The translations under genes were made by a program, and so were the position numbers. Shown here piece by piece: positions 1 through 64,000 of a stretch of 64,000 nucleotides of DNA (positions are counted from its first letter, which is position 1; every line of letters begins with the position of its first letter). This DNA is from Nitrobacter sp. Nb-311A (GTDB lineage Bacteria; Pseudomonadota; Alphaproteobacteria; Rhizobiales; Xanthobacteraceae): contig NZ_CH672417.1 of NCBI RefSeq assembly GCF_000152905.1, positions 257,585-321,584 on the forward strand. Direction: 5' to 3'. The notes below the pieces were generated by a model. That model did not search any database, was not told the DNA's origin, and saw only the letters and a list, made by a program, of their open reading frames with translations.

Positions 1-142
1 GGTGCAGATCAGCTAACAGCGCATGACGAACCTATGAGACAGCGCAACAAATTATCGATCAAGCCATGAAGCTCCGCTGTCTGTTCCCCTGAAACAGGTA
101 GCTGGGAACTTTTGGGGCGCCCGGCGCTTCTGTTCTCCAGCC

Positions 143-232
143 TGTAGCGTTTTGAGCATGAAAAGGCGCGTCAGCTCAAAATAGCGGACCACGCTTCCCT
201 GATCCTGCCAGAAGCGAAAAGACTCCAGGAGG
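143..232. repeat. diverged intergenic repeat copy
   Basis: The stretch containing GTAGCGTTTTGAGCATG and GCGCGTCAGCTCAAAATAGC resembles a decayed copy of the GCGTTTTCGAGCGAAGTGG repeat family found elsewhere in the window. It lies just upstream of the PRC-barrel gene. I see no gene in bases 1-237. Confidence 0.4.
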
Positions 233-237
233 ACGCC

Positions 238-750
238 ATGGCGACGCAAGAAAACGAAACCAGAACCTTGATCGGAAGTGACAAAGTCGAAGGGACGGCC
301 GTCTTTGGCCCCACCGATGAAAAGATCGGCTCGATCGAGCGGGTCATGATCGAAAAGACCAGCGGACGCGTGTCATATGCCGTCCTGAGCTTTGGCGGTT
401 TCCTTGGAATCGGTGACGATCATTATCCGCTACCCTGGCATACGCTCAAATACGACACCCGGCTTGGCGGCTATCGGACCGGCATAACCCTCGATCAACT
501 CCAAAAAGCCCCGAAATACCAGACTGAGAGCAACTGGAACTGGTCAGAGCCAGGCCGGACCAGCTCGGCCGTGCGGTTTTGCAGCTTTGGCCTGAACTTG
601 CGCGGGATGTTCAGGAACAGATTTTCGAGGCCGCATCGCACGACCCTGATATCCGTCGCCGCCTGGCCGTGGTGCTCCACGACCTGCATCCGAGAACAGC
701 ATTTCCGCTTCAACCCGGTTCGCTGGCGTAGTCGGGCTGAGAGTGATTGA
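238..750 (+). CDS. PRC-barrel domain protein with chimeric C-terminus
   Basis: Residues 1-100 form a PRC-barrel domain: LIGSDKVEGTAVFG, then GSIERVMIEKTSGRVSYAVL and a typical NWNW end. PRC-barrel proteins in rhizobia are small stress-associated proteins whose role is poorly defined. The start is well supported by AGGAGG seven bases upstream of the ATG. After NWNWSE the reading frame turns into Arg/Ser/Thr-rich sequence that looks like non-coding translation, while another frame of the same DNA keeps a conserved-looking peptide (see the pseudogene at 543-731). The last 65 or so residues are therefore probably an artefact of a deletion that fused two neighbouring genes out of frame. Whether the chimeric protein is stable cannot be told from sequence. 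Confidence 0.75.
   Translation: MATQENETRTLIGSDKVEGTAVFGPTDEKIGSIERVMIEKTSGRVSYAVLSFGGFLGIGDDHYPLPWHTLKYDTRLGGYRTGITLDQLQKAPKYQTESNWNWSEPGRTSSAVRFCSFGLNLRGMFRNRFSRPHRTTLISVAAWPWCSTTCIREQHFRFNPVRWRSRAESD
543..731 (+). pseudogene. remnant of a small conserved protein, fused out of frame to the PRC-barrel gene
   Basis: Read in the frame starting at 543, the DNA under the odd tail of the PRC-barrel gene encodes QLGRAVLQLWPELARDVQEQ followed by IFEAASHDPDIRRRLAVVLH and DLHPRT, ending at TAG 729-731. This has the composition of a real soluble alpha-helical protein, and I recall small alphaproteobacterial proteins of this type (recollection, not a search). No start codon or ribosome site of its own is visible, because its 5' end abuts the PRC-barrel coding region. 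Confidence 0.55.
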
Positions 751-843
751 AACCGAAACTCATCCCCACGCGCATTGAAGACGCTGCTTCGAAAACGTGG
801 TCGTGGCGGCTGCGCTCATGACAATGGGAGCGGGAGCGATGAC

Positions 844-1896
844 ATGAAGCACACGGCCGCTTTGCTTTCGATGGCGACCGGGGTTCCGCCCAATGTGTTT
901 CATCAGTCGCAAATTCTCGACGCGGCGCGATTCATCCTAGGCTCGCGATATCCGCAGTTTGAAACGCTATCCTCTCTTTTCGCCAACACCGGGATCCAGC
1001 ACCGCTACGGCGTCAAGCCAATTGAATGGTATTGCGAGCCACGTGGCTGGCCGGAGCGAACTCAAGCCTTTCTGGGCGGCGCCGAAGCATTGTTCGTCGA
1101 AGTCGCGCAGAAAGCGATGGAGCGGGCCGATCTCAGCGCAACCGACATCGACACCGTCGTTACGGTATGCTCGACCGGCATCGCTACCCCGACACTTGAA
1201 GCCCGCCTCGCCGGCAGGCTTGGCTTCCGAACCGATATATCGCGCGTACCGGTGTTTGGGCTCGGCTGCGCCGGCGGCGTAGCAGGACTGTCCATTGCAT
1301 CGCGATTGGCGCAAGCCCGGCCAGGCACCAACGTGCTCCTCGTGGTCCTCGAACTTTGCACGCTTGCCGTTCGCCACGACGAACTGACGAAGGCCAATAT
1401 CGTGGCCGCCAGTCTGTTCGGCGATGGAGCCGCCGCGGTCGTGCTGCGCGCCGGAGATGGAGGCGCCACGCGCGTCGAGGCAACCGGCGAGTATCTTTGG
1501 CCGAACACGCTCGATATCATGGGATGGCGCGTGGACCCCGAAGGGTTCGGCGTGATCTTCCAGCGCACAATTCCGGACTTTGTGACCGCACACATGAAGC
1601 CCGGCGTCATCGCCGTTCTGTCCCGGCTGGGTCTTTCGATCGACGACATCGACCGCTTCATCTGCCATCCAGGCGGTGCAAAGGTCATCATCGCGATCGA
1701 GCGCGCCTTCTCCCTCGATCAGGGAACCCTCGATCACGAACGAAGCGTTATCGCCGACTACGGCAACATGTCAGCGGCCACCGTCTTGTTTGTGCTCGAA
1801 CGCGCCCGAGCGCAGGGCCTGCCCTCGCGAACGCTCGTGACCTCGCTGGGTCCGGGCTTCACCGCAAGCTGCGTCACCCTTCGTCACGCTGCGTGA
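844..1896 (+). CDS. type III polyketide synthase (chalcone synthase-like)
   Basis: Homodimeric ketosynthase that extends an acyl-CoA starter with malonyl-CoA and cyclises it to pyrone or resorcinol products. The 350-residue length fits the family. The Cys-His-Asn triad is visible: Cys142 in VFGLGCAGGVAG, His275 in FICHPGGAK and Asn308 in DYGNMSAATVLFVLE. The GFGVIF and GPGF motifs near the C-terminus are also present. ATG 844 is preferred over an in-frame TTG at 775, because homology-like sequence (MKHTAALLSMATGVP) begins there. The stop codon overlaps the next start (GTGA), so synthase and methyltransferase-like enzyme are translationally coupled. Product unknown; an alkylpyrone or alkylresorcinol lipid is the family expectation. 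Confidence 0.9.
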   Translation: MKHTAALLSMATGVPPNVFHQSQILDAARFILGSRYPQFETLSSLFANTGIQHRYGVKPIEWYCEPRGWPERTQAFLGGAEALFVEVAQKAMERADLSATDIDTVVTVCSTGIATPTLEARLAGRLGFRTDISRVPVFGLGCAGGVAGLSIASRLAQARPGTNVLLVVLELCTLAVRHDELTKANIVAASLFGDGAAAVVLRAGDGGATRVEATGEYLWPNTLDIMGWRVDPEGFGVIFQRTIPDFVTAHMKPGVIAVLSRLGLSIDDIDRFICHPGGAKVIIAIERAFSLDQGTLDHERSVIADYGNMSAATVLFVLERARAQGLPSRTLVTSLGPGFTASCVTLRHAA

Positions 1897-2396
1897 CTCT
1901 CGCCGCTTTCATACTTGCGCTGGTTACCGTGCAGCGGCTCGGCGAACTCATCCTGTCCCGCTACAACACTGCGAGACTGTTGGCGCGAGGCGCGATCGAG
2001 ATCGCGCCGGGTCACTATCCGCTGATCATCGCGACCCACACCGCCTGGCTGGGCGCATTATGGCTGTGGGGCCGCGATCAGAATGTGAACGTCGTCGCCC
2101 TGTCGGCCTACATTTTGCTACAGGTGTGTCGCGTTTGGGTGCTCGCGACCCTCGGACCGCGGTGGACCACGCGCATCATCGTCCTGCCTGACGCGCCGTT
2201 GGTGACATCGGGACCTTACAGATATCTGTCACATCCGAACTATGCGATCGTCGCCGCGGAAATCGCAGTGCTGCCGCTCGCGCTTCATCTGTGTTTGCTG
2301 GCGCTGGTCTTCACTGGTCTGAACGCTGTGGTGCTCGGCATCCGCATTCGCGCCGAGGCCCGCGCACTTGCAATGGTCCGCGAACGGCAGCCATAA
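1893..2396 (+). CDS. isoprenylcysteine carboxyl methyltransferase-family membrane protein
   Basis: Integral membrane protein of 167 residues with four or five hydrophobic segments. The C-terminal signature of the ICMT/PEMT family is present: RWTTRIIVLPDAPLVTSGPY followed by RYLSHPNYAIVAAE. Members methylate using S-adenosylmethionine. Bacteria lack prenylated proteins, so when such a gene sits beside a type III polyketide synthase it is usually thought to methylate the polyketide product. The GTG start at 1893 overlaps the synthase stop by four bases. A longer open frame extends upstream into the synthase gene but is only its shadow. Confidence 0.85.
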   Translation: MTLAAFILALVTVQRLGELILSRYNTARLLARGAIEIAPGHYPLIIATHTAWLGALWLWGRDQNVNVVALSAYILLQVCRVWVLATLGPRWTTRIIVLPDAPLVTSGPYRYLSHPNYAIVAAEIAVLPLALHLCLLALVFTGLNAVVLGIRIRAEARALAMVRERQP

Positions 2397-2450
2397 TCCG
2401 AGAGTCTCCGCGTATTGGTCCGCCATTTTCAGAAACGCCAAGGAGCGCGC

Positions 2451-3407
2451 ATGCTGGTGAATGGAAAATGGACGTCGGATTGGCAACCGGTCCAGGCCAA
2501 GGACGAAAAGGGCGGCTTTGTCCGTCAGACGTCCAGCTTTCGCAACTGGATCACTCCTGACGGAAGCGCCGGGCCAACCGGCGAAGCTGGTTTCCCCGCG
2601 GAACGCGGCCGCTACCATCTGTATGTCGCGTTGACCTGTCCCTGGGCCTCGCGCACCCTCATTGCCCGCAAGCTGAAGAAACTCGAGGACGTCGTCTCGA
2701 TGTCCGTCGTGGAGCCGGCATTGACAGACCAGGGCTGGCGTTTCGGCGACTACCCGGGCTCCGACCGGGACGAGGTCAACGGTGCGACCTATCTGCACGA
2801 ACTCTATACACGAGCCGATCCGGCAATCTGCGGGCGCGCGACGGTCCCGGTCCTCTGGGACAAGAAGCGCAAGACCATCGTCAATAACGAATCCGCCGAA
2901 ATCGTGCGCATGTTCAACTCAGGATTCGCCGGGTTGGCGGACGAGGATGTCGATCTTTATCCGCAAGCGCTCCGTCCCGCGATCGACGCGCTCAACGACC
3001 GCATCTACCCGGCGCTCAATAACGGCGTTTACCGCGCCGGCTTCGCCACCACACAAATCGCTTATGACGAGGCCTATGACGAGGTCTTCGCAATGCTGGA
3101 CAGATTGGAAAGCTATCTGGCGGACCGCTCGTTTCTGCTCGGCGTGCCGTTTACCGAATCCGACATCCGACTGTTCGTGACGCTGGTTCGTTTCGATGCC
3201 GCCTATCACGGACTCTTCAAATGCAACCTGCGGCGCATCTCCGAATATCCCAACCTCACCACCTATCTCAAGCGTGTGCTGGATATTCCAGGGATTCGCG
3301 ACACGGTGAACATCGATCATATCAAGAAAGGATACTATTCCATCAAGTCGCTCAACCCGAATGGCATCGTCCCGAAAGGACCCGACCTCAGCGGCCTCGG
3401 CCTTTGA
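2451..3407 (+). CDS. glutathionyl-hydroquinone reductase (omega-class GST, YqjG/PcpF type)
   Basis: Cytosolic enzyme that reduces glutathionyl-hydroquinones back to hydroquinones using glutathione. The thioredoxin-fold half carries the active-site motif TCPWA with Cys63, followed by RTLIARKLKKLEDVVSMSVV. The all-helical C-terminal half includes LGVPFTESDIRLFVTLVRFD and the typical end HIKKGYYSIKSLNPNGIVP. Length of 318 residues is normal. ATG 2451 has AAGGAG six bases upstream, which decides the start over an in-frame upstream extension. It follows the polyketide synthase pair by 54 bases; whether it serves quinone-like products of that pair is only a suggestion. Confidence 0.93.
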   Translation: MLVNGKWTSDWQPVQAKDEKGGFVRQTSSFRNWITPDGSAGPTGEAGFPAERGRYHLYVALTCPWASRTLIARKLKKLEDVVSMSVVEPALTDQGWRFGDYPGSDRDEVNGATYLHELYTRADPAICGRATVPVLWDKKRKTIVNNESAEIVRMFNSGFAGLADEDVDLYPQALRPAIDALNDRIYPALNNGVYRAGFATTQIAYDEAYDEVFAMLDRLESYLADRSFLLGVPFTESDIRLFVTLVRFDAAYHGLFKCNLRRISEYPNLTTYLKRVLDIPGIRDTVNIDHIKKGYYSIKSLNPNGIVPKGPDLSGLGL

Positions 3408-3477
3408 CATGCGATTTACGTGACTTCCGGGAGGGTCGAAGCGCTGCTATCCTCAACTCCCTGGACCGCGAACATCC

Positions 3478-4131
3478 TCAGATCAGCGAAGCCACCGCCT
3501 CAAGCCCGATAATGCGCGCGAGCGCACGCACCTCCCGCTTCTGATCCTCCCGTAGCCTCGTCAACAGCGGCTGAGCTGCGACCTTTATCTGCTCGATCTC
3601 AGCGGCGCGGAGCGCAGCCTGCTTGCCCGACCCCGAGCGCCGCTCGTGGATTTTTTGGGCGGCATCCCGCAATGCGCTTTCCACGGCTGGCCAATAGGGC
3701 TCCTGCCCGGGCGTCAGTCGAAGCCTTCCTTTCAACGCGGCGATCTGCATATCGCTAAGCAGCGAATAGTCCTTCTGGACCAGCTGGTTCGCGAGTTTAG
3801 GCCGGGAGCGCGGCAACGGCGGTTCCTCGATCGGCGGCATCGATGGCGCAATCTCGGTGTTGAAGGGAGGGTCGGTTGCAACCGTCGGCCTCAGCGATTC
3901 CGACAACGCCAAATCGGCGCCGACGTCAGGAGTTACGACCTGAACCGGAAGCCTGTCTGCCTTGCGCTCGCGATTGGCTGCCGGTTCGGCCGGCTGTGCT
4001 TCCACGGACTGTGGAGACGGCGTTGCAACAAACCGAACCATCAGAACGTTGCCAGGGCCGAATATCTCCGCCAGCGCCACCCCCATGACAACGCAGCACG
4101 CAAGCGCCAGAATCGTCATCGTCCGGGTCAA
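3478..4131 (-). CDS. conserved hypothetical secreted or membrane-anchored protein
   Basis: 217 residues with an N-terminal hydrophobic segment (MTILALACCVVMGVALAEIF), then a proline-rich stretch of about 80 residues. The helical C-terminal domain contains KDYSLLSDMQIAALKGRLRL and TPGQEPYWPAVESALRD. The TPGQEPYWPAVE motif resembles LTxxQ-type periplasmic proteins and is common in Bradyrhizobiaceae hypothetical proteins (recollection). The start at 4131 is TTG with GGAG at good spacing; ATG 4119 is the alternative. No function can be assigned. It converges on the hydroquinone reductase gene. Confidence 0.75.
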   Translation of the reverse strand: MTRTMTILALACCVVMGVALAEIFGPGNVLMVRFVATPSPQSVEAQPAEPAANRERKADRLPVQVVTPDVGADLALSESLRPTVATDPPFNTEIAPSMPPIEEPPLPRSRPKLANQLVQKDYSLLSDMQIAALKGRLRLTPGQEPYWPAVESALRDAAQKIHERRSGSGKQAALRAAEIEQIKVAAQPLLTRLREDQKREVRALARIIGLEAVASLI

Positions 4132-4269
4132 AAAGGTTCTCCGTTCAGTTCACGAACGCAGCCGATTGATCCCTACAACTCGACATGAATCAAGGCTTGC
4201 CGACGCCAGACAGGGCCGGGCCGCCGTTATTCACACTGAATCTGCATTCTGGAACGCAATGGCCGGCGG

Positions 4270-4512
4270 TCAGGCCGCCAGAATATAAGCGTCCTGGATA
4301 TCGGCGACGAGTTCGGACACTTCCCAGACAGCATTTGGCGGGATCGCGTTCACGGCGACCGTCCAGTTGACGCCGCTACGGGCTTTAGGCGTGCTGACGA
4401 TGTCGAACCGCACCTCGCGGCACAGCGGATGCCTGCCAAACGCCGCGGCCACTCGCGCCTGCAATTCCTGGATGGTCGCCGGTGTTTTTCCCGGTGCGAT
4501 GTCGCCTTCCAT
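4270..4512 (-). CDS. small conserved hypothetical protein (80 aa)
   Basis: Soluble 80-residue protein beginning MEGDIAPGKTPATIQELQAR and ending ELVADIQDAYILAA. It has balanced composition and no membrane segment. AAGG lies about six bases upstream of the ATG. Mixed helix-strand pattern with GVNWTVAVNAIPP in the middle; family not recognised. It is separated from the next minus-strand gene by about 240 bases in which I see no convincing gene. Confidence 0.6.
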   Translation of the reverse strand: MEGDIAPGKTPATIQELQARVAAAFGRHPLCREVRFDIVSTPKARSGVNWTVAVNAIPPNAVWEVSELVADIQDAYILAA

Positions 4513-4753
4513 CAGCCTTGTGCCCGTTCGAACGGTATTTTTGCCTCTCGCGGGGCAGATACATACCGGTCCCCAGGACCAAGTTGTCCAATAGTGGTTA
4601 ATGAGTCGTTAATAGCGGAACCGCCGCACAGGCATTCCTCGAGCGACCAAATTCGCCGGTGGACTCGATCACGCCCTTGTAAATGATGCTCCACTGCACG
4701 CCGGGCGCAGTTGGAACACCCGCCCACGAAGCTGCTGATTCCGCCAGGCTCAA

Positions 4754-4942
4754 TCACTTGGTGCGCTTGAGTTCCTCCAGCACCTCATCAATGGTCGCAA
4801 GATGCGTTTCCACGGCTTGGCGAACCAGCGTGTAGGGCTTGGGATCGTCCGGATCGTCCGCTCTTCGAACAACAAAGCCACGTTTGAAGGCCATCGCCCT
4901 CGCCTGCCTGAATTTTTCCAGGTCATCATTGATCGTCATCAT
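4754..4942 (-). CDS. small conserved hypothetical protein (62 aa)
   Basis: Charged 62-residue protein, MMTINDDLEKFRQARAMAFK at the start and VETHLATIDEVLEELKRTK at the end, probably helical. A strong ribosome site (GGGAGG) precedes the ATG, which supports it as real despite its size. No function recognised. Confidence 0.65.
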   Translation of the reverse strand: MMTINDDLEKFRQARAMAFKRGFVVRRADDPDDPKPYTLVRQAVETHLATIDEVLEELKRTK

Positions 4943-5114
4943 TGGTCCTCCCTTCTCCGCCGTCTAAAGGCGACCTCGCCCGAAATTGCGGCCATCTATC
5001 CCAACTCTGCCCTGTTCATCAACGCAACGCTTCACGCGCAGGTGCCGACCGCGCGTCATGCGTGGCGCATGATCCGCCGATGGCTGCAAGACCGTGCGTA
5101 TGGCTCATCGACAT

Positions 5115-5711
5115 CTAGATCAGGCGGAACGCGATCACGAATCCCAGGACGATAACGACAGCCCCGATGGCCACCCAAAGGCCGAGCCGCTTTTCGATCT
5201 CATGGCGAATGGCATCACCGTAGCGATTGAGCATGATCGCGACGATGAAGAAGCGGCCACCCCGCGCGATGATCGAGCACAGAATGAACAGCCAGATGTC
5301 GTATCCGGCGAAACCCGATGTGATGGTGACGAGCTTGTAGGGAATCGGCGTCAGACCTTTGCCGATGATGATCCATGCGCCCCATTGCGCATACGACGCA
5401 CGAAACGCTTCGACCTTGTCGCCAAGTCCATAGAAATGAATGAGCCATTGGCCGACCGAGTCGTAGAGCAGCGCGCCGATCGCATAGCCAAGCACGCCGC
5501 CGGCAACCGAGGCGATCGTGCATACGGTCGCAAACACCCAGGCCCGCTTTGGCTGCGCCAGCGCCATCGGTAACAGTATGACATCAGGCGGCACCGGAAA
5601 GAACGAGCTTTCAGCGAAAGCCACGGCGGCCAAGATCCAGAACGCATAGGGCTTGTCAGCGGCGGCGATGCACCAGTTGTAGGTCGGTCTCAGCATGACG
5701 CGATCAACCAT
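5115..5711 (-). CDS. YqaA/DedA-family (SNARE-associated) membrane protein
   Basis: About 198 residues with four or five transmembrane segments. Family marks are FAESSFFPVPPDVILLPMAL near the N-terminus, then GYAIGALLYDSVGQWL, KGLTPIPYKLVTITSGFAGY and a final hydrophobic helix. The family includes lipid-flipping or membrane-homeostasis proteins related to DedA/VTT. ATG 5711 (MVDRVMLRP) or ATG 5696 (MLRPTYNW) may be used; neither has a strong ribosome site. The frame stays open further upstream, but that sequence is low quality. It is divergent from the substrate-binding protein gene. Confidence 0.85.
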   Translation of the reverse strand: MVDRVMLRPTYNWCIAAADKPYAFWILAAVAFAESSFFPVPPDVILLPMALAQPKRAWVFATVCTIASVAGGVLGYAIGALLYDSVGQWLIHFYGLGDKVEAFRASYAQWGAWIIIGKGLTPIPYKLVTITSGFAGYDIWLFILCSIIARGGRFFIVAIMLNRYGDAIRHEIEKRLGLWVAIGAVVIVLGFVIAFRLI

Positions 5712-5933
5712 CGCAACGCCGATTTGTCCATGGCTGATGCGAAGATTCGGCGGCGCCTGCACAGCGAACTGGAGGTGATGGTCGACCCGCCCATCGGTTC
5801 CCGGCGGAGTAAAAGGAAACCGCGCGCGACATATTGCAGTGGTCATCGCGCATTCAGATTGCCTCTGGTAGAGTGCCACCGGGTTACGGTCGCGTTGCGG
5901 CCCCAATCAACAAAAACTGCCGCAGTATCTTCC

Positions 5934-6995
5934 ATGCAAGCGCGTTCTATAGGTCGTCTCTGGTATGTCCTGCTTGTGCTCGTAGGCGCGGCCGGTATTG
6001 CATACCCCGGCGTTGCGGGCGGTGGGGCCGACGCCGGCGCGCCAACCCAGATCAAGTTCTCGCTCGACCGCCCGATCGATGCCGCCGTGGCTCCGGTCAT
6101 TCTGGCGTCCACCAGGGGACTATTCCGCGCGGAAGGCCTGAGTGTAACAACCATAGCCGCCACCGACGCAGCAGACGCGATTGCGCGCGTTGCGGTCGGC
6201 ACAAGCGAACTGGCCCTCGCGGATATCAACGCCCTGATCCGCTTTCGCGATCAGCCGGGCGTACCTCCGGTCAAGGCGGTGTTCGTGCTGTTCGACAAGG
6301 CGGCCTACGCCTTCATTGCGCGCAAGAGCCGGGGCATCAACAAGCTTGCCGACATCGAGGGCAAGACGGTCGGAGTCACTGACGGCGATCCTTCCATCAG
6401 GCTGTGGCCTGCGCTGGCGCGGCGGAACGGATTGCAGCTCAAGACCGTGAAGCTGCAGCAGATCGGCCCCGCCGTTCGTGAACCGATGCTGTCGGCGGGC
6501 CAGCTCGACGCCATATCCGGCCTGTCCTACCTGTCGGCGATCGACCTGCGCAATCGCGGTATCCCGGCCGACGATATCGCCGTGCTGCGATTTGCCGACT
6601 ACGGCTGCGCCGCCTACGGCAAGGCCCTGATCGTCAACCCCGAATTCGCCGCCGACAAGCCGGAGGCGGTGAAGGGGTTCGTGCGCGCGGTGATCGCCGG
6701 TCTGCGGCTCACCATCAGGGAGCCCGCGCAGGCTGTCGATGACGTGCTGACTCGGATAAATGGCGGATCACGCGCTGTCGAACTGGAACGCCTGCATGCC
6801 GTGCTGAGCGACAACATTCTGACCAGCGAGGTCAGACACAGCGGTATCGGCGGCATCGACCCGGTCCGGTTCGAGACCTTGATCGACCAGATCGCCGAAG
6901 GTTTCAAATTCCGTAATCGTCCGGCGCCCCAGGATATTTTCGACAACAGTTTCTTACCCCCGGCCAGCGACCGCAAGATCACGCAAACCGAGTAA
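5934..6995 (+). CDS. ABC transporter substrate-binding protein (SsuA/NMT1/TauA type)
   Basis: Periplasmic binding protein of 353 residues: signal peptide IGRLWYVLLVLVGAAGIAYP, then IKFSLDRPIDAAVAPVILAS and a two-lobed domain typical of nitrate/sulfonate/taurine/thiamine-precursor binders (DIEGKTVGVTDGDPSIRLWP, then DYGCAAYGKALIVNPEFAAD). ATG 5934 is chosen because the signal peptide starts there; the frame is open upstream but without signal-like sequence. No permease or ATPase of an import system lies beside it, so the transporter partner must be elsewhere. Ligand cannot be told from sequence. Confidence 0.82.
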   Translation: MQARSIGRLWYVLLVLVGAAGIAYPGVAGGGADAGAPTQIKFSLDRPIDAAVAPVILASTRGLFRAEGLSVTTIAATDAADAIARVAVGTSELALADINALIRFRDQPGVPPVKAVFVLFDKAAYAFIARKSRGINKLADIEGKTVGVTDGDPSIRLWPALARRNGLQLKTVKLQQIGPAVREPMLSAGQLDAISGLSYLSAIDLRNRGIPADDIAVLRFADYGCAAYGKALIVNPEFAADKPEAVKGFVRAVIAGLRLTIREPAQAVDDVLTRINGGSRAVELERLHAVLSDNILTSEVRHSGIGGIDPVRFETLIDQIAEGFKFRNRPAPQDIFDNSFLPPASDRKITQTE

Positions 6996-7041
6996 CCAGC
7001 GGCAAGCTGTATTCCAGCGCCTGCCTCTGATTAGATATCGT

Positions 7042-7051
7042 CCCCCCCCCC
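7042..7051. repeat. poly-C tract upstream of ndvA
   Basis: A run of ten C residues sits about 80 bases upstream of the ndvA start, in otherwise mixed sequence. Such runs are prone to slippage. Confidence 0.8.
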
Positions 7052-7130
7052 GCCCGGCGTATCCTTCATTTGCGCCGGAATGCTGCCGTTGCGATCCGCC
7101 AGAGTCTTTGTCCGATGTCGATGGTGTCCG

Positions 7131-8960
7131 ATGTCGATGGTCCGTCTTTACACGCGCGTTCTCGAATCGCTCGGCAAGGAAACCCGGCTCGGCTGGATTC
7201 TGGCCGGCGCCAACCTGCTGCTGGCGGGCGCGCAGTTCGCCGAGCCGGTGCTGTTCGGCCGGATCATTGACGTCCTCTCGGGTAATTCGGCGGCGGGCCC
7301 CTTCGGAACGGCTTCGACGTCGCCGTGGCCGCTGCTGGCGGTTTGGACGGCCTTCGGCCTGTTTACGATCCTGTGCGGCGTGATCGTCGCTCTCAATGCC
7401 GACCGCCTCGCCCATCGCCAGCGCCAGGCCGTACTGACCGGCTATTTCGAGCACATCATGCAACTGCCCCTCTCCTACCACTCCGGTACCCATTCGGGGC
7501 GATTGATGAAGGTCATGCTGCAAGGCACGGATGCGTTGTGGCGGCTGTGGCTCGGATTTTTCCGCGAACATTTCGCGGCGATGATGTCACTCATGGTACT
7601 GCTGCCGCTGTCTCTCTATATCAACTGGCGGCTGGCGATCCTTCTGTTTGCGCTCTGCATCGTGTTCACGATGCTGACGACGCTGGTGGTCCGCAGAACC
7701 TTCGACATGCAGAACGAAGTGGAAGCGCATTTCACCGATCTTTCCGCGCGAGCTTCCGACGCCCTCGGCAACGTCGCGCTGGTACAGAGCTTTGTTCGCA
7801 TCGATGCCGAGATTCAGGGCCTGCGTTTCGTCGTCGACAAGCTGCTGGCGGCGCAGATGCCGGTGCTGTCGTGGTGGGCCGTCGTCACCGTGATGACGCG
7901 CGCCTCGACCACTATCACCATTTTGGCGATCTTCACCGCAGGCATCGCGCTGAACCAGCGGGGAATGACGTCGGTCGGCGAGATCGTGATGTTCGTGAGC
8001 TTCGCCACCATGCTGATCCAGAGGCTCGAGCAGATCGTTTCCTTCATCAACAGCGTGTTCATGGAGGCGCCGCGGCTCCGGGAGTTCTTCGACGTGCTCG
8101 ATGCCGTTCCGGCGGTGCGCGACCGTCCCGACGCCGTCGATCCCGGGCGTTTGCAGGGGCTCGTCGAATTCAACGACGTGTCGTTTTCCTACGACGGCAA
8201 ACGGCCTGCGGTCGCGGATCTGTCGTTCATCGCGTCGCCCGGCGAAACCATCGCGCTTGTCGGTCCGACCGGCGCGGGCAAGTCCACCGCCGTCGCGCTG
8301 CTGCACCGGGCGTTCGATCCGCGATCCGGCGTCATCAAGATCGACGGCAGGGATATTCGTGACCTGACGCTCAGCGGTTTGCGGCGAAACATCGGCGTGG
8401 TGTTCCAGGAGCCGCTGCTGTTCAACCGCTCGATCGCGGAGAACCTCCGCGTCGGTAAACCCGACGCCACGGATGAGGAGATGCGGCTGGCCGCCGAGCG
8501 GGCCCAGGCGCTGGACTTCATCGAACGCGGAGATAAAAAATTCGATACCCATGCCGGCGAGCGTGGGCGAATGCTGTCCGGCGGCGAACGGCAGCGGCTA
8601 TCGATCGCCCGCGCGCTGCTGAAGGATCCGCCGATCCTGATCCTCGACGAGGCAACAAGTGCGCTTGATGCCGTAACCGAAACCAAGGTCAATGCCGCGC
8701 TCGACGAAGTGATGAAGGGGCGCACGACATTCGTCATCGCGCACCGGCTGTCCACCATCCGCAACGCTACCCGTATTCTGGTCTTCGAGAACGGGCGCGT
8801 GATTGAAAATGGAACCTTTGACGAACTAGTGGCGAACGGCGGTCACTTCGCCCGGCTTGCGAGAGCGCAATTCATGACGCAGGAGGGTACCCAAGTCGGC
8901 CAGCCGGCGTCGGGAACCAGCCCGGCCGTCGAAATTCGGCCCCTTTCGTTGGGGAATTAG
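7131..8960 (+). CDS. ndvA: cyclic beta-1,2-glucan ABC exporter NdvA
   Basis: Half-size exporter of about 609 residues that moves cyclic beta-glucan to the periplasm. The N-terminal membrane domain has six helices over residues 20-300. The nucleotide-binding domain has Walker [10 protein letters not shown] near residue 377, signature [16 protein letters not shown] near 481 and Walker [15 protein letters not shown]. Sequence such as [20 protein letters not shown] is typical of NdvA/ChvA. ATG 7131 ([12 protein letters not shown]) or ATG 7137 is the start; both lie in a duplicated 14-base unit (see findings). No glucan synthase gene (ndvB) is present in the window. Confidence 0.92.
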
Positions 8961-9045
8961 GCTGCAGACCATCTGTTCTGGCTCGCTGAGCCGGTATAGG
9001 TTGGAGCCGCCGCGATGACGGCGCCCGGACAAGCCTGAAACCTAC

Positions 9046-9079
9046 AGCGCGCATTTCATTACTAGCGCGCATTTCATTA
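9046..9079. repeat. 16-bp direct repeat
   Basis: AGCGCGCATTTCATTA occurs at 9046-9061 and again at 9064-9079, separated by two bases, in the gap between ndvA and the carboxypeptidase gene. Confidence 0.85.
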
Positions 9080-9080
9080 A

Positions 9081-9169
9081 GAGTGGATACCGGTTCGCCG
9101 CAAGAAAATGCGACCAGACAACAATTTCTAGAGCATGGTCCGATTCAACTTGATCGGATCACGCTCTAG
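9081..9169. repeat. composite intergenic palindromic repeat
   Basis: GAGTGGATACCGGTTCGCCG, then AAGAAAATGCG, then an inverted pair GAGCATGGTCCGATTCAAC / TTGATCGGATCACGCTC. It combines the two main repeat families of the window. An ATG inside it (9135) opens a frame into the next gene but is not a credible start. Confidence 0.75.
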
Positions 9170-9230
9170 CCGGACAACGCTCGAGAAGCAGACCTTCTTG
9201 CAAGGAGGGTCTCAAAGGACCGGAACAACC

Positions 9231-10634
9231 GTGCATTCTTTCATCGTCCCGTTTCGCAAATGTCTGCCGATCTGGATGGTCCTCGCCGGACTGCTGATTG
9301 CGGGCGCGCCATTACGCGCGGCTCATGCCACCGAAGCGCATCTGCTGATCGAAGCGGACACCGGAAAGGTGCTGGAAGCGGAGAATGCCACCTTTCCCTG
9401 GTATCCGGCCTCGATCACCAAGCTCATGACCGCTTACGTCACGCTGACGGCGGTCAAGCACGGACGCATCACGCTCGACACGCTGTTGACGGTATCGCCG
9501 ACCGCCGCTGCGCAGTCGCCTTCGAAGATGGGCTTTCGTCCGGGGACCCGGGTGACCGTCGACAACGCGTTGAAGATGATGCTGGTGAAGTCGGCCAACG
9601 ACATGGCCGTGGTGCTTGCGGAAGGCGTCGGCGGCTCGATCGACGGTTTTTCAGCCGAAATGAACGCCGCCGCGCAACGGCTTGGCATGACGCAGACCAG
9701 CTACGTCAACCCGAACGGCCTGCCCGCCGACGGCCAGATTTCCTCGGCACGCGACATAGCCATTCTCGCGCGCGCGTTCATTCACGATCTGCCTGAGTAC
9801 GAGTATTTCGTGCACATCCCCTCGATACGCTACGGCCGCAGGGTGACTCACAATTTCAACAAGCTGATCGGGCGCTTTCCGGGCGCCGACGGTTTCAAAA
9901 CCGGTTTCATCTGCGCCTCCGGCTACAATCTCGTTGCATCAGCCACGCAGAACGGCAAGCGGCTGATCGCGGTGGTGCTCGGCGCATCGTCGGGCACAAT
10001 GCGCGCTGTACGCGCCGCGCAAATGCTGGAGCGCGGCTTCGCCAACAACACGCTGTCGTGGCTGCGTCCGGCGCTCGGCACTGTCGACAGGCTGGCGCCG
10101 ATCGCGGCCGCGCCCCCCAATCTGCGCGATGAAATGTGCGGACCGAAACGCATGCATCCTGCCAGCGACGAGGATAACGATGTTGTCGCCAACACGTCGG
10201 CGACAAGCGCCGCCGTGATGTCGTTCTTCGCGACCGGCACGCAACCTCCGACGCTGCGTCCGGTGGATATGATCGCCGCCGCTCCGGCGCCCTCGGAGCC
10301 CGTCATTGTCTATACCGGACCTACGCGAACCGGCGCTGCCATCGCCGCAGCGGCAGAAGCCGATGCCGCACGAGATGCTCCGCCAAAGGCCGGCAAGCGC
10401 GGCAAGACCGCCCGCGGCAAACGCGACGGCAACGCCGCGCCGGAAGCCAAAACGAAAGAAAAATCGAAAAAGCGGCTCTCGGTAACCATCGATCCCAAGA
10501 CCACAAAACCCCCGGCCGATGCCAAACCCGCCGCCAGCAAAAAGCATGATGCGAAACGCACCGGTGCCCGGCCGGCGTCCGCTACAGGTTCATCAGCCAA
10601 ACCGAAAACGGCGGAAAGCAAGCCCAAACCGTAA
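9231..10634 (+). CDS. D-alanyl-D-alanine carboxypeptidase (PBP5/6 family) with Lys/Ala-rich tail
   Basis: Periplasmic serine peptidase that trims the terminal D-Ala of peptidoglycan stem peptides. The signal peptide spans IWMVLAGLLIAGAPLRAAHA. Catalytic motifs are SITK (Ser61), SAN (residues 121-123) and KTG (223-225). The peptidase domain ends near residue 285. It is followed by about 180 residues rich in Ala, Pro, Lys and Thr (GKRGKTARGKRDGNAAPEA, KSKKRLSV), probably disordered and positively charged, possibly for wall or DNA contact. GTG 9231 is favoured because it gives a standard signal peptide; the more upstream ATG at 9135 lies in a repeat element. ATG 9276 would cut into the signal peptide. 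Confidence 0.9.
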   Translation: MHSFIVPFRKCLPIWMVLAGLLIAGAPLRAAHATEAHLLIEADTGKVLEAENATFPWYPASITKLMTAYVTLTAVKHGRITLDTLLTVSPTAAAQSPSKMGFRPGTRVTVDNALKMMLVKSANDMAVVLAEGVGGSIDGFSAEMNAAAQRLGMTQTSYVNPNGLPADGQISSARDIAILARAFIHDLPEYEYFVHIPSIRYGRRVTHNFNKLIGRFPGADGFKTGFICASGYNLVASATQNGKRLIAVVLGASSGTMRAVRAAQMLERGFANNTLSWLRPALGTVDRLAPIAAAPPNLRDEMCGPKRMHPASDEDNDVVANTSATSAAVMSFFATGTQPPTLRPVDMIAAAPAPSEPVIVYTGPTRTGAAIAAAAEADAARDAPPKAGKRGKTARGKRDGNAAPEAKTKEKSKKRLSVTIDPKTTKPPADAKPAASKKHDAKRTGARPASATGSSAKPKTAESKPKP

Positions 10635-10766
10635 AACGCCAGCACGGCGAAACCAAACGCGCCGGACGTCATTTTCCGGCAACCGCTTGCCTTGAACGGC
10701 CGCCTTGCCCGATAGTCCCTGAACCGACAATCTCCCTTTTGAAAACAGGGACCACCGGGGCGTCAC

Positions 10767-12449
10767 ATGGATCGCATCTGGCTTAGGCAATATCCTGCGG
10801 GCGTGCCCGCTGACATCGACGCGTCGCAATACGCTTCGTTGATCGAGTTGCTGGAGGAGAGTTTCGCCAGATTCAGCGATCGCAAGGCCTTCATCTGCAT
10901 GGACAAGGCGATCACCTATCGCGAGCTCGACGAGATGTCGCTGGCGTTGGGCGCCTACTTGCAAAACCGGGGATTGAAAGCGGGCGCGCGCGTCGCGCTG
11001 ATGATGCCGAACGTGCTGCAGTACCCAATCTCGACGGTCGCCGTGCTGCGCGCCGGCTATGCCGCCGTCAACGTCAACCCGCTCTACACGCCGCACGAAC
11101 TTGAACATCAACTCAAGGATTCCGGCGCGGAAGCGATCATCGTGCTGGAGAACTTCGCATCGACCGTGCAGCAGGCAATCGGTCGAACCGACGTCAGGCA
11201 CGTCATTGTCGGCAGCATGGGCGACCTGCTCGGCTTCAAGGGCGTGATCGTCAACTTTGTCGTTCGCCACATCAAAAAGATGGTGCCGCCCTCATCGATC
11301 CCCGGCGCCGTCAGGTTCAACGACGCCCTTGCCGCAGGGCGCGGCATGACGTTTGCGCGGCCCGAACTCACGCCTGATGACGCGGCCTTCCTGCAATATA
11401 CCGGCGGCACCACAGGCGTCTCGAAAGGCGCGACGCTGCTCCATCGCAACATTCTCGCCAACATGCTGCAGAATGATGCGTGGCTGCAACCTGCGTTGAA
11501 GAAGCCGCCGAGGGTCGATCAACTCTTCATCGTCTGCGCTTTGCCGCTCTATCATATTTTCGCGCTAACGGCGTGCTTCATGCTCGGGATGCGTGCGGGC
11601 GGCGTCAATCTGCTGATCCCGAACCCGCGCGACATTCCCGGACTGGTCAAGGAATTGAGGAAGTATCAGATCAACATCTTCCCGGCCGTGAACACGCTCT
11701 ACAACGCTCTTGTCAATGCGCCCGGTTTCGACCAGGTCGATTTCTCGAAACTCAAGGTGTCAATCGGCGGCGGCATGGCCGTCCAGAAAATCGTGGCGGA
11801 GAGATGGTTGAAGGCGACAGGATGCGCTTTGCTGGAAGGTTACGGCCTTTCGGAAACCTCGCCGACACTGACCTGCAATCCGGCCGACAGCGACAGGTTC
11901 TCCGGCTCGATCGGGCTTCCCTTACCCTCGACATACCTCTCCATCCGCGACGACGACGGCAAGGAGATTCCACTCGGCGAGGCGGGAGAAATCTGCGCCA
12001 GGGGGCCGCAGGTCATGCCGGGCTACTGGAACAGGCCGGACGAGACCGCAAAGGTGATGACGGCGGATGGATTCTTCCGCACCGGCGATATCGGCGTGAT
12101 GTCGGCGGACGGTTACACCCGGATCGTGGACCGCAAGAAGGACATGATCCTGGTCTCCGGCTTCAATGTCTATCCAAACGAGATCGAGGACGTGATCGCG
12201 GGCCATCCGGGCGTGCTGGAATGCGCCGTGGTCGGCATCAAGGACGAAAGGTCGGGCGAGGCGGTAAAGGCTTTCGTGGTGAGGAAAGATCCGAATCTCA
12301 CATCCGAAGAGATCATCAAGTATGCACGCACGGAATTGACGAGCTACAAGGTGCCCAGACACGTTGAATTTCGCGATTCGCTACCGAAAACCAATGTCGG
12401 CAAGATTCTCCGTCGCGAACTGCGCGAGAAGCCGAAGGCGGCAGCGTAG
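10767..12449 (+). CDS. fadD: long-chain fatty-acid-CoA ligase
   Basis: AMP-forming acyl-CoA synthetase of 560 residues that activates fatty acids for beta-oxidation or lipid synthesis. AMP-binding motif YTGGTTGVSKGATLLH near residue 210; later LLEGYGLSETSPTLTCNP, the hinge GFNVYPNEIEDVI, and the catalytic Lys region KTNVGKILRRELRE at the C-terminus. Length and order match FadD. It stands alone, 130 bases downstream of the carboxypeptidase gene. Confidence 0.93.
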   Translation: MDRIWLRQYPAGVPADIDASQYASLIELLEESFARFSDRKAFICMDKAITYRELDEMSLALGAYLQNRGLKAGARVALMMPNVLQYPISTVAVLRAGYAAVNVNPLYTPHELEHQLKDSGAEAIIVLENFASTVQQAIGRTDVRHVIVGSMGDLLGFKGVIVNFVVRHIKKMVPPSSIPGAVRFNDALAAGRGMTFARPELTPDDAAFLQYTGGTTGVSKGATLLHRNILANMLQNDAWLQPALKKPPRVDQLFIVCALPLYHIFALTACFMLGMRAGGVNLLIPNPRDIPGLVKELRKYQINIFPAVNTLYNALVNAPGFDQVDFSKLKVSIGGGMAVQKIVAERWLKATGCALLEGYGLSETSPTLTCNPADSDRFSGSIGLPLPSTYLSIRDDDGKEIPLGEAGEICARGPQVMPGYWNRPDETAKVMTADGFFRTGDIGVMSADGYTRIVDRKKDMILVSGFNVYPNEIEDVIAGHPGVLECAVVGIKDERSGEAVKAFVVRKDPNLTSEEIIKYARTELTSYKVPRHVEFRDSLPKTNVGKILRRELREKPKAAA

Positions 12450-12492
12450 GTTCACTCCTCCTGAAGTCTCAGCAGAATCCCCGCTTGATCAT

Positions 12493-12541
12493 GAGCATGA
12501 TCTTTTCCGAAAATCGGTTTCCACTTTTCGGGATCATGCTC
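12493..12541. repeat. intergenic palindromic repeat, GAGCATGATC family
   Basis: Begins GAGCATGATCTTTTCCGAAA and ends CACTTTTCGGGATCATGCTC; the two ends are inverted copies. One of at least four near-identical copies in the window, located between fadD and the peroxiredoxin gene. Confidence 0.9.
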
Positions 12542-12682
12542 CGGCTCTCTTTTTGCCGCGTTCCGCTTCGCTGGGAATCGCCTTGATGACAGTACGGTGA
12601 ACCGGCCACGGTTGCCGTTTCGCTGCCGTGGAATATTGTATGTCCACCTTTCCACACGCTGCCATTCCTCGGAGATCTGACG

Positions 12683-13168
12683 ATGACCATCAAAGTTGGC
12701 GACCGCCTGCCCGACGCGACATTCCGCATCATGACGGAAGACGGCGTTCAGACCAAAAACACCAACGACATCTTCAAGGACCGGAAGGTGGCGCTGTTCG
12801 CGGTGCCCGGCGCCTATACCGGCACCTGTCACAAGCAGCATCTTCCGAGCATTTTTGCCAGCGCTCGCGCCATCAAGGACAAGGGAGTGAACGAGATCGC
12901 CATCGTCTCGGTCAACGACGTGTTCGTTCTGAACGCCTGGAAGCGGGATACCGACCAGCGCAACGAGGCCACGTTTCTTGCCGACGGCAACGCCGATTTC
13001 GCCAAGGCGCTCGACATGACATTCGACGGCTCCGAGAAAGGGCTCGGCATCCGCTCAAAACGCTATTCCATGCTGGTCGAGGACGGTGTGGTGAAGAAAC
13101 TGAACGTCGAGGACTCGCCCGGCAAGGTCGAGGTCTCCGGCGGCGACACGCTGCTGGGGCAGCTTTGA
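12683..13168 (+). CDS. Prx5-type peroxiredoxin
   Basis: Thiol peroxidase of 161 residues that reduces hydroperoxides. Peroxidatic Cys49 lies in VPGAYTGTCHKQHLP, the hallmark of the Prx5/AhpE-like group. Other family marks are IAIVSVNDVFVLNAWKRD and RYSMLVEDGVVKKLNVE. A GGAG ribosome site precedes the ATG. No dedicated reductase gene lies next to it; glutathione or glutaredoxin is the usual donor in this group. Confidence 0.93.
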   Translation: MTIKVGDRLPDATFRIMTEDGVQTKNTNDIFKDRKVALFAVPGAYTGTCHKQHLPSIFASARAIKDKGVNEIAIVSVNDVFVLNAWKRDTDQRNEATFLADGNADFAKALDMTFDGSEKGLGIRSKRYSMLVEDGVVKKLNVEDSPGKVEVSGGDTLLGQL

Positions 13169-13201
13169 GAAAGAATTTCACGGAGCGTGATGACCTTCTT
13201 C

Positions 13202-13297
13202 TTCCCTCTCCCCTTGCGGGAGAGGGTGCCTGAGATGCGGAGCATCGAAGGCGGGTGAGGGCGCGCGTGCGTCCTCATCCGTACCCCTCACCCGGCT
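13202..13297. repeat. CTCTCCCC-type intergenic inverted repeat
   Basis: CCCTCTCCCCTTGCGGGAGA followed by GGCGGGTGAGGGCGCG and CCCCTCACCCGGC. Nested inverted repeats of the kind seen also at 15463, 60712 and 61525. Confidence 0.75.
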
Positions 13298-13441
13298 AGC
13301 CGTCGAATCCGGTAAGGTTTCTGTCTCCGCCGCTGCGGTTATCGCAAATCGGATCAAGCGGAAAGTTTGCCGTTTGTTTCCAAAGAGCAGGCTGCGAAGC
13401 AGCTGAACATGTCGGATCGCAGCATCCGACTGGGTCATCAG
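13296..13441 (+). pseudogene. fragments of a ParB/phage-like DNA-binding protein gene, in permuted order
   Basis: Bases 13296-13349 encode LAVESGKVSVSAAAVIAN, and bases 13373-13441 in another frame encode FVSKEQAAKQLNMSDRSIRL. Both peptides match my memory of a phage/plasmid protein type in which a SKxQAAxxLNVSxRS helix-turn-helix precedes an AVExGxVSVSAAA segment. Here the order is reversed and the frames differ, so this is debris. It abuts the broken end of the PhoX gene. Confidence 0.55.
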
Positions 13442-14643
13442 AGCTTAGTGGCCATGAATCCTATGCTGGTGATGGTGGTGGTAGTCGCGCTGACGAATTT
13501 GTAGATGAACTGGAACTTGGCATCGTCACCAGAATAACAAACCAGCGGCCTGCCTTCGGTCGGCGGCGCGAACACCACGCCCTCATGTGCAAAGCGTCCG
13601 AGCGCGGTGCGCTTGACCGGTACCGCATCGGGCTGGAAGGGATCGATCTCCACCATCCAACCGAAAGCGTTTGGCTCGTTGCGATAGTCCTCGGTCGGGC
13701 TCGGCGCTTTGCGTGAGGCATCGAAGCGAACGAACGCATCGTCGCCGTTGTCGGCCAATTCCCAATGGTAGCGTGTCTTGCCGCGCGGAACCCGATACTG
13801 GCTGTGCTCCCGCGGCTGATCCGGCTTGCCGTCCTTGCTGTCGTCGTTACGAAAATACAGCGCCCAGTTCTCCTCTGCGGCAAGATAGGTATTCCACGGT
13901 GTCGCGCCCGACGCACAGTTGCTCAGCGTACCGCGGACGCTGGTGCCGTCCGGGCTGTATTTCGTTTTGACGAAATCGCTGCCGCGCGCCGGTCCAGCCA
14001 GTTCCATCGGTGTCAACGCGGTGATGCGGCGGTTACGAGGATCGGCAACCGCCGCCCATCCGCCATCAGCCTCGCGATGAATCCGAACGACGCTGACGCC
14101 GTGCGCATTCATTTCCTTGAGCACGTCGTCAGCCGGTCGGCGGCCATCGATAAGATAAGCGTCATCGACGCCGAGCCTGAGACCTGAGGCAGAGGCCTGC
14201 ATCAACCGCGGCTCGACATATTCGTGGTTGACGACAAGCAGCCCGTCATCAGAACTGCCGTCAATCGCAAAGAAGTGCATCCCATCATGATGACTACCGA
14301 TCTGCATCGCCTGATCCTCGCCACTGTTGTTGATGGTGAAGGCAGGCATCCTGCCCAGGATCGGCTCGCCCCATGGCAGCAGGACCTGAACGCGGTATCC
14401 TTCGGGGACAGCCACGCAATCGGCACGGCTGACCGGGACTGGTTTGAAATCGAGACGGTTGCCAGCTCTTCCACCAGACGGCCGGACGAACAGCGCGACG
14501 AGCGCGCTAGCGAGCCCGCCAACGAGCACGTCGCGACGCTTCAGGCGCCGCGTGACAAGATCGCCAAAACGCGGGTTTCCGGTCTCAAGGCAGGGTGGCT
14601 CATCGCAGCCGTCGCCGGGAATAATCTCGATGGCCTGGCTCAT
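13438..14643 (-). pseudogene. phoX: PhoX-type alkaline phosphatase, C-terminally truncated
   Basis: Starts MSQAIEIIPGDGCDEPP and carries a twin-arginine-like export signal (LKRRDVLVGGLASALVALF). Typical PhoX/DUF839 sequence follows: NHEYVEPRLM, TLSNCASGATPWNTYLAAEE and EGVVFAPPTEGRPLVCYSGD. PhoX hydrolyses phosphate esters in the periplasm. Family members are about 600-700 residues; this one ends after 401, immediately after YKFVS, with an odd TTTTITSIGFMATKL tail that is not PhoX-like. The C-terminal third, including part of the metal site, is missing, so the gene is very likely inactive. ATG 14643 is the likely start; the frame is open to GTG 14706. Confidence 0.8.
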
Positions 14644-14730
14644 CTCGGGACTCACAAGAAGGGAAGGTCCCAAATTTTTACCGCCGCTCTGTGACAGTTC
14701 GTTCACTTCGGAGACGGGGCCGACTCCAGA

Positions 14731-14883
14731 TCAATGACCTCCAGCATAAATTTGATAAAAGGTGACGATAATCTCGACCGCGATCAACACGACGATAATA
14801 AGCTCAAGGTGCAGCGACCGGCGCGTATCGATAATATCAGCGAGAGTGTTGGCTGTTTCGGCTACTACAGCGAGCTTCCGGCA
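14731..14883 (-). pseudogene. C-terminal fragment of an RMD1/DUF155-like membrane protein
   Basis: The last 50 residues, RKLAVVAETANTLADIIDTR then RSLHLELIIVVLIAVEIIVT FYQ, form an amphipathic helix followed by one membrane helix and a short tail. This is the typical end of RMD1/YagE (DUF155) proteins, as I recall it. The N-terminal 200 or more residues are gone: upstream the sequence switches to a recombinase fragment. The residues just before the junction come from reading the recombinase in the wrong frame. Confidence 0.55.
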
Positions 14884-15310
14884 CGCTCGGATGGAAGCCG
14901 CCAGATTCGGGTATTCAAATTTATCTCGTCCCAAGTGCAGCGGGCCACCTCCTCACGTCTTTGACCGGTGAGCTCCAACATTTCGACGATGTCGCCATAA
15001 GGTCCACCGAGCTGGCGGGCAGCGAGAATGATTCGACGGAGTTCGTCGTCGCTCAAGACGTGATCCCGCGTGATTTGCTTTGCCGGCAGAGGCACTCCAT
15101 CGGCCGGCAAGCGATCCAGCACCGCGCGGCCTACACACCAACGAAAGAACGTTTTGGTCGACTTCGCTTTGTTGGCAGCAATCGGTGCCCCACGTTGAGA
15201 GGGGTCACCTTGATGCCGAAACCTGGGCAACCGGCGTCCCAATACACGATATCCTTGGAAGGTGTTGGCAGCGCGTCAATCGCAGTCTTGGTCAGCTTCA
15301 TTTGCGGCAT
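14884..15310 (-). pseudogene. tyrosine recombinase (phage-type integrase), internally deleted and truncated
   Basis: The 5' end at 15310 encodes MPQMKLTKTAIDALPTPS then KDIVYWDAGCPGFGIKVTP, the classic N-terminal domain of P4-type integrases. Then the frame changes and more than 100 residues are missing. Reading resumes with STKTFFRWCVGRAVLDRLPA and HVLSDDELRRIILAARQLGG, reaching LTGQRREEVARCTWDEINL, which includes the first catalytic Arg region. The rest of the catalytic domain (His-x-x-Arg and Tyr) is lost at the junction with the RMD1-like fragment. It cannot be active. It marks a former integrative element or its scar. Confidence 0.8.
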
Positions 15311-15326
15311 TTGAATCCCCGACCCA

Positions 15327-15359
15327 CGGTGCTACCTCAAACCCAAATAGGTAGCACCG
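15327..15359. repeat. 11-bp perfect inverted repeat upstream of the integrase remnant
   Basis: CGGTGCTACCT at 15327-15337 and AGGTAGCACCG at 15349-15359 with 11 bases between them. It lies 17 bases upstream of the integrase start codon, where a promoter, operator or recombinase binding site would be expected. Confidence 0.75.
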
Positions 15360-15462
15360 CACGGATAATGATGGGTTCAAACGTGACCTTCCGTCGTCAT
15401 TGACGCAAGCAATATCAACGCGCTATCCACTCCAAGGAACAAACGTCCATCCGCAGCAATCC

Positions 15463-15492
15463 CTCTCCCGAGAACGCAAGGGGAGAGGGAAG
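15463..15492. repeat. CTCTCCC-type inverted repeat downstream of rnhA
   Basis: CCCTCTCCCGAGAACGCAAG followed by GGGAGAGGG. On the minus strand it lies just after the rnhA stop codon and could serve as a transcript end, though no T-run follows. Confidence 0.55.
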
Positions 15493-15494
15493 AA

Positions 15495-15950
15495 TTACTT
15501 CAACCTCGCTATCGCCACGCCTTCGCGCGCGAGTTGATCGGCGCGCTCGTTCTCGCTGTGGCCGTCGTGACCCTTGATCCAATGCCAGCGCACCTGATGC
15601 GGCTGCAGGGCTGCGTCGAGCCGCTGCCAGAGGTCGGCGTTCTTCACCGGCTTTTTGTCGGCGGTGCGCCAGCCGTTGCGCTTCCAGTTGTGAATCCAGC
15701 TCATGATGCCCTGCCGCACATACTGGCTGTCGGTGGTGAGGTCGACCAGCGCCGGGCGCTTCAGCGCCTCCAGCGCCGAGATCGCCGCCAGCAGTTCCAT
15801 CCGGTTGTTGGTGGTGTGCGGCTCGCCGCCCTTCAATTCCTTCTCGATGTCACCGAACCGCAGGATCGCGCCCCAGCCGCCGGGACCCGGATTGCCCGAG
15901 CAGGCGCCATCGGTGAAAATCGTGACATGCGGAAGCGCGGGCGAATTCAC
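15495..15950 (-). CDS. rnhA: ribonuclease HI
   Basis: Degrades RNA in RNA-DNA hybrids. 151 residues with the family motif [20 protein letters not shown] holding the first catalytic Asp, the Glu in [13 protein letters not shown], Asp in [11 protein letters not shown], and [18 protein letters not shown] near the C-terminus. The GTG start at 15950 overlaps the thrB stop by four bases (GTGA), so it is co-translated with thrB. A longer open frame upstream is only the shadow of thrB. Confidence 0.95.
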
Positions 15951-16927
15951 GCCACCAGCCCCGAGAGCGCGACGCCGTAATCGCGGACGCTGCCGACACG
16001 CTGCTGGAATCGCAGCTTGCGGACGTATTCGAGCGGGTCTTTCGGCTTCACCAGCGCGCCAGCGGGCACGTTGAGAAAATCGACCAGCCGCGTCAGCAGG
16101 AACCGCATCGCCGCGCCCCGCGCGAGCAATGGCAACGCTTCCCGTTCGGCCTCCGACAACGCACGCTCGCGATGATAGGCGGCAAGCAGCGCCCGCGCCT
16201 TGGTGACGTTGAAGGAATGATCCGGCTCGAAACACCATGCGTTGAGGCAGATCGCGACGTCATAGGCGAAGAAATCATGACACGCGAAATAGAAATCGAT
16301 CAGCCCCGAGAGCCTGTCGCCGAGAAACAGCACGTTATCAGGAAACAGGTCGGCATGGATCACCCCGCCAGGCAGCTCTTGCGGCCAGCGCGCCTCAAGG
16401 TGGTCGAGTTCAGCCCTGAGAAAATCGTGCAAACCCGGCTGCACGATATCGGCGCAGGCTCCGGCCTGTTCGAACAGTGGCCGCCAACTCGGCAGCGACA
16501 GCGCGTTGGCGCGGCTCATGGGAAAATCGCGGCCTGCGAGATGCAGTTTCGCCAGCGCTGCACCGACTGCGGCGCAATGAGCGACGTTCGGCTTCCGTGG
16601 CCACACGCCCTCGAGAAAATCGATGATGGCGGCCGGACGCCCCGCGAGGCGGCCGAGCGTTTCGCCGCCGCGCGTCTTGACCGGCTGCGGACATACGATG
16701 CCATGGGTCGCAAGGTGCCCCATCAAGCCGAGAAAGAACGGCAGATCGTCGATGGCGACGCGCTTTTCATAGAGCGTCAGGAAAAACGATCCGGAGGTGG
16801 TGTGCAGCAGATAATTGGAGTTCTCGACGCCCTCGGCGATGCCCTTGTAGGACAGCACATCGCCGATATCGTAGGCTTTCAGAAAATCCGCAAGCTCCTC
16901 GGTGGCGACGTCAGTGTAGACCGCCAT
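15947..16927 (-). CDS. thrB: homoserine kinase (ThrB, aminoglycoside-phosphotransferase fold)
   Basis: Phosphorylates homoserine in threonine synthesis. 326 residues with the APH-type kinase core: [39 protein letters not shown] (catalytic loop HxDLxxDN) and [20 protein letters not shown] (metal-binding DFxF). This is the ThrB type of alphaproteobacteria, not the GHMP type. It lies between ispH and rnhA on the same strand; a repeat element separates it from ispH. Confidence 0.95.
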
Positions 16928-16956
16928 CTCATATCCTCATTCGGGTCTTGCAGTGC

Positions 16957-17061
16957 TATAGCGTTTTCGAGCGAAGTGGAATCCGGCTCGCGTATAGAAA
17001 ACGCGTCAAAACAACAATCCAGAGCTTCGCTTCCGATTCAATCAGAAGCGAAAGTGCTCTA
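16957..17061. repeat. intergenic repeat, GCGTTTTCGAGCGAAGTGG family
   Basis: Starts TATAGCGTTTTCGAGCGAAG and ends AGAAGCGAAAGTGCTCTA, with AAAACGCGTCAAAACAAC in the middle. It fills almost the whole ispH-thrB gap. Inverted AAAACGC/GCGTTTT and GCTTC/GAAGC arms could fold in RNA. Confidence 0.85.
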
Positions 17062-18021
17062 GGCGGCGTCGGGCCGCAGCGAGCGGGGCAGCGGGAAAAA
17101 CTCGTTTTCTTCCGCGGCCGAGACCGTCTCCACCTCAAGCTCATAGCGCGCGGCGAATGCGTCCATGATTTCCTCGACGATGACTTCGGGCGCCGACGCG
17201 CCTGCGGTGATCCCAAGGCTTGTGATCCCCTCGAACATGCTCCAGTCGAGATCGCTGGCGCGCTGCGCAAGCACGGATACCTTGCACCCCTCGCGCTCGG
17301 CAACCTCGCGCAGCCGCTGCGAGTTGGAGGAGTTCGGCGCGCCGACCACGATCAGCGCGTCGACCACCGGCGCCACTTTCTTGACGGCCAGTTGGCGATT
17401 GGTGGTGGCGTAACAGATGTCTTCCTTGTGCGGCCCATGGATATTGGGAAAGCGCTGTTTCAGCACGGCGACGATCTCGGCCGTGTCGTCGATGGACAGC
17501 GTGGTCTGGGTCACGAAAGCAAGGTTATCGACATCTTTCGGCGTGAATTTTTCGGCGTCCTCGGCAGTTTCGATCAGGGTCACCGCACCCGCCGGCAACT
17601 GTCCCACGGTGCCGACGACTTCCGGATGATGGGAATGCCCGATCAGCAGAATCTCGTGGCCGCGCTTGAAATGGATCGCCGCCTCACGGTGAACCTTGGT
17701 CACGAGAGGACAGGTGGCATCGAGCGAAAAGAAATTGCGCCGCTGAGCATCCGCGGGAACCGATTTCGGCACGCCATGGGCGGAAAAAACCACGGGCGCC
17801 GTGGTGTCATCGGGAATTTCCGCCAGTTCCTCGACGAAAATCGCTCCCTTGGCGCGAAGACTGTCCACGACATAGCGATTATGGACAATTTCGTGCCGCA
17901 CATAGACCGGCGCGCCGTACAGCGTCAGCGCACGTTCCACGGTATCGATCGCCCTGACGACCCCGGCGCAGAAGCCGCGGGGCGAACAAAGCACGATTTT
18001 AAGTTTTGGCTTAGCATTCAT
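17059..18021 (-). CDS. ispH: 4-hydroxy-3-methylbut-2-enyl diphosphate reductase
   Basis: Last enzyme of the MEP isoprenoid pathway, forming IPP and DMAPP with a [4Fe-4S] cluster. 320 residues. The three cluster cysteines lie in [26 protein letters not shown] and [10 protein letters not shown]. HxxH-type motifs [11 protein letters not shown] and the catalytic Glu region are present; PNSSNSQRL and [14 protein letters not shown] follow. ATG 18021 ([16 protein letters not shown]) is the likely start. Confidence 0.96.
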
Positions 18022-18252
18022 GAGGCGATCCGGGACCGAATCACCCCACACCGGCAGGGCGGGAACGGCCAATATCTGATGGTGACTTTGGACGGCTTTC
18101 GGGCGCTGTCAAGGCAGCTTCCGCAAGCCAAGGATCGGCAGAGCCATTGCGCAGCCGACCTCCGGCAGCATATATAGACTCCAATTCCCGTCATCGTCGA
18201 TGACCAAAAGGCTTTGCCCTGAGGGGTGGGCAAAGCGCAAAGGAGATTTGCC

Positions 18253-18954
18253 ATGAGCAATGCACCGCTGATGCCGAAAGCGACTGCCGTGTGGCTCGTC
18301 GACAATACCGCGCTGTCGTTCGATCAGGTCGCCGACTTCACCAAGATGCATCCCCTGGAAGTCCGCGCCATCGCCGACGGCGATGCCGCCCAGGGCATCA
18401 AGGGCATGGACCCGATCTCCACTGGCCAACTCACCCGCGACGAGATCGAGAAAGGCGAAAAAGACCCGGATTACCGGCTGAAGCTGAGCGAGAGCCGGGT
18501 GGTGCTGCCGCCTGCGGCCAAGAAAAAGGGACCCCGCTACACCCCGGTGTCACGTCGCCACGAGCGGCCGAGCGCGATCCTCTGGCTCGTGCGCAATCAC
18601 CCGGAATTGAAGGACGCACAGATCATGCGTCTGGTCGGCACGACCAAAACCACGATCGCCGCGGTGCGCGACCGTACCCACTGGAACGCCTCAACCCTGA
18701 CGCCGATGGATCCGGTGACACTGGGCCTTTGCTCACAGATCGAACTTGACTTCGAGGTGCAGCGCGCAGCCAAGGAGAAGCCGACCGATCAGCAGTATGG
18801 CGGCGCTACCTTGCTACCGGCGTCCGAGACCACCCATCAGGACGGCGAATCCGAGCCCACCGAAAAGCAGCAGGACGATCTCAACGTCGACGCCGTGTTC
18901 GCCAAGCTGAAGACAATCGGCGGCAAGAAAACCGAGGAGGATGAAAAAGAGTAG
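18253..18954 (+). CDS. cell-cycle transcriptional regulator TrcR-like (DUF1013)
   Basis: 233 residues beginning MSNAPLMPKATAVWLVDNTA, then LSFDQVADFTKMHPLEVRAI and RPSAILWLVRNHPELKDAQI, which read as two helix-turn-helix units. This is the DUF1013 family, studied in Caulobacter as the regulator TrcR (established knowledge for the family). A strong AAAGGAGA ribosome site lies before ATG 18253. The charged acidic C-terminus (about 60 residues) is probably disordered. It is single and divergent from ispH. Confidence 0.88.
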   Translation: MSNAPLMPKATAVWLVDNTALSFDQVADFTKMHPLEVRAIADGDAAQGIKGMDPISTGQLTRDEIEKGEKDPDYRLKLSESRVVLPPAAKKKGPRYTPVSRRHERPSAILWLVRNHPELKDAQIMRLVGTTKTTIAAVRDRTHWNASTLTPMDPVTLGLCSQIELDFEVQRAAKEKPTDQQYGGATLLPASETTHQDGESEPTEKQQDDLNVDAVFAKLKTIGGKKTEEDEKE

Positions 18955-18959
18955 AGATA

Positions 18960-19036
18960 CTTCAACTGCGTTGAACCAGACTCGTCGCTATCTTTTTGTT
19001 TGAGCGTGATCTTTTCCGAAAAGCGGGATCGTGCTC
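18960..19036. repeat. composite palindromic repeat, short GAGCGTGATC form
   Basis: TTCAACTGCGTTGAACCAGA, then TATCTTTTTGTTTGAGCGTG, then a compact inverted pair GAGCGTGATC / GATCGTGCTC around TTTTCCGAAAAGCGG. It matches the 5' parts of the copies at 28270 and 34297 but lacks the central CCGGTTTCCAC. Confidence 0.8.
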
Positions 19037-19126
19037 AAAGAGTTTGTCGTTTCACAGCGGCTGCGACGTCCGCATCCGGAAATGTCAGCTTGCCCCGATG
19101 GTCACAGGCGCGTCGCTGAAGGCCAT

Positions 19127-19387
19127 TTACTGCCCGTTCAGCATCCGCTCGGCGAGATCGCGGTGGGTGCGTTCCATACGATCCGATCGCGTGGCGGCGA
19201 CATCACGATTTTTGCGACAGGCGGTGTAGGCTGCGGATCCCTGCGGACCGCCCTGCGCCTGACAATAGGCATCGTCATCGCTGTGAGACAGCGCGTTCGG
19301 ATTGTGCCGCTCAAGGTTAGCGCACCCGCCAAGTGACAGGACAGCCAGGACGATGACCGCCTGGCGCGTGAATGTCGTTCGTCCCAT
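19127..19387 (-). CDS. small lipoprotein (86 aa)
   Basis: Signal peptide RQAVIVLAVLSLGGC with a clear lipobox LGGC (Cys22), followed by a 64-residue charged periplasmic part (ANLERHNPNALSHSDDDAY and CQAQGGPQGSAAYTACRKNR). It has two further cysteines that could form a disulfide. Function not recognised; similar small lipoproteins are common in Bradyrhizobiaceae. ATG 19387 is preferred over ATG 19420 because the signal peptide then has normal length. Confidence 0.7.
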   Translation of the reverse strand: MGRTTFTRQAVIVLAVLSLGGCANLERHNPNALSHSDDDAYCQAQGGPQGSAAYTACRKNRDVAATRSDRMERTHRDLAERMLNGQ

Positions 19388-19420
19388 GATCGTTTCCCCG
19401 ATTGCCGGAGCTTGAAGCAT

Positions 19421-19863
19421 AATCTCGATCCGAAGGGCCGCGCCAGCGCAAGGCGGAAACCACTTTCGATAAGATCATGGTCAAATGAAAAAAGGCTTCA
19501 GCCTGATACAGGTGTATGGAATCAGACTGAAGCAACTGTTCGAGCCCAATTGCGAGGATTGTAAGTCCATCGAATATTTCAAGGTTGCAGCGGGTACTGC
19601 GGCCCTTGCAGGATCACGGGGCTTTTCTTCAGAACGGCCGGGAGAAAGGCTCCGTCGTCATGCGAGACGACGGAGCAGTACATCCGGGCTGGACGATCGG
19701 GAGGATGAATCGTCCTGGTTCGAACCGGATGGTTTCAGACCACGAGGCGCAGGCTGCCTCGGAACGTGCGGGCACCGCATGGAAGGCGGCGCAGCGGATG
19801 TTGCGGCAATCGGCCTCCGGGCGGTCTGACCGGAAGCCTGACCGCGCCAGAGCCGGATCGTAT
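19421..19863. other. 443-base gap with inverted repeats
   Basis: Holds a GCTTCAG...CTGAAGC dyad around 19495-19535 (GGCTTCAGCCTGATAC and ATCAGACTGAAGC) and the hairpin at 19650-19675. I see no convincing gene. Confidence 0.5.
19650..19675 (-). terminator. possible terminator of the cbb operon
   Basis: Perfect 10-bp stem CTCCGTCGTC / GACGACGGAG with a six-base loop. On the minus strand it is followed by CCTTTCTCC. It is about 190 bases downstream of cbbA, so it is plausible but not certain. Confidence 0.5.
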
Positions 19864-20949
19864 TTACTCGGCAGCGACCGCTGTTTCACCGATACGCGGA
19901 TCGAGTTTACCGGTGCGATAGAGCTTGGCCATTTCCGCCAATGGGATCACCTTGATCTTCGAGGCATTTCCGGCGGTACCGAACTGCTCGAAACGCTCAC
20001 GGCAGAGATCGCGCATCGCATCCATCGCGGGTTTCAGGAACTTGCGTGGATCGAATTCGCTTTTGTTGTTGGTCGCGACTTTCCGGAATACCGCGGTCAT
20101 GGCCAGCCGGCAGTCGGTGTCGATATTGACCTTGCGAACGCCGTGCTTGATGCCGCGAACGATTTCCTCGACCGGCACGCCCCAGGTCTGCGGCATCTCG
20201 CCGCCGTACTTATTGAACTCATCCTGCAGATGCTGCGGCACCGAGGACGAGCCGTGCATCACCAGATGCGTATTGGGAAGACGGCGGTGGATTTCCTCGA
20301 CCACCTTCATGGCGAGAATGTCGCCGTCCGGCTTGCGCGAGAACTTGTAGGCGCCGTGCGAGGTGCCCATGGCGATCGCCAGCGCGTCGACCTTGGTTGC
20401 GCGAACAAAATCAACGGCCTGGTCCGGATCGGTCAGCAACTGGTCGTGACTGACCGGGCCCTCGATGCCGTGCCCGTCCTCCTGCTCGCCGCCGCCATGC
20501 TCGAGCGAACCGAGCACGCCCAGCTCGCCTTCCACCGAGGCGCCGACCCAGTGCGCCATGTCGACGACGCGGCGGGTGATGTCGACGTTATATTCATAAT
20601 CCGCCGCGGTCTTGGCGTCGGCCTTGAGCGAGCCGTCCATCATCACCGAGGTGAAGCCGTATTTGATCGCGGTGGCGCAGGTCGATTCCTCGTTGCCGTG
20701 ATCCTGATGCATGCACAGCGGAATGTGCGGATACATCTGATCCAGCGCGTCGATCATGTTCGCCAGCATGATGTCGTTGGCGTAGGAGCGCGCGCCCCTG
20801 GAGGCCTGGAGAATGACCGGAGCGTCGACGGCGGCGGCCGCCTCCATGATGGCAAGCCCCTGCTCCATATTGTTGATGTTGAACGCCGGCACGCCGTAGC
20901 CGTGCTCTGCCGCATGATCCAACAGCTGTCTCAAGGTTATGCGCGCCAT
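19864..20949 (-). CDS. cbbA: class II fructose-bisphosphate aldolase, Calvin-cycle subtype
   Basis: Zinc enzyme that joins dihydroxyacetone phosphate with glyceraldehyde 3-phosphate or erythrose 4-phosphate in the Calvin cycle. 361 residues: [40 protein letters not shown], zinc and catalytic motif [55 protein letters not shown] and [13 protein letters not shown]. The long Calvin-cycle subtype is recognised by its C-terminus and its neighbours. GGAGGGAAC precedes the ATG. It is the last gene of cbbF-cbbP-cbbA, 121 bases after cbbP; many relatives carry a transketolase gene in that position. Confidence 0.96.
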
Positions 20950-21070
20950 GTCGGTTCCCTCCCCATCTGGCTATCGTGAAAAGATGTCGCGTTTGGCGCG
21001 ATCGTATTGTTGGCCACGCCCCGTCCTGACACCGCCGGGGCCGGCGATTCCGAAAATGCAATCCGTCCCA

Positions 21071-21943
21071 TTACGCGCGCCTCTTCCGCTCGATGAGCTG
21101 AAGGATCAGCGGCGTCAGGATCAACTGCATCGCGAGGTCAAGCTTGGAGCCATGGATGACGATCGAGTTGGCACGCGACATGAAACTGTTCGGGATCATG
21201 GATAGCAAATATGGAAAATCGATGCCGCGCGGATTCTTGAGGCGAATGACGACCATCGACTCGTCGGGCGTCGGTATCCACCGGGCGATGAACGGGTTTG
21301 AAGTGTCCACCGTCGGCACGCGCTGGAAATTGATATCCGTCTCCGCGAACTGAGGGCAGATATAGTTGACGTAATCCGGCATGCGCCGAAGGATAGTGTC
21401 GGTGACCGCCTCGGTCGAATAGCCGCGCGCGCTTCGGTCGCGATGCAGCTTCTGGATCCATTCGAGATTGATCACAGGAACGACACCGATCTTGAGATCC
21501 GCGTACTGGGCGACATTCACCTTGTCGGTTACGACGGCTCCGTGAAGCCCCTCGTAGAACAGCAAATCCGAGTTCTCCGGCAAAGGCTGCCAGTCCGTGA
21601 ACGTGCCGGGAGGAACACCGTGCAGCGCCGATTCAGTATCGTCGTGAACATAGTATCGCGTGGTGCCCGTTCCGGTCTCGCCATAGCTGCGGAATACGGC
21701 TTCCAGCTCGGTGAACAGGTTGGTTTCAGGACTGAAATGACTGAAGTGCTTGTTGCCCCTGTCCGATTCCTCGGCCATGCGGGTGCGCATTTCAGCGCGA
21801 TTGTAACGGTGGAAAGCGTCGCCTTCGATGTAGGCCGCAACGACGTTCTCGCGGCGGAAAATCTGCTCGAAGGTCCGCTTGACGGACGTCGTACCGGCGC
21901 CCGACGAACCCGTAATTGAGATGATGGGATGCTTCCTCGACAC
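21071..21943 (-). CDS. cbbP: phosphoribulokinase
   Basis: Makes ribulose 1,5-bisphosphate from ribulose 5-phosphate and ATP, unique to the Calvin cycle. 290 residues, the proteobacterial octameric type. P-loop ITGSSGAGTTSVKRTFEQIF at the N-terminus, IEGDAFHRYNRAEMRTRM, LLFYEGLHGAVV (Walker B) and KLHRDRSARGYSTEAV. The start is GTG 21943 with GAGGGG upstream; cbbF ends 13 bases before it, so the two are cotranscribed. Confidence 0.97.
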   Translation of the reverse strand: MSRKHPIISITGSSGAGTTSVKRTFEQIFRRENVVAAYIEGDAFHRYNRAEMRTRMAEESDRGNKHFSHFSPETNLFTELEAVFRSYGETGTGTTRYYVHDDTESALHGVPPGTFTDWQPLPENSDLLFYEGLHGAVVTDKVNVAQYADLKIGVVPVINLEWIQKLHRDRSARGYSTEAVTDTILRRMPDYVNYICPQFAETDINFQRVPTVDTSNPFIARWIPTPDESMVVIRLKNPRGIDFPYLLSMIPNSFMSRANSIVIHGSKLDLAMQLILTPLILQLIERKRRA

Positions 21944-21955
21944 GATATGAGCCCC

Positions 21956-22993
21956 TCAAACGCGAAACAGACCACGATTCCCGAACAACGGCGCATTCGC
22001 TTCAAGGGCGACGTCGGGGACCGTATGCATATGTTCGAGCCGCTGGACGTTCTTGATCGAACCCATGATTAGCGGGACTCGCTGATGAAGGCTATCGGGC
22101 ACGATATCGAGAACCCGCTTGCGTCCGGTTGAAGCGCCGCCGCCCGCCTGCTCGACGATGAAAGCCATCGGATGCGCCTCGTAAACCAGGCGCAGGCGTC
22201 CCTCCTCATAACCGTCCCGGGCGTCTCCGGGATAGAGGAAAATGCCGCCGCGAATGAGAATACGGAAAGCCTCCGCGACGAGCGAGCCGATCCAGCGCAT
22301 GTTGAAATTCTTGCCGCCGGGGCCATCGGCTCCCGCAAGACATTCGTCGATATAGGCGCGAACCGGCAGGTCCCAGTGCCGCCTGTTCGATGCGTTGATC
22401 GCGAACTCGGTTGCCTCTGCCGGAATCTGCACTGTCGATCCGGTGAGCTTGAATACCCTGTCGACCCGGTCAAGCGTAAAGATGTCGACACCCCGCCCAA
22501 GCGTAAGAACGAGAGAGGTCTGCGGGCCGTAGACAACGAAACCGGCCGCAAGCTGCGCACTTCCGGCCTGCTTGAACGCAGCGTTGACATCGGAGGGCGT
22601 CGGCATGATCGAAAAAATCGTACCTACCGACATGTTGGTGTTGATGTTCGACGAACCGTCCAACGGATCGAATGCGACGCAGATCGGCGCGCCCGGATTC
22701 AAAATATCTAGATCCGCCATTTCCTCGGAGGCAAGCGCTGCGATCGGCAGCTTGCCGAGAGCGTCGCGAATAATCTGATCGGCGCGAACGTCGAGATCCT
22801 TTTGAACGTCTCCGTCGGTGTTGCGACCTTGTGCCTGACCGGTGATCCCGGCCAGCGCGCCGCGGCAAGTCAAATCGGAAATATCGACCGCAGCCTGCGC
22901 GAGCGCAGCTACCGCTTCCTTCACTGCCTGGCGAAGTGGATCCGATCCCGCCTCGCCCTCCATCCTTTCCTGCAGTGTCAGCACTTGACTCAT
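21956..22993 (-). CDS. cbbF: fructose-1,6-bisphosphatase, class I
   Basis: Hydrolyses fructose 1,6-bisphosphate (and possibly sedoheptulose 1,7-bisphosphate) in the Calvin cycle. 345 residues. Metal-binding signature [20 protein letters not shown], then [20 protein letters not shown] and [20 protein letters not shown] with [14 protein letters not shown]. First gene of the minus-strand cbb operon, transcribed away from cbbR, from a 128-base shared regulatory region. Confidence 0.97.
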
Positions 22994-23121
22994 TCAGACT
23001 CCCCCTCGGCCGCAACCTCCAAACAGCCGATTTGCCGCTTTCCAGAGCATTGCGAGAATTGACTCGTTGCATGTAATAAGTACAATTTCAATATCCTTCA
23101 TCGAGGCAAAATTTTCCTTAT
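22994..23121. promoter_or_regulatory. divergent cbbR-cbbF control region
   Basis: A+T-rich spacer between the divergent genes. It holds an imperfect dyad TTG-N13-CAA at 23067-23085 (GTTGCATGTAATAAGTACAA), the kind of site a LysR-type protein binds. Assignment to CbbR is inference from position. Confidence 0.55.
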
Positions 23122-24057
23122 ATGATCACGAAGCTTCGCGACGTCACAATTCGGCAGCTTCGTGCTTTGGCATCGGTCGCGGCTGGAGGTAGCGTTACTG
23201 CCGCCGCAAACAAACTGAATTTGACCCAACCCGCGGTTACGCTGCAATTGCGTAATCTTCAGCAACTCTGCGGACTGCCGCTGCTTCAGCGAACCAGCGA
23301 TGGCATGGTTCTTACCCCTGCCGGGCAGGAATTGTACACGCTTTTCGAGCGCATCGAAGCTGCGATCGAAAGCTGCGCGACCTCGCTCGATATGATTACC
23401 GGTCGAACTGGCGGGCGCATATCGATCGGCGCTGTGAGTACGGCAAAGTATTTTGTCCCTTTTGCGATTTCGGCCTTTTCGAAACTTCATCCGGGAATGG
23501 ACATCAGTCTGACGATCGTCAATCGCCAGGACATACGTCAGGCCTTGCGCAGCTATGCGCTCGATTTTGCAATCATGGGCCACCCCCCTCCCGATATCGA
23601 ACTGGACAGGCATCTGATCGGCGACCACCCCCATGTCGTCATCGCGCCGGCAGGACACCGGCTCGCAAACGCGTCCGGACTTACGGCGGTCGATCTGGCG
23701 CACGAAAAGTTCCTTTCCCGCAAGCCGGGCTCGGGTACTCGATTCCTCATGGAACAGTTTTTTGAAAGCAGCAATCTTGAGCCGCAGATCGGCATGGAGA
23801 TGAGCAGCAACGAGACCATCAAGCAGGCAGTGATCGCCGGTCTTGGAATCGCTTTCATCTCGGCGCACACCGTGGCCGTCGAACTTAAGGAAGGCCGGAT
23901 GATCACGCTGGATATCGCCGGTCTTCCGATTATCAGGCAATGGTTTGTCGTCAGGAGGAAAGACAAGGTGTTGCTTCCTCCAGCGCAGGAAATGCTCGAT
24001 TTCCTGATCGCGAACGGCAAGCAGTTCCTTCCGAAAGCGCCGATCGGTCGCGGCTGA
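23122..24057 (+). CDS. cbbR: LysR-type regulator CbbR
   Basis: Activator of Calvin-cycle operons that senses metabolites such as RuBP or NADPH. 311 residues: N-terminal winged helix ITKLRDVTIRQLRALASVAA, GGSVTAAANKLNLTQPAVTL, QLRNLQQLCGLPLLQRTSDG, then a two-lobed effector domain (LTIVNRQDIRQALRSYALDF and the ETIKQAVIAGLGIAFISAHT motif). Its divergent position next to cbbF is the standard arrangement. Confidence 0.95.
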   Translation: MITKLRDVTIRQLRALASVAAGGSVTAAANKLNLTQPAVTLQLRNLQQLCGLPLLQRTSDGMVLTPAGQELYTLFERIEAAIESCATSLDMITGRTGGRISIGAVSTAKYFVPFAISAFSKLHPGMDISLTIVNRQDIRQALRSYALDFAIMGHPPPDIELDRHLIGDHPHVVIAPAGHRLANASGLTAVDLAHEKFLSRKPGSGTRFLMEQFFESSNLEPQIGMEMSSNETIKQAVIAGLGIAFISAHTVAVELKEGRMITLDIAGLPIIRQWFVVRRKDKVLLPPAQEMLDFLIANGKQFLPKAPIGRG

Positions 24058-24273
24058 GCTGAGCCTGCCAGGCGAATAGCCCGCCGCCGACGCATAACAG
24101 GGCACTGAAACAGGAACATACATGCCAGAATCTCGCGGCCGCGCGGCAAGACAAGCGGTCCGGCGTAAACGAGCATAAGCGCCTAGCATATGGCCGAAGC
24201 ACGCATGAGGGGTCAATTCGTCGCGCGTTGCGTTGCGCGGCTGACGCATCGAAATTATAAGTCATTGAAATAA

Positions 24274-24350
24274 TGGTCGGAGTGGCAGGATTTGAACCTG
24301 CGACCCCTGCGTCCCGAACGCAGTGCTCTACCGGGCTGAGCCACACTCCG
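24274..24350 (-). tRNA. tRNA-Pro (anticodon CGG)
   Basis: Reads on the minus strand from CGGAGTGTGGCTCAGCCCGG through the anticodon arm CTGCG-TTCGGGA-CGCAG (anticodon CGG, codon CCG), to the T arm GGTTCAAATCC and acceptor CACTCCGA with an encoded CCA. The acceptor pairs 7 of 7. 77 bases including CCA. Confidence 0.97.
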
Positions 24351-24418
24351 ACAAGACGCGGCTTATAACCTTGGGTTTCGCGTACCGCAAGAAGCTGAAA
24401 ACAAGAACCGAACATCCC

Positions 24419-25405
24419 ATGACCGTGGACCTCACAACGCAGATACAACTGGCCGGCGAGGCCGCGGCGGCGACTGCTGCGCGGCTCCTTCGAGATGGCG
24501 GGCTTGTCGCGTTCCCCACGGAGACGGTTTACGGCCTCGGCGCCGACGCCGCCAATGCAGAGGCGATCGCGCGGCTCTACCGGGCCAAGGGCAGACCCGC
24601 GTTCAATCCGCTGATCGCGCATGTCAGCGATCTTGCGGCCGCTCAACGGATCGCCCGGTTCAATGCAATCGCCCTCGCGCTCGCCGACGCGTTCTGGCCG
24701 GGCCCGCTGACGCTGGTGCTGCCGAAGAGCGCGCAATGCCCGGTCGCCGATCTCGCCACCGCGGGCCTCGACACCATTGCATTGCGAGTTCCCGCCCATC
24801 CGGTGGCGCGCGCCATCCTGCGCGGGTTCGGCGGTGCGGTCGTCGCGCCGTCCGCCAACCTGTCGGGCCACGTTTCCCCGACGACGGCGGCGCATGTGCA
24901 AAGCGACCTCGCGGGGCGGATTGATCTCATCGTCGACGGCGGACCGGTCGAGGTCGGCATCGAATCCACCATCGTCGGCTGTTTTGACCGGCCGACATTG
25001 CTGCGGCCCGGCGGAATTTCGCGCGCCGATATCGAGCGCGTGCTGGGCCGCACTTTGGCCTCGCCGGATCCCGGAGCGGCCGACGGACAACCGCGAGCGT
25101 CGGGGATGCTGGCCTCGCACTATGCACCACGCGCGAAGGTGCGGCTCAACGCTGTGAACCTGGCGCGCGGCGAGGCGCTGCTGGCATTCGGTCCGGCCGA
25201 TTTGTCGGGCATCGACGCCGCGGTCGCCGTCATGAACCTGTCCGAACGCCGTGATCTTGAGGAGGCCGCAGCCAATCTGTTCGGCTGTCTTCGCGCCCTT
25301 GATGCCAGCGGCGTGCGGACCATCGCGGTGATGCCCGTTCCCGACGAGGGACTCGGAGAAGCCATCAACGATCGGCTGCGCCGCGCCGCCGTGCCGCAGG
25401 GCTGA
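24419..25405 (+). CDS. threonylcarbamoyl-AMP synthase, Sua5 type
   Basis: Makes threonylcarbamoyl-AMP for the t6A37 modification of ANN-decoding tRNAs. 328 residues, the two-domain Sua5 form rather than the short TsaC form. The YrdC domain contains LRDGGLVAFPTETVYGLGAD, KGRPAFNPLIAHV, WPGPLTLVLPKS and VAPSANLSGHVSPTTAAHV. The linker GMLASHYAPRAKVRL leads into the C-terminal Sua5 domain. It begins 69 bases from the tRNA-Pro gene on the other strand. ATG 24419 is the start; upstream sequence belongs to the tRNA. Confidence 0.94.
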   Translation: MTVDLTTQIQLAGEAAAATAARLLRDGGLVAFPTETVYGLGADAANAEAIARLYRAKGRPAFNPLIAHVSDLAAAQRIARFNAIALALADAFWPGPLTLVLPKSAQCPVADLATAGLDTIALRVPAHPVARAILRGFGGAVVAPSANLSGHVSPTTAAHVQSDLAGRIDLIVDGGPVEVGIESTIVGCFDRPTLLRPGGISRADIERVLGRTLASPDPGAADGQPRASGMLASHYAPRAKVRLNAVNLARGEALLAFGPADLSGIDAAVAVMNLSERRDLEEAAANLFGCLRALDASGVRTIAVMPVPDEGLGEAINDRLRRAAVPQG

Positions 25406-25418
25406 TCGGCGCCGCCCC

Positions 25419-26855
25419 ATGACGATCGCTCCGCCAAAATCCGCGCAGCCGCCGCTATCGCCCGATCTGATCGCGCGCCTCGCCGACATCGTTGGCGACA
25501 GATATGCGGTGACTGACGCCGACGAACTGGCGCCATATCTCACGGAGGCGCGCAACTTGTTTCATGGCCGCTCGCCGCTGGTGCTGCGTCCCGCATCGAC
25601 GGCGGAGGTCTCGGCGATCTGCAAGCTCGCAAGTGAATACCGGATCGCGCTGGTGCCGCAGGGCGGCAACACCGGTCTCGTCGGCGGACAAATCCCGCAC
25701 AACGGCGAGGTCGTGGTGTCGATGCGGCGGATGGACAGAATCCGCGAAGTCGATACCGCCTCCAATACGATGACGGTCGAGGCCGGCGCTATCCTGCAGA
25801 CCATCCAGCGGCGCGCGGATGAGGCCGGCCGTTTCTTCCCCTTGTCGCTCGGCGCGGAAGGAAGCTGCACCATCGGCGGCAATCTCTCGACCAATGCCGG
25901 CGGCACCGGCGCGCTGGCGTACGGTGTGGCGCGCGACATGGCGCTCGGTCTCGAGGTGGTGCTGGCCGACGGGCGCATCCTCCACGGCTTGTCCAAGCTG
26001 AAAAAGGACAATACCGGCTACGACCTGCGCAACCTCTTCATCGGCGCCGAAGGCACCCTCGGCATCATCACCGCCGTGGTCGTCAAGCTGTTCTCAAAGC
26101 CGCGCTCGGTGCAAACCGCTTTTGTCGGTCTGAGAGAACCGTCCGATGCCTTGAAGCTGCTCGCGATTTCCCAAGCTGAAGCCGCCGGCAGCCTGACAAG
26201 CTTTGAACTCCTTGCAAAGATCTGCGTCGACATATGCGTCAGGCACGGCGTTGGCGTCCGCGATCCGCTCACCCGCCGCCATCCCTGGTACGTGTTGATG
26301 GAGGTCTCGTCCCCGGGTGACAATGCGGCGGCGACGGTCGAGGCCATCCTTGAGCGGAGCATGAAGAGCGGCTGCATCGAGGATGCGGCAATCGCGGCCA
26401 ACCTTCAGCAACGCGCGGCGTTCTGGAAGCTGCGCGAGACGATCCCGCCGGCACAGAAGCGGGAGGGCGGCTCGATCAAGCACGATATCTCCGTGCCAGT
26501 CGCCGCCGTGCCTGCCTTCATCGCCGAGGCCGATGCCGCCGTGGCAAGGCTGATTCCGGACGCACGCCCGGTCCCGTTCGGCCATCTTGGCGACGGCAAT
26601 ATCCACTACAACGTCAGCCAGCCCGTGAGCGGGATGACGACAGAGGAATTTCTCGCCCGGTGGCGGGAGGTCAATGCCGTCGTCTTCGCCATCGCGCTGC
26701 GGATGGGCGGCTCGATTTCCGCCGAGCATGGGATCGGCGTGCTGAAGCGCGACGATTTGCCCCGCGTGAAGGATAAGACGGCAATCGAAGTGATGCGCGG
26801 CATCAAGGCGCTGTTCGACCCTCTCGGCATCATGAATCCGGGCAAGGTGCTATGA
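25419..26855 (+). CDS. FAD-linked oxidase, GlcD/D-lactate or D-2-hydroxyglutarate dehydrogenase type
   Basis: Flavoprotein of 478 residues that oxidises a 2-hydroxy acid. FAD-binding motifs PQGGNTGLVGGQIPHNGEVV and FFPLSLGAEGSCTIGGNLST NAGG; C-terminal substrate domain with PFGHLGDGNIHYNVSQP and MGGSISAEHGIGVLKRDDLP. It has no GlcE or GlcF partner beside it, so a stand-alone D-2-hydroxyglutarate or D-lactate dehydrogenase is more likely than glycolate oxidase; the substrate cannot be fixed from sequence. It starts 13 bases after Sua5 and is probably cotranscribed. Confidence 0.9.
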   Translation: MTIAPPKSAQPPLSPDLIARLADIVGDRYAVTDADELAPYLTEARNLFHGRSPLVLRPASTAEVSAICKLASEYRIALVPQGGNTGLVGGQIPHNGEVVVSMRRMDRIREVDTASNTMTVEAGAILQTIQRRADEAGRFFPLSLGAEGSCTIGGNLSTNAGGTGALAYGVARDMALGLEVVLADGRILHGLSKLKKDNTGYDLRNLFIGAEGTLGIITAVVVKLFSKPRSVQTAFVGLREPSDALKLLAISQAEAAGSLTSFELLAKICVDICVRHGVGVRDPLTRRHPWYVLMEVSSPGDNAAATVEAILERSMKSGCIEDAAIAANLQQRAAFWKLRETIPPAQKREGGSIKHDISVPVAAVPAFIAEADAAVARLIPDARPVPFGHLGDGNIHYNVSQPVSGMTTEEFLARWREVNAVVFAIALRMGGSISAEHGIGVLKRDDLPRVKDKTAIEVMRGIKALFDPLGIMNPGKVL

Positions 26856-26927
26856 TGACATCTGCCCGCGACGAGCGCGGGCATGACGGCGCTGCCTATT
26901 CCGTCTGAACCAAATCTGCTCCAACCG

Positions 26928-27695
26928 TTAGAACAGCGAGCCCTGACCATCGTCCCTTGGGATTTCAGGCGCAGCCTTGCGGGCTGCCGGCTTCCTTGCG
27001 GCCTGCTTCGCCTCGTTCTGCAGCTCCTCTGCCGAGACCGGCATCATCAATTGCTGATCGTCGTTGACGACCTGATTCACGCGCGCCGACACCTCATGCC
27101 AGGCGAATTCACCGTTTTCCGGCGCGCGCAGCAACATCGCAGCTTTTCGGGACTCGAGGGCGTCGCCGTCGAGCCAGCGCGCGTGATCCGCAGGGGCGAT
27201 CGTCACCGGCACGCGCGGATGCAAGGTCGCGAGATCGCCGCGCGCCGCCGTGGTGATGATGGCGACCGTATCAAGCTCCTCGCCGTTCGGCCCGACCCAG
27301 GTCTCGGCAAGCCCCGCGAACGCCATCAGCCCGCCATTGCGTGGCCGGACGAAGAACGGACGCTTTCGCTCCACCGATTGGCGCCATTCGTAATAGCCGT
27401 CGGCCGGGAGCAGGCAGCGGCGCCGTTTCATCGCATTCTTGAAAGAAGGCTTGTCCAGCACTGTCTCGGCGCGGGCATTAATGAGAAGCGCAGACTGCCG
27501 GGGGTCCTTGACCCAGACCGGAATCAGACCCCACCGCATCAGACGAAAATGCCGGCCTCCGTTTTCGAGGATGACGACAGGAGCCGGCTGAGTGGGCGCA
27601 ATATTGTACCGCGGCGGGAAATTCGGCTGTTCGGCGTAGCCGAAAACCTGACGCAACGCCTCCGGTGGCGACAAGATCACGTAGCGTCCGCACAT
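26928..27695 (-). CDS. SOS response-associated peptidase (SRAP/YedK/HMCES)
   Basis: Forms a covalent shield on abasic sites in single-stranded DNA. 255 residues. The catalytic residue Cys2 is exposed after Met removal (MCGRYVILS), with RYNIAPTQPAPVV, RWGLIPVW, NARAETVLDKPSFKNAMKRR, LLPADGYYEWRQ (Glu) and LHPRVPVTIAP (His). ATG 27695 is required to place Cys at position 2; the frame is open upstream but irrelevant. The C-terminal tail is rich in Lys/Ala/Arg (KQAARKPAARKAAPEIP). Confidence 0.95.
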   Translation of the reverse strand: MCGRYVILSPPEALRQVFGYAEQPNFPPRYNIAPTQPAPVVILENGGRHFRLMRWGLIPVWVKDPRQSALLINARAETVLDKPSFKNAMKRRRCLLPADGYYEWRQSVERKRPFFVRPRNGGLMAFAGLAETWVGPNGEELDTVAIITTAARGDLATLHPRVPVTIAPADHARWLDGDALESRKAAMLLRAPENGEFAWHEVSARVNQVVNDDQQLMMPVSAEELQNEAKQAARKPAARKAAPEIPRDDGQGSLF

Positions 27696-27758
27696 TTCAT
27701 CGTCCCAACAGATGCGACATTCAATCCGTTTTAATATCGAAGTCCAACACTGGGACCA

Positions 27759-28271
27759 ATGACACCCCAAGCCGACGAATCATCCTTCTCTCCGGCAGCC
27801 GCGACGCAAACCGACCAGAACAGGGCGGACAGCGCCGCCGCTCTGGCCGCCGCCAATATCAATCCGAAAAGCGGCCTTGCGACGGACTATCTCAATCATT
27901 TCAACGAAGCCATCATGCTGCTCGAAATGATCCCGGACATGCCGGATTGCGTGGAGGATTTCCTGAACTGGCGGCCCCTGACCTACCGGGAGCATTTCAT
28001 GGCGTCCGGTTTCAAGGCGCGCGAGCAGGCGATCGAGGCTTATGAAAACGCGCCCCCCGACATTCGCGCCGAATTCGATAGACTGACCATCACGATGACG
28101 TCCATCCTGACCGCGGTGGCTTCCGCGACGAAGGACGTTCACCGGCACGAGACCCGCGCCGCGCTTGCGACCCAGGCAGTCGGCTGGATCAAGCCGATGG
28201 TCATGCGGGCCGGCGGCATTATCAATGGTCAGGGCGGCGAAACCGACATCGATTACATCATGAATCACTAG
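27759..28271 (+). CDS. conserved hypothetical protein (170 aa)
   Basis: Helical soluble protein, MTPQADESSFSPAAATQTD then NINPKSGLATDYLNHFNEAI MLLEMIPDMPDC and a GYENA-like region, ending GGETDIDYIMNH. Similar proteins are common in Bradyrhizobium and Nitrobacter (recollection). No function assigned. Divergent from the SRAP gene. Confidence 0.8.
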   Translation: MTPQADESSFSPAAATQTDQNRADSAAALAAANINPKSGLATDYLNHFNEAIMLLEMIPDMPDCVEDFLNWRPLTYREHFMASGFKAREQAIEAYENAPPDIRAEFDRLTITMTSILTAVASATKDVHRHETRAALATQAVGWIKPMVMRAGGIINGQGGETDIDYIMNH

Positions 28272-28370
28272 AGTCTGATTCAACTGCGTCGAATCAGACT
28301 CTAGCCTTAACTTTTTGATCGAGCATGATCTTATCCGAAAACCGGTTTCCACTTTTCGGGATCATGCTCT
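28270..28370. repeat. composite intergenic palindromic repeat
   Basis: First an inverted pair AGAGTCTGATTCAACTG / CGAATCAGACTCT (28270-28302), then TAACTTTTTGATC, then GAGCATGATCTTATCCGAAA ... CACTTTTCGGGATCATGCTC. The Nudix gene's ATG (28372) lies one base after the end of the repeat. Confidence 0.9.
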
Positions 28371-28371
28371 G

Positions 28372-28803
28372 ATGCCGCCGATTCTGTCCGCGAGTCTCCA
28401 AACTCCGCAGCTCGCCGTCAGCGCCGCGATCTTCCGCGACGGCAAGGTTCTGCTGGTGCGACGCGCGCGGTCGCCAGGCAAGGGCCTGCACTCGCTGCCC
28501 GGCGGGTGCATCGCGTTCGGCGAGACAATCGTCGCCGCGCTGCATCGCGAGGTTCTGGAGGAGACCGGGCTCACGGTCGAGATCGCCGGGCTGGCGGGCT
28601 GGCGGGAGGTGATGCCGGCCCGGCCCGGCGACGCGCATTACATCGTGTTGTCGTTCGCAGCCCGCTGGATCGCAGGCGAGCCCGTCCTGAACGACGAACT
28701 CGACGCCTTCAGTTGGGTCGCCCCGGAATGGCCGGGCGAATTGCGGCTGACCGAAGGTCTGCAACCCATCATCGACACCGCATGCCGGCTCGTCGGAGCT
28801 TGA
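28372..28803 (+). CDS. Nudix hydrolase (MutT-like)
   Basis: 143 residues. The complete Nudix box reads GCIAFGETIVAALHREVLEE followed by TGL, with the REVLEE metal-binding core. N-terminal LAVSAAIFRDGKVLLVRRAR is typical. It hydrolyses a nucleoside diphosphate derivative; substrate unknown. The reading frame continues upstream through the palindromic repeat, so ATG 28372 (MPPILSASLQ) is taken as the start. No clear ribosome site is visible because the repeat ends directly before the ATG. Confidence 0.88.
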   Translation: MPPILSASLQTPQLAVSAAIFRDGKVLLVRRARSPGKGLHSLPGGCIAFGETIVAALHREVLEETGLTVEIAGLAGWREVMPARPGDAHYIVLSFAARWIAGEPVLNDELDAFSWVAPEWPGELRLTEGLQPIIDTACRLVGA

Positions 28804-28888
28804 ACCGGGTTGGATGGCCCTGCGCAAATTGCCCCGCCTTGCTTCCATCGCATTGAAGAGGCATATCACGGCGAATCTGGGCCTCTTT

Positions 28889-29266
28889 ATGCGCAAATCG
28901 GTTTTAGCGATCGTTCTGGCGGCCGCCGTCTGCGGCGCACCGCCCGCGCGCGCGCAGGACGGAGCCGCGCCCTTTGACGCGGATCTGCAACGGCTGGCCG
29001 AAATCCTCGGCACACTGCACTATCTTCGCGACATCTGCGCCGCCCATGACGGCGCAAAATGGCGCAATGAAATGCAGGCCCTGATCGACGCCGAAACGCC
29101 TACGGGCGAACGCCGCGCCAGGATGATCGCAGCCTTCAATCGCGGCTATACCTGGTTCCAGCAGACCTACCGGGCCTGCACGCCCGCCGCGAATGTGGCC
29201 ATCCGTCGGTATATCGAGGAAGGTGCGAAAATTTCCCGCGACCTGACCGCCAGATACGCTAACTAG
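28889..29266 (+). CDS. TIGR02301-family secreted protein
   Basis: 125 residues with signal peptide MRKSVLAIVLAAAVCGAPPA and cleavage near ARAQDG. The mature part contains LQRLAEILGTLHYLRDICAA, two cysteines (DICAAH and YRACTP), and RYIEEGAKISRDLTARYAN. I recognise this as the alphaproteobacterial TIGR02301 family of unknown role. ATG 28889 is set by the signal peptide. Located 85 bases after the Nudix gene. Confidence 0.8.
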   Translation: MRKSVLAIVLAAAVCGAPPARAQDGAAPFDADLQRLAEILGTLHYLRDICAAHDGAKWRNEMQALIDAETPTGERRARMIAAFNRGYTWFQQTYRACTPAANVAIRRYIEEGAKISRDLTARYAN

Positions 29267-29358
29267 CGCCTTCTCGCTTCTGAGGGAGTCAGAAGCGAGG
29301 CTCAATGAGATTGATTTGACGCGCGAACCCGGTATCCACTTCGCTCGAAAACGCTATA
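29266..29358. repeat. intergenic repeat, GCGTTTTCGAGCGAAGTGG family, reverse orientation
   Basis: Contains CTCGCTTCTGAGGGAGTCAG and GGTATCCACTTCGCTCGAAA ACGCTATA, the reverse complement of the copies at 16957 and 40015. Confidence 0.85.
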
Positions 29359-29530
29359 AAGCCGGCTTGCCGCACATTCCGGACGTCGCCCTTGGTATTT
29401 TTCCGAAACCCGTCTCAAATGCAAAAAGAGGCGTTAACCTTTCCTAAAGAACTGGCTGTCCGGTGCCGATTCGCATGCTAAACCCACGGACGTTGAGCGC
29501 TTCGCCTCGTCAGACGTATTCGGAATTTTC

Positions 29531-29797
29531 ATGCGACCGCCATTTGCATTCAGCCCGGCCCGCCATTCGTTTGCCGATCAGGAGCAGAAGCAGGCTGCCC
29601 TGAGCTATCTCAACGAAGCCTGGGCCGACGCTCGCCATGACGGCGTCGACGGCGACTGTCTGGCGCAGGCCAGCCTGTTTGCCGCCTTTGCCGAACTCGT
29701 CGGCACCTATGGCGAGGATGCCGTAGCGACCTTCGTCGAGGGCCTCGCTGGCCGTATCCGCAACGGCGAATTCTCGATCACGCTGGCGAAGCAATAA
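29531..29797 (+). CDS. small conserved hypothetical protein (88 aa)
   Basis: Soluble helical protein MRPPFAFSPARHSFADQEQK with NEAWADARHDGVDGDCLAQA and VATFVEGLAGRIRNGEFSIT. Family not named; similar small proteins accompany Bradyrhizobiaceae genomes. It stands alone between two genes on other strands. Confidence 0.7.
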   Translation: MRPPFAFSPARHSFADQEQKQAALSYLNEAWADARHDGVDGDCLAQASLFAAFAELVGTYGEDAVATFVEGLAGRIRNGEFSITLAKQ

Positions 29798-29875
29798 GCC
29801 GCTTCCGGCCATCGGGAGCCGATTCAACGCAGTTGAAGCGGATCTAGACCGCAAAAACCATTTCACGGTCCACGT

Positions 29876-31216
29876 TCATGATCCGGGCTTCAGCGTCTCC
29901 AGGAAACGCACCGGCTCACCGGTGGATGCGGTCGCCAGCTCTCCCTGCCACATCACGCGGCGGCCGCGCACGAACGTGCCGACCGGCCAGCCCGTCACCT
30001 CAACCCCGTCATAAGGCGTCCAGCCCGCGCGCGAGGCCACCCACTTGTTGGTGATCGTTTCCGTCCGCTTGAGATCGACCACAGTGAAATCGGCATCAAA
30101 GCCGGCCGCGATCCGTCCCTTGCAAGCAATGTTGAACAGCCGCGCCGGACCGGCGCTGGTGAGATCGACAAAGCGCGCCAGCGACAGGCGGTCCGAGCTG
30201 ACGTGATCCAGCATCAAGGGCACCAGCGTCTGCACGCCGGTCATGCCCGATGGCGAGGCGGGATAGGTCTTTTGCTTCTCTTCCAGAGTGTGCGGCGCGT
30301 GATCGGAGCCGAGCACGTCGATAATGCCCTGCTCGATGCCTTTCCATATCCCGGAGCGATGAGCGGCATCGCGCACCGGCGGATTCATCTGCGCCAGCGT
30401 GCCGAGCCGCTCATAGCATTCGGGCGCTGCCATGGTCAGGTGGTGCGGTGTCGCTTCGCAGGAGGCCACATCCTTGTGGTCGCGAAGATATTCGATCTCC
30501 TGGCGGGTCGAAATATGCAGCACATGAATGCGCTTTCCGGTCTGGCGGGCCAGGGTGACCAGCCGCTGCGTCGCCAACAGCGCGGCGGTCTCGTCGCGCC
30601 ACACCGGATGCGAGCGCGGATCGCCTTCGATCCGCAACCCCTTGCGTTCATTGAGGCGGTATTCGTCCTCGGCGTGAAATGCGGCGCGGCGGCGGATCAC
30701 GTTGAAGATTTTCCGCAAACTGTCGTCATCCTCGACCAGCAGCGCACCTGTGGACGATCCGACGAACACCTTGACGCCGGCGCAGCCCGGCGCGCGTTCC
30801 AGTTCGGGCAGATCCTGCACATTCTCGCGGGTGCCGCCGATGAAGAAGGCGAAGTCGCAATGCATCCGATGATGCGCAGCCTTCATCTTCGCGGCGAAAG
30901 TCTCCGCCGTGACTGTCAGAGGATTGGTGTTCGGCATCTCGAACACCGCGGTCACCCCGCCCATCGCCGCACTGCGCGAGCCGGTTTCGAGGTCCTCCTT
31001 GTGCGTCAGTCCCGGCTCACGAAAATGCACCTGGGTGTCGATCACGCCGGGCAGAATATGAAGCCCCCGGCAGTCGATCACCTCCCCGGCATCGGCCTGG
31101 CCAAGCCCGCCGATCTCGGCGATGCGACCGCCCGAAACGCCGATGTCGCCGACCCCCTCGCCGTCTTGATTGACGATGGCGCCGGATCTCAGAATCACAT
31201 CAAATGTTTTGGTCAT
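29876..31216 (-). CDS. dihydroorotase (class I, PyrC) or closely related amidohydrolase
   Basis: 446 residues. Amidohydrolase core: metal motif GVIDTQVHFREPGL, MPNTNPLTVTAETFAAKM, the Lys in GVKVFVGSSTGALLVEDDDS, His motifs AFHAEDEYR and VLHISTRQEIEYL, and Asp in DVLGSDHAPHTLEEK. The family interconverts carbamoyl aspartate and dihydroorotate in pyrimidine synthesis. Its HAEDE and full-length catalytic set argue for an active enzyme; allantoinase or dihydropyrimidinase is the alternative. It stands divergent from the ygfZ operon. Confidence 0.85.
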   Translation of the reverse strand: MTKTFDVILRSGAIVNQDGEGVGDIGVSGGRIAEIGGLGQADAGEVIDCRGLHILPGVIDTQVHFREPGLTHKEDLETGSRSAAMGGVTAVFEMPNTNPLTVTAETFAAKMKAAHHRMHCDFAFFIGGTRENVQDLPELERAPGCAGVKVFVGSSTGALLVEDDDSLRKIFNVIRRRAAFHAEDEYRLNERKGLRIEGDPRSHPVWRDETAALLATQRLVTLARQTGKRIHVLHISTRQEIEYLRDHKDVASCEATPHHLTMAAPECYERLGTLAQMNPPVRDAAHRSGIWKGIEQGIIDVLGSDHAPHTLEEKQKTYPASPSGMTGVQTLVPLMLDHVSSDRLSLARFVDLTSAGPARLFNIACKGRIAAGFDADFTVVDLKRTETITNKWVASRAGWTPYDGVEVTGWPVGTFVRGRRVMWQGELATASTGEPVRFLETLKPGS

Positions 31217-31369
31217 CGTTCCCGAAAGCTTTTCCGTGCGCCGGGCACGGACCTTGTTGCCGGCACCTTAGCGGCTTACGTTCCGAAAGCGAAATCCGGC
31301 ACGCAGGCTTGTCCGGGACACTGCGCAAAAACTCGCTAAACCAACGATAGCCGGCCAAGAGAAGGTGTC

Positions 31370-32251
31370 ATGAAAGCAGCGTTTCTTCCCGACCGGGGCG
31401 TGGTCAAGGTCATCGGCGACGACGCACGTAATTTTCTCAACGGTCTCGTGACCACCGATGTGACCAAGGTCCAGCCCGGGCTCGGCCGGTTTGGCGCGCT
31501 GCTGACGCCACAGGGAAAGATCATCTTCGATTTCCTCATCACCGAAGCGCAGCCGGGTCACGGCGGCGGCTTTCTCATTGACTGCCCGTTGGCGCTGGCG
31601 CAACCGCTCGCCACCAAGCTCGGCTTTTACAAGCTGCGCGCCAAGGTCACGGTCGAAAATCTTTCGGGCAAGCTCGGCGTACTGGCGGCCTGGGACGGCG
31701 AACCCGCCATGCACCCCGACCTGACCTTCGCCGATCCGCGAAGCGACAAGCTCGGCTGGCGCATTCTCGCGCCGGAGGAACTCGCGGGCAGAGCGGCCAC
31801 TGTGATCGGCGCCGAACTGGTTGAAAGCGCCGACTATGAGGCTCACCGCATCGCAGCCGGGATACCGAGCGGCGGCAACGATTTCAAGTTCGGCGACGCC
31901 TTTCCGCATGAAGCCAATATGGACCGGCTGCACGGCGTCGATTTCGACAAGGGTTGCTATGTCGGTCAGGAAGTGGTTTCGCGCATGGAGCATCGCGGCA
32001 CCGCGCGCAGCCGGATTGTGCGCGTGCGGCTGGATGCAGGCGCGCCCGAACCAGGAACGGCTGTGGTCGCGGGGGAGAAGGCCGTGGGCACCATGGGTTC
32101 GTCAGCCGCGGACCAGGGTCTTGCGCTGCTGCGGCTGGATCGCGCCGCCGACGCGATCGAAGCCGGGATTCCGTTGACGGCGGGGGACATTCCAATCCAT
32201 GTCGCCGAACCGGATGACCTGAAGCTACCGGCGAAGAATACCGTCACATGA
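31370..32251 (+). CDS. ygfZ: folate-binding Fe-S cluster repair protein YgfZ (GcvT-like)
   Basis: 293 residues. MKAAFLPDRGVVKVIGDDAR NFLNGLVTTDV at the N-terminus, GRFGALLTPQGKIIFDFLIT, and the family signature KGCYVGQEVVSRMEHRGTAR, with the Cys used in iron-sulfur maturation. It supports MiaB and other Fe-S enzymes using tetrahydrofolate. First gene of an overlapping run: its stop overlaps the tag start (ATGA). Confidence 0.93.
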   Translation: MKAAFLPDRGVVKVIGDDARNFLNGLVTTDVTKVQPGLGRFGALLTPQGKIIFDFLITEAQPGHGGGFLIDCPLALAQPLATKLGFYKLRAKVTVENLSGKLGVLAAWDGEPAMHPDLTFADPRSDKLGWRILAPEELAGRAATVIGAELVESADYEAHRIAAGIPSGGNDFKFGDAFPHEANMDRLHGVDFDKGCYVGQEVVSRMEHRGTARSRIVRVRLDAGAPEPGTAVVAGEKAVGTMGSSAADQGLALLRLDRAADAIEAGIPLTAGDIPIHVAEPDDLKLPAKNTVT

Positions 32252-32874
32252 CACAATCCGCGCGCTTGCATGCCGACGGTCTCACCCGCTGTCCATGGCC
32301 CGGCGACGACCTGCTCTACCTCGCCTATCACGACACCGAATGGGGCATACCCGAATATGACGACCGCGCGCTATTTGAAAAGCTTATCCTCGACGGCTTT
32401 CAAGCCGGTCTGTCGTGGATCACGATTTTGCGTAAGCGCGACAACTTCCGCCGCGCCTTCGACGGTTTCTTGCCAGAGACCATCGCACGCTACAACGAGA
32501 AGAAGGTCCATGCGCTGATGAATGACGCCGGCATCGTGCGTAACCGGGCGAAAATCGAGGGTGCCATCACCAGCGCGAAGTCCTACCTCGGGATCATGGA
32601 GCAGGGTCCGGGTTTTTCCGCGCTGCTATGGGATTTCATGGACGGCCAGCCGAAGGTCAATCGGTTCAAGACCACCGCGACCATACCGGCCTCGACGCCG
32701 CTGTCGGTCAGGATATCGAAGGAACTGGCTTCGCGCGGATTCAAATTCGTCGGGCCTACGATCGTCTATGCGTTCATGCAGGCAACAGGCATGGTCAACG
32801 ACCACCTGGTGACATGCCATTGCCATGAGACCTGCGGCAGGCAGACACGCCAGTCGCGCCCCAAGACGAAATGA
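32248..32874 (+). CDS. tag: DNA-3-methyladenine glycosylase I
   Basis: Removes 3-methyladenine from DNA. 208 residues with TRCPWPGDDLLYLAYHDTEW GIPEYDDRALFEKLILDGFQ, AGLSWITILRKRDNFRRAFD, the helix-hairpin region and the zinc-binding C-terminal HLVTCHCHETCG. It overlaps ygfZ and the next gene by four bases on each side, which indicates coupled translation. Confidence 0.95.
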   Translation: MTQSARLHADGLTRCPWPGDDLLYLAYHDTEWGIPEYDDRALFEKLILDGFQAGLSWITILRKRDNFRRAFDGFLPETIARYNEKKVHALMNDAGIVRNRAKIEGAITSAKSYLGIMEQGPGFSALLWDFMDGQPKVNRFKTTATIPASTPLSVRISKELASRGFKFVGPTIVYAFMQATGMVNDHLVTCHCHETCGRQTRQSRPKTK

Positions 32875-33482
32875 CGACACGGGCTGCCCCGAAAACCGCG
32901 ACGCGCGCTTGGCAGCGGATGCTGTCCGGCCGGCGGCTCGATCTGCTCGATCCCTCGCCGCTCGACATCGAGATCGCGGATATCGCGCACGGACTCGCCC
33001 GCGTCGCGCGATGGAACGGTCAGACCCGTGGCGCGCACATCTTCTCCGTCGCGCAGCACACGCTGCTGGTCGAGGCCATGATGCGCGAGCATACGCCGCG
33101 CCTCGATATCCGGGTGCGGCTGGCGGCGCTGCTGCATGACGCGCCGGAATATGTCATCGGCGACATGATCTCCCCGTTCAAGGCGATGATCGGCGGTTCC
33201 TACAAGGCGGTCGAAAAGCGGCTATTGTCGGCGATCCACATTCGCTTCGGGCTGCCGCCTGTCCTGCCGGCAGAAACCGAGCGGCAAATCAAGACCGCCG
33301 ACATGGGCGCGGCCTATCTCGAAGCGACCCATCTCGCAGGCTTCTCCGAGCCCGAGGCGAAGCGGCTGTTCGGCAGCGATCCCGGCCTGCCGGCGGCGAT
33401 GATCGACGACTATCTGATGCCGTGGCCGGCAAGCAAGGCCGAGAAGCGGTTCCTGGCGCGGTTTCAGAGTCTGCACGGCTAA
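32871..33482 (+). CDS. HD-domain phosphohydrolase (YfbR-like)
   Basis: 203 residues. HD motifs: HIFSVAQHTLLVEAMM (first His), LAALLHDAPEYVIGDM (HD pair), then KTADMGAAYLEATHL. Related to 5'-nucleotidases of the YfbR type that act on deoxynucleotides, but the substrate is not fixed. Overlaps tag by four bases. Confidence 0.88.
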   Translation: MTTRAAPKTATRAWQRMLSGRRLDLLDPSPLDIEIADIAHGLARVARWNGQTRGAHIFSVAQHTLLVEAMMREHTPRLDIRVRLAALLHDAPEYVIGDMISPFKAMIGGSYKAVEKRLLSAIHIRFGLPPVLPAETERQIKTADMGAAYLEATHLAGFSEPEAKRLFGSDPGLPAAMIDDYLMPWPASKAEKRFLARFQSLHG

Positions 33483-33603
33483 AGCGGCTTTTCCGCCCCG
33501 CATCCCGCTCCAAATACCCGGGCGCCACAGTGTTTCATTTTCGCGGACCGCCTTTTGCCCCAAGACGCGACGGCCTATAATCCCCCGAAAATTCGGGAAC
33601 GCC

Positions 33604-34110
33604 ATGATCCACGTCTGCTCGCTTGCCGCGCTTGCTGAAACCGTGAGAATCACGGGTGCAAGCCATATCCTGACGGTGATGGCCAATGTCGATCAGGTGT
33701 GCCGTCCGATGTCCGTTCTCGAAGCCAATCACCTGAAGGTGTCGATGGATGACATCGACGCGCCCGCGGACGGTTTCGTCGCGCCGAACGACGGCCATAT
33801 CCTGCAACTTCTCGCCTTCGTGCGCGGCTGGGATCGCAAGGCGCCGCTGGTCGTGCATTGCTACGCCGGAATCAGCCGGTCGAGCGCAAGCGCTTTCACC
33901 GCGGCCTGCGCGCTCAACCCGCATCGCGACGAAATCTCCATCGCCCGTCAGATCCGCGCGGCTTCGCCGATCGCACGGCCGAATCGCCTGATCGTGGCGC
34001 TGGCAGACAAAGCCCTTGGGCGCGAGGGACGGATGCTGCGGGCGGTCGACGAGATGGGCCCCGGCGACATGACGATTGAAGGCCGACCGTTCCGCATCGA
34101 TCTGGAATGA
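33604..34110 (+). CDS. protein tyrosine phosphatase-like protein
   Basis: 168 residues. Phosphatase loop VVHCYAGISRSSASA with Cys86 and Arg92 (CX5R), preceded by MDDIDAPADGFVAPNDGHIL. This is the dual-specificity or MTMR-like small phosphatase fold seen in Bradyrhizobiaceae. It begins 121 bases after the HD gene and may be in the same operon. Substrate unknown. Confidence 0.85.
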   Translation: MIHVCSLAALAETVRITGASHILTVMANVDQVCRPMSVLEANHLKVSMDDIDAPADGFVAPNDGHILQLLAFVRGWDRKAPLVVHCYAGISRSSASAFTAACALNPHRDEISIARQIRAASPIARPNRLIVALADKALGREGRMLRAVDEMGPGDMTIEGRPFRIDLE

Positions 34111-34296
34111 TCAGAGAGCCCTATTACGATTCACGCGGAAGACCTGTTCGCATCGAATCGATCCCACGAACCTCTGTCGACGAATCGTGCCTTCAGTCCA
34201 AACCGCATCAGCATCTTAAATATGCTTCACGGGCGTCTGGTCGCGACGCGATCCTGTGTGATTGTGACAGCTTGAGTGAGACCGGGCCACGATGGC

Positions 34297-34403
34297 TAGA
34301 GCCTATTTTCAACCGCGTTGAATCAGACTCATCGCTTATATCTTTTTGTTCGAGCATGATCTTTTCCGAAAACCGGTTTTCACTTTTCGGGATCATGCTC
34401 TAA
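34297..34403. repeat. composite intergenic palindromic repeat
   Basis: AGAGCCTATTTTCAACCGCG then GTTGAATCAGACTC, TTATATCTTTTTGTTC, and the pair GAGCATGATCTTTTCCGAAA / CACTTTTCGGGATCATGCTC. A nearly identical architecture to the copy at 28270. It fills most of the 330-base gap 34111-34440, in which I see no gene. Confidence 0.9.
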
Positions 34404-34440
34404 AGCGATCGACCTGGCGCGATCGGCGCGTCTACAGAAC

Positions 34441-35019
34441 TTACTCGGTGGAACGGCGCAGTTCCATGGCGCCTTCGACCTTGGCCGGCTTGACGGGTTC
34501 AAGCCTGGCGCTCTCGACCCGCGGGGTTTCGACACGCGCGGTCACTTCCGTGTTCGAGGCATCGGCCGTGCGCGAAGCCTTGCGGCGGGCATACGGGCGC
34601 GCAGCAGCGCGCGCCAGCAACATTTGCCTGCCGCCCTGATGGTTGAAGTCGCAATACGCAAAGCCCATGCCGGACACCGAACCGCGGAAGCTGCGTTCGC
34701 TCTTCTTGTCGAGATTGAAGCACGGTTCGAACGGAAGACCCTTGATCGAGGCGCAAACAGCCTGGCCCCGCACCTGTAACGTATTGCCCGGCAGCCTCAT
34801 GTGGCGAACCGGACCTTCGCCGCTGAACTGCACCGCGCCGGCCGCGCCCCCGTCCTCAAACACCCGGCCAGCGCCGCGGGTCCCGTCGAAGCAGGTGAAC
34901 GCGAAAACCTTGCCGGCCACAAACCGCTTGGCCTCGCTGGCATTCATGAGGTGACCGGCCATTGCCGGCGCGGCGATCGCACCTGCAACCAGGACTCCTG
35001 ACACGAAACGCGCAAGCAT
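34441..35019 (-). CDS. conserved hypothetical secreted protein
   Basis: 192 residues with signal peptide MLARFVSGVLVAGAIAAPAM AG, then a compact domain (NASEAKRFVAGKVFAFTCFD through MGFAYCDFNHQGGRQ) with four cysteines that could pair. The C-terminal 60 residues are charged and repetitive (VETPRVESARLEPVKPAKVE). Function not recognised. 264 bases without a convincing gene separate it from the cell wall hydrolase. Confidence 0.75.
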   Translation of the reverse strand: MLARFVSGVLVAGAIAAPAMAGHLMNASEAKRFVAGKVFAFTCFDGTRGAGRVFEDGGAAGAVQFSGEGPVRHMRLPGNTLQVRGQAVCASIKGLPFEPCFNLDKKSERSFRGSVSGMGFAYCDFNHQGGRQMLLARAAARPYARRKASRTADASNTEVTARVETPRVESARLEPVKPAKVEGAMELRRSTE

Positions 35020-35284
35020 ACTGCAACTCCGAACAAACCTGGCCGCGGGGATAGCCGCCGATGGCTGATGCCTTTACCCGCTCCTTACCATACCAACCGT
35101 GGCAACATTGGAGCAGCTTGGTTGGGAAAGTCTGAATATCCTGGGAAACTTTCCACGAGAGGGCCGCGAATTTCACTCGCGAGAATCCTGACACCGGCTT
35201 GGATTACCGCCTCCAGACCAATTTCATAAGCGATTTCAAATAGATTAGCGATCGAAATGACGCGGCCGTCATCTGCCGCCCGTT

Positions 35285-36670
35285 CTACCGCCGTGCAGAA
35301 CCACCAAGCTCCGCCGAACTGTGAGCGGCCTCGGCGAGTCTGGCGGAGATTTCGGCGGTTTGAGCCTTTGTGCCCCAACTCGGCGCATCACCGCCGTCAC
35401 CCCACGCGCGCGGACGATAGAAAGTATGAACGCCGGTGCGGTACATCTTCTTCATTTCGCGCACCCAGGAAGGATGTACCCAATAGGCATGATAGTGCGT
35501 CGACTTGCCGACTTCCGGCAGCCACAGCCGTCCGTCAAGCGTGGCCTTCGCGATCCTGCGGGCGCGATCCCACATGTCCGGCTCGGTGACGACGTCGCGA
35601 ATGCCATCGCAGGCAAACGTGAACTGACAGGCCAGACGACGATTTGCGTTCTGATAGACCACGCCGCACACCGTCGTCGGATAGTAACCCGAGAACACAC
35701 GGTTCATAACCACCTGCGCGACCGCGATCTGACCGCGAACCGCTTCGCCGCGCGCTTCGAAGTAAACGGCCTCCGCGAGGCATTTTTCCTGCTTGGCGCG
35801 CTTCTTGTCGTCCAGAAGTCCAAGCCGCTGAGCGGGCGTCTTGACCTCGCCCTTGCCGACCACGGTTTCGCCGGCTTTTGAAGAATCCTGCTGCGACGTC
35901 ACCGATGCCTTCATGTCGGGATCGGGGATCGGCATCACGATCATGGGCTCTTCACCAGGACGCCAGCGTTCCAGACCTTCATTCACGACACCAAGTACCG
36001 AACTGCCGAAGTACAGACTTGCCGTCTTGATCGAGAACCCGTCGGTGGAAGGTTGCGACCCCTCAACCGCTTTGCCATCCTCAAGATCGTCGGTCGGCTG
36101 CGTCTCGGGCGATAGCGAAGCATCGTATTGCGTCAGCGGAGGTGCGTTCAGGGCTTCGGTCAGTTCGGGATCAAGCCCCGAGCGCGCGCCGCCATGACTG
36201 GCCGTCGCCGTCTTTGCCCCCAACACCGGAGCATTAAACGTCGAGGGATCCTGCGGCGCAGCGGTTGTCGGTGCAACGGGCGGTTCCGGCGCAACGATGG
36301 CTAAACGGTCGCCCTTCAGTGTTCGATTGACCCTGGGAAAATCCGAGGCGCTATAATGAGGCGGCGATCGCGTCAGCCGGTTGCGCGCCGCATCACCCAC
36401 GCCCTCATCAAGACTTGCAAGCAGGAGTGTGGCAGCGCGCGGGACCGATGTGCCGACCGGACGTCCGAAATTGAATGTCGCGACTTGAATGGAGCTGACC
36501 GCGCTCGCGGACACACGCTTTTGCCAGCGCTCGGCGACACCCGGCTGCCGCGCAAGCAAGGATGCAATATCCTGATATCCGATTTCGTTCGGGATCAATG
36601 CGAAGAAGCAGAGACCGAAACCAAAGAGCGCAAGATGCGCGCTCTTCGGTTGGTTACGCAACACAGACAT
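35285..36670 (-). CDS. SleB-type cell wall hydrolase
   Basis: 461 residues. An N-terminal hydrophobic segment (HLALFGFGLCFFALIPNEIG) acts as signal or anchor, followed by a long low-complexity linker. The C-terminal SleB/hydrolase-2 domain reads CLAEAVYFEARGEAVRGQIA, VAQVVMNRVFSGYYPTTVCG, VVYQNANRRLACQFTFACDG and THYHAYWVHPSWVREMKK. It probably cleaves peptidoglycan as a lytic transglycosylase; the catalytic Glu lies in YFEARGE. ATG 36670 (MSVLRNQPKS) is chosen. It is not a spore enzyme here: the family is widespread in alphaproteobacteria. Confidence 0.88.
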   Translation of the reverse strand: MSVLRNQPKSAHLALFGFGLCFFALIPNEIGYQDIASLLARQPGVAERWQKRVSASAVSSIQVATFNFGRPVGTSVPRAATLLLASLDEGVGDAARNRLTRSPPHYSASDFPRVNRTLKGDRLAIVAPEPPVAPTTAAPQDPSTFNAPVLGAKTATASHGGARSGLDPELTEALNAPPLTQYDASLSPETQPTDDLEDGKAVEGSQPSTDGFSIKTASLYFGSSVLGVVNEGLERWRPGEEPMIVMPIPDPDMKASVTSQQDSSKAGETVVGKGEVKTPAQRLGLLDDKKRAKQEKCLAEAVYFEARGEAVRGQIAVAQVVMNRVFSGYYPTTVCGVVYQNANRRLACQFTFACDGIRDVVTEPDMWDRARRIAKATLDGRLWLPEVGKSTHYHAYWVHPSWVREMKKMYRTGVHTFYRPRAWGDGGDAPSWGTKAQTAEISARLAEAAHSSAELGGSARR

Positions 36671-36920
36671 CGATACGCTCACGCAACGCCACACACACGT
36701 GATCGAATTGCACGTTTAGTCCATTTCGATCGATCTCGGTAATATCAAATTAAAGTTGCAAGGGCGTTAACCGGCGATGCAAGCGCACAACAGGCAAGCA
36801 TGCATACGAAAGCGCGAGCGGCCATCGGAAGCGTTGGTAAACAACGCCTCGAGCGAAATAGTAAAGATTGGGTCAACACCTGGTTCGCGCGACGTGCGGG
36901 ACGTCGCGAATTCACCGGCA

Positions 36921-37091
36921 GAGCATGATCCAGATCTTGAACCTGCTTTCCGCTTTCGGGATTTGCTTCACCGCGTTTTCGAACGAAGCATGTCCTCGGG
37001 CCGATGCGAGGGTGAATACCGGTCCGCATGAAGAAACGCGTCAAATCAAAGTCACAGAGCCGCTTCTGATTCTGCCAGACGCGGAAAGGTT

Positions 37092-37094
<3 letters not shown>
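36921..37094. repeat. mosaic of both repeat families
   Basis: GAGCATGATCCAGATCTTGA, TTTCGGGATTTGC, then CGCGTTTTCGAACGAAGCAT, GGGTGAATACCGGTC, AAGAAACGCGTCAAATCAAA and GCCGCTTCTGATTCTGCCAG. A diverged GAGCATGATC copy followed by a diverged GCGTTTTCGAGCG copy. It fills half of the 421-base gap 36671-37091 downstream of ppdK; no gene seen. Confidence 0.7.
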
Positions 37095-39938
<2,844 letters not shown>

Positions 39939-40014
39939 GGTTAGAAGCCATTCCACGTAAGGGAAATCGTGCGCGCCTTACACCACGTTTCGACGACTCC
40001 GCGCAAGCTGCGCC

Positions 40015-40111
40015 ATAGCGTTTTCAAGCGAAGTGAGACCCGTTCGCGTGAAGAAAATGCGTCAGATCAAAACCTAGGACCCTCGCCTCTGATCAGAAGC
40101 GAAGGCTCTAA
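40015..40111. repeat. intergenic repeat, GCGTTTTCGAGCGAAGTGG family
   Basis: TAGCGTTTTCAAGCGAAGTG, AAGAAAATGCGTCAGATCAA and CTGATCAGAAGCGAAGGCTC. Upstream of ppdK, downstream of ftsH. Confidence 0.85.
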
Positions 40112-40172
40112 CTCCCTTGTCCTGCAGGATATCGATATGAGGATTCAAACTCGGAAGCACGACGCAAATGAC

Positions 40173-40200
40173 AAACAGCCCGGCTTGCGCCGGGCTGTTT
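40173..40200 (-). terminator. Rho-independent-like terminator of ftsH
   Basis: 12-bp perfect stem AAACAGCCCGGC / GCCGGGCTGTTT with a TTGC loop, 40 bases downstream of the ftsH stop. The T-run is part of the stem, so it could work for both strands. Confidence 0.8.
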
Positions 40201-40239
40201 TGACCGTATCCGTCGATGGATCGCTTCGAACAGCCGGTG

Positions 40240-42162
<1,923 letters not shown>

Positions 42163-42498
42163 CGATCTTCCTTCGAGGCCGCGCGGATCGCAGCCGGATA
42201 TCCCTGCATCGACTTAATAGATGGGGGTTGCCGACACGTATACAATCTAGGCGCGGAGGCTGCCGCTGCCAAGGGAACCGGGAGGGCCCCTTCTTAAAAT
42301 AAAACCTATTCGGCCAGGGCCGTCGACACAAGGTTTCGCATTGCCGATATTTCTGCCTTACCCTTTGATCTGCTTCATCTTGTTGATCTGCTTCATCTTG
42401 GAAGCCGCGCGCCTGACGGAATTTGGACGCATGGCGGAAAATGAACTCCGGCTTGGATCATGGCCGGCGCTCTCTACGCGGCGATTAACGAAGCCGCA
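42163..42498. other. 336-base ftsH-tilS gap with a tandem repeat
   Basis: An 18-base unit GATCTGCTTCATCTTGTT occurs at 42367-42384, and its first 16 bases recur at 42385-42400. On the minus strand this falls in a 24-codon frame (42358-42432) encoding two KMKQI units; no ribosome site supports it as a gene. The ftsH promoter should lie in this gap. Confidence 0.5.
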
Positions 42499-43569
42499 TC
42501 AGTTGGCCCGACGCCGGGGCGGTGCAGGCTCGACGCTGATCCGTTCGGAGGTCAGCGTTACCACTGCCCCCGCCAGCGTCCTCCTGAGCAGAATGCGTCG
42601 ACCGGCATTCGCGTGATTTGCGGCGCTTTCAAGCGCCAGGAGCAGGGCCTCAACCTTACCCAGTTCGGCCGGCCCTTCACAGCCGACGCGATCGATCATT
42701 CGCAGCAGCAATCGAACCTTGATCTCCTCCGAGAGAGCCGCAAACGCCTCCGTTCGAAAGCCCGGTCGCTCCGCGCCGTCCTGCACGGCCAGATAACGCT
42801 CCGCGCCGTCGACGAGGAGTTCCAGCGCGATGTTGGCTCGCGCCAGGCGCGATGCGAGCCGCGCCAGGTTGCGGGCGTCGCATCCTTCCTCCGCCAGCGC
42901 CGGCATCAGAGCGCGCAAACGCGGACGCGTGAAATTGAGGTCGCGATTGGTCGGATCTTCCACGTAGTCAATCTTCGCTTTCTTCAGCGTGGCAATCAGC
43001 CTCGACTTCGGAACGTTCAGGAACGGCCGGGCCAGAATGAACCCGTCACGCATCGTTTCACGCGCCATGGCGGAGAGGCCCGCAATACCGCTGCCGCGTG
43101 ATATCCGCATCAGAACGGTTTCCGCCTGATCGTCACGGGTGTGAGCGGTGAGGATATGTGATGCGCCGTTGGCGCGGGCTGTTCTCGCCAGCAGGCGGTA
43201 GCGGGCGGCTCGCGCGGCGGCGGGCAGCCCGGATTCCGGCTTGGCGCCGCTCCAGCGCAGGGTGCGGTGGGTCACGCCGAGCGAGGTTGCGAGATTTTTG
43301 ACGTCCCGTGCCTCGCGCGCGGACCCTCGCCGCAGACCATGATCGACGGTGACGGCAATGAGGTCGGGACCGCGTGTCATGGCGCTCCGCCATCGCGCTG
43401 CGAGCCACATCAGCGCCATGGAATCGGGGCCTCCAGATACGGCGAGGACGAGCGCGCGTTCGCCTTTCCAGTCCGCGAACAGCAGTTTCGCTTCCGCCGC
43501 CGAAATCGGCAAGGTGGAGCACGCCTTCGACGGCCTTGTCGCGTGCGCGGTCGATCTAGTTCGAACCAC
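42499..43569 (-). CDS. tilS: tRNA(Ile)-lysidine synthetase
   Basis: Modifies C34 of tRNA-Ile(CAU) to lysidine. 356 residues. PP-loop LVLAVSGGPDSMALMWLAAR, VDHGLRRGSAREARDVKNLA, ILTAHTRDDQAETVLMRISR and GSGIAGLSAMA define the N-terminal domain; the C-terminal half is shorter than in E. coli, as usual in alphaproteobacteria. Start is GTG 43569, inside the 3' end of the upstream VOC gene (14-base overlap). Lies in the usual cpoB-tilS-ftsH order. Confidence 0.94.
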   Translation of the reverse strand: MVRTRSTAHATRPSKACSTLPISAAEAKLLFADWKGERALVLAVSGGPDSMALMWLAARWRSAMTRGPDLIAVTVDHGLRRGSAREARDVKNLATSLGVTHRTLRWSGAKPESGLPAAARAARYRLLARTARANGASHILTAHTRDDQAETVLMRISRGSGIAGLSAMARETMRDGFILARPFLNVPKSRLIATLKKAKIDYVEDPTNRDLNFTRPRLRALMPALAEEGCDARNLARLASRLARANIALELLVDGAERYLAVQDGAERPGFRTEAFAALSEEIKVRLLLRMIDRVGCEGPAELGKVEALLLALESAANHANAGRRILLRRTLAGAVVTLTSERISVEPAPPRRRAN

Positions 43570-43945
43570 CGATGTTCATCCCAAACGTCAGGCGACTGCC
43601 GTCCAGATCGTCGATGTCGAAGTCACGCAGGCCGTAGGGACGATCGCCCGGTGGATGCACGATGGTCGCCCCGCGCGACCTCAGCTCATCGTGCAGTGCG
43701 TCAACCTCGGTCACGAACACATTGACGGCGCCTTGGCCGGCTTCGCGTTGCGTCTTGTGCGCGGCCTGAAGATGAATCGTAACGTCGTCCCGCTCGACGC
43801 CGCCGCAGAAAACCGGATCACCGCAGGTGAAGCCCATCTTGAAACCGAGGACATCGCGATAATGGGCAACGGCCTTGGGGACGTCCTCGTCCTCGACCAC
43901 GAACAGGGTCGCGGCCGAACAAAATTGCGGGGCATCAAGGCTCAT
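43556..43945 (-). CDS. VOC-family (glyoxalase/bleomycin resistance-like) protein
   Basis: 129 residues with the betaalphabetabetabeta repeats: AATLFVVEDEDVPKAVAHYR DVLGFKMGF, then VNVFVTEVDALHDELRSRGA and PYGLRDFDIDDLDGSRLTFG. The metal or substrate ligands are not resolvable here. It lies between cpoB and tilS and overlaps tilS by 14 bases, which suggests coupled translation. Confidence 0.82.
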   Translation of the reverse strand: MSLDAPQFCSAATLFVVEDEDVPKAVAHYRDVLGFKMGFTCGDPVFCGGVERDDVTIHLQAAHKTQREAGQGAVNVFVTEVDALHDELRSRGATIVHPPGDRPYGLRDFDIDDLDGSRLTFGMNIGGSN

Positions 43946-44004
43946 CGGACAAGCTCCTTATAGTCGGAGACCCGCCCGAATTTACGCGATCCGGCGCATG
44001 TTCT

Positions 44005-44961
44005 CTAGCACTTCACCCGCTTCTGCTCGCGGTCCACGGCTTGTTTCACACCGGCGGAGGCGCGGGGATATTTGCGTGTGACCTCACCAAGCGCGGCGCA
44101 GGCGGCTTCCTTTTCTTTCAGGGCGGCCAGCGATTGTCCGAGCCGCAGCAACGCATCGGCCGCCTTCGCCGAACTGTCATACTTTGTGGTCACGCCTAGG
44201 AATACCTCAGCGGCCTCACGATATTTCTGGCGCTGGAACAGGCTTTCTCCCAGCCAGTACTGCGCGTCGCCCGTCAGCGTATCGGAGGGGTATTTCTGGG
44301 TGAAATTGCGCATGGTTTCCTCGGCAAGCGCATAGTCCTTGCGCTGCATGTAGCCGATGCCAAGATCGAATTCGTCGCGCGGCGTCGCCGATGGCGGCAG
44401 TGTTGTCAGGCCACCGGTATGGAGCGGAGCGTTGCCAGCTGTCGGGTAATTCCCCGAAGGCCGTGGACCGACGTTGGCGAGATCGAGCGGCGCGCCTGCT
44501 TCGCGGCCGCCGGGCGAGCCTACGGCCGCCGCCGCGATCGGCATCTGTCCGCCCCCCAGCGCGCGCGGCGCACCCGGGGCGTTGGGATTCCGGCTGGGGT
44601 CAAAGGCATCACCGCGGTGGCCTTGCGCAGGAGCGGCTACGACCCGCTCCTGCACGAGGGGAGGCTGACCTCCTCGCGGATCATAAGTCGGCTGGTGCGA
44701 GTCGGGACCGGGACGCGCCGGCGCAGTCGCCGCGACGCCAGGTGATGCCGTTCCCGGCTGCAACTGCCGGAGCTGTTGTTCGAGCATCTGATTCCGGTGC
44801 TGCAATTCTTCATTCTGCCCGGTCAGCGTTCGCAGCTGCTGTTCCAGTTGCTGAATGCGGAGTTCAGGATCGACGTCGTATTGCGCGGAGGCATGTGACG
44901 ATAGCACAAGCATCGTGGCAACAGCCATTGCACGGGCAAGCATCGGAGATATGGAAGACAT
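44005..44961 (-). CDS. cpoB: Tol-Pal system protein CpoB (YbgF)
   Basis: Periplasmic coordinator of peptidoglycan synthesis and outer-membrane constriction with TolA. 318 residues: signal peptide MARAMAVATMLVLSSHASA region, coiled coil LRIQQLEQQLRTLTGQNEEL QHRNQMLEQQLRQL (residues 35-70), a Pro/Gly/Ala-rich linker, and C-terminal TPR units (EFDLGIGYMQRKDYALAEET, PSDTLTGDAQYWLGESLFQR, SAKAADALLRLGQSLAALKE). It is separated from pal by a repeat and a terminator, so it is probably transcribed from its own promoter. Confidence 0.94.
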   Translation of the reverse strand: MSSISPMLARAMAVATMLVLSSHASAQYDVDPELRIQQLEQQLRTLTGQNEELQHRNQMLEQQLRQLQPGTASPGVAATAPARPGPDSHQPTYDPRGGQPPLVQERVVAAPAQGHRGDAFDPSRNPNAPGAPRALGGGQMPIAAAAVGSPGGREAGAPLDLANVGPRPSGNYPTAGNAPLHTGGLTTLPPSATPRDEFDLGIGYMQRKDYALAEETMRNFTQKYPSDTLTGDAQYWLGESLFQRQKYREAAEVFLGVTTKYDSSAKAADALLRLGQSLAALKEKEAACAALGEVTRKYPRASAGVKQAVDREQKRVKC

Positions 44962-45086
44962 TTTGGCCTGTCGACTGAATAAACGTCACATCGAAAGCGC
45001 CCCCATTGAAGACTTGAGTACGCCGAAAATGTGACTTGGTCCAACACCGGCAATCACTTTACGACGATCTTGCCGGTCAGTCTTCT

Positions 45087-45126
45087 CCTTAAAAAGAGTC
45101 TCGTGTCCTTAAAAAGAGTCTCGTGG
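45087..45126. repeat. 20-bp tandem repeat
   Basis: CCTTAAAAAGAGTCTCGTGT followed directly by CCTTAAAAAGAGTCTCGTGG, upstream of cpoB. Confidence 0.9.
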
Positions 45127-45129
45127 CGT

Positions 45130-45235
45130 TTGGAGCATTTTCCGGCGAAGTGGATACCGGTCCGCCGCAAGAAAATGCGGCCAGATAAAAATTTTGGAGC
45201 ATGATGCGATTCAACCCGGTCAGAATCATACTCCA
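45130..45235. repeat. composite intergenic repeat
   Basis: TGGAGCATTTTCCGGCGAAG, GGATACCGGTCCGCC, AAGAAAATGCGGCCAGATAA, then TTGGAGCATGATGCGATTCA ... GTCAGAATCATACTCCA. The same composite design as the copy at 9081. Confidence 0.75.
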
Positions 45236-45334
45236 GCGTCAAACGCTACCGGCCTGCCCTGCAGAGAAATAGCCGGTTTGCACCCGTCAAGACCGAGAGC
45301 AGGAGCCAGCTTTATTCCTTCGATTGTCCTGACG

Positions 45335-45362
45335 CAAAAAACCGGCGCCCAAGGCGCCGGCT
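45335..45362 (-). terminator. Rho-independent terminator of pal
   Basis: On the minus strand: CCGGCGCC - TTG - GGCGCCGG followed by TTTTTTGCG, 22 bases after the pal stop. Compact GC stem with a T-run, a textbook terminator. Confidence 0.88.
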
Positions 45363-45383
45363 GAAAACAAAACATGGGACGCG

Positions 45384-45878
45384 TCAGGAACTGGCGTTGA
45401 GCACGGTGACGGCGCGGCGGTTCTGGGACCAGCAGGAAATGTCGTTGCAGACCGCGACCGGGCGTTCTTTGCCATAGGAAATGGTCCGCATCCGGCCCGG
45501 GTCGATGCCGCGCGACGCAAGGAAACTACGAACGGTCTGCGCGCGGCGGGCGCCCAGCGCGATGTTATACTCGCGGGTGCCTCGTTCGTCCGCATGGCCT
45601 TCGATCGTGAAGGAATAGCGATTGTAGGTCTGCAGCCAACGCGCCTGCTTTTCCAGAGTCGTTATCGCCTGCGGCGACAGGCTGGTCTGATCGCTCTCGA
45701 AGAAAACGCGGTCGCCGACATTGACCACGAAATCCTGCTGGCTGCCCGGGGCCGCGGCGCCGGCCATCCCGCCCCTTCCGTCCATCGGATTCTTGTTGGC
45801 GCAGGCCCCCATCGACAGCGCCGCCGCAAGCACGGCAGCGAGCTTCAATCCCCGGAGGAATCGCTTCTGATCTAACAT
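45384..45878 (-). CDS. pal: peptidoglycan-associated lipoprotein Pal
   Basis: Outer-membrane lipoprotein that links to peptidoglycan and to TolB. 164 residues: signal peptide with lipobox LSMGAC (Cys26), then an OmpA-like domain FFESDQTSLSPQAITTLEKQ, FTIEGHADERGTREYNIALG, ARRAQTVRSFLASRGI and the GRMRTISYGKERPVAVCNDI end. A terminator follows. Here pal is 3.8 kb from tolB instead of adjacent to it. Confidence 0.96.
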   Translation of the reverse strand: MLDQKRFLRGLKLAAVLAAALSMGACANKNPMDGRGGMAGAAAPGSQQDFVVNVGDRVFFESDQTSLSPQAITTLEKQARWLQTYNRYSFTIEGHADERGTREYNIALGARRAQTVRSFLASRGIDPGRMRTISYGKERPVAVCNDISCWSQNRRAVTVLNASS

Positions 45879-46134
45879 TCCGGAGCCTCCACGCTCGCGT
45901 TTTCCACTGTTACCGCTCTACAGGGCGATGGTTAAGCGAACGTTCCGTCAACCTTGATGAGACGTTGCCCGACTGCATCAAATGCCATGTTTGTGAAAGA
46001 AGCGCCCGCGATGGTTAATGAGCCGCAAATATGGCGCGAGGGTGAACCGACAAACGATTTTCACAACCGCGAGATCCGGAGTGCGGCCATGCCCCCCTCG
46101 CCCATGATCCACATCGACGCAACAGATGTGGAGA

Positions 46135-46878
46135 TCAGGACCTCGGGACGATCGAGGATCGCGCGAACGGAAACGAAGACTCGAAGGGCGCGAGCATCGC
46201 CGCGCCAACTCTGCGTTCGAACAACATTCGACGCTCGAAATAGCTCGAACGAAGATACGGATAGCGGGCGAAAACCGTTTCGCGCGAGGCCGGAAAATCG
46301 ACCGCCATCAGGCAGATCGGCTTGATGAGGCCAGGATACAGGCGCGGCGGACTCAACGGCTGGTGGTTAAACAAGCGCCGGTAAAACGACCGGTGTTCGG
46401 CGCGGACGGTGGCCAGACCGAGGTCGGCATTGAAGAAGCTGCAGGCGACGAAGCATAGACGGAGTGTGATATAGGGCAATTCAGGAAATCGGCCCGCGAG
46501 TTCCGGGTCCGCCACAAAGCGGGTCGGGTCGACCATAACCTTGCCCCGATCGACCTCGGGCTGAAGATAATCGTTAAAGACATCTACCGACGGACTGAGA
46601 GGATGTTCCGGCGATGAAATGCTGAGACGGATGGAACTGGCGAGCGCGCCGTCCAGATAGACGCCGAAAATCCAGGAGTTCGGCATATCGTCGAAACGAT
46701 CGAAGATCTTGTGATCGCGGTTGGCCTCGATCGCCCCTTCATTCAGGTAGGCGCGATATCGAAGGCGGTAGATGATCTCCTTATCTGCCGGCGTTTCCAC
46801 CAAGCGATAGTCAACCCGATCGAGAAGCTCGATACCTCGGTCTGCAGGCTTGGCAATTGTCTGTGGAGCCGAACTCAT
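46135..46878 (-). CDS. N-acyl-amino-acid synthase (FeeM)-like GNAT protein
   Basis: 247 residues. The sequence LVETPADKEIIYRLRYRAYL NEGAI, then SWIFGVYLDGALASSIRLSI, KVMVDPTRFVADPELAGRFP and LRLCFVACSFFNADLGLATV resembles the FeeM/autoinducer-synthase-like GNAT group, which joins an acyl chain from acyl carrier protein to an amino acid. Assignment is from the fold pattern (RYRxY entry, SSIRL strand), so moderately sure. It is followed on the same strand by pal, and the GGDEF-EAL gene precedes it by 197 bases. A lipid-signal role coupled to cyclic-di-GMP is only an idea. Confidence 0.6.
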   Translation of the reverse strand: MSSAPQTIAKPADRGIELLDRVDYRLVETPADKEIIYRLRYRAYLNEGAIEANRDHKIFDRFDDMPNSWIFGVYLDGALASSIRLSISSPEHPLSPSVDVFNDYLQPEVDRGKVMVDPTRFVADPELAGRFPELPYITLRLCFVACSFFNADLGLATVRAEHRSFYRRLFNHQPLSPPRLYPGLIKPICLMAVDFPASRETVFARYPYLRSSYFERRMLFERRVGAAMLAPFESSFPFARSSIVPRS

Positions 46879-47075
46879 TGGAACACCCCCCGAGCCGCCC
46901 GATTCAGCCGGCGACGGAAGGTTAACAATTAGTTAATGAATTGAAAAGATAACAAAGCATTAGTGTTACCTCGTATCCCTCTCTTCTTTCATCCGCCGGC
47001 CCACAGGTTCGTCATTGCATGTCGAAATTAGAGGAATTCAAACCGGAACATAACGTGACTTGTGGGGAGTAACAT

Positions 47076-49397
47076 TCAAGCGATGGACCGGACAACCTTC
47101 ACTTTGTCACCACGCTGATGGCGTCCATGAGAGGACTCGAGCAGCTGGCGAATACGTGCCGCGGGCACCGGTCGGCTAAACAGATAGCCCTGCGCCTCCG
47201 TCACCGTGCTGTCGGCGCTGATGAGCTCGAGCTGCTCGTTGGTTTCAATGCCTTCGACGACGACGGCCATGCCGAGATCGGCGCTCAGCCTGGCCACGCC
47301 ACGCAACAGCGTCAGCGGCCGGTCCGTATCGATCCCCTCCAGAAAGGAGCGATCGATCTTGACCTTCTGAAGCGGGAAATTGTGCAGATAGCTGAGACTC
47401 GAATATCCGGTGCCGAAGTCATCAAGTGAAATCCTCACGCCCGCAGAATGCAATTGCGTCAGCGCGTCGTGCGTCCACTCCGTGTTGCGCAGCAACGACG
47501 ATTCCGTAATTTCGATTTCGAGACGATGCGCCGGAAGACCGGAAACCTCCAGCGCATAACGGACTTCGCTAAGGACGTCGCGCTGATGGAATTGCTGCGA
47601 TGAGAAGTTGACGGCGACACTGACAGCCTCCGGCCACATCATGCATTCCATGCAGGCCTTGCGCAAAATCCAGCGGCCGAGATCGAGGATGAGGCCCATC
47701 TCCTCCGCCACCGGAATGATATCCATCGGGGAGATCATCCCGCGCGTAGGATGATTCCACCGCAGCAGCGCCTCGCAGGCCATGATCCGTCCTGACCTCA
47801 AATTGACCAATGGCTGATAAAACAGCTCGAACTCTTCGTTGGCCAGCGCTTTGCGCAGATCGAGTTCGAGGACGCGTCGCCTTTCGACGGTTTCCGCCAT
47901 CTCGCTGCGGAAGAAGCAGAACGTTCCACGTCCATCCGCCTTGGCCCGGTAGAGCGCCATATCGGCGTGCTTGAGAAGGTTGTCAGCGGTGGCGCCCGGC
48001 GAAGTCAGCGCGATGCCGATGCTCGCGCCGATCTCGACAAGGTGACGATCGACCTCGTATCGCTCGGTGAGACGCTCGACGATGCGGCGGGACAGCGCCG
48101 CCGCCTCCTCCGGCGACTGAATGTTTTGCTGGAACACGACAAACTCGTCGCCGCCGAATCGCGCAACGAAATCTTCCGGGCGCAGCATTCCGCGTAGCCG
48201 GTCGGCGACAATGCACAACAGGCGGTCGCCGCAGGGATGGCCGAGCGTATCATTGATCTGCTTGAACTGATCGAGATCGATGAACAGCAGCGCCGAAAGC
48301 CGCGACCGGTCGGTCGGGGATTCCAGCAGGCGTTCGATTTCGTCGCGGAAGCTGAGCCTGTTTGGCAGATCCGTCAGCGAATCGAACCGAGCAAGATGGC
48401 TGATTCGCGCTTCCGCCTTGCGCCGCTCCGTGATGTCTTCGACCAGAACGACGGTGCCGCCGCCGGCCATCGGCTGGAATGTCCATGACAACGCCCGGCC
48501 TTGTTCCAAATCCGCGTCGGAGGTCACCATGGCGCCGGCTTGCGAATTCTCGAGCTCCGAATTGATCGCCCGTCCGTTTTCTGACGAAATCGCCCCGGCA
48601 ACCACGCAGGCCGCGATGAGCTCCGACGCACCGACGTTGCGATGAACGAAGTCGGCGGGGAGATGCATCATTTCGCCGAAGCAGTAGTTCATCACGCCGA
48701 GGCGGCCGTCGGCGTCGAACATGCATAGGCCATGAGGCATGTTGTTCAACGCAGTGTCGAACTGGCTGGCGAGCGCTGCTTCACGCTCGCGCGCAATCAG
48801 CGCGCGGACAAAGATGGCCTGCAGCCTTGTCGTGATCCTCTCGAGGCCGAGGAAATACAGCACGGTGAGAAGCGCCATCCCAATATAGTAGGGATCAGCG
48901 CGTAACATCATCGCTCCCGCCATCGGCCCGCAGGTCAATAGAATTTGGAGATGGAATATCCACGGGCGCCCGTAGGCCCGGCCCGCGCCGGCCGCTACAT
49001 ATCCCGTGGTGACCGAGATGCAAATCATGTGAGCGACGGCATCGTCGGTCATCAAAAGCGCGATCGCGCACCATGCACCAAGGGCAACTGCGTAGAGCAC
49101 CGCTCCTATCTGATAGCGGGCCTCCCAGCGCGCGGCTTCGCCGATGGTTAGATCCGAACGGCGGTTCTTGTATTTCGTCATGTCGAAGGTGCGGAGCACG
49201 CCAATCAGAACCAGAAGCACCGCGCATGGCCACAGGAGATGGTTGCCGGTCTTCAATGCGGTCATAAGCGCCGCAATCGCAGCGCAGACCGCGCCAGCGA
49301 ACATCGGCGCCGGATTCTGAAATAGGGAACCCACAAGCGCCGCATATATCGCTGGCGACATCGTATCGGTGTCGTGATGGTGGTCGGCCAACTGCAT
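47076..49397 (-). CDS. membrane GGDEF-EAL cyclic-di-GMP protein with PAS domain
   Basis: 773 residues. An N-terminal membrane part with about six helices (IYAALVGSLFQNPAPMFAGA VCAAIAALM and more) covers residues 1-190. A PAS-like domain follows (LASQFDTALNNMPHGLCMFD ADG), then GGDEF with intact RFGGDEFVVFQQ and EAL with CEALLRWNHPTRGMISPMDI and DDFGTGYSSLSYLHNF. Both active sites look intact, so it could make and break cyclic-di-GMP; which activity dominates cannot be told. It sits between tolB and the FeeM-like gene. Confidence 0.92.
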   Translation of the reverse strand: MQLADHHHDTDTMSPAIYAALVGSLFQNPAPMFAGAVCAAIAALMTALKTGNHLLWPCAVLLVLIGVLRTFDMTKYKNRRSDLTIGEAARWEARYQIGAVLYAVALGAWCAIALLMTDDAVAHMICISVTTGYVAAGAGRAYGRPWIFHLQILLTCGPMAGAMMLRADPYYIGMALLTVLYFLGLERITTRLQAIFVRALIAREREAALASQFDTALNNMPHGLCMFDADGRLGVMNYCFGEMMHLPADFVHRNVGASELIAACVVAGAISSENGRAINSELENSQAGAMVTSDADLEQGRALSWTFQPMAGGGTVVLVEDITERRKAEARISHLARFDSLTDLPNRLSFRDEIERLLESPTDRSRLSALLFIDLDQFKQINDTLGHPCGDRLLCIVADRLRGMLRPEDFVARFGGDEFVVFQQNIQSPEEAAALSRRIVERLTERYEVDRHLVEIGASIGIALTSPGATADNLLKHADMALYRAKADGRGTFCFFRSEMAETVERRRVLELDLRKALANEEFELFYQPLVNLRSGRIMACEALLRWNHPTRGMISPMDIIPVAEEMGLILDLGRWILRKACMECMMWPEAVSVAVNFSSQQFHQRDVLSEVRYALEVSGLPAHRLEIEITESSLLRNTEWTHDALTQLHSAGVRISLDDFGTGYSSLSYLHNFPLQKVKIDRSFLEGIDTDRPLTLLRGVARLSADLGMAVVVEGIETNEQLELISADSTVTEAQGYLFSRPVPAARIRQLLESSHGRHQRGDKVKVVRSIA

Positions 49398-49711
49398 CGG
49401 CTGCGCGCATCCTTTCCGCGCGCGCAGTATTACCGGCTGCTCATGAAGCCTTTCTGAGCGAACATCGTTACCGCGCAGTTTGAACCGATCTTCTCAAGGA
49501 GAGATTCCACAAATTAATCAGCCGGTTGGGCCGGTTCCAACCCAATCCGGCTTCGGCTCACCAATGGTTTCATAAAAAGGACGACGGGTTTACGGTTGCT
49601 CGGGCTGCCGAGGAGCTGACGGCGCGTCCGGTCCACGACGGTGTCGCCCCTCAATTTTTCACGGACAAGATCATCCCGCGGGCGTGTTCTTGGCCCTCGC
49701 GAGGTTCCGGC
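49398..49711. other. 314-base gap downstream of tolB
   Basis: No repeat element, terminator hairpin or convincing gene is seen between tolB and the GGDEF-EAL gene. The promoter of the latter probably lies at its right end; the C/G-rich content gives no clear motif. Confidence 0.4.
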
Positions 49712-51064
49712 TTATGAGAGCAGGGGTGACCATGCCGGATCAGACGCGAAACCAGGCGTAGGAACTTTCAATTCGTTGCGGCCCGAGACGTCGATCGTAT
49801 AGAGCGATGGTCCACCGGCGCCGCCGGGGTCGCGGAAGAACATCAGGACGCGGCCGTTGGGCGCGAAGGTCGGCCCCTCATTGTGAAATCCCGACGTCAG
49901 GATCCGTTCGCCTGAACCGTCCGGCTTGATGATGCCGATAGAGAACTGGCCCCCGCCTTGCTTGGTGAAGGCAATATAGTCACCGCGGGGCGACCACACC
50001 GGGGTCGAGTAGGAGCCCTCTCCGAACGAGATGCGTTGCGCCCCGCCACCGGACGCTCCCATCACATAAATTTGCGGCTTGCCGCCGCGATCCGACTCAA
50101 AACAGATGCGGGCGCCGTCCGGCGAATAAGAGGGCGACGTGTCGATCGCCGGCGTATCGGTCAGACGTGTCGTCGACTTCGAACGCAAGTCCATCACGAA
50201 CAGATTCGAATTTCCGCCCTGCTGCAGACTCATGATGATGCGTTGACCATCCGGCGCGAAACGCGGCGCGAAGGACATGCCGGGGAAATTGCCGACGATT
50301 TCACGCTGTCCGGTTTCGATGTTGAACAGATAGACCCGAGGATCGCCCTGCCCGAACTCCATGTAGGTGATTTCCTGGGTCGAGGGAGAAAAGCGCGGCG
50401 TGATCACGAGGTCGGCGCCGCGCGTGAGATAGCGCACGTTGGCGCCGTCCTGATCCATCAGGGCCAGGCGCTTGACGCGGTGCTGCGATGGCCCGCTCTC
50501 GTCGACGAACACCACGCGGCTGTCGAAGTAACCCTTCTCGCCCGTCAGGCGTTCGTAAATCTGATCCGAAATAATGTGCGCAATGCGCCGCCAGTACTCC
50601 GGCGATGTAAAATATTGCTGGCCGGCGAGTTGCTGGCCTGTTGCGACATCCCACAGGCGAAACTCGGCCTTGAGCCTTCCATCGCCCTGACGCGTCATGC
50701 GTCCGGTCACCAGCGCCTGCGCATTAATAGTCTTCCAATTGGCGAACTGCGGCGGCACGTCGATGTTGGTGATCTTTTCGATATACGCGGCCTGGTCGAT
50801 CGGCGCGAACAATCCGCTGCGCTTGAGATTGTTGGTGATAACCTTGGCGACACCGGCGCCGACCTCGTTGTCCGACGCTGAACCTCCGACAAAATTCGGA
50901 ATGGCGATCGGAAGCGGCGCGACATTACCCTCGGTGATCTGGACCCGCGCCTGACCGAGGGCTTGACGGCCGCGCAGCAACACAGCGGCCGATGCCATCC
51001 CGAAAAACATGTGTCGGCGGTTCAGGCGGAACGGCATTCTCTGCAATTCATTTCTCTCGATCAT
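49712..51064 (-). CDS. tolB: Tol-Pal system beta-propeller protein TolB
   Basis: Periplasmic partner of Pal and TolA. 450 residues. The N-terminus carries a twin-arginine-like signal ([20 protein letters not shown]), then the TolB N-domain ([40 protein letters not shown]) and a six-bladed propeller with repeats such as [40 protein letters not shown] and [17 protein letters not shown]. Start is ATG 51064; a Met ten residues later is possible. In the tolQRAB order. Confidence 0.96.
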
Positions 51065-51105
51065 TGGTCAGACTTTTCTTTTCCGCACCGTTCGTCGCAG
51101 CGCGC

Positions 51106-52116
51106 TTACAACTTTCGTTCCGTGAATACGGGCTCGAAAAACTTCCATTCGTCGAAATAAGCCGCGGGCAGCTTGTATGGCTGGCATTCAATGATCGCGC
51201 GTAGCGCACTCTCCTGGTAGACGCGGAAATACGGCGTTGACGGGTTACTGATGGCCGTCGGCGTGGTCTCGAGCGTGCCGTCGCGCTTCAGCTTGATGCT
51301 GAAAACCGCCTCGGTCATCTGCGCTTCGAGTCCCCCATAGGGCTTCTTCCAGCAGCGCTCGACCTGGGACTTGAACATCGCCCCCCAGGTCGCGGAGTTG
51401 TCCGCGGCCTTACCGTGGGCTAGTCCCAGCGCAGCGTTCGAATTCAGCGTATCGCCGGCGACAGAATGACGTGTAGGATCACGCTTGTCGAGCAGGGCCG
51501 CTATCTTTGATTGGTCGAACACGCGCTCGGCCCGTTTCGCCGCCGCCTGGGCTTTCGCCTCGGCCTCAGCCTTGGCTTTTGCCTCGGCCTTGGCTTTGGC
51601 TTTGGCTTCCGCTTTCGCCTTAGCTTTGGCTTTCGCCTGCGCTTCGGCCTTGGCCTTGGCCTTGGCCTCAGCTACGGCTTCCGCCTGAGCCTTCGCGGCT
51701 TCCGCTTTGGCTTTCGCCTCCGCCTTGGCCTTTGCATCTGCTGCTTTGGCTACCGCCTCGGCCTTCGCTGCTGCTGCTGCCTCGGCAGCGGCCTTGTCAT
51801 CAGGTTTTGGTTGTTCTTTCGGCGCCACGTCGGTCACGACCGGAGGCTTCTTATCCTCGATCTTGCCGACGATGTCCTCCTGTGGCGGCGTAGGCTCGGC
51901 GACCTTCTCGACCAGCGGCTTCGGGTTTTCCTTCTTTCCGGTCTTCATGCCCGCCGTGACATGGGCAAGCTGATCGGCGGAGATGATGTCGACCGGCAGG
52001 GATTCTTCCGGCACCGATTCGAAGGCCTTCGACGAAAACGACACCAGCCCCCACCCGATGACAAGAACGTGCAGGGCAACCGACGCCGCCAGTGTCTTAT
52101 CGACCTTGACCCTCAA
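51106..52116 (-). CDS. tolA: TolA, inner-membrane bridge protein
   Basis: 336 residues. One N-terminal membrane helix (LAASVALHVLVIGWGLVSF), then a very long Ala/Lys/Glu helix (about residues 95-200, runs such as KAEAKAKAKAEAKAKAEAEA), and a C-terminal domain ending AIIECQPYKLPAAYFDEWKF with FEPVFTE. Links the TolQR motor to Pal and TolB. Start is TTG 52116 with AAGGA about nine bases upstream; it begins just after the tolR stop. Confidence 0.93.
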   Translation of the reverse strand: MRVKVDKTLAASVALHVLVIGWGLVSFSSKAFESVPEESLPVDIISADQLAHVTAGMKTGKKENPKPLVEKVAEPTPPQEDIVGKIEDKKPPVVTDVAPKEQPKPDDKAAAEAAAAAKAEAVAKAADAKAKAEAKAKAEAAKAQAEAVAEAKAKAKAEAQAKAKAKAKAEAKAKAKAEAKAKAEAEAKAQAAAKRAERVFDQSKIAALLDKRDPTRHSVAGDTLNSNAALGLAHGKAADNSATWGAMFKSQVERCWKKPYGGLEAQMTEAVFSIKLKRDGTLETTPTAISNPSTPYFRVYQESALRAIIECQPYKLPAAYFDEWKFFEPVFTERKL

Positions 52117-52119
52117 ACC

Positions 52120-52575
52120 TTAAGATCCTTGTTCCACTTCAGTAACCAGCGCCAGACGCTTGAATCCGGCGCCCGACAGCCGGCCCATCACCCGCGCCAC
52201 CGTGCCGTAGTCGGCCTTCTTGTCGGCACGCATGAAGATGCGCTCGTCCAGACCACCGCGCGCATCGGTGATCGCGGTCAACTTCGGAATCAGTTCCTCC
52301 ATTGTAACTTCGGTGTCATTGATGAAAATCCGTCCCTGGGCATCGACCGATAACTGCAACGGCGTCTTGTCCTGTTCCAAGCTTTTCGCCTGGGTCTGCG
52401 GCAGATCGAGCGGCACGCCCACCGTCAAAAGCGGCGCGGACACCATGAAGATGATCAAAAGCACCAGCATGACGTCGACCATCGGCGTGACGTTGATCTC
52501 GGCCATCGGCTGTGACCGCCGCCGTCCTCGTCGTCCGCCACCTCCGGAGGAAGACGCTGCCGGATTCATGGACAT
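52120..52575 (-). CDS. tolR: TolR (ExbD-type)
   Basis: 151 residues. A Gly/Arg-rich cytoplasmic N-terminus (SSSGGGGRRGRRRSQPMAEI), then one membrane helix NVTPMVDVMLVLLIIFMVSA with the key Asp, and a periplasmic domain (LPQTQAKSLEQDKTPLQLSV, FMRADKKADYGTVARVMGRL). Proton-motive partner of TolQ. ATG 52575 is chosen; tolQ ends 31 bases upstream. Confidence 0.95.
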   Translation of the reverse strand: MSMNPAASSSGGGGRRGRRRSQPMAEINVTPMVDVMLVLLIIFMVSAPLLTVGVPLDLPQTQAKSLEQDKTPLQLSVDAQGRIFINDTEVTMEELIPKLTAITDARGGLDERIFMRADKKADYGTVARVMGRLSGAGFKRLALVTEVEQGS

Positions 52576-52606
52576 AATGGACCGCCCGTTTCCATGCCGC
52601 TTGACC

Positions 52607-53320
52607 TCATGCCCGCTCGTCGATCTGACGTGAGAGGATCGCGGAAAACTCGTCGGCGAAACCCTCAAGGCGCTGGGCCTGACGATTCACCTCCGCAGTG
52701 AACTTATTGTAGAAAATGGTCGCGGGGATGGCGGCGATAAGGCCGATCGCGGTTGCAAACAGCGCTTCGGCGATGCCCGGCGCCACCACAGCGAGCGAGG
52801 TATTCTTCGAAGCGGCAATCGACTGGAAGCTCGACATAATGCCCCACACGGTGCCGAACAGGCCAACGAAGGGACCAGCCGAGCCCACGGTCGCCAACAC
52901 CAGCAACCGCCGTTCCAGGCGCTCGATCTCCCGCGCGATGGAAACGTTCATCACTTTCTCGATCCGCATCTGAAGCCCGGCAATCGACCGCGCCTGACTT
53001 TCGAAAGAACGTTTCCATTCGCGCATCGCTGCAACGAAACATGCGGCCATCGACTGTGTCGGCTTGGCCGACAGCGCCCGATACAGGTCCTCGATCGACT
53101 CTCCCGACCAGAAGGCCTGCTCGAAACGATCCATCGCGCGCTTGGTGCGGGTATAAAGAAACATCTTGTCGATCGCGATCGCCCACACCCACACCGAGCA
53201 GGCCAATAGGCCCAGCATGACCGCTTTCACGATCCAGTGAGCGTGAAAGAAAAGCGTAATCAGCGACACGTCGGCCGAGGCTAGGGGCAAGGCTGACTGC
53301 GCCACGTCGGCCGGATTCAT
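52607..53320 (-). CDS. tolQ: TolQ (MotA/ExbB-type)
   Basis: 237 residues with three membrane helices (HWIVKAVMLGLLACSVWVWA; LLVLATVGSAGPFVGLFGTV WGIM; VAPGIAEALFATAIGLIAAI PA). Ion-conducting part of the Tol motor. GAGAGGAA lies before ATG 53320. First gene of tolQRAB; its usual upstream neighbour ybgC is 5.5 kb away here. Confidence 0.96.
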   Translation of the reverse strand: MNPADVAQSALPLASADVSLITLFFHAHWIVKAVMLGLLACSVWVWAIAIDKMFLYTRTKRAMDRFEQAFWSGESIEDLYRALSAKPTQSMAACFVAAMREWKRSFESQARSIAGLQMRIEKVMNVSIAREIERLERRLLVLATVGSAGPFVGLFGTVWGIMSSFQSIAASKNTSLAVVAPGIAEALFATAIGLIAAIPATIFYNKFTAEVNRQAQRLEGFADEFSAILSRQIDERA

Positions 53321-53650
53321 GAGCAGTTTCCTCTCAACGCAAGATATCCCCCATCGACGCGCGGCGTGACCTCTGCCACCGCCACCGGTTTCGCAGCCAC
53401 GAAGCGCACGCGGCGTAAAAGCGCCACGGAACAAGCCGGTTGAGTCACTTGGGGGGTCCGTCCAAAGCCGGAGCTTGCATCCCCTGCCAACGTGTCAAAA
53501 CGAGGGCTAACGGCGCACCTTTACGGCTGTAACCAAACGCTAATCATGGTTAAGACCAGGTTACCAAAGAAGAATTGCGGCTATAAATCCGCGTTATATT
53601 CCAATCCTTGCTTACCGCGAACCGTGCCCGGCGGGGGCGGCGGACGTGGC

Positions 53651-53683
53651 GGACGGGTCTCCCGCGAGACGGGAGACCCGTCC
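53651..53683. repeat. very stable perfect hairpin
   Basis: 14-bp perfect stem GGACGGGTCTCCCG / CGGGAGACCCGTCC with loop CGAGA. No T-run follows on either strand. It lies in the gap between DUF2852 and tolQ; could be a structured leader for tolQ or a repeat. Confidence 0.7.
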
Positions 53684-53749
53684 AGCGAGTGTGCGGCCAT
53701 GATCCGACGCCTGAATTGATAGGAACTTCAACACGCGCAGATGAAGAAA

Positions 53750-53772
53750 GCCCGCCTGTCGGACAGGCGGGC
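53750..53772 (-). terminator. Rho-independent terminator of the DUF2852 gene
   Basis: On the minus strand GCCCGCCTG - TCCGA - CAGGCGGGC followed by TTTCTTC, about 70 bases downstream of the DUF2852 stop. The remainder of the 520-base gap 53321-53840 holds the hairpin at 53651 and no gene. Confidence 0.8.
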
Positions 53773-53840
53773 CTTCCTATCGGGTGGTGGATACCGGCAA
53801 CACCAAGCGCGGCGCCGGTCGCAGCGTTGCCGATTGGCGA

Positions 53841-54335
53841 CTACTGGCCTTGCGGACTGTCGTTCGGCGGCGTCGGATGATTGCGATGTTGGGCCATGAA
53901 CGCGTCGAACTCTTCCTTGTCCTTAGCGTGACGAAGCCGTTCAAGGAAGTCCTTGAACTCTTTCTGCTCTTCCTCAAGCCGCCGCAGCGTCTCCATGCGA
54001 TACTCGTCGAAGGCGCGGTTGCCGCTGGATGGCGCGCCGAAACCGCGGAAGCCAAAACCGCGGCGTTCCATATGATCCCGCATGCGGTCCATCTTGTATT
54101 GCATCCGTTGCATTTTGCTCTCGAACCGATCGTTGCTCCAGCAGCCCATTTTCCTGCTCCATAGAGTGAAGAAGAGAATTGCAAGACCGATCGGCCACCA
54201 CACCATGAAGCCCAGCACGATCAGGACAATCCGGAATGGATGCCAGGGTGCATCCGTGAAGCGGCAGGGATACTGGCCTTGGCCCCGAGCGTTATCGGGA
54301 CCGTTCCAGCGGTCGTAGTCAGCGGTGTGGGCCAT
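53841..54335 (-). CDS. DUF2852 membrane protein
   Basis: 164 residues. N-terminal soluble part ending APWHPFRI, one membrane segment (IVLIVLGFMVWWPIGLAILF FTLW), then a basic and glutamine-rich helical tail (ESKMQRMQYKMDRMRDHMER, EEQKEFKDFLERLRHAKDKE). Family of unknown function found across alphaproteobacteria. GAGAAGG precedes ATG 54335. Terminated by the hairpin at 53750. Confidence 0.85.
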   Translation of the reverse strand: MAHTADYDRWNGPDNARGQGQYPCRFTDAPWHPFRIVLIVLGFMVWWPIGLAILFFTLWSRKMGCWSNDRFESKMQRMQYKMDRMRDHMERRGFGFRGFGAPSSGNRAFDEYRMETLRRLEEEQKEFKDFLERLRHAKDKEEFDAFMAQHRNHPTPPNDSPQGQ

Positions 54336-54605
54336 GGGCCTTCTCCATCAACGGCGTCATGCCGCGTGAATGTAAATAACATTCACATAGGTAGGCTACC
54401 GACGGCTTTTGTCAAGCGCGACTTTGCACGGAAACGCCGGAGGTTTCAGCGGAAGCAGGGTTTCCCATTGTGAGACTTCGTTACATTGAACGCGGTGACA
54501 TCGGCGCCCGAATCGAAAAAGCTCATCCGGCAGAAGCTCTTGGCCGCTTGCCGCGAGCGCGGGGACGAATCCACTGCCGGACATCCGCACAGCTCAAGGG
54601 GTCGT

Positions 54606-55319
54606 TCAGGTCGCGGACTTTTGATCCCACGGACCTCGCGGTGGCTTGGGCGCAGCGTTCGGGTCCTCAGGCGATCTGCGCTCGGTCGGAAAGCCGAGCC
54701 CGCGCAGATAAATCAGCACGCCCGCCTCGAGCAGGTCTTCGGCGGACATCGGCAGCTTGCGTCGCGCCGCGTCGCCACGGCCGAACAACGAGGCGATGCC
54801 GTGCGACATCGACCAGATGTGCAACGCCATCATCAGGGCCGGCGGTCGCGCGGCGCCCGGCGGTGTCAGCGCGGCAAGCCGTTCAGCCGCAGCGCGAATG
54901 ATGCTGAAGGCGCGCTCGCTTGCGGCCGACAGCATCGGATTAACGTCGATCGGCACTCCAGACTCGAACATCGCGGAATAATAGGCCGGCTCATTACGCG
55001 CGAAAGCGAGGTAGGCGCGGCCGACACGCTCGAACGCGCTGACGGTATCCGGCCGGCCATCATCCCACGCCTTGGTCAACAGCGTTTCGAACTGCTCAAA
55101 GCCACGCTGGGCGATGCTGGCCAGCAGTTCATCACGATCGCGAAAGTGCCGGTACGGCGCGGCCGGACTGACGCCCGCGGACCGCGCCGCATCGGCGAAG
55201 GTGAAACCTGCCGCACCCTTCTCGGCAATCAGGCCGAGCGCCGCCTGCAGCAGGGCCTCCTTCAGATTGCCGTGATGGTACCCCCGCTCCGGGCGGCGAT
55301 GATCCTTGCGCCAACTCAT
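54606..55319 (-). CDS. TetR/AcrR-family regulator
   Basis: 237 residues. DNA-binding N-terminus RGYHHGNLKEALLQAALGLI, EKGAAGFTFADAARSAGVSP, APYRHFRDRDELLASIAQRG is a classic TetR helix-turn-helix. The C-terminal ligand domain ends with a proline-rich tail. ATG 55319 is preferred; the frame is open upstream without support. It lies beside the DGPF/ECF block and may regulate some of it. Confidence 0.88.
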   Translation of the reverse strand: MSWRKDHRRPERGYHHGNLKEALLQAALGLIAEKGAAGFTFADAARSAGVSPAAPYRHFRDRDELLASIAQRGFEQFETLLTKAWDDGRPDTVSAFERVGRAYLAFARNEPAYYSAMFESGVPIDVNPMLSAASERAFSIIRAAAERLAALTPPGAARPPALMMALHIWSMSHGIASLFGRGDAARRKLPMSAEDLLEAGVLIYLRGLGFPTERRSPEDPNAAPKPPRGPWDQKSAT

Positions 55320-55485
55320 GTGAATGGTTCTTACATGAGAACGGGGGAAACGCCACTCGTTTCGACCTGCTTCCATTCGAGAAGTTGAGCGAAATCCGGC
55401 ACGAAGAAACCTGCGAACCGTCACGATGGACCACGACAACGGGGCCGGTTCGCCGGAAATCAGTCAATGGCCGTGGCGGCGGAGC

Positions 55486-55902
55486 CTACCGGCGCGCGAC
55501 CTCTGCGCGCAGCCGTTCTTCCTGCTCGCGCAGTTCCGGCGTGAATGCCTCGCCGAAATCCTCGGCCTCGAAAACCTGACGCAGTTCGAGTTCGTCGCCG
55601 GGCGCGAACGGCGCGCGCTTCATCCATGCGATGGCTTCGTCGCGCGAGGCGGTTTCGATCAACCAGTAGCCGGCGACCAGTTCATCGGCGGCCGCGAAAG
55701 GACCATCGATGACATCGACGCTTTTGCTGGAGAAACGGATTCGCGCACCCTTCGCGCTTGGATGCAGACCCTCGCCGGCGAGCATGACGCCCGCCTTCAC
55801 CATCTCCTCGTTAAATCGGCCCATCGCGGCCAGCACCGCCTCGCTCGGCATCTCGCCCGCTTCGCTTTCCTTCGTCGCCTTCACCATCACCATGAAACGC
55901 AT
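55486..55902 (-). CDS. DGPF/YCII-domain protein
   Basis: 138 residues: MRFMVMVKATKESEAGEMPS, AMGRFNEEMVKAGVMLAGEG, DVIDGPFAAADELVAGYWLI (DGPF motif) and ETASRDEAIAWMKRAPFAPG. YCII-like dimeric fold. Proteins with the DGPF motif are typical neighbours of ECF42-type sigma factors, one of which lies close by. Enzymatic role unknown. Confidence 0.9.
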   Translation of the reverse strand: MRFMVMVKATKESEAGEMPSEAVLAAMGRFNEEMVKAGVMLAGEGLHPSAKGARIRFSSKSVDVIDGPFAAADELVAGYWLIETASRDEAIAWMKRAPFAPGDELELRQVFEAEDFGEAFTPELREQEERLRAEVARR

Positions 55903-56217
55903 CGCGATTCTCCGTTGATCCGAACCGGTTCACGCCGGCCCAGCAATGAAGACGGGCGGACAGCGGCCTCTCCGACATGTCCGGCAACATTTTTCATCGC
56001 GAGCGCAAATCCCTCACAACAAATTCTTGCCGCATTGCTTGATCACGCTCGCATCATTGCTTCGGCCGTGGGGACACAAATACGGGCGCAGCAATTTGAA
56101 GGGGCGTTCCGCGTAAAACATCGATTCCATTTGGCTCGCGCGCAAGCCGCGACGAGTCATGCCCGAACCACACATGCCCGAACCACAATGGTGAAAAGCC
56201 AGATGGGGGAGGACATC

Positions 56218-56331
56218 ATGACCGATGCCACGAAGCGGACGGCTTCCGGTACGCTCGCAGATATGATCGCGCATGTCACGGCGGTGACTGCGCTGCTGAT
56301 TATCGCCGCCTGCGTCTTCTATGTGAGATAG
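56218..56331 (+). CDS. small single-span membrane protein (37 aa)
   Basis: MTDATKRTASGTLADMIAHV followed by TAVTALLIIAACVFYVR: a short charged N-terminus and one membrane helix. GGGGGAGG precedes the ATG at about six bases, a strong ribosome site, which is the main support for so small a gene. It ends tail-to-tail overlapping the sigma factor gene by 13 bases. Function unknown. Confidence 0.55.
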   Translation: MTDATKRTASGTLADMIAHVTAVTALLIIAACVFYVR

Positions 56332-57593
56332 CTCTGCGGCCGTCTGGCGGCACCATCTTTCACCAATCGATCAAGATGCGCGCGGATATGCGCCGCCTCC
56401 GCCGAGGAATTGGCGAGCGCGATGGCACAGTCGAATGCAATGCGCGCCTCCTCATTGTGGCCCAACTGCATCAGCAATGCGCCTTTGACGCCGAAAAAAT
56501 GGAAATACCCGGAGAGCCGCTGCTCCAGCGGCGAGATCAGCGCCAAAGCCGCTTCCGGCCCCTCCACTTTGGAGAGGGCCACGCTGCGATTGAGCGTCAC
56601 CACCGGCGACGGCTGCAAGCGCTCCAGCGTCGCGTACAGGAGGTCGATCTGGCGCCAGTCGGTCTCCTCCGGTTTCGGCGCGCTCGCATGAAGCGCCGCG
56701 ATCGCGGCCTGCACCTGATAGGGGCCCGGGCGTCGATGGCGCATCGCCTTGTCGATCAGCGCTGCGCCTTCCGTGATCATCGTCCGGTTCCAAAGCCTGC
56801 GATCCTGATCGTCCAGCAGGATAATCGCGCCGTCAGAGTCGAATCTTGCAGCCGCGCGCGCGTGCTGCAGCAGCAATAGCGCCGTAAGCCCCATGATCTC
56901 CGGCTCGTTCTGAAACAGCCGAAGCAGCAGCCGCGCCAACCGGATCGCCTCCTCGCATAACGGCGCGCGAGCCTGCGAGGTGCCGCCGTTCGCCGAATAA
57001 CCTTCGTTAAAGACGAGGTAGATCATGGCGGCAACGACGCCGAGCCGCTTGCTGCGCTCGACCGCGCCGGGCGTCTCGAACGCGACGCCTGCCTTCGCCA
57101 CCGCCGCCTTGGCGCGGGTGATGCGCTGCTCCATCGCGGCTTCGCTGACGAGAAACGCACGCGCGATCTGCCTCACGGTCAGACCCGAGACGATGCGCAG
57201 CGCCAGCGCGATCTGCTGCGTCGCCGGCAGATCAGGATGGCAGCAGATGAACAGCAAACGCAGAATATCGTCGCGGTAGTGCGAATTGTCGAGCCGCTCG
57301 GCGATTTCGTTCTCGGCGTCGCCAAGGTCGGAGATCACATCATCGTCCGGTAATTCCTGTTGCTTGCCGCGCCGCCGCACCTCGTCAAGCGCGGCGTTGC
57401 GCCCGACCATGATCAGCCATGCCGCCGGATCGCGCGGTGGCCCGTTCTCCGGCCAGTTTCTCAAGGCGCGCAAGCAGGCGTTCTGATAGGCCTCCTCGGC
57501 TGTGTCGAGATCGCGGAAGTAGCGTAGAAGCGCACCGAGCGCCTGGGGACGCGCCGCCGTCAGAGCCGCATCGATCCAGGCGACGTCGGTCAT
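56319..57593 (-). CDS. ECF sigma factor, ECF42 type, with C-terminal extension
   Basis: 424 residues. Sigma-70 region 2 (LLRYFRDLDTAEEAYQNACL RALRNWPENGPP, AAWLIMVGRNAALDEVRRRG) and region 4 (LALRIVSGLTVRQIARAFLV SEAAMEQRITRAKAAV), then a long helical C-terminal extension with TPR-like repeats (GVKGALLMQLGHNEEARIAF, ASAPKPEETDWRQIDLLYAT). The long C-terminal domain and DGPF neighbours define ECF42; no anti-sigma factor is present. Its stop is 12 bases inside the small plus-strand gene. Confidence 0.9.
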   Translation of the reverse strand: MTDVAWIDAALTAARPQALGALLRYFRDLDTAEEAYQNACLRALRNWPENGPPRDPAAWLIMVGRNAALDEVRRRGKQQELPDDDVISDLGDAENEIAERLDNSHYRDDILRLLFICCHPDLPATQQIALALRIVSGLTVRQIARAFLVSEAAMEQRITRAKAAVAKAGVAFETPGAVERSKRLGVVAAMIYLVFNEGYSANGGTSQARAPLCEEAIRLARLLLRLFQNEPEIMGLTALLLLQHARAAARFDSDGAIILLDDQDRRLWNRTMITEGAALIDKAMRHRRPGPYQVQAAIAALHASAPKPEETDWRQIDLLYATLERLQPSPVVTLNRSVALSKVEGPEAALALISPLEQRLSGYFHFFGVKGALLMQLGHNEEARIAFDCAIALANSSAEAAHIRAHLDRLVKDGAARRPQSYLT

Positions 57594-57958
57594 GTCAGGG
57601 CTTCGCCGGAATTGAACACGCCGACTGGACGGATTTCATAGGAGCCGCCCGGATTGGCCTCGCCGAGTTCCTGCGCCGTTTCCAACGCCTCCTCCAGGTT
57701 CTTACAGTCGATCAGGTAGAACCCGAGCAACTGCTCCTTGGTTTCAGCGAATGGACCATCGACGATCAATGGCGGGTTTTCCTTGCGCAAGGTGGTCGCC
57801 GCGGTGGTCGGCAGCAGCCGCGCCACCGGTCCGAGCCGGCCCTGCTTCTTCAGCTTGTCCTGCACCACGGCAAGCTTCCGCATGACGGCGGCGTCCTGCT
57901 CCTTGCTCCAGGAACCAACGACGTCTTCGTTATGGTAGCAAAGGATGGCGTAGAGCAT
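57590..57958 (-). CDS. DGPF/YCII-domain protein
   Basis: 122 residues: MLYAILCYHNEDVVGSWSKE, VQDKLKKQGRLGPVARLLPT, IVDGPFAETKEQLLGFYLID (DGPF) and ELGEANPGGSYEIRPVGVF. The stop overlaps the sigma factor start by four bases (ATGA), so the pair is one transcription unit. AAGGA lies nine bases before ATG 57958, preferred over TTG 57964. Confidence 0.92.
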   Translation of the reverse strand: MLYAILCYHNEDVVGSWSKEQDAAVMRKLAVVQDKLKKQGRLGPVARLLPTTAATTLRKENPPLIVDGPFAETKEQLLGFYLIDCKNLEEALETAQELGEANPGGSYEIRPVGVFNSGEALT

Positions 57959-58148
57959 GCGCAATGGTCCTTCTTCCTTCCCCCTCAGGACGAACCAGTA
58001 TGCCGACAGCCGACAAATGACCCAACAGAATTTCCGTGGGAGTTTTTAGGCGACAGCAAGCGCACGGCGTCCGCCATTGCAAAGCCGACGCCACGATGGG
58101 CTCTACGCCACGCGCCTTTCGGGATAAGCGTCCGGTTTGAGCAAGCCG

Positions 58149-58622
58149 CTACCCGTTCGCCGCCGCCTCGATGTCGGCGATGACGATCTTCTTCATCTTC
58201 AGCATTGCCTTCATGGCGCGGCTGGCCTTGGCGCGATCCGGGTCCTGCAACAGGCGCGGCATCATGTCGGGCACCACCTGCCAGGATACGCCAAACCTGT
58301 CCTTGAGCCATCCCCCCTTGAGCGGACCGCCACCGCCCGCGGTGAGCTTGTCCCAGTAGTAGTCGATCTCGTCCTGCGACTTACAGTCGATACTGAACGA
58401 GGTCGCTTCGCTGAACTGAAAATGCGGTCCGCCGTTCAACGCCAGGAAACGGGTGCCGTCGAGTTCGAACTCCACGGTCAGCACCGTTCCGGCGGGCTTT
58501 GAACTGCCCTCGCCGTAATACGTGGTTTCGAGGATCTTCGAGTTATTGAACACCGAAACGTAAAACTTCGCGGCCTCCTCGGCCTGCGTATCGAACCAAA
58601 GGAATGGAGTAATCTTGGGCAT
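58149..58622 (-). CDS. VOC-family protein (PhnB / 3-demethylubiquinone methyltransferase-like)
   Basis: 157 residues: MPKITPFLWFDTQAEEAAKF YVSVFNNSKILETTYYGEGS, then GTVLTVEFELDGTRFLALNG and SFSIDCKSQDEIDYYWDKLT, WLKDRFGVSWQVVPDMMPRL. Known as PhnB-like glyoxalase-superfamily proteins; despite the annotation they are not methyltransferases. Such proteins are often in ECF42/DGPF neighbourhoods. ATG 58622 or 58637 may start it. Confidence 0.88.
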   Translation of the reverse strand: MPKITPFLWFDTQAEEAAKFYVSVFNNSKILETTYYGEGSSKPAGTVLTVEFELDGTRFLALNGGPHFQFSEATSFSIDCKSQDEIDYYWDKLTAGGGGPLKGGWLKDRFGVSWQVVPDMMPRLLQDPDRAKASRAMKAMLKMKKIVIADIEAAANG

Positions 58623-58845
58623 CGTCGGCTCCATCATTGCCTGCCCCGGTTGATGCGAGGCAACCCGCGAGCAGAGGGCGGGTTCCGCCCGGACAGGTCC
58701 CAAGAACGAACGGGTCGGCCGCGATCCGACAACACATAACAATTTTCTGCATAACGCATTTTCCGCCTGGGTCCGGCGACACCGCGCCATTGTCGGGGAA
58801 TGCAAATCATCGTGACCGCCAGGCGCAGGGGTCCGATTCCGGCAA

Positions 58846-59307
58846 TCAGACTTGATCGGCCTTCATCACAGCCCGAAGCGGCTTCGGTATCGGCTTCGCC
58901 CGCCCTTCGGATATGAACGCCACCTTCACCCTCGCGTCCAGCAGCAGCAGGTCGCCACGCCGCACCTCCTGATGCAAGGTGATCGAGGCGCCCCGGACTT
59001 CCAGCGGCCGCGTCACGATGTCGAGCACGTCGTCCATGTGGGCGGGCTTCAGGAAATCGAGCTGCATCGAACGCACCACGAAAGCGAAGCCCGGCGCTTC
59101 GCTCTCGGCCTCCGCGAACAGCGCGCGCTGGTCGGCACCGAGCAACCGCAGATAGTTGCTGCGCCCGCGCTCCATGAAGCGCAGATAGTTGGCGTGATAG
59201 ACGAGGCCCGTAAAATCCGTGTCCTCGTAGTACACGCGAATACGCATGTAATGCCGGCCGTCGGCAATGTATCCGTCGAGCACAGCGCTATCTTGATCTT
59301 TCGTCAT
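58846..59307 (-). CDS. ybgC: Tol-Pal-associated acyl-CoA thioesterase YbgC
   Basis: 153 residues, hot-dog fold. RIRVYYEDTDFTGLVYHANY LRFMERGRSNYLR with the catalytic Asp (D in YEDTDFTGLVYH), then VVRSMQLDFLKPAHMDDVLD and LHQEVRRGDLLLLDARVKVA. Hydrolyses acyl-CoA thioesters; usually the first gene of tolQRAB-pal. In this window it is separated from tolQ by 5.5 kb. Confidence 0.92.
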   Translation of the reverse strand: MTKDQDSAVLDGYIADGRHYMRIRVYYEDTDFTGLVYHANYLRFMERGRSNYLRLLGADQRALFAEAESEAPGFAFVVRSMQLDFLKPAHMDDVLDIVTRPLEVRGASITLHQEVRRGDLLLLDARVKVAFISEGRAKPIPKPLRAVMKADQV

Positions 59308-59641
59308 TTCCGATTCGAGTTGGATTTGGACCACAATGCGAGCATTGAGCAGAGACGCATTCTGCGCCATTGGAACGAATCCACACGAGTATCGACTGAA
59401 TTTCGTCTGAACAAATCTTTACGTAGCTGCGTTCAGTGTAGCCGCCATCGGACGCCTCATGGGAAGTAACACACCGACATGTAGCTCTGTGCAACACAAG
59501 ATAATTGGCATCGACGTTGCGACGCGAGTTAAGCACAAAGCCATGGGGATGTTCGGCACACCACTCGAAGTAGTCGACATCTTTTCTGCCTGCTTCGCCA
59601 TCAAAAACAGTTATCATTCCCTTTCTGTCTCTCTCAATCAT
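59288..59641 (-). CDS. small uncharacterised protein overlapping the ruvB 3' end
   Basis: About 117 residues (or 109 if ATG 59617 is used): [40 protein letters not shown] and [20 protein letters not shown] with three or more cysteines in the second half. I recognise a recurring hypothetical-protein pattern (GFVLNxxR...YLVLHRAxC) but no function. ATG 59641 overlaps ruvB's stop by eight bases, so it may be translationally coupled. It overlaps the start of ybgC by 20 bases. Confidence 0.6.
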
Positions 59642-60683
59642 CTTGATTGTCAGGATCGAACAAACCGAATTGCGCCGGATCGCGCGTCGGTTCGGCGAGG
59701 CCGAGATGACGGAAGGCATGCGAGGTCAGCAACCGACCGCGCGGGGTGCGTTGCAGATAACCGCACTGGATCAGATAGGGTTCGATAATGTCCTCGATGG
59801 CGTCGCGCGGCTCTGAGAGCGCAGCCGCCATGGTCTCCACGCCCACCGGGCCGCCACCGTAGTTCAACGCGATGGTGGTGAGATAGCGACGGTCCATCGC
59901 ATCGAGACCAGCGGCATCGACTTCGAGCGCGCCGAGCGCATGGTCTGCGATCTTGCGATCGATCGACGCCGCGTCGGCGGCTGAAGCGAAATCGCGCACC
60001 CGCCGCAGCAGCCGTCCAGCGATGCGCGGCGTACCGCGGGCGCGGCGGGCGATCTCGTTCGCGCCGTCCGCCGTCATGCCGACGCCAAGCACCCGCGCGC
60101 CACGGCTGACGATCTTCTCCAGTTCATCCTCGGTATAGAAGTTCAGCCGCACCGGAATCCCGAAGCGATCGCGCAGCGGATTGGTGAGAAGGCCGGCGCG
60201 CGTGGTGGCGCCGACCAGCGTGAACTTCGCCAGCTCGATCTTCACCGAGCGCGCCGCCGGCCCCTCGCCAATGATGAGGTCGAGCTGGAAATCCTCCATC
60301 GCCGGATACAGCACCTCCTCCACCGCTGGCGAAAGGCGATGGATTTCATCGATGAACAGCACGTCGCGCTCTTCGAGGTTGGTCAGCAGCGCCGCGAGGT
60401 CGCCGGCCTTGGCGATCACCGGGCCGGAAGTGGCGCGAAAGCCGACGCCGAGCTCGCGCGCGACGATCTGCGCCAGCGTGGTCTTTCCAAGTCCCGGCGG
60501 GCCGACGAACAGCACGTGATCGAGCGCCTCTTTGCGTTTGCGCGCGGCGTCGATGAAGATCTGCAGGTTGGCGCGCGCCTGGCGCTGGCCCACAAATTCG
60601 GACAGCTTTTGCGGCCGCAGCGCGGTGTCGCCGACATCGTCGGCGCGGCGCTCGGGCGTAACGATGCGGGAGGGCGTTGTCAT
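59634..60683 (-). CDS. ruvB: Holliday junction branch-migration helicase RuvB
   Basis: 349 residues: [20 protein letters not shown], Walker [21 protein letters not shown], Walker [21 protein letters not shown], sensor [23 protein letters not shown], and the winged-helix C-terminus ([21 protein letters not shown]). ATG 60683 ([13 protein letters not shown]) is chosen. A large inverted repeat separates it from ruvA. Confidence 0.97.
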
Positions 60684-60711
60684 CTGCAAGCCTGAAGTGA
60701 TGTCGTTCTTC

Positions 60712-60847
60712 CTTCTCCCCTTGTGGGAGAGGGTGGCGAGAACGAGCGCAGCACGTTCACGCCGGGTGAGGGGGAATACCGACCTGCGCAAGCGCCCTCA
60801 CCCGCCCTCGTTTCACTCGGGCACCCTCTCCCACAAGGGGAGAAAGA
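60712..60847. repeat. 136-bp inverted repeat between ruvA and ruvB
   Basis: TTCTCCCCTTGTGGGAGAGG at the left and CCTCTCCCACAAGGGGAGAA at the right are perfect inverted copies (22-bp core TCTCCCCTTGTGGGAGAGGG). Inner arms include GTGAGGGGGAAT and CCCTCACCCG. Likely a REP-like bacterial repeat that could fold in the ruvAB transcript. Confidence 0.85.
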
Positions 60848-60876
60848 TAGAAAGAAACGATCCGTGGTGGACAAAC

Positions 60877-61494
60877 TCACTTCGCCAGCTCCTTCAGGCC
60901 GAGCCGGATCAGTTGCGCGGTCTCCGCGTTTTCGCCAGCGCCGCGCGCGGCGGCCGCGATCGCCGCGGTCGCCTGCGGCTGACCGTAACCGAGATTGACC
61001 AGCGCCGAGATCGCGTCCGTCACCGGACCCGGTGCGCGCCGGTCATCGACGGCGCCGACGAGATGGACCACCGCTGGATCGACGTTGGCGAAGGACGGCG
61101 CCTTATCCTTCAGCTCGGTGACGATGCGTTCGGCCACCTTCGGTCCGACGCCCGGCGTACGCGCCACCGACGCCTTGTCGCGCAAAGCGACGGCGCTCGC
61201 GAGATCCGCGGGGGACAAGGTGCCGAGCACCGCCAAGGCCACCCGCGCACCGACGCCCTGCACCGACTGCAACAGACGAAACCATTCGCGCTCGTGATCG
61301 GTGCGGAAGCCGAACAGCTTGATCTGGTCTTCGCGCACATAGGTCTCGATCGACAGCACCGCCGCCTCGCCCGGCGACGGCAGCGCCTGCAGCGTGCGCG
61401 AGGCGCAATGCACCTGATAGCCAACGCCGCCGACATCGAGGATCACGTAATCCTCGCCATAGGAATCGATGATACCCTTGAGCTTGCCGATCAT
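60877..61494 (-). CDS. ruvA: Holliday junction-binding protein RuvA
   Basis: 205 residues: [63 protein letters not shown], helix-hairpin-helix regions [20 protein letters not shown], and the C-terminal domain [20 protein letters not shown] that binds RuvB. Usual order ruvC-ruvA-ruvB on the minus strand. Confidence 0.97.
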
Positions 61495-61524
61495 GGGCGT
61501 ATCCCGCTCCGTTTCTATTCCCTC

Positions 61525-61556
61525 CCCCCTTGTGGGGGAGGGTCAGGGAGGGAGGC
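61525..61556. repeat. CTCCCCC-type inverted repeat between ruvC and ruvA
   Basis: CCTCCCCCCTTGTGGGGGAG followed by GGTCAGGGAGGGAGGC. A short member of the CTCTCCCC family. Confidence 0.6.
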
Positions 61557-61717
61557 AAACCACACATGCTGATGATGAGGCATACCCTCTCCACCTCTCC
61601 CCCAGCGCATGTCGGGCCTGCCCGATATGCGCCATCCATGGTTCAGATCGCGCAAGCGCGATCTGTTGGGGAGAGAGAGCAGGTCGGCTTCGCGGAGATT
61701 CATCAGTCCAACTACGC

Positions 61718-62236
61718 TCATCCCGCCGCCTTTATCCGCGCCGCGATCGCCGCGCTCTTTCGATGGTGCGCGTGAGTGATGGCAATGGCGAGCGCGTCGG
61801 CGGCGTCGGCGCTTTTCGGATCAGCTTTCGGCAGCAGGATTTTCAGCATCGCCTGGATCTGGATTTTGTCGGCATGGCCCGCGCCGACCACGGTCTTCTT
61901 CACCTGATTGGGCGCATACTCGGCCACCGCGATGCCGAACATCGCCGGAGCCAGCATCGCGACGCCACGCGCCTGCCCGAGCTTCAGCGTGGCCACGCCG
62001 TCCTTGTTGACGAAGGTCTGCTCGATTGCAGCCTCAGCGGGACGGAATCGGTCGAGCACCGCGCCGAGTCCGGCATGAATCGCCAAGAGCCGGCTCGCCA
62101 GCTCCATGTGCTCGCGCGTCTCGACCGAACCGCAGCCGACAAAGACCAACCGGTTGCCTTCGGTGTCAAGCACGCCCCAGCCGGTGCGGCGGAGCCCCGG
62201 ATCGATGCCCAAAATGCGAATCGGTGAGGAGGTCAT
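61718..62236 (-). CDS. ruvC: Holliday junction resolvase RuvC
   Basis: 172 residues. Catalytic acidic residues: [18 protein letters not shown] (Asp12), the Glu in [20 protein letters not shown], and the acidic pair in [22 protein letters not shown] 62236 (MTSSPIRIL) is taken as the start; the frame is open upstream but follows the mgtE-side gap. Confidence 0.96.
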
Positions 62237-62359
62237 GACCCATGTTACCGCAACCGCCTCTTCCCGTCCGCCCCGGCAAGCGGCCCGGTTGTCCCGCGCT
62301 GGAAGCAACTCGGTCGTCATGGCCGGATTCCACCGGCCACCCCACGTCTTGCTTTGCCT

Positions 62360-62405
62360 CAATTTCGGTAAGACGTGGATGCCCGATATAGGGCCGGGGA
62401 TGACG
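62360..62405. repeat. GGGGATGACGG-type short repeat
   Basis: AAGACGTGGATGCCCGATAT followed by AGGGCCGGGGATGACGG. A related piece occurs at 26865-26892 (CCGCGACGAGCGCGGGCATG ACGGCG). Copies of such sequence are common in Bradyrhizobium and Nitrobacter genomes (recollection). Confidence 0.5.
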
Positions 62406-62429
62406 GAAAACGGAAAGAAGATTTCGGAG

Positions 62430-63800
62430 CTACAATAACGTCCCGCTCAAGATCAGCAGCGCCACGCTGAAGTAGATCATCAGCCCGGTGACATCGACCA
62501 GCGTCGCCACCAGCGGCGCGGAGGCACTTGCGGGATCGAAACCCGCCCGTTGCAGGATGAACGGCAGCATCGAGCCGGCCACCGAGCCGAAGACGACAAC
62601 GCCGATCAGCGCGGCAGCGACGGTCAGGCCGACCAGCATCCAATGCTCGCCATAATCGTAGATGCCAAGCTTCTGCCAGGCCGCCACACGGACCAGCCCG
62701 ATCAGACCGAGCATGGCGCCGAGGATCAGCCCCGTCGGCAGTTCGCGCACGGCCACGCGCCACCAGTCGCCCAGCCTGACCTCGCGTAGCGCCAGCGCAC
62801 GGATCAGCAGCGAGGTCGCCTGCGAACCGGAATTGCCGCCCGAACTCATGATCAGCGGGATGAACAGCGTCAGCACGATGGCCTTTTCCAGCTCTCCCTC
62901 GAATCGCTGCATCGCGCTGGCGGTCAGCAACTCGCCGAGGAACAGCACGCAAAGCCAGCCGCCACGCTTGCGGATCATGTCCGGGAGCCTGATCTGGAGA
63001 TAGGGTTCGTCGGTCGCGGCCATGCCGCCGAATTTCTGAGCGTCCTCGGTGTTTTCCTCGATGATGGCGTCGATGATGTCGTCGACCGTGACGATGCCAA
63101 GGACATGCCCGACCTTGTCCACCACAGGCACTGCCAGCATGTCGTGGCGCGAGATCAGCCGCGCCACGTCTTCGCGGTCCGCCAGCGGCGTGGTGGTGAT
63201 CGGAGAACGCGCCAGATCGGCGATTTGGGCTGACGGCTCGCCGGAGATCAGCCGCCGCAGCGACACCGCGCCGATCAGGCGGCGGGTGAAGGCGTCCAGC
63301 ACGTAAATGGCATAGACCGTCTCGCGGGTGCGCTCGACCTGGCGGATGTGCTGGAGCGTACGCTCAACGGTCCAGGTCGCAGGCACGGTGACGAATTCGG
63401 TTGTCATCATGGCGCCCGCGGTGTTTTCCGGATAGGCAAGCAGACCCTCGATGGTCGTACGCGTCGGCTCGTCGAGACCCTGCATCAGCTCGGATCGGGC
63501 CGGCTCCTCGAGTTGCTGGACGATATCGGCGGCCATGTCGGCCGACATACCGGCCAACAGGATGGTCGCCGTCTGCCGCGGCAGCGCCTCAACGATCTCG
63601 GGGCCGAAATTCAGCTCCGGCTTGTCGAGAATCTCGATCGAAATATCGACCGGCAGCAGCACCAGAACCGCCGCGGCGTCCTGCGGTTCGAGCTGGTTGA
63701 GAATTTCAACGTTATCGGCGACATGGCCGCCGCTCAGGCGCGAGGCCAGCGCGTACACATCGAGATCGCCGTCCGTTGTGGCGGTGTGGGTATCCGTCAT
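62430..63800 (-). CDS. mgtE: magnesium transporter MgtE
   Basis: 456 residues: cytoplasmic N domain ([20 protein letters not shown]), two CBS domains ([51 protein letters not shown]), the plug helix ([20 protein letters not shown]) and five membrane helices ([20 protein letters not shown] motif). Mg2+ gated channel-like importer. Beyond its start (63801-64000) I see no gene. Confidence 0.96.
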
Positions 63801-64000
63801 AGCTCACCTTCGTGGTCTGCCGGCAACGGCAGGCCCGGCGAGCTCATCAAGCTCTCAGACCGGCGCCGCTGTCGGCGAAGTATGTGGCGAGGTACCTGGC
63901 AAGGTACCCGGACTGTCGCTTGGCATTTGTATGGTGTTCCCGTGATGGACGCGCGACCGGGGCCGCGACATCCCGCTGCGGCTGACATGATCCTTCAGCC

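Follow-up and report, generated by a model that had tools for sequence, protein, structure and literature searches.

N-acyl amino acid synthases of the FeeM type are known mainly from environmental-DNA clones. A surfactant-like product has been described for one such case, and in the FeeM-type synthases Nas343 and Nas354 the C-terminal domain was modelled on a c-di-GMP-binding PilZ-type protein, which already suggests a tie between these synthases and cyclic-di-GMP (c-di-GMP) (PMC4897644). A fatty-acyl signal and c-di-GMP also meet in RpfF/RpfR, the system that serves BDSF in Burkholderia and Cronobacter (PMC6361424, PMC4698668): BDSF is described as triggering the phosphodiesterase of RpfR, in which an FI domain (residues 1-95) precedes a PAS domain (residues 118-224) (PMC6361424). 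A further point of comparison is the control of LuxI by CtrA. CtrA sites ahead of autoinducer-synthase genes have been reported in Alphaproteobacteria, and the same survey extends the CtrA consensus to several (Brady-)Rhizobiaceae, whose quorum-sensing (QS) genes it located via PF00765 and PF03475 (PMC4046655).

The window, a 64,000-nucleotide stretch of Nitrobacter sp. Nb-311A, carries on its minus strand, in this order, tolB (49712..51064; TIGR02800, 478.3 bits), a membrane-PAS-GGDEF-EAL gene (47076..49397; 773 aa; Pfam PAS_7, GGDEF and EAL above cut-off), a FeeM-type N-acyl amino acid synthase gene (46135..46878; 247 aa; PF21926, 158.8 bits against a cut-off of 27) and pal (45384..45878; TIGR02802, 135.3 bits against a cut-off of 125.35). 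The profiles and coordinates bear out a sequence-only reading of this DNA, which had placed a GGDEF-EAL and a FeeM-like gene between tolB and pal in the same direction. Our open-licence literature searches turned up no description of the EAL-FeeM pair, which gives the impression of a bacterial communication circuit that has not been described. The reading that we favour, at a little better than even chances, is that of a two-gene lipid-signal module: the FeeM product would be read by the neighboring membrane-PAS-GGDEF-EAL protein, as an analogue of RpfF/RpfR with a FeeM synthase in place of the DSF synthase, and the synthase gene would be switched by CtrA.

The AlphaFold model of the synthase (pLDDT 86.3, falling below 50 in the tail at residues 224-243) supports the FeeM-like identity that had been read from the sequence: FeeM itself (2g0b) ranks first among PDB structures (Foldseek E 3e-12, TM(target) 0.83, rmsd 3.1), and in structure comparison it reaches Z 19.9 with an rmsd of 2.8 over 176 residues, the next match having Z 15.9. 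D117 (46528-46530, minus strand), with R120 nearby, probably stands at the LuxI/FeeM acidic active-site position, and both residues are invariant in alignments of 50 and of 61 FeeM sequences. The acidic residue is reported as Glu in other enzymes (Glu95 in FeeM, Glu103 in Nas354), and the more distant FeeM relatives L241, L273 and L280 have Glu at the D117 position. D117 aligns with the TofI Glu in a weak profile match (E 0.23), the best that a profile search returned; a single-sequence search of PDB chains gave no result. The enzyme thus has the PF21926 profile and the FeeM fold in common with Nas343 and Nas354 (PMC4897644), but differs from them in its Asp at the putative acidic position, in being single-domain (only FeeM scored above cut-off in the 247 residues, and no second domain, PilZ included, was detected) and in that its link to c-di-GMP lies in a separate neighboring enzyme. 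Going by profile and model, it probably makes a fatty-acid-amino-acid molecule, and the putative reaction would start from acyl-ACP and yield an N-acyl amino acid, or else a closely related N-acyl amine, which would presumably be exported.

It is very improbable, in our estimate, that the enzyme is instead an AHL-type (LuxI-like) synthase with the EAL protein as an AHL-responsive c-di-GMP enzyme. The LuxI profile PF00765 does match weakly, AHL synthases are the next fold neighbors (Z 13.6-15.9) and a Loktanella relative is annotated as an acyl-homoserine-lactone synthase; however, the PF00765 score of 19.5 bits is under the cut-off of 24, FeeM stands 4 Z units above the best AHL synthase, other GNAT enzymes (Z 15.4) match the model about as well as that synthase, and no LuxR-type gene was found among the eight window proteins scanned. 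No exosortase-like protein was named among these eight either.

The EAL protein is predicted to have 5-6 membrane helices within residues 29-190, followed by PAS_7 (217-329), GGDEF (337-491) and EAL (513-743) domains identified by Pfam. Hydropathy gives five hydrophobic segments and the structural model (pLDDT 88) six long helices ahead of the PAS domain, residues 15-218 being modelled mainly as helices that lead into a single PAS domain. A fold search with the N-terminal region scored weakly over the whole model, with a best E of 3.5e-5 and an rmsd of 18 for that match; most of the matches were PAS chains, including DosP. The GGDEF motif (48141..48155, minus strand; residues 415-419) follows by five residues an RxxD at 406-409, which we take to be the I-site pattern; among 31 relatives G415 G416 D417 E418 F419 and D409 are invariant, and R406 is retained in at least 90%. 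The EAL motif (47766..47774, minus strand; residues 542-544) is equally constant, with E542 A543 L544, N597, D659 D660, K680, E715, Q736 and the DDFGT motif invariant in the 31 relatives. By analogy with RpfR, this protein probably senses the FeeM product and alters c-di-GMP, most simply through a switched EAL phosphodiesterase; we infer both that the PAS or membrane domain senses the ligand and which way c-di-GMP changes. As in RpfF/RpfR, a gene for a fatty-acyl signal synthase lies beside one for a PAS-GGDEF-EAL protein. Judged from domain layout, the two systems differ in that the Nitrobacter synthase is a GNAT/LuxI-fold FeeM while RpfF is a crotonase, and in that the Nitrobacter receptor has predicted membrane helices at its N-terminus where RpfR has the FI domain; the CtrA-type site at the Nitrobacter synthase gene (see below) is a further difference.

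The EAL-FeeM pair is a widespread two-gene unit. In 58/60 neighborhoods of the window's family, FeeM is immediately preceded by the EAL gene, with both on one strand, and in 50/51 loci from other families of the order the two genes adjoin (49 same-strand, 1 divergent). Among 149 genomes of the window's family, 63 have FeeM and 61 have an EAL N-terminal match of at least 180 bits, all of them among those 63; at the level of the order, 63 of the 64 strong-FeeM genomes also have the EAL partner. Adjacency and co-presence thus uphold the proposal, made from the sequence alone, that the GGDEF-EAL protein and the FeeM-like synthase form a linked system. FeeM occurs without a nearby EAL partner at L208/G395, L234/G018 and Rhizobium leguminosarum L273 and on roseobacter plasmids; at L091/G029 the two genes are on separate contigs, and Bradyrhizobium erythrophlei L142 has an efflux-like insertion upstream. 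A class-wide search yielded 4 of 385 genomes, two of these from the window's family.

Such persistence might reflect genetic linkage only, with unrelated EAL and FeeM genes kept together by slow rearrangement. Many rows are of recent common ancestry, many loci within each of the families f6, f20 and f24 have flanks in common, and the two genes have separate upstream regions, all of which would fit. Yet the pair stays constant where its flanks vary: among 1829 inter-family locus pairs 53 have a flanking gene in common and eight have two or more, and among the 16 window-family loci away from tolB-pal a flanking gene is common to 6/120 locus pairs. The pair also persists with its genes convergent (Rhizobium tumorigenes) or divergent (L185), and the presence of the two genes goes together across genomes. 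We therefore regard linkage without function as most improbable.

The same loci bear on the position between tolB and pal. The gaps tolB/EAL, EAL/FeeM and FeeM/pal are 314, 197 and 256 nt, with zero overlap, and each gene of the locus has its own upstream region. Since tolQRAB and pal-cpoB have also been reported as separate transcription units in Alphaproteobacteria, R. sphaeroides and C. crescentus among them (PMC9275681), for the pair its probable place is between two operons and not within one. For comparison we took 28 genomes in which the pair is absent from tolB-pal. TolB was found in 27 of them, and 23 of the 27 loci have tolB next to pal (158-1042 nt apart, with neither EAL nor FeeM between them), the adjacency that the sequence-only reading calls normal; of the remainder, one is at a contig end and three have no pal within 1.5 kb. 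The Nitrobacter arrangement is no accident, since the order EAL-FeeM-pal recurs in 44/60 neighborhoods of the window's family: in 40 the EAL frame is intact and tolB is upstream, in three no tolB is present in the stretch examined, and in L055 the EAL frame is broken. Six of the 44 contain additional DNA: L070, L071 and L078 carry 2.8-4.1 kb of it after tolB and before EAL, and L061, L074 and L081 carry ~1.7 kb in the interval from FeeM to pal. In the EAL tree, with rows matched to loci, the copies placed at tolB-pal form one clade of 36 rows, and neither tolB nor pal occurs in the fetched stretch of 51/51 FeeM loci from other families of the order or of 14 other window-family loci with an intact pair. 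The location at tolB and pal, two genes of cell division, is thus a clade-specific placement, and the real unit is the EAL-FeeM pair.

The sequence-only reading also suggested that, through the pair, a lipid signal and c-di-GMP could be coupled to the constriction machine, here Tol-Pal; this idea is consequently not supported, and we accord it little credence. It would draw on the placement beside pal in 44/60 window-family loci, on a report from Sinorhizobium that Tol-Pal and the RgsP/RgsM network interact (PMC7327166) and on one study in Shewanella linking a thioesterase of the tol-pal cluster to c-di-GMP (PMC5479800). Against it stand the confinement of the placement to one clade, the loci with neither tolB nor pal, the different transcription units reported for tolB and pal, and the unlike elements that precede tolQ, pal and FeeM. 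Coupling by insertion into an operon we reject on the pair-free tolB-pal loci, the FeeM loci with neither tolB nor pal and the separate transcription units.

Upstream of the synthase gene lies an exact CtrA-type site, TTAA-N7-TTAAC (46921..46936, minus strand), ending 42 nt before the FeeM ATG. We scanned for this pattern, exact or with at most one mismatch, using 1865 mostly coding stretches as controls. It is kept before FeeM across families, being exact in 65/111 loci (controls, 2/1865) and within one mismatch in 99/111 (controls, 40/1865), while an exact site precedes the EAL gene in 3/106. The one-mismatch count is weak alone because such matches also precede tolQ (35/38), pal (19/44) and EAL (18/106); the exact matches carry the case. 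By base counts, the fixed element before tolQ is GGTAAC-N6-TTAACC and that before pal GCGCCA-N-ATT..ATTAAC; both differ from that of FeeM, and CtrA as a shared regulator of the three genes is unsupported. A sigma-70 scan found no site. The Nitrobacter genome has a ctrA gene (NCBIfam NF045991, RespRegCtrARhodob, 421.7 bits against 350), and its product is a candidate for binding at the FeeM site, a role that we infer from sequence.

The conserved site points to lipid signaling. CtrA would switch the synthase gene separately from the receptor gene, and signal output might thereby track the cell cycle or growth phase. An acyl-signal synthase gene with an upstream CtrA consensus is common to this locus and to CtrA-controlled LuxI (PMC4046655). 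In Nitrobacter, however, the synthase belongs to the FeeM family and its neighbor is a c-di-GMP enzyme rather than a LuxR regulator. Some of the (Brady)rhizobial QS genes in the CtrA/LuxI survey might be FeeM genes of EAL-FeeM pairs.

Lipid signaling is also indicated by alternation of the synthase with an RpfF-like gene. In FeeM-less Rhizobiales the same EAL family usually pairs with an RpfF-like crotonase, a relative of the DSF synthase, several loci being convergent like rpfF/rpfR: such a gene lies within 569 nt in 17/23 FeeM-less loci and near EAL in 0/198 FeeM loci. Genome-wide (E 1e-20), an RpfF homologue was found in 0/49 chosen FeeM genomes, the window's included, and in 6/9 chosen FeeM-less genomes, including the genome from which the query came. 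Against the NCBIfam RpfF equivalog model these partners score 101-236 bits with a cut-off of 550 (9/10 proteins listed); against NF006452, 8/10 are above cut-off.

A competing view holds that the EAL protein regulates FeeM, with local c-di-GMP or direct contact controlling how much is made of an N-acyl amino acid used as a surfactant or envelope lipid. The PilZ-type domain modelled in Nas343 and Nas354 (PMC4897644), the fusion of FeeM to a cNMP-binding domain in G876 and the inhibition of RpfF reported for the FI domain of RpfR (PMC6361424) would accord with it. However, the Nitrobacter FeeM is without PilZ or any second domain, and the alternative partner RpfF comes from a family of signal synthases whose chemistry is unrelated; this agrees better with a common receptor than with a common lipid product. 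We rate such regulation as unlikely, though worth keeping in view.

If the module signals as proposed, the swap of synthase between FeeM and RpfF in evolution would have changed the signal chemistry while the c-di-GMP output stayed constant. Tentatively, and as a possibility that we hold at somewhat under even chances, these loci could represent an undescribed Rhizobiales signaling class, Bradyrhizobium and Nitrobacter included, with an N-acyl-amino-acid autoinducer that is neither AHL nor DSF, a CtrA-timed FeeM and a membrane-PAS-GGDEF-EAL receptor of a family swapped between FeeM and RpfF synthases. Legume symbionts and nitrifiers would then have a lipid quorum-type signal beyond AHL and DSF, connected both with c-di-GMP and with CtrA, a regulator of the cell cycle; FeeM-type synthases would gain a biological role, and a single c-di-GMP receptor family would be able to swap its signal synthase. 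The prediction is open to direct test in culturable Bradyrhizobium, Afipia and Rhodopseudomonas.

Members of the EAL family at L236, L238, L297 and L301 have neither a FeeM nor an RpfF-like partner, and two beta-proteobacterial relatives of the N-terminus are without EAL, and neither has a crotonase for a neighbor. On Bosea and Methylobacterium plasmids, all four that were examined repeat the EAL/RpfF-like pairing. In the EAL tree partner changes are few, and the group marking the change has a support of 89 or 99 in two trees; two beta-proteobacterial sensor cyclases, when added, fell among the RpfF-partnered rows on a long branch.

On the minus strand of this 4.1 Mb genome, the genes occur in the order tolQ, tolR, tolA (assigned from position and length only), tolB, a 773-aa membrane-PAS-GGDEF-EAL protein (hereafter EAL; 47076-49397), a 247-aa FeeM-family protein (46135-46878), pal and ybgF. 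The sequence-only reading that a GGDEF-EAL and a FeeM-like gene of the same strand separate tolB from pal is borne out by this order. The intergenic distances are 314 nt (tolB-EAL), 197 nt (EAL-FeeM) and 256 nt (FeeM-pal), and no overlaps hinting at an operon are seen among these four genes.

Profile searches recovered the N-acyl amino acid synthase family for the FeeM protein (PF21926; 158.8 bits, cut-off 27), with LuxI (PF00765) falling under its cut-off; its closest named match among the best 80 of 266 confirmed stretches is from Nitrobacter vulgaris (92% identity). The FeeM fold anticipated earlier was recovered in both structural searches: a model predicted from 61 related sequences (mean pLDDT 86.3) retrieved FeeM (2g0b) first in the PDB using Foldseek (E 3e-12, 16-17% identity) and with another aligner (Z 19.9; 176 residues at rmsd 2.8), the latter placing AHL synthases next (Z ≤15.9). 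All 50 family sequences compared share R40, D60, R84, D117 and R120, and the protein is likely to be enzymatically active. As D117 lies opposite a Glu of the LuxI relative TofI, albeit in a weak match (E 0.23), and Glu occupies the equivalent position in the more distant FeeM relatives L241, L273 and L280, this clade appears from the alignments to carry Asp where Glu is expected. Glu103 of Nas354 (FeeM Glu95) is reported as required for haemolytic and surface-active phenotypes (PMC4897644).

FeeM is found in 63 of 149 Xanthobacteraceae genomes, in a single copy in each. Among 60 neighbourhoods fetched from this family (excluding the window itself and genomes G018 and G115), 58 have EAL immediately upstream in the same orientation, or 57 when counting intact frames, the EAL frame of L055 being broken; of the other two, one has EAL on a different contig (L091) and one stops at a contig edge (L098). 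G115 has, by coordinates, both genes near each other on one contig, and G018 has FeeM without EAL. A named set, namely the best 80 of the 266 confirmed stretches, which overlaps these neighbourhoods, has the adjacent pair in 73. In two of the others (L118, L119) the EAL N-terminus is in a separate, more distant frame, and in four (L123, L128, L134, L146) FeeM is near a contig end. In the seventh, L142 from Bradyrhizobium erythrophlei, an RND metal-efflux-like cluster and a sigma-factor-like ORF (988-7845; functions named by eye in the 8 kb covered) replace EAL upstream of FeeM. Across the Rhizobiales, FeeM is present in 69 of 347 genomes, 64 of these with at least 198 bits. Outside the family there are 51 strong loci, and in 50 of them an EAL orthologue adjoins FeeM (49 on the same strand, divergent in L185; none in L208), so that the co-occurrence of the two genes does extend beyond this family; neither tolB nor pal was detected in any of the 51, within up to ~8 kb per side and less at contig ends. 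EAL N-terminal matches of at least 180 bits are found in 61 of 149 family genomes, every one FeeM-positive, and the EAL N-terminus in 79 of 347 order genomes, among which are 63 of the 64 with strong FeeM.

The flanking genes behave differently. At least one is common to 53 of 1829 between-family locus pairs and at least two to 8; for the 120 pairs formed by the 16 Xanthobacteraceae loci away from tolB-pal the corresponding counts are 6 and 1. Sharing is frequent within the families f6, f20 and f24 compared for their flanks (53/105, 65/66 and 62/78 pairs). Hence, the FeeM-EAL pair, not the wider locus, is the conserved unit. It is kept on one strand in a Shinella plasmid and convergently in a Rhizobium tumorigenes plasmid, whose EAL protein is more distant (120.8 bits). 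A Rhizobium leguminosarum plasmid (L273, NZ_CP140867.1) has FeeM without an EAL partner; there FeeM is directly 3' of JetB/JetC-like (Wadjet-type) genes (51-5669). Outside the order, genome G816 has a FeeM relative one ORF from a GGDEF-EAL protein lacking the N-terminal match.

Within the family, pal is downstream of FeeM in 44 of 60 loci: 40 have the intact pair between tolB and pal, three lack tolB in the stretch covered and one (L055) is broken. Six contain extra DNA, between tolB and EAL (L070, L071, L078) or FeeM and pal (L061, L074, L081). In the EAL tree 36 of the 44 form one clade, the other eight having been omitted as near-duplicate, short or broken rows. Twenty-eight comparator genomes furnished 27 tolB loci (TolB was not found in G054), and in 23 of these pal is 158-1042 nt from tolB with neither EAL nor FeeM between. 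This single clade and the tolB-pal adjacency in the comparators fit one insertion of the pair between the tolQRAB and pal-cpoB units, which several Alphaproteobacteria are reported to transcribe separately (PMC9275681). Accordingly, the suggestion that the pair couples a lipid signal and c-di-GMP to the Tol-Pal envelope constriction machine is not supported.

EAL also occurs in FeeM-less genomes, 16 in the order and 9 in the family (128-153 bits in the latter). We collected 23 FeeM-less EAL loci, from 22 of these 25 genomes together with L235, whose genome has its own FeeM elsewhere. An RpfF-like gene is at most 569 nt from EAL in 17 of them, and none is near EAL in L235, L236, L238, L292 (contig edge), L297 and L301. 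No RpfF-like gene is beside FeeM in 198 FeeM loci, drawn from two sets overlapping in genomes. Genome-wide, at E 1e-20, RpfF matches were obtained in 0/49 FeeM genomes versus 6/9 FeeM-less ones, all hand-chosen, with one of the six being the source of the query. The RpfF-like identity follows from matches to NF006452 above cut-off in 8 of 10 proteins scanned, RpfF crystal chains within the four best PDB matches for two members, and a pattern search finding both glutamate-containing motifs in 15 of 17; these glutamates we take to be the catalytic ones. The proteins are below the cut-off of a stricter RpfF equivalog model. An EAL-crotonase pair is seen in 4/4 Bosea and Methylobacterium plasmids opened and is absent from both beta-proteobacterial records opened. 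On the EAL tree the FeeM label requires 3 changes versus 21.3 in shuffles, and the RpfF rows group together with four rows lacking a partner (support 89; 99 with the plasmid and beta-proteobacterial rows added). Four RpfF-paired loci (L293, L295, L302, L304) have a second, shorter crotonase-like ORF on the opposite side of EAL (233-248 aa, 60-71 bits).

The EAL protein shows PAS_7, GGDEF and EAL domains (Pfam) and five hydrophobic segments in residues 30-165; its N-terminal model has six long helices followed by one PAS domain (pLDDT 88, pTM 0.68). In 31 relatives the GGDEF, EAL and DDFGT motifs are invariant, and both catalytic domains look intact. Upstream of GGDEF is an RxxD motif, the inhibitory-site pattern, with D409 invariant and R406 conserved in at least 90% of these relatives. 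Because the Rhizobiales EAL family neighbours either RpfF or FeeM, its simplest shared role would be in sensing: the EAL protein would read the acyl product of the neighbouring synthase and then set c-di-GMP. By analogy, BDSF switches on the phosphodiesterase of the PAS-GGDEF-EAL receptor RpfR, and the rpfF and rpfR genes are convergent (PMC6361424). The main rival is that c-di-GMP controls the FeeM synthase, for which there are two precedents: the C-terminal domain of Nas343/354, modelled on a c-di-GMP-binding protein (PMC4897644), and, for cyclic-nucleotide control, a cNMP-domain fusion of FeeM (L266, genome G876). Product sensing and such control of the synthase could also operate together, as in RpfR. 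In open-licence PMC text, no one paper was found to combine FeeM with GGDEF, RpfF with Rhizobiales and c-di-GMP, or N-acyl amino acid with c-di-GMP, PilZ and acyltransferase; by title and abstract start, none among the matches listed in broader searches of that text concerns the FeeM/EAL pair.

A pattern match identified an exact TTAA-N7-TTAAC upstream of FeeM (46921-46936). Over the 520 nt upstream of a conserved codon, the exact site is present at 65 of 111 FeeM loci and a site with at most one mismatch at 99, as against 2 and 40 of 1865 control stretches, mostly coding, from the same loci. Gene by gene, in the 300 nt upstream of each ORF, the exact site precedes FeeM in 39/60 and 23/51 loci (within and outside the family) and EAL in 2/57 and 1/49, with none before pal (0/44), tolB (0/41), ybgF (0/43) or tolQ (0/38); in FeeM-less loci it precedes EAL in 0/22 and RpfF in 3/17. 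Allowing one mismatch, these become 53/60 and 41/51 for FeeM, 11/57 and 7/49 for EAL, 19/44 for pal, 35/38 for tolQ, 0/41 for tolB, 0/43 for ybgF, and 2/22 (EAL) and 12/17 (RpfF) in FeeM-less loci. The 84 FeeM upstream sites agree with the CtrA consensus TTAA-N7-TTAAC (PMC4046655; PMC7200025), their flanks being weakly conserved, and the Nitrobacter genome has a CtrA gene (421.7 bits, cut-off 350). Since the whole genome contains 28 strand matches to the exact pattern and 16 to its reverse, a lone site is weak proof, and it is the conservation that points to a putative CtrA site before FeeM. CtrA sites are reported upstream of autoinducer-synthase genes in some Rhizobiales and roseobacters (PMC4046655).

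The CtrA-type matches before tolQ and pal were rejected as parts of different fixed elements. That upstream of pal (46010-46037) is GCGCCA-N-ATT..ATTAAC, conserved in relatives (18 loci), and that upstream of tolQ (53549-53565) is GGTAAC-N6-TTAACC, conserved in 35 loci, both unlike the FeeM site. The tolQ element may be where an OmpR-family regulator, for example CenR, binds, although the reported CenR motif differs, being TGA-N8-TGA (PMC9275681).

Other contexts were seen among FeeM relatives. The fusion in L266 (1456-2391; G876:C6) joins the FeeM domain to a cNMP-binding domain in 311 aa, another cyclic-nucleotide link of the family. A distant genome of the phylum (L280, G1099:C1:1717292-1721488) has two FeeM copies ~3.3 kb apart on opposite strands. 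FeeM-family synthases adjoin a PEMT/ICMT-like methyltransferase gene in a Loktanella salsilacus plasmid (L275, 3468-5193; NZ_CP072995.1) and a SAM-methyltransferase gene in Sulfitobacter plasmids (L274, 3491-4708; L276, 3194-4672). According to PMC11580390, previous studies offered no synthase candidate for N-acyl alanine methyl esters; the FeeM and methyltransferase genes of these plasmids are candidates for this role.
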